Origin: Cytophagales bacterium
GTDB taxonomy: Bacteria; Bacteroidota; Bacteroidia; Cytophagales; CCMP332
Assembly: GCA_028282565.1 (NCBI GenBank)
Contig: JANQHS010000175.1
Location: 1 to 38,228 of the forward strand
Direction: 5' to 3'
Length of the DNA stretch: 38,228 nucleotides
In this document: piece by piece, positions 1 through 38,228 of the stretch
Layout of the letters: the number at the start of each line of letters is the position of its first letter
Numbering within the stretch: position 1 is the stretch's first letter
The notes under the pieces: generated by a model
What the model saw: only the letters and a program-made list of their open reading frames with translations
Database searches by the model: none
Told to the model about the DNA's origin: nothing
Translations under genes and position numbers: made by a program

Positions 1-77
1 AAAACAGAGTCCAGACACCTCCCAAGGTTATTTTCTTCGTTATAAGTAATGACAGCGACAGAGAGCTTAAAGCCCAT
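1..77 (-). CDS. Glycosyltransferase family 2 N-terminus (truncated by window edge)
   Basis: Reverse complement of 1-77 reads MGFKLSVAVITYNEENNLGRCLDSV, a typical GT2 N-terminal fingerprint; not in the supplied ORF track because it is truncated. Confidence 0.75.
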   Translation of the reverse strand, partial: MGFKLSVAVITYNEENNLGRCLDSV

Positions 78-193
78 GGATACCTTTGTTGGATCTTGAG
101 ACCCCAAAATAGAGCAAGTGGGAGAGATAAAGCAAAACTCAACCGGCCCGGGCAAATTTTAAAATTGGACTGGAATTTGTATCTTATCTGTGG

Positions 194-793
194 ATGATTA
201 CTAAAGAAAAAGCTTCTGACCGACCCCAAAGGGACCTGAGCCTTGACGAGAGGCAGGTGATGTTCGTCAATGAGTTTCTGCCTTACATTGACGCCCTTTA
301 CAATTTTGCTTACAGATTGGTACTGGATGAAGATGATGCCAATGATCTTGTCCAGGACACTTTTCTAAAAGCCTATCGGTTCTTTGATTCATATCAACCC
401 GGAACTAATGCAAAAGCATGGATGTTCCGTATTTTGAAAAATAGCTTTATCAATGATTTCAGGAAGAAAAGCAAGGAGCCTGGAAAGGTTGATTATAGCG
501 ATATTGAAAAGACCTACAATTCCGATGATGTCCAGTCAAACAATACTGTCGACCTTCGAATCGAGACTGAGAAAGACAAAATCGGAGATGAGGTCGCAAA
601 TGCCCTGAATAATTTGGACGTGGATTTTAGAACTGCCATAATTTTGTGTGATATTGAAGGATTTACATACGAGGAAATGGCTAAGATCCTTGATATTCCT
701 ATCGGAACCGTTAGGTCAAGATTGCACAGGGCCAGAAACCTTTTGAAGGAAAAACTGAAAGAGTACGCAAAAACTATGGGCTACAAGAATTGA
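194..793 (+). CDS. ECF-type sigma-70 family RNA polymerase sigma factor
   Basis: Region 2 DANDLVQDTFLKAYRFFDSYQPGTNAKAWMFRILKNSFIND and region 4 YEEMAKILDIPIGTVRSRLHRARNLLKEKL. Confidence 0.93.
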   Translation: MITKEKASDRPQRDLSLDERQVMFVNEFLPYIDALYNFAYRLVLDEDDANDLVQDTFLKAYRFFDSYQPGTNAKAWMFRILKNSFINDFRKKSKEPGKVDYSDIEKTYNSDDVQSNNTVDLRIETEKDKIGDEVANALNNLDVDFRTAIILCDIEGFTYEEMAKILDIPIGTVRSRLHRARNLLKEKLKEYAKTMGYKN

Positions 794-1083
794 TGTCTAT
801 GGCAGAAAAAATTACCTACTTAGAAACAGGGGAAGCAAAAACACAATATACAGTCTGCGAGAAATTCATCAGGATCATGCACCTGGTCATTGATAACGAG
901 GCCAGTGAAGAGGAAAAGGAGTATTTCCAAAAGCATATCAAATCAAGTGATGATTGTCTGCAGCATTTCGATGATGAAAAGAGCTTCCGAGATTTCTTTA
1001 AAAAGAAATGCACCTGTGTTTCCGCGAATGAGGATGTGATTGAGCAGATCAAGGCTAAGCTCGCATCCCTCGAAAATTCATGA
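793..1083 (+). CDS. Putative anti-sigma factor (RsrA/ZAS-like, degenerate zinc motif)
   Basis: Small protein directly after the ECF sigma gene; pattern C..H..(H-x6-C-x2-H)..SFRDFFKKKC resembles zinc anti-sigma factors. The track starts at TTG 790; ATG 793 or 799 is more likely. Confidence 0.6.
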   Translation: MSMAEKITYLETGEAKTQYTVCEKFIRIMHLVIDNEASEEEKEYFQKHIKSSDDCLQHFDDEKSFRDFFKKKCTCVSANEDVIEQIKAKLASLENS

Positions 1084-1637
1084 GCAAAGGGACACTGTTC
1101 ATTTTTTCGGCCCCGTCGGGGTCGGGGAAAACGACCATTGTTCAGGCACTCCTCAAAAAATTTGACCACCTTGAGTTCTCGGTTTCGGCCACAACCCGTA
1201 GTCCTCGACCCGGAGAGATCAACGGAGATCATTACTATTTCCTGGAGGCGAAAGAATTCAAGGAAAAGATGCGGAAAGGAGAGTTCGCAGAATGGGAGGA
1301 GGTCTATCCGGGGTTTTTTTATGGAACCCTGGCCTCTGAGGTCGAAAGGATTCTTCAAAGTGGGAATTCAGTGGTTTTTGATATTGATGTGGTCGGTGGT
1401 CTGAACCTCAAAAAGCTCTACGGAGATCAGGCGGTCTCTGTATTCGTTCAAACACCGGATTTGGAGACGCTCAAAAACCGACTCATGCTGCGCGGTACCG
1501 AATCAGAAGCTGACTTGCAAAAAAGGCTGGGGAAAGCTGCACAAGAATTGGAATTTGCTGATAAATTTGACCACATTATTATCAACAACAACCTGGATGC
1601 AGCTATCGGTAAAGCCGAAGAATTGGTCAGGAAATAA
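1080..1637 (+). CDS. gmk: Guanylate kinase
   Basis: FIFSAPSGSGKTTIVQALL, SATTRSPRPGEINGDHYYF. Confidence 0.97.
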   Translation: MSKGTLFIFSAPSGSGKTTIVQALLKKFDHLEFSVSATTRSPRPGEINGDHYYFLEAKEFKEKMRKGEFAEWEEVYPGFFYGTLASEVERILQSGNSVVFDIDVVGGLNLKKLYGDQAVSVFVQTPDLETLKNRLMLRGTESEADLQKRLGKAAQELEFADKFDHIIINNNLDAAIGKAEELVRK

Positions 1638-1642
1638 ACACC

Positions 1643-2221
1643 ATGACAATTAAGACCGGGATCTTCTTTGGATCCTTCAATCCGATCCATATTGGACATC
1701 TGATCATTGCCAATACCATGCTCGAAAGGGCGGCATTGGATAAGATCATGTTTGTTGTGAGCCCTCAGAATCCCCTTAAGGAAAAGTCGAATCTGCTTCC
1801 GGAATACGACCGGTTGGAGATGGTACGAAGGGCAGTATATGAGAATTATGATTTTGAGGTGAGCGACATAGAATTCCATATGCCCCGGCCAAGCTACACA
1901 ATTGATACCCTGACTTATCTTTTCGATAAATATCCGAAAAGGGAATTCTCTGTGATTATCGGTCAGGATAACCTTGAGCAATTGCCGAAATGGAAAAATT
2001 TCGAAAAGATCCTGGATTATTATCCTTTGCTTGTCTACCCCAGGGCAAACTCCAAAAAGAGCGATCTTGAGACCAACCCAAAGATACAATTGATCGAAGC
2101 ACCCATTATTGAGATATCTGCCTCATTCATCAGGGAAAATGTGAGAAAAGGTTTGTCGATCAAATATCTTGTTCCGCAGGAAGTCGAGGAGTATATCCTG
2201 CAGAAAAAGATCTTCCTTTAA
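1643..2221 (+). CDS. nadD: Nicotinate-nucleotide adenylyltransferase
   Basis: GIFFGSFNPIHIGHLIIAN and ISASFIRENVRKGLSIKYLVP. Confidence 0.95.
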   Translation: MTIKTGIFFGSFNPIHIGHLIIANTMLERAALDKIMFVVSPQNPLKEKSNLLPEYDRLEMVRRAVYENYDFEVSDIEFHMPRPSYTIDTLTYLFDKYPKREFSVIIGQDNLEQLPKWKNFEKILDYYPLLVYPRANSKKSDLETNPKIQLIEAPIIEISASFIRENVRKGLSIKYLVPQEVEEYILQKKIFL

Positions 2222-2778
2222 ACGGTCATCAATTCGTGTTCTTTCACCTTGAAGACCTCATCGATCTGGTTTGAGAACTGGTCCGTAAGTTTTTGTACTT
2301 CTCCTTCACCATCCTTGACCAGGTCTTCTGATACACCCTCGTTTTGAAGCTTTTTGATGGAATCGTTGGTGTCTTTCCTGATGGTCCGAATACTTACCTT
2401 GCCGTGTTCGCATTCCTGTTTGACCTGTTTCACCAACTGGTGCCTGCGGTCCTCGGAAAGAGGAGGAATATTGATCCTGATGTTCTCGCCATCATTTTGA
2501 GGGGCAAACCCGAGATCAGAATTAATGATGGCCCGCTCAATTTCCTGGACCAGTGTTTTTTCCCAGGGTTTGATCAAAAGCGTTCGCGCATCAGGCGTAT
2601 TGATCGAGGCAACCTGATTTAATGGGGTAGGTGCTCCATAATAGTCTACATGAACTCCGTCGAGCATGGAGGGTGAGGCTTTGCCTGCTCTGATCTTTTG
2701 CAGTTCGGATTGAGTATGCTCAACCGCCTTACCCATAAGGCTTTTGGCTTCGTCTAAAAATAATTGGATCTCTTCCAT
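2218..2778 (-). CDS. frr: Ribosome recycling factor
   Basis: LQKIRAGKASPSMLDGVHVDYYGAPTPLNQVASI. Confidence 0.97.
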   Translation of the reverse strand: MEEIQLFLDEAKSLMGKAVEHTQSELQKIRAGKASPSMLDGVHVDYYGAPTPLNQVASINTPDARTLLIKPWEKTLVQEIERAIINSDLGFAPQNDGENIRINIPPLSEDRRHQLVKQVKQECEHGKVSIRTIRKDTNDSIKKLQNEGVSEDLVKDGEGEVQKLTDQFSNQIDEVFKVKEHELMTV

Positions 2779-2784
2779 AGGATA

Positions 2785-3492
2785 TTAGTTGGTCACCAGG
2801 GTTCCGATCTCCTCGCCCTGGACGATCTTGACAAGATTGTCTTTTTTGTTCATTTCGAAAACGATGATCGGAACTTCGTTTTCCTGGCAAAGTGCAAATG
2901 CAGTCAGGTCCATCACCTTCAGTCCTTTCTCGAAGGCTTCGGTGAAGGACAATTTCTTAAATCGAATGGCATCCGGATCAATCATCGGATCATTGCTATA
3001 TACGCCATCGACCTTGGTTCCCTTCATCACCACATCGGCTTCAATTTCGATCGCTCTAAGGCTGGCAGCGCTGTCTGTTGTGAAATAGGGATTCCCGGTT
3101 CCTGCCGCAAAAATCACCACCCGGCCTTTTTCGAGGTGGCGAACGGCTCTCCTTTTGATAAAGGGTTCACAAACTTGCTCAACCCGAATTCCGCTTTGAA
3201 GCCTTGTATATACACCTACCTTCTCAAGAGCGCTTTGAATGGCCATGCCATTGATCAATGTTGCAAGCATTCCCATATAATCCCCCTGGACCCGGTCGAT
3301 GCCAATTTCTTCAGCATCAGATCCTCTCATAATGTTTCCACCGCCGATCACGATCGCGACCTCAACACCCTGCTCGCTGACCTTCTTGATTTCACCTGCG
3401 TATTGCTCCAGGATCTTGGGATCAAGCCCCTGTCCTGATGTTCCGGCCAACGCTTCGCCACTGAGTTTGAGTAGTATTCTTTTGTACTTCAT
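2785..3492 (-). CDS. pyrH: UMP kinase
   Basis: [66 protein letters not shown]. Confidence 0.97.
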
Positions 3493-3998
3493 GCTCCCTT
3501 AAAGGCTACCAAAATTTCATTCTTCTCGACTTTGTCGCCCTTCTTGACTTTCACGGAATCAATGATCCCGGTCACCGGGGACTTGATCACATTTTCCATT
3601 TTCATGGCTTCAAGAACAAGAACGGGATCCCCTTTTTTGATCTCAGAGTTTCCATTGATCTTCACTTCGAGGATCACACCGGGCATTGGGGCCTTGATCT
3701 CCTTGACCTCACCGGCTCCGCCCACACCGATTCCCATTTTCTGTAATAGCTCATCGATCTTCTCAATGACCCTTACCTCATGAGATTGCCCGTTTAGGGA
3801 TATCTTTAATTGCTTGTTGGAACCTTGATCGGGGCTTACATAGGCCGAATATGAACTCCCTTTGTAGATCATATTGTATTTGCCCTTACCGACTTCTACA
3901 ATGTCTATTGGATATGTTTTTCCTCCAATTAGGACCTGACCGCTCTCCAATTTTTCAATCTGGATTGGGTCATCATCATTTACCTGAACCTTTATCAT
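3489..3998 (-). CDS. Biotin/lipoyl-attachment domain protein (acyl-CoA carboxylase biotin carrier-like)
   Basis: C-terminal [15 protein letters not shown]...[24 protein letters not shown] biotinylation motif. Confidence 0.88.
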
Positions 3999-4014
3999 AT
4001 ATCTTTGGCGGCCT

Positions 4015-4022
4015 CAAATATA
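4015..4022 (-). promoter_or_regulatory. Candidate Bacteroidota -7 box for the biotin carrier/pyrH/frr operon
   Basis: Minus strand TATATTTG matches TAnnTTTG, 16 nt upstream of ATG 3998; -33 element is weak. Confidence 0.4.
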
Positions 4023-4047
4023 CTTAGGCTGAGAATAACCAAAAATA

Positions 4048-6564
4048 ATGCTAGGTAAACCGCCGTTTTTTATTCTAATTTTTTTAGCTCTCATGGTTCT
4101 GGCAGGAAGTTGCAAGCCACCCCAAGCGCTATCCTCTTCAGGCCCTATTGAGAAAGAAAGTTCGGAATATGAGCGCGCAGGAACCGAACTATCGCTTAGG
4201 AAAAGGAGCAGGTGGATCAAGGACCAGCAGGCGGATATTAAACACATGGACCTTCATGTGTCCTTTGATTACGAACAGGAAAAGGTCTTTGGAAGCGCAC
4301 ATATTTATTTTGAGCCCTACTTCTCAGCTTTGGAATTCATCGACCTGGATGCAAAGTATTTTGAGATACATGAATGCCTGCTCAACGGCGATCCGGTTGA
4401 ATATGAATATGATTCTCTGGTGCTCAGGGTTTTCTTTCCCAAATTCCTTAAGAATGAGGGGCCAAGGGAATTGACCCTTAGATATACCGGCCGTCCGGCC
4501 CTGGCCAGAAAACGCGGTGGTTCGGAATGGGATGGTCTTTATTTTGTGAAAACCAAATATGGCGATGAGATATGGTCTCAGAATGAGACGGAATTTGCGT
4601 CTACCTGGTTTCCCACAATTGAGGATAACAGGCAGAGATTCACCCATGATATCTTCATACAGGTGGATAGCGGAATGGTATCCCTTTCGAATGGTGTGCT
4701 GGTCTCGTCAATGAGAGATACCACCGGCACCGGGATTGATCATTGGAAAATGGATCAACCACATCCTGCATACCTAGTCATGATCGCTGCGGGGTATTTT
4801 GCGGAACTTGAACTTGAACATAAGGGCATACCCTTGCGGTTTATGCTTGATCCTGAATACAAAGAATCCATCGTTCCGCTGTTTCAGAATACCGGGCCTA
4901 TGATGGATTTCCTCGCGGAAAAACTGGACTATGAATACCCCTGGAAAAAATACACCCAGATCGTCGTTCATGATTTTGTAACCGGTGCGATGGAAAATAC
5001 CACCGCATCTGTTTTTCACGATGGTTTGAATATCGACCTGAAGGGCCTGCAGGATGAATACCATGACGATATTATCGTCCATGAGCTGGCTCACCAGTGG
5101 TTTGGAGACTTGGTGACCTGTGAAAACTGGGGCAATATAGGATTGAATGAGGGTTTTGCTACTTACTCCGAATACCTCTGGTATGAGCATCAGTTCGGCA
5201 GAGAGGAAGCGGACTTCCATGGCTATAATGAGGTCTTAGACTATATCAATGAAAGTCAGATCAAGAAGAGACCAATTATATGGAATGAATATGCCGATCC
5301 CAACCGCGAGATGTTTGACAGTCATTCCTATGCCAAGGCCAGCAGGGTGATCCATATGCTCCGCTGGGAACTTGGAGATGATGCCTTTTTCAAGAGCCTG
5401 TCACATTATCTGAAGGAAAACGCTTTTTCCCATGTCAATATCCATGACCTTCAGAAATCCTTTGAAGTGGTTTCCGGCAGGGACCTTGACATTTTTTTCG
5501 ATCAGTGGTTCATGAGGGAAGGCCATCCGGTGTTGGAGACAAGAATAGAAAGTACGGGGACCGATACCCTGCTCATTCAGATCAGGCAAACGCAGAAGGA
5601 AGGTCTGCCCTTCGTTTTCGATTTGGACATGGACCTGTATTTCAAGGATACGCTAATTAGTACGCTGATCACTTGTGATTCCTGGGAAGAAGATCTGATG
5701 CTGATCGGTTATGGGAAGTTGCTTGGTTATTGTCTTGATCCTAAAATGAAACTGCTCTTTGAACAAAAGCCTGCTCCTCAACTCAGCTACAATCTCGTCG
5801 CCATGGAAAGGGTGGCTAATCCGGCGAAGAAATATCATCTTGGGTACGATGTTTTTGATTCGTTGTCTAATGAGCAGAAACTCGATGTCGGATCTAAGCT
5901 TTTTCAAGAGAAAGAATGGTATTTGAAGAACCTTGGCCTGGACTATTATGGAGCTGTTTTCGATGAGGTAGAATATAGTAAGGAGCAGATCGAATCGCTT
6001 AAGCGGATCGGCAGGGATTCTCCAAAACCTTTGAACAGAGCCCAGGCCATAGAACTCCTTCCGAGCAAAGGGGAGAATGAGGATTACTTTAGAATGGCTG
6101 TACAGGACAGTTCATGGTTTGTGAATTCTATCGGTGTACTTCAAATGATGGAGTATAAGAAGGATCCATTTCTTTCACCTGACCGGCTCGATATCTTCAA
6201 AGGTTCGAATGATCAAAACATGGTCTACGCCATGGCGTCCTATCTGACCGGTTTCTTTCCCGGCACAAATTACTCCTGGTATCGGGAGAAGTCAGCGGTG
6301 ATCGGTAGCTGGGATCGATATTGGTTTTATGATTTTGTCTGCGAGGATGTAGAAAACGGACCTGCGGAAAGCGCGGATCGATCTTTGGAGTGGTTGGGAG
6401 AGCTTGCGATGAATTCGGATGAAAATTTGAGGTTCTTTCTTTTGGCCAGACTTGAGGAGATGGAATTAGAAAAGGCGGGAGAAGTTTTTCAGCAATGTAT
6501 CAGTGCTCCTCAGAATTCAGAGTACCAATCATACATGGAAAGCCGAAAAAAGAGGGGAAAATAA
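4048..6564 (+). CDS. M1 family metallopeptidase, putative lipoprotein
   Basis: GAMENTTASVFHDG and HELAHQWFGDLVTCENWGNIGLNEGFATYSEYL (HExxH-18-E); lipobox-like LAGSC near the N-terminus. Confidence 0.93.
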   Translation: MLGKPPFFILIFLALMVLAGSCKPPQALSSSGPIEKESSEYERAGTELSLRKRSRWIKDQQADIKHMDLHVSFDYEQEKVFGSAHIYFEPYFSALEFIDLDAKYFEIHECLLNGDPVEYEYDSLVLRVFFPKFLKNEGPRELTLRYTGRPALARKRGGSEWDGLYFVKTKYGDEIWSQNETEFASTWFPTIEDNRQRFTHDIFIQVDSGMVSLSNGVLVSSMRDTTGTGIDHWKMDQPHPAYLVMIAAGYFAELELEHKGIPLRFMLDPEYKESIVPLFQNTGPMMDFLAEKLDYEYPWKKYTQIVVHDFVTGAMENTTASVFHDGLNIDLKGLQDEYHDDIIVHELAHQWFGDLVTCENWGNIGLNEGFATYSEYLWYEHQFGREEADFHGYNEVLDYINESQIKKRPIIWNEYADPNREMFDSHSYAKASRVIHMLRWELGDDAFFKSLSHYLKENAFSHVNIHDLQKSFEVVSGRDLDIFFDQWFMREGHPVLETRIESTGTDTLLIQIRQTQKEGLPFVFDLDMDLYFKDTLISTLITCDSWEEDLMLIGYGKLLGYCLDPKMKLLFEQKPAPQLSYNLVAMERVANPAKKYHLGYDVFDSLSNEQKLDVGSKLFQEKEWYLKNLGLDYYGAVFDEVEYSKEQIESLKRIGRDSPKPLNRAQAIELLPSKGENEDYFRMAVQDSSWFVNSIGVLQMMEYKKDPFLSPDRLDIFKGSNDQNMVYAMASYLTGFFPGTNYSWYREKSAVIGSWDRYWFYDFVCEDVENGPAESADRSLEWLGELAMNSDENLRFFLLARLEEMELEKAGEVFQQCISAPQNSEYQSYMESRKKRGK

Positions 6565-6573
6565 TTTCCCATA

Positions 6574-6604
6574 TTTGATAAAAACCAAAATCCCTCTACT
6601 TTTG
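6574..6604 (+). promoter_or_regulatory. Promoter of the tRNA-Tyr/Gly/Thr-tuf cluster
   Basis: TTTG (6574-6577), 19-nt spacer, TACTTTTG (6597-6604), matching Bacteroidota TTTG/N19/TAnnTTTG. Confidence 0.75.
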
Positions 6605-6653
6605 CAACTCCTTTTTCAAAACTGGCCTTTTTTGGCCGTTTTTGTGGGCTTTT

Positions 6654-6736
6654 GGGGAGATACTCAAGCGGTCAACGAGGACAGACTGTAAATCTGTTGG
6701 CGTAAGCCTTCGTAGGTTCGAATCCTGCTCTCCCCA
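6654..6736 (+). tRNA. tRNA-Tyr (GTA)
   Basis: Acceptor GGGGAGA/TCTCCCC, GTA anticodon in ACTGTAAAT context, long variable arm, GGTTCGAATCC T-arm. Confidence 0.93.
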
Positions 6737-6769
6737 CCGAAAGAGGAATTGGTCCTCGAGTTTTTTAAT

Positions 6770-6842
6770 GCGGGAGTAGCTCAGTTGGTAGAGCGACAGC
6801 CTTCCAAGCTGTAGGTCGCGGGTTCGAGCCTCGTCTCCCGCT
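6770..6842 (+). tRNA. tRNA-Gly (TCC)
   Basis: Acceptor GCGGGAG/CTCCCGC, anticodon loop CTTCCAA, T-arm GGGTTCGAGCC. Confidence 0.93.
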
Positions 6843-6852
6843 CAAGTTGAGC

Positions 6853-6880
6853 AGTGAAGAAAGAAGTTCTTCACTTTTTT
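6853..6880 (+). terminator. Intrinsic terminator-like hairpin after tRNA-Gly
   Basis: AGTGAAGA/TCTTCACT 8-bp stem, 7-nt loop, T6 tract. Confidence 0.7.
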
Positions 6881-6929
6881 GGGAATGAATTTTTAGCGAC
6901 CTGGTCGCGCCGTGCCTGCCAATAGGCAG

Positions 6930-6955
6930 GGGTTCGAGCCTCGTCTCCCGCTCAA
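6930..6955 (+). repeat. Partial duplication of the tRNA-Gly 3' end
   Basis: GGGTTCGAGCCTCGTCTCCCGCTCAA identical to 6820-6845 (26 nt, offset 110 bp). Confidence 0.9.
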
Positions 6956-6958
6956 CAG

Positions 6959-6980
6959 GGTTGAAAAAAGTTCAACCTTT
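6959..6980 (+). terminator. Intrinsic terminator-like hairpin after the tRNA-Gly 3' fragment
   Basis: GGTTGAA/TTCAACC stem, AAAAG loop, short T tract. Confidence 0.5.
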
Positions 6981-7064
6981 TGATATTGTTTAAGGATTCC
7001 TTGGGGTGAAGACCCCGAAAGTCTTGGATGGTATAATAAGATTTTGGGTGATCCTTGCTAAATA

Positions 7065-7136
<72 letters not shown>

Positions 7137-7180
7137 CAATTGTTTTTGAAAATATTAATGAACTTAAATTTTAAATAAGA

Positions 7181-8368
7181 ATGGCAAAGGAAACGTTTCA
7201 AAGGGACAAGCCGCACGTCAATATCGGAACTATCGGTCACGTTGACCATGGTAAGACCACGTTGACTGCAGCTATTTCAAAAGTATTAGCAGATTCTGGT
7301 CTTGCAGAGACCAGGTCGTTTGATTCAATCGACAATGCTCCGGAAGAAAAAGAAAGGGGTATTACGATCAACACTTCTCACATCGAGTACCAAACAGAGA
7401 CCAGGCACTACGCACACGTTGACTGTCCTGGTCACGCTGACTATGTTAAAAACATGGTTACCGGTGCTGCTCAGATGGACGGAGCGATCTTGGTGGTAGC
7501 TGCTACCGATGGTCCAATGCCACAAACAAGGGAGCACATCCTTCTTGCCCGTCAGGTAGGTGTACCCGCTATCGTTGTTTTCATGAACAAGGTGGATATG
7601 GTTGATGATCCTGAACTTCTTGAGCTTGTTGAAATGGAGATCCGTGAGCTGTTGAGCTTCTATGATTTCCCAGGTGATGATATTCCTGTGATCCAGGGCT
7701 CTGCTCTTGGCGCATTGAATGGTGAAGGACAGTGGGTTGATAAGGTAAAGGAGTTGATGGCTGCAGTTGATGATTACATCCCTGTTCCTGAAAGGCTTAC
7801 CGACAAGGATTTCCTTATGCCGGTTGAGGACGTATTCTCCATCACTGGTAGGGGTACGGTGGCAACCGGAAGGATCGAAAGAGGTGTCATCAACTCCGGT
7901 GATGCTGTTGATCTTATCGGTATGGGTGCTGAAGACCTTAAGTCGACAATCACCGGTGTTGAGATGTTCCGTAAGATCCTTGACAGAGGAGAGGCCGGAG
8001 ACAATGTTGGACTGCTTCTCAGGGGTATCGAAAAAACCGATATCAAAAGGGGAATGGTTATCTGTAAGCCCGGTTCTGTAACTCCTCATGATGAGTTCAA
8101 GGCTGAGGTTTATATCCTTAAAAAAGAAGAAGGTGGACGTCATACTCCATTCTTTAACAAATACAGGCCGCAATTCTACTTCCGTACCACCGATGTAACG
8201 GGAGAGATCAAGCTGCCAGACGGCGTTGAAATGGTCATGCCTGGTGACAATGTCACCATTCATGTCAACCTGATCAACACCATCGCATTGGAAAAAGGAT
8301 TGCGCTTTGCGATCCGTGAAGGTGGAAGAACCGTAGGTGCCGGACAGGTTACCGAGGTCATCAAGTAA
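7181..8368 (+). CDS. tuf: Elongation factor Tu
   Basis: [31 protein letters not shown], full-length EF-Tu sequence. Confidence 0.99.
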
Positions 8369-8387
8369 GACCACTTTTACACCGCTT

Positions 8388-8426
8388 ATGCCACTTCAAA
8401 TTTATTTGGAGTGGCATTTGTTTTTT
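8388..8426 (+). terminator. Terminator after tuf
   Basis: 13-bp stem ATGCCACTTCAAA/TTTGGAGTGGCAT (one G-T wobble), TTTA loop, then TTGTTTTTT. Confidence 0.85.
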
Positions 8427-8448
8427 CAGCTAGATACATCTAATTTTG
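8417..8448 (+). promoter_or_regulatory. Promoter of tRNA-Trp-secE-nusG-rplKAJL
   Basis: TTTG (8417-8420), 20-nt spacer, TAATTTTG (8441-8448). Confidence 0.7.
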
Positions 8449-8467
8449 CAGTCCTTTTTTTTGAGAG

Positions 8468-8540
8468 ACGGGTGTAGCTCAGCTGGTAGAGCAGTGGTCT
8501 CCAAAACCAAAGGTCGAGAGTTCGAATCTTTCCACCCGTG
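8468..8540 (+). tRNA. tRNA-Trp (CCA)
   Basis: Acceptor ACGGGTG/CACCCGT, anticodon loop CTCCAAA, T-arm AGTTCGAATCT. Confidence 0.93.
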
Positions 8541-8553
8541 CAAAAGGTAAGAA

Positions 8554-8745
8554 ATGAATAAGTTAAGAACATTTATTAGAGAGTCAGTTTATGAGATGAG
8601 ATTTAAGGTCTCATGGCCCAAATATTCCGAGCTTCAAAGCAGCTCGATCCTGGTGCTTGTTGCCTCCTTAATATTTGCTCTTATCATCGGTTTGATGGAC
8701 TTCATATTTGACTCCGGAATGGAGGAATTTTATAAATCTTTTTAG
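8554..8745 (+). CDS. secE: Preprotein translocase subunit SecE
   Basis: Short single-TM protein with FIRESVYEMRFKVSWPKYSEL, adjacent to nusG. Confidence 0.93.
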   Translation: MNKLRTFIRESVYEMRFKVSWPKYSELQSSSILVLVASLIFALIIGLMDFIFDSGMEEFYKSF

Positions 8746-8756
8746 TGTAAAAAGGG

Positions 8757-9311
8757 ATGGAGGAAGTCAAATGGTATGTGGTTAAGGCCGTCAGTGGTCA
8801 AGAGAAGAAAGTGAAGACCTATCTCGAAAGTGAGATAGAGCGTGAAGGATTGCAAGAGCTTGTTTCTCAGACACTTATACCTTCAGAGAAGGTGTATGAA
8901 ATGAGAAACGGAAAAAAAAGGATCAGGGAAAAGAATTTCTTTCCCGGATATATTTTGATCCAGGCGGATCTCTCGAACGGGGAGATCATACACCTCATAA
9001 AAGGGGTTCCCGGAGTGTTGGGTTTTTTGGGGAACGAAAAGGGTGCCTCCAAGGACCCTGTTCCACTCAGACAGGCTGAGGTGGACAGGATATTCGGAAG
9101 GGTGGATGAGAATGCCGAGATCGAGACAAAATTGGAGAGGCCATTTGTGCTTGGCGAAGAGGTCAATGTCATGGATGGTCCGTTTAATGGTTTCACTGGA
9201 ACTGTTCAGGAAATTTTTGAAGATAAGCGGAAGTTGAATGTGATGGTGAAGATCTTCGGAAGGAACACCCCGGTGGAATTGAATTTTTTTCAGGTAGAAA
9301 AGATACAATAG
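8757..9311 (+). CDS. nusG: Transcription termination/antitermination factor NusG
   Basis: WYVVKAVSGQEKKVKTYLE, FFPGYILIQ, KOW motif VMDGPFNGFTGTVQEI. Confidence 0.97.
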   Translation: MEEVKWYVVKAVSGQEKKVKTYLESEIEREGLQELVSQTLIPSEKVYEMRNGKKRIREKNFFPGYILIQADLSNGEIIHLIKGVPGVLGFLGNEKGASKDPVPLRQAEVDRIFGRVDENAEIETKLERPFVLGEEVNVMDGPFNGFTGTVQEIFEDKRKLNVMVKIFGRNTPVELNFFQVEKIQ

Positions 9312-9317
9312 AAGAAA

Positions 9318-9761
9318 ATGGCAAAAGAGATTTCAGGATATCTCAAGCTGCAGATCAGAGGAGGTGCCGCAAATCCATCACCACCGGTAGGGCCAGCGCT
9401 CGGCGCCAAGGGTGTGAACATCATGGAGTTTTGCAAGCAGTTCAATGCTAAAACTCAGGAGAAACAGGGTCAACTGCTTCCCGTAGTTGTTACCGTTTAT
9501 GCAGACAAGTCATTTGACTTTATCATCAAGACTCCTCCGGCAGCAACCTTGTTGCTTGAGAAGTCAAAGTTGAAAAAGGGGTCACCCGAATCCAACAGGC
9601 AGAAAGTTGGAACCGTGACCTGGGACCAGGTAAAGGAGATCGCTGAGATCAAAATGCCTGACCTGAACTCTCATACTGTTGAGTCAGCCATGAAAATGGT
9701 GGCCGGAACGGCCAGGAGTATGGGTATTAATGTTAGAGGAACCGCCCCTTGGGATAACTAA
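9318..9761 (+). CDS. rplK: 50S ribosomal protein L11
   Basis: [34 protein letters not shown]. Confidence 0.99.
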
Positions 9762-9773
9762 GCAGGACAGAAG

Positions 9774-10463
9774 ATGAAATTGACTAAGAACAAAAAAGCG
9801 GCCTACGAAAAACTTGATCAGGAGAAGGATTATTCCCTTCAGGACGCCGCTCAATTGGTGAAGGACATCACTTTCACCAAGTTTGACGCCTCTGTTGATC
9901 TGGATGTCAGATTGGGAGTGGATCCGAAGAAGGCTGACCAAATGGTCAGGGGAACCGTAACTCTTCCTCATGGTACAGGCAAGCAGATGAGAGTTTGCGT
10001 TCTGTGTACTCCTGAGAAAGAAGATGAAGCAAAAGCCGCAGGCGCAGACTTTGTTGGCCTTGATGAGCTTGTGAAGAAAATAGAAGGCGGATGGGTCGAC
10101 TTCGATGTTGTTGTCACCATGCCGGCTGTTATGGCGAAGGTTGGAAAGCTTGGAAAAGTGTTGGGGCCAAGAGGGCTTATGCCAAATCCAAAATCCGGTA
10201 CTGTTACCCCGGATATCGGAAAAGCGGTAGAGGAAGTAAAAAAAGGTAAGATCGATTTCAAGGTGGATAAATTCGGAATTATCCATGCCGCCATCGGAAA
10301 GACCAGCTTTTCACCGGAAAAGATTGTGGATAATGCCAATGAGCTGGTCAATGCGATCACAAAGCTGAAACCAGCTTCAGCCAAGGGTGACTATTTCAGA
10401 AGCGTTACGCTTTCCAGTACGATGAGCCCTGGAATAAGTATTGATAAAAGAAACCTGGTTTAA
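9774..10463 (+). CDS. rplA: 50S ribosomal protein L1
   Basis: [51 protein letters not shown]. Confidence 0.99.
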
Positions 10464-10474
10464 AGGAACCGACT

Positions 10475-10999
10475 ATGACAAGGGAAGAGAAAGCCGAGAT
10501 TATTTCTTCGCTCAAAACGAAATTTGAGGAGAACGCTCATTTCTATATAGCGGATGCTTCAGGTCTTACCGTTGAGAAGATCAACGAGTTCAGGTCTGAG
10601 TGTTTCCAAAACAATGTAGAATACAAGGTAGTCAAAAACACGCTGATCAAAAGAGCACTTGATGAGCTTGAAGGAGATTTTACCGAGTTGGAGGAGGTAC
10701 TGAAAGGTACTTCCGGCATCCTGTTCTCTAAGGAAGCGGGTAACGCACCTGCAAAGATCATTAAAGCCTTTAGGAAAAAGGGGAATGAAAAACCGATTCT
10801 TAAAGCAGCTTCGATCGACAAGGACATTTATCTGGGAGATGAAAATCTCGACACGCTAAGTTCACTCAAGTCCAAAGAGGAACTTATCGGGGAGATTATT
10901 CTTCTGCTCCAGTCTCCTGCACAGAGGGTTATCTCTGCATTGGAAAGTGGCAAGTCCACTCTTGCGGGAGTAGTAAAGACTTTATCAGAAAAAGAGTAG
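10475..10999 (+). CDS. rplJ: 50S ribosomal protein L10
   Basis: NVEYKVVKNTLIKRAL; position before rplL. Confidence 0.97.
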   Translation: MTREEKAEIISSLKTKFEENAHFYIADASGLTVEKINEFRSECFQNNVEYKVVKNTLIKRALDELEGDFTELEEVLKGTSGILFSKEAGNAPAKIIKAFRKKGNEKPILKAASIDKDIYLGDENLDTLSSLKSKEELIGEIILLLQSPAQRVISALESGKSTLAGVVKTLSEKE

Positions 11000-11027
11000 C
11001 ATTTATTAAAATTTAACAAAAGGAAAA

Positions 11028-11408
11028 ATGGCGGATTTAAAAGCGTTTGCGGAACAATTGGTAAACCTATCTGTGAAGGAGGTCAATGAGCTAGCCGGTA
11101 TATTGAAGGATGAGTACGGTATTGAGCCTGCAGCTGCTGCAGCACCTGTTATGGTTGCTGGTGGTGGAGGTGGAGCTGAAGCCGGTGGAGAAGAAAAATC
11201 AGAATTCGATGTTGTATTGAAATCTGCTGGTGCAGCCAAACTTCAAATCGTAAAATTAGTTAAGGAAATTACCGGACTTGGTCTGAAAGAAGCCAAGGAA
11301 ATAGTAGACAACGCTCCAAAACCTGTTAAGGAAGGTGTAGCAAAAGATGAGGCCGAGGGTATGAAGGCCAAATTCGAAGAGGCTGGAGCTGAAGTCGAAT
11401 TAAAATAA
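11028..11408 (+). CDS. rplL: 50S ribosomal protein L7/L12
   Basis: [49 protein letters not shown]. Confidence 0.99.
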
Positions 11409-11435
11409 AAGGTTCTTTCCTTTTTAAAGCAGTAC

Positions 11436-11461
11436 AGACCTGCCTGATGGCCAGGTCTTTT
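11436..11461 (+). terminator. Terminator/attenuator-like hairpin between rplL and rpoB
   Basis: AGACCTG/CAGGTCT stem followed by TCTTTT, 47 nt before the rpoB start. Confidence 0.65.
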
Positions 11462-11507
11462 GCTGTTTGTGCCCATTTCAATTTGGTTTCATTAAATCAT
11501 CACTGTT

Positions 11508-14500
11508 TTGGCCAACATAGATAAACAAACAGGTAGGATTAATTTTTCTACCACAAAATCCATTATGGAATATCCGGACTTTCTGGATGTTCAGCTTAAA
11601 TCCTTTGAAGACTTCTTCCAGCTGGAAACAGATCCCGATAAAAGGGATAATGAAGGTCTTTTTAAGGTGTTCAATGAAAACTTCCCAATCTCTGATTCCA
11701 GGGAAAATTATGTTCTGGAATTCATCGATTATGTGGTTGATCCTCCAAAGTATAACATCGAAGAATGTATCGAGAGGGGATTGACCTACGCGGTTCCGCT
11801 CAAGGCAAGACTCCGCCTTTCTTGCAACGATGAGGACCACGAGGAGTTTGAGACCATTGAGCAGGAGGTATTTCTTGGGAATATCCCTTATATGACCCCC
11901 AGGGGATCATTCGTGATCAACGGGGCCGAAAGGGTAATTGTTTCCCAATTGCACAGGTCTCCCGGTGTGTTCTTTGCTCAAAGTAAGCATACCAATGGGA
12001 CCACGCTTTATTCGGCAAGGATCATCCCATTCAAGGGGTCCTGGATCGAATTTGCAACTGACGTCAACAACGTCATGCATGCCTATATCGACAGGAAAAA
12101 GAAGTTCCCGGTAACTACGCTTCTCAGAGCTATTGGCTATGGAGGAGATAAGGATATCCTGAATCTGTTTGGCCTTTCTGAAGAAATCGAAGCCAATGAA
12201 AAAAGCCTGAAGAAAGTTGTTGGAAGAAATCTTGCTGCAAGGGTTCTGAAGACCTGGACTGAGGACTTTGTGGATGAGGATACCGGTGAGGTAATCTCCA
12301 TTGACAGGAATGAAGTCCTTCTTGAAAGGGATTCCGAGATCACCGAGGAAGATATTCCATTGATCCTTGAATCCGGCACCAAGTCCATCATCCTGCATAG
12401 GAAGGATGTGAACATTGCCGAGTACCAGATCATTTACAACACGCTTCAAAAGGATACCTCTAACTCTGAAAAAGAGGCGGTGGAAAATATTTACAGGCAG
12501 CTAAGGAATACCGAGGCTCCTGATGAAGCTACCGCAAGAGAGGTTATCCAGAATCTTTTCTTCTCCGATAAGAGGTATGACCTTGGAGAAGTTGGAAGGT
12601 ACAGGATCAACAAAAAACTTGATCTGGATATCGCTTCCGACAATAAGGTGTTGACCAAGGAGGATATTATCTCCATCGTTAAATATCTGATCGGACTGAT
12701 CAACTCCAAGGCTCTTGTAGATGATATCGATCACTTGAGCAACAGGAGGGTAAGAACAGTCGGTGAGCAGCTCTACGCTCAGTTCGGTGTTGGTTTGGCC
12801 AGGATGGCCAGGACCATCAAAGAGAGAATGAATGTCAGGGATAATGAAGAATTCAAGCCCGTTGATCTGATCAACGCCAGGACTCTTTCTTCCGTGATCA
12901 ACTCATTCTTCGGTACCAACCAGCTTTCTCAGTTCATGGATCAAACCAATCCCTTGGCTGAGATCACCCACAAAAGAAGAATGTCTGCACTCGGACCAGG
13001 TGGTCTTTCAAGAGAAAGAGCCGGTTTCGAGGTAAGGGACGTTCACTATACGCACTATGGTAGACTTTGTACCATTGAGACCCCGGAAGGGCCAAACATT
13101 GGACTGATCTCATCCCTTTGTGTGCATGCCAAGGTGAACAATATGGGATTCATCGAAACCCCGTATCGTGATGTGACCAAGGGAAAAGTTGACCTCTCAG
13201 GAAAGGTTCAGTATCTGACCGCCGAGGAGGAAGATACCTTGTTTATCGCTCAGGCAAATGCCGTCATAAATGACAGTGGAAAATTTGTCAACAACAGGGT
13301 TAAGGTTCGTTTCGAAGGAGACTTTCCGGTCGTGGAGCCTGATAAGATTGCCTTGATGGACGTAGCTCCTAACCAGATTGTATCGGTTGCAGCTTCATTG
13401 ATCCCATTCCTTGAGCATGATGATGCGAACAGGGCATTGATGGGATCCAATATGCAGCGTCAGGCTGTTCCTTTGATGGTTTCCGAGGCACCGATCGTGG
13501 GTACCGGAATGGAGGCAAGAGCAGCGAGAGATTCAAGGACACTTGTTTTGGCCCAAGGATCCGGTGTTGTGACCTATGTTGATTCCAAGAAGATCACCAT
13601 CAAATATGATCAAACGGAACAGGATAAATTGGTTCACTTCGAAGATCCTGAGAAAACCATTTCTCTGATCAAATTCAGGAGGACGAACCAGGATACCTGC
13701 GTAAACCTTAACCCGATCGTTACTGTCGGGCAAAAGGTGAAGAAGGGAGATGTCCTTTGTCAGGGCTTCGCCACACAGGGTGGAGAGCTTGCATTGGGTA
13801 AGAACCTTCTGGTTGCATTCATGCCTTGGAAAGGGTACAACTTTGAGGACGCTATCGTCATTTCTGAGAAATTGATGAAGAAGGATGTCTTCACCTCTAT
13901 CCATATTGAAGAATTCGAATTGGAGGTAAGGGATACCAAGCGTGGTGAAGAGGAATTGACCTCTGAGATCCCTAATGTGAGCGAGGAAGCAGTAAGCGAA
14001 CTTGATGAAAACGGAATCATCAGGGTTGGGGCTGAAGTCAAAGAGGGAGATATTTTGATCGGAAAGATCACTCCAAAAGGGGAATCTGATCCAACTCCCG
14101 AAGAGAAACTTCTCAGGGCCATCTTTGGTGACAAAGCCGGCGATGTGAAGGATGCTTCCTTGAAAGCACCTCCGTCATTGAAAGGAACCGTGATCGATAC
14201 CAAACTCTTCACCAGACCTAGAAGAGATAAGGATGCCAGGACCAGGGTTAAAAAAGAAGTTGAACTTCTCAAGCAGAGATATTCTGCCGACCTGATCGCC
14301 TTGAAAGATGTTGCCATCGAGAAATTGGCTAAGATCCTTGAAGGAAAAGCCAGTCAGGGTGTTGTTCACAAATTTGGGGATGGTGTGATCCCGAAGGGTA
14401 CCAAATTCTCCAAGAAGAACATCAGGGAAAAACTTTTCCCTGAAAGCAACAAATACAGGGATGAAAGTACCTATAGCGTTCAGGAGGAAGCCAACCTGAT

Positions 14501-15383
14501 CAGTGACCTGAGACTTGAAGGTTGGACTACCGACAACAAGATCAACGGTCTGATCAAGGAATTGGTTAAAAATTACTCCAACGAGAGAAACCGTCTGATG
14601 GGAAGATTCAAGAAGGATCGTTATACCATTGAGGTTGGTGACGAATTGCCTGCGGGCATCGTCAGTATGGCCAAGGTTTATATCGCCAAGAAGAGAAAGA
14701 TCAAGGTTGGTGATAAAATGGCCGGTCGTCACGGGAACAAGGGTGTTGTTGCCAAAGTAGTCCGTGAAGAGGATATGCCATTCACCGAGGATGGTACTCC
14801 AGTGGATATCGTGCTGAATCCGCTTGGTGTGCCTTCGAGGATGAACCTTGGACAGATCTATGAAACTGTTCTTGGCTGGGCTGGATTGAAATTAGGACGT
14901 AGGTATTCCACTCCTATTTTCGATGGTGCCAGCGAGGAAGAAGTTGCATCAGAGTTGAAAGAGGCAGGCCTGCCGTCATTCGGAAGAACGGAGCTCTATG
15001 ACGGGTTGACAGGTCAGAAATTTGATCTTCCTGTCACCGTCGGTGTGATCTACATGTTGAAACTCGGTCATATGGTCGATGACAAAATGCACGCCAGGTC
15101 AATTGGACCATACTCTCTCATTACTCAGCAACCACTTGGAGGTAAGGCTCAATTTGGTGGACAGAGGTTTGGTGAGATGGAGGTTTGGGCACTGGAAGCA
15201 TTTGGAGCCTCCAATATCCTTCAGGAGATGCTTACGGTAAAATCCGATGATGTGATCGGTAGGGCGAAGACATATGAATCAATTGTGAAAGGGGAGAACA
15301 TTCCAAAACCGGGTGTTCCTGAGTCCTTTAACGTGCTTGTACACGAATTACGTGGTCTGGCATTGGAAATAACAATGGATTAA
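11508..15383 (+). CDS. rpoB: DNA-directed RNA polymerase subunit beta (TTG start)
   Basis: [75 protein letters not shown]. Confidence 0.98.
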
Positions 15384-15404
15384 TTAAGAAAACAGAATTC
15401 TAGC

Positions 15405-18400
15405 ATGGCTTTTAGAAGAAGTAAAAAAATAAAAAGCGACTTTTCGAGCATTACGATAAGTCTGGCTTCACCTGAGTCTATTCTTGAAAGTTCTTATGGG
15501 GAGGTAACTCAACCCGAGACCATTAATTATAGGACTTACAAACCCGAGATGGGCGGTCTTTTCTGTGAAAGGATCTTCGGACCTGTTAAGGATTATGAGT
15601 GCCACTGTGGTAAATACAAAAGGATCCGATATAAGGGGATCATTTGTGACCGTTGTGGAGTTGAAGTAACCGAGAAAAAGGTTAGAAGGGAAAGAATGGG
15701 GCATATCGAACTTGTTGTTCCCGTCGCTCATATCTGGTATTTCCGTTCTCTTCCTAACAAAATCGGATACCTGCTCGGTCTTCCGACCAAGAAGCTTGAT
15801 CAGATCATCTACTACGAAAGGTATGTGGTTGTTCAGGCGGGGATCAAGGAAGAAGACGGTATCAGCTACCTCGACTATCTGACCGAGGATGAGTACCTGG
15901 ATATCCTGGATAAGTTGCCCAAGGAAAATCAACTTCTTGAAGATGATGATCCGCAGAAGTTCATTGCCAAAATGGGAGCTGAAGCTCTTGAGATGTTGTT
16001 GGCAAGGCTTGATCTTGATCAGCTAAGTTATGATCTCAGGTATCAGGCTGCTCATGATACCTCTCAGCAAAGGAAGGCCGAGGCCTTGAAAAGGTTGAGG
16101 GTTGTGGAAGCATTCAGGGATGCACGAAACAGGATCGAAAACCGTCCCGAATGGATGGTCATCAAAATGGTTCCTGTGATCCCACCGGAACTCAGGCCTC
16201 TTGTTCCGTTGGATGGAGGAAGATTCGCGACCTCCGATCTGAATGACCTTTACAGAAGGGTGATCATCAGGAACAACAGGTTGAAAAGATTGATCGAGAT
16301 CAAAGCTCCCGAAGTGATTCTCAGAAATGAGAAAAGGATGCTTCAGGAGGCCGTTGATTCCTTGTTCGATAACTCTAGAAAAGTTAATGCGGTAAGGTCC
16401 GAAGGAAACCGTGCGCTGAAGTCCTTGAGTGATATGCTCAAAGGAAAGCAGGGGCGATTCCGTCAAAACCTTCTTGGAAAAAGGGTGGATTATTCCGGTC
16501 GTTCTGTGATCGTAGTAGGGCCTGAACTCAAGATGCATGAATGTGGGCTACCGAAAGATATGGCAGCCGAGCTCTTCAAGCCTTTTATCATCAGGAAGCT
16601 GATTGAAAGGGGAATTGTGAAGACTGTAAAATCTGCAAAGAAGATCGTTGAGAAGAAAGAACCGGTGGTCTGGGATATTCTTGAGAATGTGTTGAAAGGA
16701 CATCCTGTAATGCTGAACAGGGCTCCAACGCTTCACAGATTGGGAATCCAGGCATTCCAGCCGAAGCTGATCGAAGGAAAAGCAATACAGCTTCACCCCT
16801 TGGTATGTACGGCATTCAACGCTGACTTTGATGGTGACCAAATGGCGGTTCACGTTCCATTGGGACAGGCGGCTATTCTGGAAGCCACATTGTTGATGCT
16901 TTCAGCTCATAACATTCTTAACCCAGCCAATGGTGGACCTATCGCGGTTCCTTCTCAGGATATGGTATTGGGACTTTACTATCTCACCAAAGGGAAGCCG
17001 GGATCCAAAGGTGACGAGGTAGCCGGAGAAGGAAAAGAATTCTACGGACCCGGAGAGGTGATCATTGCGCTGAACGAAGGCGAGATCGATAAGCACTCCA
17101 TTATCAAGGTCAGAACCAAAGTGAAGAACGAGGATGGTGAGCTTGAGGATAAACTGGTTGAGACCGTTGCCGGAAGGGTGATCTTCAATCAGTTTGTTCC
17201 TGAAGAAGTAGGGTTTATCAACGAACTTCTGACCAAGAAAAAACTTCAGCAGATCATCTCCAGGATCTACAAGGAAGCCGGGGTATCCAAGACTTCTGCC
17301 TTCCTCGATGACATCAAGGATCTAGGGTTTGAGAACTCCTATAAAGGAGGTCTGTCCTTCGGACTTGAAGAAGTTATCGTTCCAAATGTAAAAGAGGAAT
17401 TGATCGATCAGGCCAAACAGGAGGTCGAAGGAGTTTCCCAGAACTATATGATGGGTCTGATCACCGATAACGAGAGATATAATCAGGTGATTGATATCTG
17501 GACAAGGATCAACAACCAGATCACCAACACCCTGATGAATGAGCTGGAAAAGGATAAGAAAGGATTCAATTGTATCTATATGATGATGCACTCCGGTGCA
17601 AGGGGATCCAGAGAGCAGATCCGTCAGCTTGGAGGAATGAGAGGTCTGATGGCCAAGCCTCAAAAGAGCCTTGTCGGTTCGGTTGGCGGTATTATCGAAA
17701 ACCCGATCATCTCGAATTTCAAGGAAGGTCTTGACGTAATCGAGTATTTCATCTCGACGCATGGTGCCAGGAAAGGTCTTGCAGATACCGCCCTTAAAAC
17801 AGCGGATGCGGGTTACCTGACGAGGAGACTTGTGGATGTCGCTCAGGATGTGATCGTTTCAGAACCTGATTGTGGCACTCTGAGAGGGATCTCCATCTCG
17901 GCACTGAAAGATCAGGAGGATATTGTGGAGCCATTGTCAGAAAGGATACTTGGAAGAGTAACTGTCAATGACGTGGTGAACCCTTTGACCGAGGAGGTGA
18001 TCGTGCCTGCAGGAGACGAGGTTACCGAAGAGATTGCTCAGCAAATTGATGATGCCGGTATCGAAACCGTAGAGATCAGATCGGTATTGACCTGTGACGC
18101 CAAAAAAGGTGTTTGTGCTAAATGTTACGGTCGTAACCTTGCCAATGGACAAATGGTCCAAAACGGTGAGGCCGTTGGTGTAATTGCAGCACAGTCGATT
18201 GGTGAGCCTGGTACTCAGCTTACTTTGAGAACTTTCCACGTTGGTGGTACAGCTTCGAACATTGCTTCGGATGCGAACATCAAGGCCAAGTTTGACGGTA
18301 AGATTGAGTTTGAGGATATGAGGTCTGTGACCTTCAAGGACTCTGAGGGTAAAAAATCCGAGATGGTGATGGCCAGAATGGCCGAGGTAAGGATCGTTGA

Positions 18401-19724
18401 TACAAAAACCAACAAGATCCTGATATCCAATCACGTACCGTACGGATCGACATTAACGACCAAGAATGGTGCTACTGTTAAGAAGGGAGACCAGCTTTGC
18501 TTTTGGGATCCTTACAATGCGGTGATCCTTTCAGAGATCGGTGGTAAGGTAGCTTATGATACCATTGAAGAGGGAATTACTTTCCGTGAAGAATCCGATG
18601 AGCAAACAGGACACAGGGAGAAGGTAATTGTTGATTCCAAAGACAAGACCAAAAACCCGGCGATCACGGTGGTTGACAAGAAAGGAACGGAGAAATCCTA
18701 CAACATTCCTGTTGGAGCTCACCTTTCTGTAAATGAAGGCGAGGAGATCGGTGCAGGACAGGTTCTTGCCAAGATCCCTAGAGCCACAAGTAAAACCAGG
18801 GATATCACGGGTGGTCTGCCAAGGGTAACAGAGCTTTTCGAAGCCAGGAACCCATCAAGCCCGGCAGTGGTCAGTGAGATCGACGGGGTGATCGAGTTCG
18901 GAGGGATCAAGAGGGGTAACCGTGAGATCTTCGTGGAGTCCAAAGACGGCGTGAAAAAGAAATATCTTGTTTCTCTATCCAAGCACATCCTTGTTCAGGA
19001 AGGTGACTTTGTGAGAGCGGGATATGCGCTTTCTGATGGAGCCATTACCCCATCGGATATACTTTCCATCATGGGACCAACCGCGGTTCAGGAGTATATC
19101 GTGAACGAGATCCAGGAGGTTTATCGTCTCCAAGGTGTGAAGATCTCGGATAAGCATATTGAGGTGATCGTAAGGCAAATGATGCAGAAACTAGAGATCG
19201 TTGATGCCGGAGATACGAGCTTCCTGCCGGGGCAGCCTGTCAACAAATTCCAGTTCATGGAAGAGAATGACAGGATCCTGGAGATGAAGGTTGTTGAGGA
19301 TCAGGGGGATTCCGAGGTATTGAAGAAAGGTCAGATCATCACCATGAGTAAGCTTAGGGATGAGAACTCCAGCCTGAAAAGAAGAGACCTTAAGTTGGTC
19401 GAAGTAAGGGATGCGAGAGCAGCTCTTGCCAAGCCGACACTTCAGGGTATCACTCAGGCTTCGCTAGGTACTACAAGCTTTATTTCGGCTGCTTCCTTCC
19501 AGGAAACGACCAAGGTATTGAGCGAGGCTTCGATCAGAGGAAAAGCAGATGATCTGATGGGACTGAAGGAAAATGTGATCGTTGGACATCTGATCCCGGC
19601 CGGAACCGGATTCAGGCAATACCAAGGTGCGATCGTTGGATCCAAAGATGAATACGAAGCATTGATGGAGGCCGATGAGGAGATCGAAGAATTGGCTGAT
19701 CTAAAGGTTGAAGATAATGGCTGA
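15405..19724 (+). CDS. rpoC: DNA-directed RNA polymerase subunit beta'
   Basis: [23 protein letters not shown] zinc site, [16 protein letters not shown] active site. Confidence 0.99.
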
Positions 19725-20043
19725 GGAAAAGAAGCCTGACGGTCAGAATCCCAATCAGATCAACATTGAGCTCTCAGATGAAAAAGCTGAGGGCATTTAT
19801 GTGAACCTTGCAATGATCGCTCATTCATCAAGCGAGTTCGTCATAGATTTTATCAAATTGATGCCTGGACTTCCCAAAGCAAAGGTGAAGTCCAGGATCA
19901 TCATTACTCCCGAGCATGCCAAGCGCTTGCGCAAAGCTTTGGATGATAATATCCAGAAGTTCGAAGACAACTTTGGCGAGATCAAGCAAACCGATGAGGT
20001 GAAGATCCCTCTTAATTTCGGTGGAACTGTGGGTGAAGCTTGA
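19717..20043 (+). CDS. DUF3467-like small protein overlapping the rpoC 3' end
   Basis: [57 protein letters not shown]; track start is 19708, ATG 19717 (MAEEKK) preferred. Confidence 0.85.
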
Positions 20044-20049
20044 TTTCTA

Positions 20050-20080
20050 TTGGGAATTATCTACTATTTATCTAATTTTG
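20050..20080 (+). promoter_or_regulatory. Promoter of rpsL-rpsG-fusA-rpsJ
   Basis: TTG 20050-20052, 20-nt spacer, TAATTTTG 20073-20080. Confidence 0.65.
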
Positions 20081-20081
20081 C

Positions 20082-20101
20082 ACTCCCAAATTTTTGGGGG
20101 T
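20082..20101 (+). other. 5'-leader hairpin of the rpsL transcript
   Basis: ACTCCCAAATTTTTGGGGGT self-complementary, immediately downstream of the -7 box. Confidence 0.55.
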
Positions 20102-20119
20102 AAAAAACAACATTTGTAA

Positions 20120-20494
20120 ATGCCTACAATTCAACAACTTGTAAGAAAGGGTAGAAGAGTTCAAGACTCGAAATCCAAATCACCGGCCTTGGACTCATGT
20201 CCACAAAGGCGTGGTGTGTGCACCAGGGTTTATACCACTACTCCTAAAAAGCCTAATTCTGCCTTGAGAAAAGTAGCCAGGGTAAGGCTTACCAACGGTA
20301 AAGAGGTGAATGCCTATATACCCGGTGAAGGACATAATCTGCAAGAACACTCCATCGTCCTGATCAGAGGAGGAAGGGTAAAGGACCTTCCGGGTGTGAG
20401 ATACCACATTATCAGGGGTGCACTTGATACTGCCGGTGTAAATGGTAGGCTGCAAAGAAGATCCAAGTACGGTGCCAAAAGGCCGAAAAAATAA
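20120..20494 (+). CDS. rpsL: 30S ribosomal protein S12
   Basis: [11 protein letters not shown]...[25 protein letters not shown]. Confidence 0.99.
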
Positions 20495-20503
20495 GTTTAG
20501 GCA

Positions 20504-20971
20504 ATGAGGAAATTAAAGCCAAAAAAGAGAAGCATACTTCCTGATCCAAAGTTCAGGGATGAGATGGTCACCAAATTCGTGAACAACCTGATGCTTCAGG
20601 GAAAGAAGAATGTTGCCTATGCAACATTCTATGATGCTTGTGACCTGGTTTCGAAGAGGACCGAGGAAGATGGTCTTGAAGTATGGAGAAAGGCACTGGA
20701 AAATATTATGCCCTCTGTTGAGGTCAAAAGCCGTAGGGTTGGTGGTGCCACCTTCCAGGTGCCTATAGAGGTAAGGCCTGCAAGGAAGTCAGCGTTGGGG
20801 ATGAAGTGGTTGATCAAGTTTGCAAAGGCCAGAAGCGAAAAGACCATGACCGAAAGACTGGCCGGTGAGATCATTGCCGCTGCAAAAGGAGAAGGAGCTG
20901 CGGTCAAGAAAAAGGACGATACGCATAGAATGGCCGAGGCGAACAAAGCATTTTCACATTTTAGGTTCTAA
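20504..20971 (+). CDS. rpsG: 30S ribosomal protein S7
   Basis: [46 protein letters not shown]. Confidence 0.99.
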
Positions 20972-20973
20972 AA

Positions 20974-23100
20974 ATGAGCAGGGATCTTAATTATACAAGA
21001 AACATTGGCATCATGGCCCACATTGATGCCGGAAAGACCACGACCACAGAGCGTGTACTCTATTACACCGGTCTCACCCATAAAATTGGTGAGGTACATG
21101 ATGGAGCTGCTACCATGGACTGGATGGAGCAGGAGCAGGAAAGAGGTATTACCATTACTTCTGCTGCAACCACCACCAACTGGAACTATCCCACCGACCA
21201 GGGCAAAGCCACTCCGAATACCGAGTCTTATAAGGTCAATATTATCGATACGCCTGGTCACGTTGACTTCACTGTTGAAGTTGAAAGGTCTTTGAGGGTA
21301 CTGGATGGTGCTGTTGCTCTTTTCTGCGCGGTATCCGGTGTTGAACCTCAATCAGAAACAGTTTGGCGTCAGGCTGATAAGTACAAGGTTCCTCGGATCT
21401 GCTTTGTGAACAAAATGGACCGTGTTGGAGCTGATTTCTTCAATGCTGTCGCTGAGATCAAAGATAAGTTAGGCGCAAACCCTGTACCTCTTCAGATCCC
21501 GATCGGAGCTGAGGATGATTTCAAAGGGGTTGTTGACCTTGTGACCAACCAGGCGATTATCTGGAATGAAGCTGATCAGGGAATGACCTATGAGGTTGTA
21601 GATATTCCTGCTGAACTTCAGGATGAAGTAAAGAAGTGGAGAGATGAGTTGATCGAGAATGTTGCCCTATATGATGAGGAGCTGTTCTTGAAGTATGATG
21701 AAGATCCGGACTCGATCACCGAGGACGAGGTCAGGGCTGCGATCAGGAAAGCCGTGATCGATATGTCTTTTTCACCTGTGCTTTGCGGATCGGCGTTCAA
21801 GAATAAGGGAGTTCAGGCATTGCTGGATGCTGTTATTGCCTTCCTTCCATCTCCGCTGGATCTTCCTCCTGTTTCAGGAGTGAATCCTGACACGGATGAG
21901 GAAGAGCAGAGAAAGCCGGAGGATTCTGAGCCGTTTTCAGCTCTTGCCTTCAAAATCATGACCGATCCATTTGTCGGAAGGCTTTGTTTTATGAGAGCCT
22001 ATTCGGGAAAATTGGATGCGGGCTCTTATGTGTTCAATACAAGGACAGGGAAGAAGGAAAGAATTTCAAGGTTGCTTCAGATGCATTCCAACAAACAGAA
22101 CCCCATCGACTTCCTGGAAGCCGGTGATATCTGTGCTGCGGTTGGATTCAAAGACATCAAAACGGGGGATACCCTTTGTGATGAGAAGAAAAAGATCGTA
22201 TTGGAGGAGATGTCCTTCCCAGAGCCGGTTATCGGTTATGCGATCGAGCCAAAGAAACAGGCTGATGTAGACAAGCTGGGGCTGGCGGTTTCCAAGCTGT
22301 TGGAAGAGGATCCTACCCTGGTCGTGGAAACCAATCACGAAACAGGCCAAACCGTTCTTAAGGGAATGGGAGAGCTTCACCTTGAGATCATCATCGATCG
22401 TTTGAAAAGGGAGTTCAAGGTTGAGATCAACCAGGGGCCACCACAGGTTGCCTACAAAGAGGCGCTTACTGGTTCTATTGAACATAAGGAAGTTTATAAG
22501 AAGCAGACCGGTGGTCGTGGTAAGTTCGCCGATATCGTTTTTGAGATCGGACCGAGGGAAGAGCAAAAAGAAGGACTGGAATTCGTCAACGAAATTGTTG
22601 GTGGAGCCATCCCAAGGGAATACATTCCTTCTGTTGAAAAAGGATTTGAGCAGGCCATGACCAATGGTGTCCTTGCGGGTTACCCCATCGACTCCATGAA
22701 AGTGAGGTTGTATCATGGATCATTCCACGATGTGGATTCTGATTCGCTTTCGTTCGAAGTGGCCGCCAAGCTTGGCTTCAAGTCTGCTGCTCCAAAATGT
22801 TCTCCAAAACTGATGGAGCCGATCATGGCTGTTGAGGTTGTTACTCCGGATGAGTTTACGGGTGCCGTAACCGGTGATTTGAATAGGAGAAGAGGGGTGA
22901 TGAAGGGAATGGATACAAGAGGAGGTGCGCAGGTCATCAAATCCGATGTTCCGCTTTCCGAGTTGTTTGGTTATGTAACTGACCTCAGGACCTTGACTTC
23001 CGGAAGGGCTGCAGCTACATTGACATTCTCTCATTATGATTTTGTTCCGAACAATATTGCAGACGAAGTGATCGCTGCGGAAAAAGGTGCTACCGTTTAA
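20974..23100 (+). CDS. fusA: Elongation factor G
   Basis: [48 protein letters not shown]. Confidence 0.99.
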
Positions 23101-23112
23101 TTTTTACAGTCG

Positions 23113-23418
23113 ATGAATCAGAAAATTAGAATCAAGCTAAAATCATACGATCACAATCTGATCGATAAGTCATCAGAAAAGATCGTTAGGGCTGTTAAAT
23201 CAACCGGTGCTGTGGTGAGTGGTCCAATTCCACTTCCAACCGAGAAAGAGATATTCACTGTTTTGAGATCACCTCATGTAAACAAGGAGTCAAGGGAGCA
23301 ATTCCAACTCTGCACGTATAAGAGGTTGGTTGATATTTACTCAACCAGTACCAAGACTGTGGATGCCCTTATGAAACTTGAGCTTCCGAGTGGAGTTGAG
23401 GTTGAAATTAAGGTCTGA
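23113..23418 (+). CDS. rpsJ: 30S ribosomal protein S10
   Basis: [49 protein letters not shown]. Confidence 0.99.
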
Positions 23419-23440
23419 TAATATTTGAAATCCTGACGGA

Positions 23441-23472
23441 GAGATCAAGCCAAAAGCTTGGTCTCTTTTTTT
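23441..23472 (+). terminator. Terminator after rpsJ
   Basis: GAGATCAAGC/GCTTGGTCTC 10-bp stem (one wobble), 5-nt loop, T8 tract. Confidence 0.85.
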
Positions 23473-23481
23473 GTTTTACCC

Positions 23482-23512
23482 TTTGACTGCTAGGTAGAAA
23501 TTGCTACTTTTG
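23482..23512 (+). promoter_or_regulatory. Promoter of the rplC-led S10/spc operon
   Basis: TTTG 23482-23485, 19-nt spacer, TACTTTTG 23505-23512. Confidence 0.75.
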
Positions 23513-23525
23513 CAGTCCTTTTTTT

Positions 23526-23542
23526 CAGAGCAAAATGCTCTG
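23526..23542 (+). other. 5'-leader hairpin upstream of rplC
   Basis: CAGAGCA-AAA-TGCTCTG perfect 7-bp stem about 10 nt after the expected TSS. Confidence 0.55.
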
Positions 23543-23568
23543 CTAACTGAGGAAAGAAAAAAATTGGA

Positions 23569-24189
23569 ATGACAGGGCTAATTGGAAAAAAAATAGGAAT
23601 GACAAGCATTTTCACCGAACAGGGGAAAAATGTGGCTTGTACAGTACTTGAGGCGGGTCCTTGTGTGGTGACACAAATCAAAAATCAGGACTCTGACGGG
23701 TACAATGCTGTCCAAATTGGTCATGGCCCGAGGAGCGAGAAAAATGTCACCAGTGCATTGATGGGGCATTTCAAAAAGGCAGGGTCTGAGCCATTGACAG
23801 ATATGGTTGAGTTCAGGGACGTGGAAGGAGATTTCCAGTTGGGCCAGGAAGTGAAGATCGGCGATGTATTTGAGGAGGGGGAATTTGTTGATGTCGTTGG
23901 AGTCAGTAAGGGTAAAGGATTTCAGGGTGTCGTGAAGAGGCATGGATTTGCAGGGGTTGGAGATCAGACCCATGGTCAGCATAACCGACAAAGACACCCG
24001 GGTTCCATAGGTGGCGCCTCGTTTCCTGCCAGGGTTTTCAAAGGGATGAAAATGGCAGGGCGAACCGGCAACGAAAGAAAAACCGTTTTGAACCTCAAGG
24101 TTGTGAAGATCATTCCCGAAAAGAACTTGATGTTGGTGAGCGGCTCGGTACCAGGGGCCAGGAATTCAACGGTAATTATTGAGAAGTAA
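23569..24189 (+). CDS. rplC: 50S ribosomal protein L3
   Basis: [46 protein letters not shown]. Confidence 0.98.
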
Positions 24190-24190
24190 G

Positions 24191-24817
24191 ATGAAGCTCC
24201 CTATACTAAATATCGATGGTAAGGAAACCGGAAAGTCAGCAACACTGGCGGATGACATTTTCAAGGTGGAACCCAATGAGCATTTGCTCTATCTTTCTGT
24301 AAAGCAATTTCTTGCTGCAAACAGGCAGGGGACCCATAAGGCTAAGGAAAGAGCTGAGATCACCGGATCTACTAAGAAGCTTAAAAGGCAAAAAGGAACC
24401 GGTACTGCCAGGGCAGGTAGTATCAAATCTCCTGTCTTCAGAGGCGGTGGTAGGACCTTTGGGCCCAGACCAAGGAATTACGATTTTAAACTGAATAAAA
24501 AGGAGAAGCAGGCAGCAAGGAAAAGTGCACTCTCTTTAAGGGCTAAGGAAAAGCAAGTTCAGGTGGTTGAGGACTTCCAACTGGAAGCTCCAAAAACCAA
24601 GAGGATGGTGGAGATCTTCAACAATCTTTCACTTACCGGCAAAAAAGTGCTGTTGCTTACCGGCCAAGACAGTGTGAACATTTTCAAATCAGCAAGGAAC
24701 CTTGAAAGGTCAAATGTTCTACCTGCTGATCAGGCCTCTACTTACGATTTAATGAACTCCAACGCAGTTGTGATCACCGAAAGCGGATTGAAGCAACTGG
24801 AACAAACCTTTAATTAA
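24191..24817 (+). CDS. rplD: 50S ribosomal protein L4
   Basis: KRQKGTGTARAGSIKSPVFRGGGRTFGPRPRNYDFKLNKKEKQAARKSAL; start at ATG 24191 (MKLPIL) rather than track 24179. Confidence 0.97.
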   Translation: MKLPILNIDGKETGKSATLADDIFKVEPNEHLLYLSVKQFLAANRQGTHKAKERAEITGSTKKLKRQKGTGTARAGSIKSPVFRGGGRTFGPRPRNYDFKLNKKEKQAARKSALSLRAKEKQVQVVEDFQLEAPKTKRMVEIFNNLSLTGKKVLLLTGQDSVNIFKSARNLERSNVLPADQASTYDLMNSNAVVITESGLKQLEQTFN

Positions 24818-24818
24818 G

Positions 24819-25106
24819 ATGGGAGTATTGATTAGACCATTGGTATCTGAAAAAATGACCGATATGGCGGAAAGCGGAAAGTATGCTTTCGTCGTCGATA
24901 AAGGAGCCAATAAGGTTGAAATAAAAAAGGAAGTTGAGAAGATCTATGGTGTAAACGTCACGAGCGTAAACACCGCGTTGATGCCCGGTAAGCCTAAAAC
25001 CAGGTATACAAAAACAAGGGTCTTGACAGGCGGTAGTCAGTCTTACAAGAAGGCTGTTGTGACTTTGGCAGAGGGGGATTTGATTGATTTTTATAGCGAG
25101 ATCTAA
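24819..25106 (+). CDS. rplW: 50S ribosomal protein L23
   Basis: LIRPLVSEKMTDMAESGKYAFVVDKGANKVEIKKEVEKIYGVNVTSVNT. Confidence 0.97.
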   Translation: MGVLIRPLVSEKMTDMAESGKYAFVVDKGANKVEIKKEVEKIYGVNVTSVNTALMPGKPKTRYTKTRVLTGGSQSYKKAVVTLAEGDLIDFYSEI

Positions 25107-25118
25107 TTGGATTAAGGA

Positions 25119-25940
25119 ATGGCAGTAAAGAAATTAAAACCAATGACTCCCGGGCAAAGACACAGGACTGCTCCTGTGTTTGATGCGTTAACTGCATCAA
25201 AGCCGGAAAAGAGCTTGGTTGCCGGAAAAACGGTAAAGAGCGGAAAGAATTCCCAGGGAAGAACCACGGTTCGCCACGTAGGTGGAGGACATAAGAGGAA
25301 ATATAGGATTATTGATTTTAAAAGGAATAAGCATGATATTCCGGGAATCGTCAAGACCGTAGAGTACGATCCGAACAGGTCGGCCTTTATCTCATTGATC
25401 CAATATAAGGATGGGGAAAAGAGATATATCCTGAATCCAAATGGACTGAAGGAAGGTATGACAATCAATGCGGGAGAAAATCAACCACCGGAAGTCGGCT
25501 ATTCACTGCCGTTGAAGAAGATCCCCTTGGGTACAGTGATCCATAATATTGAGATCAAACCCGGAAAAGGGGGAGCGATGGTTAGGAGTGCAGGAGGATC
25601 AGCCCAATTGGTTGCGAGAGAAGGAAAGTATGCCACCGTCAAAATGCCATCCGGCGAAATGAGAATGGTATTGACTACCTGCTATGCTACAATTGGTGTA
25701 GTGTCCAATGGCGATCATATGAACACCACTATCGGTAAAGCAGGAAGGAATCGTTGGTTAGGCAAAAGACCTCATACAAGAGGTGTTGCAATGAACCCGG
25801 TTGACCACCCGATGGGTGGTGGAGAAGGTAAGTCTTCCGGAGGTCATCCAAGGTCCAGAACAGGCTTGTATGCAAAAGGTCTGAAAACCAGGAAGCCGAA
25901 GAAGTATTCTGATAAACTTATTATAAGCAGGAAAAAATAA
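25119..25940 (+). CDS. rplB: 50S ribosomal protein L2
   Basis: [48 protein letters not shown]. Confidence 0.99.
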
Positions 25941-26209
25941 TGGCAAGATCATTAAAAAAAGGGCCATACATTGACTTTCGTCTTGACAAAAAGGTTGAGG
26001 CCATGAATGAGTCAGGCAAAAAATCAGTGATCAAAACCTGGTCTAGGAGATCGATGATCTCTCCTGATTTTGTTGGGCACACTTTCGCTGTGCACAATGG
26101 AAATAAATTCATTCCGGTTTTTGTAACCGAGAATATGGTTGGGCATAAATTCGGTGAATTTGCTCCTACCAGGAATTTCAGGGGTCATACAGGTAAGAAA
26201 AACGTTTAA
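25940..26209 (+). CDS. rpsS: 30S ribosomal protein S19
   Basis: [36 protein letters not shown]. Confidence 0.99.
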
Positions 26210-26218
26210 GCTTTATCG

Positions 26219-26767
26219 ATGGAAGCTGTTGCAAAACTTAAGAATTGTCCAATCTCTCCTCGCAAAATGAGGATGGCCGCCGATTTGGTCAGAGGCGAAA
26301 AGGTCGAGCGGGCTTTGGGCATATTGAAATTTGAGTCCAAGGTTGGGGCAAGCTATCTGGAAAAACTTCTTCTTTCTGCCATCTCGAACTGGCAGAACAA
26401 GAATGAGGATGAAAACGTGGATGGTGCCAACCTTTATGTAAAGACAATTTTTGTTGATCAGGGAAGAACCCTGAAGAGACTGAGACCTGCTCCACAGGGT
26501 AGGGCACACAGGATCAGAAAGAGATCTAATCATGTGACCCTGGTGCTTGATTCTTTGGATGCCATTGCAGAGGCTGCGAAGGTGGAAAAGAAGGAAGAGC
26601 CAAAAGCAGAGGTCAAGGAAAAGCCTAAAGCGAAAGCTACGGGCGAAGAAAAAAAGGAGTCCAAGCCTAAGGCTGCAGCGAAAGCTACTGAAAGCAAGAA
26701 GGCTGGAACGAAAGCCGCTCCTAAAAAGGCTGCTGAGAAAAAGGAAACAACCGAAAAGAAAAAATAG
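26219..26767 (+). CDS. rplV: 50S ribosomal protein L22 with Lys/Ala/Glu-rich C-terminal extension
   Basis: [25 protein letters not shown]...[26 protein letters not shown], then low-complexity tail. Confidence 0.97.
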
Positions 26768-27484
26768 ATGGGTCAGAAAGCAAACCCCATAGCGTTTAGA
26801 CTTGGTCATGTCAGGGGATGGGAGTCCGCCTGGTATGGAGGAAAGGAATTCTCCAGGAAGCTCGTAGAAGATGAGAGCATCAGGGATTATATCCTTGCGA
26901 GGATCCCTAAAGGCGGAATCGCCAAGATCATTATCGAACGTACCATTAAAAGGATCACCATCACCATACATACCGCAAGACCCGGGGTGGTCATCGGAAA
27001 AGGTGGTGCAGAGGTAGACAACCTGAAGGAAGAGCTCAAGAAGATCACCGGAAAGGATGTTCAGATCAACATCTTCGAGATCAAGCGTCCTGAACTTGAT
27101 GCCAAATTGGTCGGACTGGGAGTGGCTCAGCAGCTTGAAGGAAGGATCTCCTACAGAAGAGCCATGAAGCAGGCCATTGCCAGTTCAATGAGGGTTGGCG
27201 CCCAGGGAATAAAGATCACCGTTTCCGGAAGGTTGGGTGGTGCCGAAATGGCGAGAACCGAAACCTATAAGGAGGGAAGAATTCCACTTCATACGATCAG
27301 GGCTGACATCGATTACGCTGTTTCCGAGGCTCAGACCGTATATGGGACCATCGGTATCAAAGTCTGGATCTTCCATGGTGAGGTTTATGGAAAAAGAGAC
27401 CTGAGCCCAAATGTTGGAATGAACAGCAATCAGGGTGGCCAGAGAGGCGGAAAGAGAGATTCAGGTAGAAAAAGAAGAAGATAA
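26768..27484 (+). CDS. rpsC: 30S ribosomal protein S3
   Basis: [36 protein letters not shown]. Confidence 0.99.
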
Positions 27485-27495
27485 ATTAGAATAGG

Positions 27496-27927
27496 ATGCT
27501 TCAGCCAAAAAGGACAAAGTTTAGAAAAAAGCAAAAGGGCAGAGTAAGGGGGATGGCCACTCGCGGCTTCCAGATCACCTTTGGAAGCTTTGGATTGAAA
27601 TCCCTTGAGCCAGGTTTTATTACCGCCCGGCAAATTGAAGCAGCAAGGATTGCCATGACCCGTTACCTCAAAAGGGAGGGACAGGTTTGGATCAGGATTT
27701 TCCCTGATAAGCCCATCACCAAAAAGCCCGCTGAGGTGAGGATGGGTAAAGGAAAAGGAGCCCCTGAATATTGGGTAGCTGTGGTGAAGCCAGGAACCAT
27801 CATGTTCGAAGTTGGTGGTGTTTCTATGGAACTGGCAAGAGAAGCGATGAGGTTGGCGGCTCAGAAACTTGGTGTGAAAACCAAATTTATAGTCAGAAGA
27901 GATTACGTAGGAGATGACAAAGTATAA
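27496..27927 (+). CDS. rplP: 50S ribosomal protein L16
   Basis: [39 protein letters not shown]. Confidence 0.99.
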
Positions 27928-28120
27928 GGACATCCAGGCATTGACAGATGAGGAGATCAAGGAAAAGCTTCTCCTCGAGAGTGATATGCTTCGCAAGCTG
28001 AAGTTTTCACATGCGATTTCTCCGATTGAGAACCCAAACAAGATCAGGGAGACCAAAAGGGTGATCGCGCAGCTTAAGACAGAAAAGAGAGTTAGAGAAC
28101 TATCCAACAAGGAATCATAA
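27914..28120 (+). CDS. rpmC: 50S ribosomal protein L29
   Basis: [52 protein letters not shown]. Confidence 0.96.
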
Positions 28121-28374
28121 TGGAAAGGAATCTTAGAAAAGAGCGTCAGGGAAAGGTCGTTAGCGACAAGATGGACAAATCCATTGTGGTTGCAGTGGAG
28201 AGAAAGGTGAAGCACCCGATCTACGGGAAATATGTGAAGAAAACCACCAAGCTCAGGGCTCACGACGAAAAGAATGAAAGCCGTACTGGTGACATCGTCA
28301 AATTGATGGAAACCAGACCTCTTAGCAAAACCAAGAGATGGCGTATGATAGAAATTGTTGAAAAAGCAAAATAA
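28120..28374 (+). CDS. rpsQ: 30S ribosomal protein S17
   Basis: [42 protein letters not shown]. Confidence 0.98.
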
Positions 28375-28742
28375 TGGTTCAGCAAGAAAGCAGATTAGAA
28401 GTAGCAGATAACTCAGGAGCCAAAGAGGTCCTTTGCATCCGTGTATTGGGTGGAACAGGAAAAAAATACGCTTCTGTTGGAGACCAGATCGTGGTATCCG
28501 TCAAATCTGCGCTTTCCTCAAGCTCTATGAAAAAAGGTACTGTATCCAGGGCTGTTGTCGTCAGGACCAAGAAGGAAGTAAGAAGGCAAGACGGATCCTA
28601 TATCCGTTTTGAACAAAACGCTGCCGTTCTGATCAACAACCAGAAAGAGCCCAAGGGAACGAGGATCTTCGGACCTGTTGCAAGGGAGCTTAGGGAAAAG
28701 CAATTCATGAAAATCGTATCGCTGGCACCTGAAGTATTGTAA
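28374..28742 (+). CDS. rplN: 50S ribosomal protein L14
   Basis: [54 protein letters not shown]. Confidence 0.99.
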
Positions 28743-28744
28743 TC

Positions 28745-29083
28745 ATGAAGGGACCTGTAAAAAAAATACATATAAAGAAGGGAGACACCGTTAAAGTGCT
28801 TTCCGGAAACGACAAGGGAAAAACCGGTAGGATCATGGAGGTCGATACCAGGAAGTACCGTGCGATCGTCGAAGGTCTGAATATGGTGACCAAGCACAAT
28901 AAACCTTCGGCTGAAAATCCGAACGGAGGCATTATCCAGACTGAAGCCGGTATCCATATCAGCAATCTTATGGTTGTTGATCCCGCTACCGGTGAGGCGA
29001 CCAGGGTAGGAAGGAAATTGAATGATAAAGGAGTGCTTCAGAGGTACTCCAAGAAAACGGGAGAATTTATTAAAGATGTCTGA
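28745..29083 (+). CDS. rplX: 50S ribosomal protein L24
   Basis: [26 protein letters not shown]. Confidence 0.97.
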
Positions 29084-29624
29084 GGCAAGGTTAATATCGA
29101 AATATAGGGATGAGATCGTTCCTGCCTTGATGGAGAAGTTTAACTATTCATCTGTAATGCAGGTGCCCAAGATCGAGAAGATCGCGATCAACAAAGGGAT
29201 CGGTGCTGCGGTTTCAGACAAGAAGCTTATCGAAGCTGGCATTTCAGAGATGACGACCATCACCGGCCAGAAAGCTGTGTCAGTAAAAGCAAAAAAGGCG
29301 GTTTCCAATTTCAAACTGAGAGAAGGAATGGAGATCGGTGCAAAGGTGACATTGAGGGGCAAGAGGATGTACGAATTTATGGACCGTCTGATGACCGTTT
29401 CCCTTCCCAGGGTTCGTGACTTCAGGGGAATCAGTCCTAAAGCGTTTGATGGAAGAGGAAATTATACCCTTGGTGTAAAAGAGCAGATCATTTTCCCTGA
29501 GATCTCGATTGATCAGGTCAACAGGATCTCGGGAATGGATATCACATTCGTGACATCTGCGAAGACCGATGAAGAAGGATTTGAACTTTTAAAGGCATTC
29601 GGAATGCCGTTTAAAAACAATTGA
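29076..29624 (+). CDS. rplE: 50S ribosomal protein L5
   Basis: [27 protein letters not shown]; start at ATG 29076 (MSEARL), overlapping rplX by 8 nt, not track 29022. Confidence 0.97.
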
Positions 29625-29627
29625 TTC

Positions 29628-29897
29628 ATGGCTAGAAAATCAATTATAGCAAGAGAAAAAAAGAGAGAAAGGCTGGTTCAGAAATATGCCGACAAGAGAG
29701 CTGCTTTGAAAGAGGCCGGCGATTGGGTTGGATTGGACAAGCTTCCCAGGAACTCCAGTAAGGTAAGACTTCATAACCGTTGCATGCTTACCGGAAGACC
29801 AAAGGGATATATGAGAAAATTTGGCATCTCTAGGGTGACCTTTAGGGAAATGGCCGCCGGGGGTAAGATTCCGGGAGTGACCAAGGCGAGTTGGTAA
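29628..29897 (+). CDS. rpsN: 30S ribosomal protein S14 (zinc-independent form)
   Basis: [19 protein letters not shown]...[40 protein letters not shown]; no CXXC pairs. Confidence 0.98.
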
Positions 29898-29915
29898 GGG
29901 TCGTAAAAAAATTTG

Positions 29916-29945
29916 TAATTTTGCGCCTCGAAATTTTTGAGGGGC
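29916..29945 (+). promoter_or_regulatory. Candidate internal promoter and leader hairpin upstream of rpsH
   Basis: TAATTTTG 29916-29923, then GCCTCGAAATTTTTGAGGGGC hairpin; -33 element poor (TTG with 22-nt spacing). Confidence 0.5.
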
Positions 29946-29965
29946 TTTGTTTTTTATAAGATAAT

Positions 29966-30355
29966 ATGGATTCACTGGGCGATTTTTTAACGAGGATAAG
30001 AAATTCGGTTGGAGCTAACCAGAGGCTTCTGGAAGTTCCTTCATCCAGAACAAAAAAGGAGATTACCAAGCTCCTTTTTGACAAGGGTTATATCCAGAAC
30101 TACAAGTTTGAGGATGAAGGATTTGGCAAGATCAAAATTGCCCTGAAATACAACCCATCGAATAAGAAATCCGCGATCACTGAGATCAAAAGGGTTTCCA
30201 CACCGGGTTTGAGGAGGTATTGTGGTGCCGATGAGATCCCAAGGGTATTGAATGGATTGGGAATTGCCATCCTTTCAACATCCAAGGGGATCATGACAGA
30301 TAAGGAAGCAAGAAAAGAACATGTTGGAGGAGAGATCCTCTTTACAGTCCATTAA
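29966..30355 (+). CDS. rpsH: 30S ribosomal protein S8
   Basis: DSLGDFLTRIRNSVGANQRLLEVPSSRTKKEI, GGEILFTVH. Confidence 0.98.
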   Translation: MDSLGDFLTRIRNSVGANQRLLEVPSSRTKKEITKLLFDKGYIQNYKFEDEGFGKIKIALKYNPSNKKSAITEIKRVSTPGLRRYCGADEIPRVLNGLGIAILSTSKGIMTDKEARKEHVGGEILFTVH

Positions 30356-30364
30356 TAGAAAAGA

Positions 30365-30916
30365 ATGTCAAGGATAGGATTAAAACCAATTGATTGTCCT
30401 GAAGGTGTTGAGATCAACATCTCGGATTCATTGGTAAGCGTAAAAGGCCCAAAGGGTGAGTTGTCCCAGGAGATCGATCCGAATATTTCCGTGAAGTTGG
30501 AGGACGGGGTGATCAATCTTAGCAGGGCTTCGGAGCTTAAGGATCACAAATCAAAGCATGGATTGTACCGCTCGTTGATCAGCAATATGATCGAAGGTGT
30601 ATCCCAGGGATATAAGAAGGAATTGGAATTGATCGGTGTTGGATACAGGGCACAGGTACAGGGCAGTGTGATTGACTTTACCTTGGGGTATAGCCACCAC
30701 ATCATGTTCAAAATGCCTGCTGAAGTTAAGGCGACCGTTCTCGCTGAAAAAGGAAAGAATCCTATCCTTACTCTTGAAAGCTATGACAAGCAATTGTTGG
30801 GACAGGTTGCTGCAAAGGTCAAATCTTTAAGAAAGATCGAACCTTACAAAGGCAAGGGTATCAAGTTTGTTGGTGAGCAGATTCGCAGGAAAGCTGGAAA
30901 AGCTGCAGCTAAATAA
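30365..30916 (+). CDS. rplF: 50S ribosomal protein L6
   Basis: SRIGLKPIDCPEGVEI, KIEPYKGKGIKFVGEQIRRKAGKAA. Confidence 0.98.
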   Translation: MSRIGLKPIDCPEGVEINISDSLVSVKGPKGELSQEIDPNISVKLEDGVINLSRASELKDHKSKHGLYRSLISNMIEGVSQGYKKELELIGVGYRAQVQGSVIDFTLGYSHHIMFKMPAEVKATVLAEKGKNPILTLESYDKQLLGQVAAKVKSLRKIEPYKGKGIKFVGEQIRRKAGKAAAK

Positions 30917-30923
30917 TAATTGA

Positions 30924-31271
30924 ATGGGAGCTTTAACAAAATCAGAAAGAAGGACTAAGATCAAAAGGGGAATCCGTAAGAGGGTCTTTGGTACGCCTGA
31001 AAAACCTAGGTTAACTGTTTTCAGGAGCAACAAGAAGATCTATGCTCAGTTGATCGATGATGTCAACGGAACCACCCTGGCTTCTACTTTCTCAAGTGGT
31101 ACGGAAAAGGGAAACAAGTCCGAAGCTTCAAAGGCTGTGGGTATGGAATTGGCGAAAGCTGCCAAGGAAAAAGGTATTGAAGCTGTCGTCTTCGACAGAA
31201 ATGGTTATTTATATCACGGTAGGGTTGCTGCTTTGGCTGAAGGAGCAAGAGAAGGAGGATTAAAATTTTAA
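30924..31271 (+). CDS. rplR: 50S ribosomal protein L18
   Basis: [33 protein letters not shown]. Confidence 0.97.
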
Positions 31272-31275
31272 TTCG

Positions 31276-31794
31276 ATGGTAAGCACGAATATCAAAGCGG
31301 TAAGAGCAAGCGAGATCGACCTTTCGGAAAAGGTTGTAGCGATCAACCGTGTTGCAAAAGTTGTAAAGGGTGGTCGAAGGTTTAGCTTTTCTGCCCTGGT
31401 TGTAGTAGGTGATGGAAATGGTGTTGTTGGATTTGGTTTGGGAAAAGCCAATGAGGTCACCAATGCAATCGCTAAAGGTATCGATGACGCCAAAAAGAAC
31501 CTGATCAAGGTTCCTGTTTTTAAGGGTACCATCCCTCATGAAATGGAAACCAGGTACGATGGTGGGCATGTATTCATGAAGCCGGCTGCACCGGGAACCG
31601 GAGTAATTGCCGGTGGTGCGATGAGGGCTGTTCTTGAAAGCGCCGGTGTGCACGACGTATTGGCAAAGTCCAAAGGGTCATCAAACCCGCATAATGTGGT
31701 TAAGGCGACCATCCAGGCATTGGAGTTGATGAGAGATCCGTATACCATCGCTCAGGAAAGAGGTATTTCACTTGAAGAAGTATTCAACGGTTAG
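31276..31794 (+). CDS. rpsE: 30S ribosomal protein S5
   Basis: [44 protein letters not shown]. Confidence 0.99.
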
Positions 31795-31796
31795 TC

Positions 31797-31976
31797 ATGG
31801 CGAAGATTCAGATCACACAAATCCGGAGCGCGATCAACAGGCCTAAAAACCAAAAGCTGACCATTAAGGCTTTGGGACTGGGTAAGATCAATAAAACGGT
31901 TGAAAAAGAAGCCAATCCAGCAATTGAGGGTATGGTAAGGACCGTTAGTCATTTGGTTGAAGTAAAAGAACTATAA
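31797..31976 (+). CDS. rpmD: 50S ribosomal protein L30 (missing from supplied ORF track)
   Basis: Manual translation [59 protein letters not shown], between rpsE and rplO. Confidence 0.96.
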
Positions 31977-31978
31977 GC

Positions 31979-32662
31979 ATGGAGTTGCACAATTTAAAAC
32001 CGGCACAGGGCGCCACTAAAAAATCCAAAAGGATAGGACGTGGTCAAGGTTCAGGATATGGAGGCACCTCCACCAAAGGACATAAGGGAGCTCAATCAAG
32101 GTCCGGATATTCCAAGAAGATCGGACATGAGGGTGGTCAGCAACCACTTCAAAGAAGAGTTCCAAAGTTTGGTTTCAAGAATCCTTTCAGGGTTGAATAC
32201 CAGGCAATCAACCTTGGAAAGATAGAAGAGGTCGCCAAGGAGAAAAAGATCAAGGCTTTTGATCAAAAGGTTTTTGTTGAATTGGGGCTTGCCCATAAAA
32301 ACGACAACATCAAGGTTCTGGCCGACGGTGAATTGACTCAAAAACTGGATATCACCGCCCATAAGTTTTCGAAGAAGGCTGTGGAGATGATCGAAAAGGC
32401 TGGCGGAAAAGCTACGGCTTTGAATGGAGCTTCCGAGGAAGTTGTAGAGGAGAAGAAACCCGCAAAGAAGGCAGCACCCAAGGCAAAAACCGAAGAGGTA
32501 AAAGAAACGACTCCTGCTGAACCCGCTGCGGCGGACAAGGAGTCAAAAGCTGAAACCAAGGCAACGGAAGCCAAGAAAGAAGAGCCAAAAGCGGAGGCCA
32601 AAAAAGAAGAGTCTGAAAACAAAACTGAAGAATCGGACAAAAAAGACGGAGATACTGAATGA
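31979..32662 (+). CDS. rplO: 50S ribosomal protein L15 with C-terminal low-complexity extension
   Basis: ELHNLKPAQGATKKSKRIGRGQGSGYGGTSTKGHKGAQSRSGY; tail EEKKPAKKAAPKAKTEEV... Confidence 0.97.
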   Translation: MELHNLKPAQGATKKSKRIGRGQGSGYGGTSTKGHKGAQSRSGYSKKIGHEGGQQPLQRRVPKFGFKNPFRVEYQAINLGKIEEVAKEKKIKAFDQKVFVELGLAHKNDNIKVLADGELTQKLDITAHKFSKKAVEMIEKAGGKATALNGASEEVVEEKKPAKKAAPKAKTEEVKETTPAEPAAADKESKAETKATEAKKEEPKAEAKKEESENKTEESDKKDGDTE

Positions 32663-33981
32663 AACGCTTCTTTGAAACCATAAAGCACATTTACTCCATC
32701 GAGGAACTGAGGAACAGGATCCTGAATACCCTTGGGTATTTGGCCATCTTCCGCTTGGGTTCTTTCATCGTCCTGCCCGGGATCGATGCAAGCAAGCTGA
32801 CCGGTGAGGCTACAGGGATTTTCGGTCTTCTGGATACTTTCCTGGGAGGATCATTCTCCAGGGCCAGTATTTTTGGATTGGGGATCATGCCATACATCTC
32901 GGCATCGATCGTGATCCAGCTGTTGACTGTAGCGGTTCCTTATTTCCAAAAACTTCAAAAAGAAGGTGAATCCGGAAGAAGGAAGATCAATCAGCTTACC
33001 CGTCTGTTGACCATTGCGATTACGCTTTTCCAATCAATTGGATATGTATCGGCGACTATTCCGGCGGAGGCAATTCTTGTGGATCAGGCGTTTTTCACCT
33101 TCTCATCGATGATATTGCTGACCGCAGGTACAATATTTACCATGTGGTTGGGAGAAAAGATCACCGAAAAGGGGATCGGCAACGGAATCTCCATGCTGAT
33201 CATGATCGGCATTATTTCAAGGCTTCCTGCTGCATTGTTCGTTGAGATCGATCTGAAAGGTATGGGCGGAGCATTGTTGATCATCCTTGAGCTTCTAGCC
33301 CTTTTCGCGGTTGTGATGGGTACCGTGATGCTCACACAGGCGACCAGGAAAATTCCTGTTCAATATGCAAAGCAGGTCATGGGAAGCAGGGTCTATGGCG
33401 GTCAGCGCCAATTCATTCCTTTGAAAGTGAATTCGGCCGGTGTAATGCCGATCATTTTTGCTCAGTCATTGATGTTCCTTCCGGCTATGATCGCTCAGTT
33501 CTGGGCTGAAAGTGCCGATAGTGATATTGCCAACTATATCGGAACTACCTTTTCCGACTTCTATTCTTGGCAATATAACCTGGTATTTGGGTTGCTGATC
33601 GTTGTCTTTACATTTTTCTATACTGCGATCACGGTCAATCCTTCACAGATTGCCGATGACCTGAAGCGAAACGGAGGGTTCATTCCCGGGATCAAACCTG
33701 GTCGTGATACTTCCAATTTTATTGACAATATTTTGACGAGGGTTACCTTACCTGGATCTTTATTCTTGGCTATTGTCGCCGTACTTCCTGCCTTTGCAGG
33801 TGCAGCGGGTGTGAGCTCCGAATTTGCCCAGTTTTATGGTGGTACCTCATTGCTGATCATGGTGGGTGTGATTTTGGACACACTTCAGCAGATCGAAAGT
33901 TACCTTCTGATGAGACATTATGAAGGTATGATGAAATCCGGAAAGCTTAAGGGAAGAACTCAAAACGTGGCTGTTGCATAA
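32659..33981 (+). CDS. secY: Preprotein translocase subunit SecY
   Basis: [46 protein letters not shown]; multi-TM. Confidence 0.99.
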
Positions 33982-34199
33982 TGGCTAAGCAGGCTTCCAT
34001 AGAGCAAGATGGCACCATAGTAGAGGCATTGTCCAACGCTATGTTCAAGGTGGAATTGGAAAATGGCCACCAGGTGGTTGCTCATATTTCAGGGAAGATG
34101 AGAATGAATTACATCAAGATCCTTCCCGGAGATAAGGTAAAACTTGAAATGTCTCCCTACGATTTGACGAAGGGGAGAATAGTTTTTAGATATAAATAA
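33981..34199 (+). CDS. infA: Translation initiation factor IF-1
   Basis: [66 protein letters not shown]. Confidence 0.99.
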
Positions 34200-34208
34200 A
34201 AAGGACTG

Positions 34209-34325
34209 ATGAAAGTTAGAGCATCGGTAAAGAAAAGAAGCGCGGATTGCAAGATCGTAAAACGCAAAGGCCGCGTGTACGTGATTAATAAAAAGAACCC
34301 TCGGTTTAAACAAAGACAAGGATAA
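34209..34325 (+). CDS. rpmJ: 50S ribosomal protein L36 (missing from supplied ORF track)
   Basis: Manual translation [38 protein letters not shown]. Confidence 0.97.
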
Positions 34326-34327
34326 TT

Positions 34328-34705
34328 ATGGCAAGGATCCAAGGTGTCGATATTCCTGATGACAAAAGAAGCGTGGTTAGCCTGACCTATATCTATGGTA
34401 TTGGCTCAACCTCAGCAAAGGAAATTTTAGATAAAGCAGGTGTTGATCCTAACAAAAGGGTTAAGGATTGGACCGATGATGAAGCAACTTCCGTCAGGAA
34501 CGTTATTCGTGAAGAGTACAAGATCGAAGGTGAATTGAAATCCGAAGTCCAACTTCATATCAAGAGGTTGATGGATATCGGAAGTTATCGAGGGTTAAGG
34601 CATAGGAAAGGTCTCCCGGTTAGGGGACAAAAGACCAAAAACAATTGCCGCACAAGGAAAGGAAAGAGAAAGACAGTTGCCAACAAGAAGAAAGCTGTTA
34701 AATAA
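34328..34705 (+). CDS. rpsM: 30S ribosomal protein S13
   Basis: [51 protein letters not shown]. Confidence 0.99.
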
Positions 34706-34713
34706 TAATTGAG

Positions 34714-35106
34714 ATGGCAGAGGCTAAAAAAGAAAGGACTAAAAAGAGAAATGTAGTTGTTGAATCCAATGGCCAGATTCATATCAAGGCTTCTTTCAAC
34801 AACATCATCATTTCTATTACCAACAACGCAGGTCAGGTGATCTCCTGGTCTTCAGCTGGTAAAATGGGATTCAGGGGTTCTAAGAAGAACACCCCTTATG
34901 CAGCCCAGGTTGCTGCTACCGATTGTTCCAAGAAAGCTTTTGAAGCAGGCCTTAGAAAGGCTGAGGTTTTCGTAAAGGGACCAGGAGCGGGAAGGGAATC
35001 TGCTATCCGTACCATCCAGAACAACGGGATTGAAGTAACAACCATCAAGGATGTGACTCCATTGCCGCATAATGGATGCAGGCCACCAAAAAGAAGAAGA
35101 GTTTAA
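34714..35106 (+). CDS. rpsK: 30S ribosomal protein S11
   Basis: [44 protein letters not shown]. Confidence 0.99.
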
Positions 35107-35124
35107 TAAAGGAATAGGAATTCA

Positions 35125-35727
35125 ATGGCAAGATTTAGGGGACCCAAGTCTAAAGTTTCAAGAAGGTACAGCGAGCCTATTTTCGGTGCCAGCAAGGCGC
35201 TGAACAAGAAAAACTATCCTCCCGGCCAGCACGGAAGGGGAAGGAGAAGAAAACAAAGCGAATACGCAATTCAGCTTGCTGCGAAACAAAAAGCAAAATA
35301 TATCTACGGAGTTCTTGAAAGACAATTCCGTAACCTGTTTGATAAAGCCGCAAGGAAAGACGGAATTACCGGTGAAAATCTGTTGCAGCTTTTGGAAGCG
35401 AGGTTGGATAACGTGGTTTACCGTATGGGCATTTCTCCCACAAGAAGGGGAGCGAGGCAACTGGTATCCCACAAGCATATTATGGTGAACGGAACTGTTG
35501 TAAACATTCCGTCTTTCACCTTGAGGCCTGGAGATATTGTAAGCGTAAGGGAGAAATCAAAATCTCTGGAATGCATTGCAGAGTCGCTTGGTAGGCCTAA
35601 TAAAGCTTTTCCATGGTTGGAATGGGATGGAAATGACAAGTCCGGAAAATTCATGTCTTTCCCAACCAGAGAAGATATTCCTGAGAATATCGAGGAACAG
35701 CTGATAGTAGAACTTTATTCAAAATAA
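35125..35727 (+). CDS. rpsD: 30S ribosomal protein S4
   Basis: [58 protein letters not shown]. Confidence 0.99.
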
Positions 35728-35735
35728 TAACTAAC

Positions 35736-35740
35736 GGAGG
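35736..35740 (+). promoter_or_regulatory. Shine-Dalgarno-like GGAGG upstream of rpoA
   Basis: CTAACGGAGGATAGTATGG; 5-nt spacing to ATG 35746. Confidence 0.6.
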
Positions 35741-35745
35741 ATAGT

Positions 35746-36735
35746 ATGGCAATTTTAGCCTTTCAAATGCCTGAGAAGGTCGTTATGGAGAAAGCCGATG
35801 ATTTTCATGGGCTTTTCGAATTCAAACCATTAGAAAAAGGGTATGGTGTAACCATTGGTAACGCTTTAAGGAGAATACTTTTATCCTCTCTTGAAGGTTA
35901 TTCGGTCGTAGGCGTCAGGATCCCGGGAATACTTCATGAATTCTCAACCATTGATGGAGTGATCGAGGACGTGACTGAATTGATCCTGAACCTGAAAATG
36001 GTTCGTTTCAAAAAAGACACCGATGTTCCTGATGGTAAGATCAACATCAAGATCAGTGGGAAAGAAGAATTCAAAGCAGGGGATATTGAGGGATTCACCG
36101 AGTCATTCAGGATCCTTAACCCTGATCATGTGATCTGCAGAATGGATCCCTCAAAGGAATTGGAAGTTGAACTGACCATCGAAAAGGGCAGGGGATATGT
36201 TCCTTCAGAAGAGAACAAAAAGGAGGATGCTCCTTCCGGCTATATCGCCATGGATGCCATCTTCACCCCGATCAAGAATGTAAAGTACAAGGTTGAGAAT
36301 ACCAGGGTAGAGCAGAAGACGGACTATGAGAAGTTGATCCTGGATATTGAGACCGATGGATCTATCCATCCGGAAGAAGCTCTTCAGGGTGCGGCTAAGA
36401 TCCTTATCCACCACTTCATGTTGTTCTCGAAAGAGACCATCACTTTGGATATAGACAAAGCTGAAGAGGAGGAGACCGTTGATGAGGAGATCCTGCACAT
36501 GAGGAAGCTGTTAAAGACTCAGCTTTCAGAGTTGGATCTTTCAGTTAGAGCTTATAACTGCTTGAAGGCTGCCAATGTCAAGACTCTTGGAGATCTTGCT
36601 GCTCTTGAGGTTTCCGATATGATGAAGTTTAGAAACTTCGGAAAGAAATCTCTTGCCGAACTCGAGCAGTTGATCGCAGACAAAGGGCTGACCTTTGGTA
36701 TGGATCTCTCCAAATACAAATTGGAGGAAGACTAA
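35746..36735 (+). CDS. rpoA: DNA-directed RNA polymerase subunit alpha
   Basis: [60 protein letters not shown]. Confidence 0.99.
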
Positions 36736-36743
36736 GAAGAAAA

Positions 36744-37604
36744 ATGAGACACGGAAAGAAGTTCAATCACTTAGGCCGAAAGGCACCTCATAGAAAAGCC
36801 ATGCTGTCCAACATGGCTACTTCGCTGATCATCAATAAGAGGATCACCACAACCGTGGCAAAGGCGAAGGCGCTGAGGAAATATGTGGAGCCTTTATTGA
36901 CCAAATCAAAAGAAGATACCACCCACTCAAGAAGAGTTGTATTTTCTTATCTACAGGATAAGGATACCATCAAGGAATTGTTTGGTGCCGTAGCCGGTAA
37001 GATCGCTGAAAGGCCAGGTGGTTATACGAGGATCATCAAGACCGGAAACCGTCTGGGTGACAATGCAGAGATGTGCATCATCGAGTTGGTGGACTACAAT
37101 GAGCATTTGGTTAAAGAGCCGAAGAAGAAGACCACAAGAAGAAGCCGCAGGGGTGGATCTGGAAAATCTGGCGCCTCCGCTGAAACTTCGGCCCCCAAGG
37201 AATCCGCCAACGCTGATGCGGCGGCGGACAAGGAAGCCAAAGCGACAACTCCAAAAGCAGTAGCCACTCCAGAAGCGAAAGTGGAAGATCCAAAGGAATC
37301 AGCCTCCGCTGAGGCTAAGGCTGACAAGGAAGCTAAGGCTAGTACCTCCGCTGAAGCTTCGGCACCCAAGGAGGAGATCAAAGTTGAAGCATCAAAAGAG
37401 CCAGCTTCTGCTGAACCGGCGGCGGACAAGGAGGTAAAAGCAGAGGAACCAAAGGCCGAAGCTCCAAAAGAGGAAACCAAAGTAGAGGAAGCTAAGGCAG
37501 AGGATTCTAAGGAAGAAGCGAAGGCAGAAGATTCTAAAGAGGAATCAAATGACGAATCAGCCTCCGCAGAGGCTTCGGCTGACGAAGAAGAAAAGAAGGA
37601 CTGA
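36744..37604 (+). CDS. rplQ: 50S ribosomal protein L17 with about 160-aa acidic/Ala-rich C-terminal extension
   Basis: [29 protein letters not shown]; tail from about residue 126 to the end is K/E/A/S/P-rich. Confidence 0.97.
37173..37588 (+). repeat. In-frame GC-rich repeats within the rplQ tail (consensus about GCCTCCGCTGAAGCTTCGGC..GACAAGGA)
   Basis: Related copies start near 37173, 37302, 37344, 37404 and 37560, all in the same frame (A-S-A-E-x-S/K/A-A). Confidence 0.7.
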
Positions 37605-37631
37605 TTGTTTCTACAAATTCAAATCTTGAAG

Positions 37632-37662
37632 GGGAATATTTTTATTAATATTCCCTTTTTTT
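37632..37662 (+). terminator. Terminator after rplQ
   Basis: GGGAATATT/AATATTCCC 9-bp stem, TTTATT loop, T7 tract. Confidence 0.85.
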
Positions 37663-37672
37663 GTGCCCTGAA

Positions 37673-38228
37673 ATGACAAAGGAAAATCAACAGAAGAAGG
37701 CATTCCTCTTATTGGAGGATGGGACCTTTTTCGAAGGCAAAGCATTAGGGGATGATGGCACCGTAGGCGGCGAGATCTGTTTTAACACAGGTATGACCGG
37801 TTATCAGGAGATCTATACAGACCCATCCTATTATGGACAGATCATTATCAACACGCATCCCCATATCGGGAATTACGGTACGAAATCAGATGAGGAAGAA
37901 TCTGAAGGAGTAAAGTTTTCCGGACTGATCTGCAATGAATTCTCGGATATCTTCTCCAGAGAGGATTCGGATGAATCCCTTCAGGATTACCTGAAAAGGC
38001 AAAAGATCGTAGGGATCTCGCATGTAGATACCAGGGGACTTGTGAAGCATATCAGGTCCAAGGGAGCGATGAATTGCCTCATCTCTACGGAAACAGGGGA
38101 GCTTAATGAACTTCGACAGAAGTTGAGTCAGGTTCCCGATATGGATGGCTTGGAATTAAGTTCCAAGGTCAGTACCCGGAAGCCCTATGATCTTGGAAAA
38201 GATTCGAATGAGATCCGTGTAGCGGTTT
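37673..38228 (+). CDS. carA: Carbamoyl-phosphate synthase small subunit, N-terminal part (truncated by window edge)
   Basis: Manual translation KAFLLLEDGTFFEGKALGDDGTVGGEICFNTGMTGYQEIYTDPSYYGQIIINTHPHIGNYG...VGISHVDTRGLVKHIR. Confidence 0.95.
   Translation, partial: MTKENQQKKAFLLLEDGTFFEGKALGDDGTVGGEICFNTGMTGYQEIYTDPSYYGQIIINTHPHIGNYGTKSDEEESEGVKFSGLICNEFSDIFSREDSDESLQDYLKRQKIVGISHVDTRGLVKHIRSKGAMNCLISTETGELNELRQKLSQVPDMDGLELSSKVSTRKPYDLGKDSNEIRVAV

Follow-up and report, generated by a model that had tools for sequence, protein, structure and literature searches.

A question raised by this stretch of DNA is why promoters that serve ribosomal protein and tRNA genes should resemble one another past the point where the recognized promoter ends. 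Bacteroidota promoters for the primary sigma factor, sigma-ABfr, have a -33 element, TTTG, and a -7 element, TAnnTTTG; the window analysed here (38,228 nt, contig JANQHS010000175.1, from a host genome of 3.29 Mb in 472 contigs) has the -7 element in exact form at all five of the promoters considered. A first-pass annotation placed these promoters at 6597-6616, 8441-8462, 20073, 23505-23525 and 29916, where they are indeed found, and took three of them to be near-identical from the box through the start into a run of T. The features are listed below; all lie on the + strand, and the -7 box and T7 tract of rplC, as well as the tRNA-Trp, tRNA-Tyr and rpsL promoters, were read from the sequence.

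6597..6616, +, promoter of the tRNA-Tyr operon: TACTTTTG CAACTCC T5, a one-base variant
6654..6738, +, tRNA-Tyr gene
8441..8462, +, promoter of tRNA-Trp/secE/nusG: TAATTTTG CAGTCC T8
8468..8541, +, tRNA-Trp gene, 5 nt 3' of the T-run
20073..20086, +, promoter of rpsL (str operon): TAATTTTG CACTCC
20082..20101, +, 5'-terminal stem-loop of the rpsL leader, predicted by folding; it starts in the C-rich start region and is gene-specific
23482..23485, +, -33 element TTTG of the rplC promoter, 19 nt 5' of the -7 box (consensus TTTG/TAnnTTTG as given in PMC6847099)
23505..23512, +, -7 element TACTTTTG of the rplC (S10-spc operon) promoter
23513..23518, +, C-rich start region CAGTCC of the rplC promoter; predicted +1 at 23517 or 23518
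23519..23525, +, T7 tract of rplC, the predicted initially transcribed sequence
23569..24189, +, rplC (L3), first gene of the operon; the cluster representative is Pfam Ribosomal_L3
29916..29929, +, internal promoter of rpsH, a variant: TAATTTTG CGCCTC, then a 5' stem-loop to about 29945

The shared start signature is real, but two points need amending: the tRNA-Tyr (GCAACTCC) and rpsH (GCGCCTC) sites are variants rather than exact copies, and the T-run is optional. The -33 TTTG, expected some 19-21 nt upstream, was checked at the rplC promoter only, and is present there at 19 nt.

A signature of translation genes

A loose search of the window alone, allowing two mismatches, is uninformative (7 sites found, 14 expected, thus not above chance); the question was therefore moved to whole genomes, and it is exact matches at that scale, not counts in the window, that provide the evidence for the motif. 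In the 3.29-Mb genome the motif TANNTTTGCANTCC (also given as TAnnTTTGCAnTCC) occurs at nine sites and the reversed pattern at none. Eight of the nine are promoters, preceding rpsA, tRNA-Trp/secE/nusG, rpsL, rplC, tRNA-Phe, rplU/rpmA, rimP/nusA and uppS, and seven of these eight lie upstream of translation genes; the ninth site is inside guaA. Extension of the motif by five T (TANNTTTGCANTCCTTTTT) leaves three sites, all at translation units: rpsA, tRNA-Trp/secE and rplC.

Relatives repeat the pattern. A near relative, the sister genome G002, has eight motif sites (two for the control), and G001, a complete genome of the same family, has 23, with none for the control. Two of the 23 are within genes, one is unassigned and 20 are intergenic. 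Fifteen of these 20 are of translation type: rpsF, rplC, rpsL, tRNA-Trp/secE, rplM, rpmH, rplU, rplS and rpsA, together with tRNA operons (Glu, Leu, Gly+Leu, Val, Asn and Gln). The remaining five sites belong to secA, glyA, uppS, and pdhA with a divergent DUF1573 gene. Other promoters of G001, namely TAHHTTTG promoters that lack the motif, drawn from evenly spaced parts amounting to 24% of the genome, stand before translation genes in 7 of 72 cases, against 15 of 20 for motif sites (odds ratio about 28, p about 3e-8, Fisher). The check proposed by the first-pass annotation, whether unrelated promoters carry the motif just as often, thus comes out in its favor. In each of the family's three genomes (L008, L232, L254), uppS, the gene for undecaprenyl diphosphate synthase, has a start motif of the translation type.

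The order was covered by 148 genomes, and the T5 form was found at about 100 sites in 62 of them; the reversed control has no match, and a variant with CC changed to AA has five. When 86 of the T5 sites were examined, 68 preceded genes for tRNAs or ribosomal proteins (rplS, rplM, rplC, rplU, rpsA, rpmE, rpmH, rpsT, rpsL, rpsP and rplK), and 75 preceded translation genes in a wider sense, the extra seven being yceD, argS, mnmA or trigger factor (tig); the last 11 precede other, unidentified or cut-off genes. Representatives of the main downstream gene groups were checked against Pfam. A sample across the phylum, searched with no controls, is thinner: 30 of 297 genomes have the motif, before rpsA, rpsL, rplM, tRNA genes, miaB, rimO and an EttA-like gene.

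Neither chance nor common ancestry of a few loci can have produced the pattern, given the outcome of the CC-to-AA control and how many unrelated gene families are involved.

One motif promoter (L284) precedes an ORF of 49 aa, rich in lysine and arginine (MSVTRLKRKDRKNKARANNR...), with no match in PDB and none near a cut-off in NCBIfam; judged by the company of genes that the motif keeps, it may encode a small ribosome-associated protein.

Stable RNA operons

The set of marked genes goes beyond the one first proposed, as it includes rRNA operons. Both rRNA operons of the host genome, reached through contig ends (L159, L162), carry close variants of the motif: two contigs break off after the first 29 bases of 16S rRNA, and on both of them TACTTTTG CACTCGCTTTTTCGGGGGG (also given as TACTTTTGCACTCGCTTTTT) lies about 280 nt upstream of the 16S 5' end. 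One of the operons has a second promoter, TATCTTTG ATGCCCTTTTTT (also given as TATCTTTGATGCCCTTTTTT), 363 nt before the 16S box. G253, a more distant genome within the phylum, was reached by a phylum-wide match (L343), and two of its three tandem rRNA promoters read GCA[T/A]TCCTTTTT. The promoter blocks upstream of its 16S gene (G253:C121) are near-identical tandem repeats of about 115 nt, three in number; the third has drifted to TGTAACCCATTCC.

The tRNA promoters of the host genome (n=12) were picked without regard to the motif and compared with background promoters. All 12 have C at -4, and 83% have C at +1, compared with 15% of the background. CC falls within -1..+3 in 10/12 (background 12/78; p=6e-6), YY occupies +1/+2 in 11/12 (background 30/78), and the GC content of -4..+2 is 0.75 for the 12 tRNA promoters, compared with 0.43 for 67 promoters of the background (p=2e-5). 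These contrasts in base composition are inflated, since the background set depends on crude ORF calling and contains false -7 boxes.

A side observation concerns the tRNA genes of the window: a copy of the final ~26 bases of tRNA-Gly (GGGTTCGAGCCTCGTCTCCCGCTCAA) lies some 110 nt downstream, at about 6929-6954, between tRNA-Gly and tRNA-Thr; it has no tRNA call and represents a partial tRNA duplication.

Conserved core, T-run and start position

The first-pass annotation gave the T-run a central place, and here it did not hold up. rplC loci, fetched by protein similarity and thus an unbiased set, have CAnTCC at all 30 Cytophagales promoters and T5 at none. Among 36 motif sites of three near genomes, 21 have no T directly after TCC; even so, a longest run of at least four T in +3..+12 is found at 26 of 36 motif sites and at 5 of 69 background promoters. 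At rpsL, pyrimidines occupy the predicted +1/+2 in all 67 loci, from Cytophagales and Flavobacteriales alike. The conserved core is thus a G+C-rich, purine-poor start region, with the T-run as a common but optional extension. Of the earlier interpretation as a whole, three points stand: the sequence is selected, its place is the start region, and the genes it marks are those of translation. The T-run as its core is not supported.

In Flavobacteriales, rplC has another start (GACCCTGTTTTTTT; 12 of 50 loci with an exact -7 box), which counts against the discriminator account favored below. In twelve Flavobacteriaceae rplC promoters (L045-L089) the conserved start is mostly TATTTTTGACCCTGTTTTTTTG, likewise C-rich and then followed by a T-run.

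Where transcription would begin can be estimated from relatives. In the published maps, most starts in Flavobacterium johnsoniae lie 4-5 nt past the -7 box (PMC6847099), and in F. psychrophilum the box, with its three sub-motifs SM1-3, spans -12 to -5 (PMC9723704). With such spacing the predicted +1 is one or other C of TCC and so lies upstream of the T-run, in line with the original assumption; the F. johnsoniae value gives the rplC position listed above. We found no mapped start of a Bacteroidota ribosomal protein or rRNA promoter in the literature searched, which was covered in part. Purines are reported at 86% of starts in Bacteroides thetaiotaomicron (PMC7366714), and a promoter class with no purine in its start window would therefore be unusual.

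A proposed growth-linked discriminator and its alternatives

The best way to understand the motif, at a probability of about 0.6, is as the Bacteroidota counterpart of the G+C-rich discriminator: an extension of the core promoter through which transcription units for translation are put under growth control. Past TAnnTTTG, position -4 is C, -3 is A or G and -2 can be any base; Y, C and C follow over the predicted start, and this C-rich, purine-poor YCC stretch is often followed by a T-tract. The extension marks promoters for rRNA, tRNA, ribosomal proteins and associated genes in the order, and more thinly across the phylum. A G+C-rich, purine-free start might alter open-complex stability, the use of the initiating nucleotide, or promoter escape relative to ordinary promoters, and the altered initiation would in turn co-regulate ribosome components with growth. 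In Escherichia coli, promoters that respond to ppGpp/DksA have a G+C-rich discriminator (PMC7822876). The host genome encodes a RelA_SpoT domain protein (PF04607) and a zf-dskA_traR protein (PF01258), with the DksA/TraR zinc finger; it is these genes, and the position of the G+C-rich stretch in the same place as in E. coli, that favor a growth-linked discriminator, and we infer that growth, or the ppGpp/NTP state, acts through the motif. The operons for rRNA and tRNA are untranslated and yet have the motif, so its most likely point of action is the initiation of transcription, and not translation or the fate of the mRNA.

A different account needs no regulation at all: the motif would simply be the optimal discriminator and initial sequence for maximal sigma-ABfr output and escape, met at translation genes because these are the most expressed. 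We regard this as possible but doubtful. Near variants do occur at strong housekeeping genes whose names were read from sequence, atpD (GCAGCCG, GCAGCCGATTTTT, L165), prs (GCATCCCTTTTTT, L172) and one resembling methylmalonyl-CoA mutase (GCATCCCTTTTT, L171); the motif itself is found at uppS, glyA, secA and pdhA; and C is also the commonest base at -4 of ordinary promoters (45%), so that the motif in part sharpens a general consensus. Strength alone, however, should mark more of the abundant genes outside translation, whereas some 75-87% of sites belong to translation genes, with rRNA, tRNA and ribosomal protein operons alike. Strength and regulation are inseparable by sequence alone. A second alternative looks to the initiating nucleotide, and we think it unlikely: RNA polymerase would begin with CTP or UTP, and transcription of ribosome genes would follow the pools of these two. 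The idea arises because T-run sites offer no purine for about ten bases from -1. The published spacing, which puts +1 on one of two C in a phylum where B. thetaiotaomicron starts with purine so regularly, speaks for it, as does the excess of YY at +1/+2 of the host tRNA promoters; but with a shorter spacing the start could still fall on A-3 or G-2, and many sites have purines from +3 on. Model bacteria rely on purine starts and on ATP/GTP. Were this account to apply, an outcome to which we give little credence, the whole translation apparatus of Bacteroidota would be on pyrimidine-initiated promoters, with ribosome synthesis gated by CTP/UTP at the first bond.

Two further proposals fare worse. 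Reiterative transcription (slippage) on the T-run in response to UTP, as at E. coli pyrBI, codBA and upp, would draw on the tracts of 5-8 T just past the predicted start at a subset of sites and on the enrichment of T-runs in +3..+12 given above; slippage at starts is common in Streptococcus agalactiae (PMC4448216). A tract that is absent, as T5, from the 30 Cytophagales rplC orthologues compared, and that does not directly follow TCC at most motif sites of the three near genomes, makes this very unlikely. A signal at the RNA level is just as hard to credit, whether as a structured leader or as a bacterial 5'TOP, a 5' mark affecting mRNA stability, S1 binding or translation. Operons for rRNA and for tRNA only carry the motif or near versions of it, which are thus not restricted to translated mRNAs, which weakens the 5' oligopyrimidine mark first suggested. 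An Rfam search of the window returned tRNAs only and no leader, and no conserved structure including the motif, of the kind known for ribosomal protein leaders in Rfam, was found. In favor of structure are the rpsL leaders, which in Flavobacteriales and Cytophagales have a 5'-terminal stem-loop formed from the C-rich region, with a mean MFE of -7.2 against -2.1 for shuffled sequences and p at most 0.05 in 80%.

A general 5' hairpin of all motif leaders was rejected: pairing between CANTCC and the leader, in 69 non-redundant sites folded, is no better than in dinucleotide shuffles (p=0.56). The hairpin is strong only at rpsL and at the single rpsH leader examined, partial at rpsA and trpT, and weak or absent at rplU, rplM, rpmE and rpsT. 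RNAalifold predicted no consensus pairs for 22 rpsL leaders, a result that probably reflects stems offset by one base.

Individual leaders have features of their own. In those of 61 distinct rpsL promoters (L011-L089, L237, L244, L315) the C-run of the start region forms the 5' arm of the 5'-terminal stem-loop, and the arm sequences differ between Flavobacteriales and Cytophagales. The leader of the internal rpsH promoter (29924-29945) has a 5' stem-loop too. That of rplC has a strong predicted hairpin, CAGAGC AAAAT GCUCUG, right after the T-run (23526-23542), and in G002 the same place reads CAGGGC AAUCU GCCCC.

If the growth-linked discriminator is the right reading, it bears on a matter about which little is known: how Bacteroidota, a major phylum that inhabits guts, soils and seas and whose sigma factor is unusual, match ribosome synthesis to growth. 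A short sequence common to rRNA, tRNA and ribosomal protein promoters predicts a co-regulated set and names the bases to mutate; it suggests the start region, rather than a DNA-binding regulator, as the carrier of control; and it could serve as a ready part for growth-linked promoters in Bacteroidota.

Relation to known systems

The promoters described here are sigma-ABfr promoters: they have the same -7 box, rplC shares the TTTG 19 nt upstream, and the predicted start is 4-5 nt past the box. They differ in what follows. The published consensus, as given in the available parts of PMC6847099, PMC9723704 and PMC7366714, ends at the G of TAnnTTTG, whereas here it is extended by C(A/G)nYCC(T-run) and tied to ribosome genes. 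The -7 box is thus already known; the start-region extension that marks ribosome-synthesis promoters appears new, since neither it nor its link to rRNA, tRNA and ribosomal protein genes was found described in the literature searched, of which coverage was partial.

Eukaryotic 5'TOP mRNAs, which begin with C followed by pyrimidines, come from the same set of translation genes, and the predicted 5' end here is likewise C, then pyrimidines. The bacterial motif, in contrast, is on rRNA and tRNA operons too, and involves no cap and no known reader protein; the resemblance is likely an analogy only.

With pyrBI, codBA and upp, where reiterative transcription depends on UTP, a subset of the present sites shares a T-tract in the initially transcribed sequence; the genes here are those of translation rather than of pyrimidine metabolism, and the tract is not conserved between orthologues. 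At pyrC and pyrD of E. coli, CTP-dependent start-site switching involves consecutive C in the start region, as are found here, and the rpsL 5' hairpin begins at the C-run; unlike in pyrC/pyrD, there is no SD to sequester, and the genes are different ones.

The closest parallel is with the rRNA and other stringent promoters of E. coli, controlled by ppGpp/DksA. Both are G+C-rich between the -7/-10 box and the start, both serve rRNA, tRNA and ribosomal protein operons, and DksA-like and RelA/SpoT proteins are encoded here as well. The present promoters differ from those of E. coli in being C/pyrimidine-rich through +2, often with a T-tract beyond, and in offering, at the T-run sites, no purine start.
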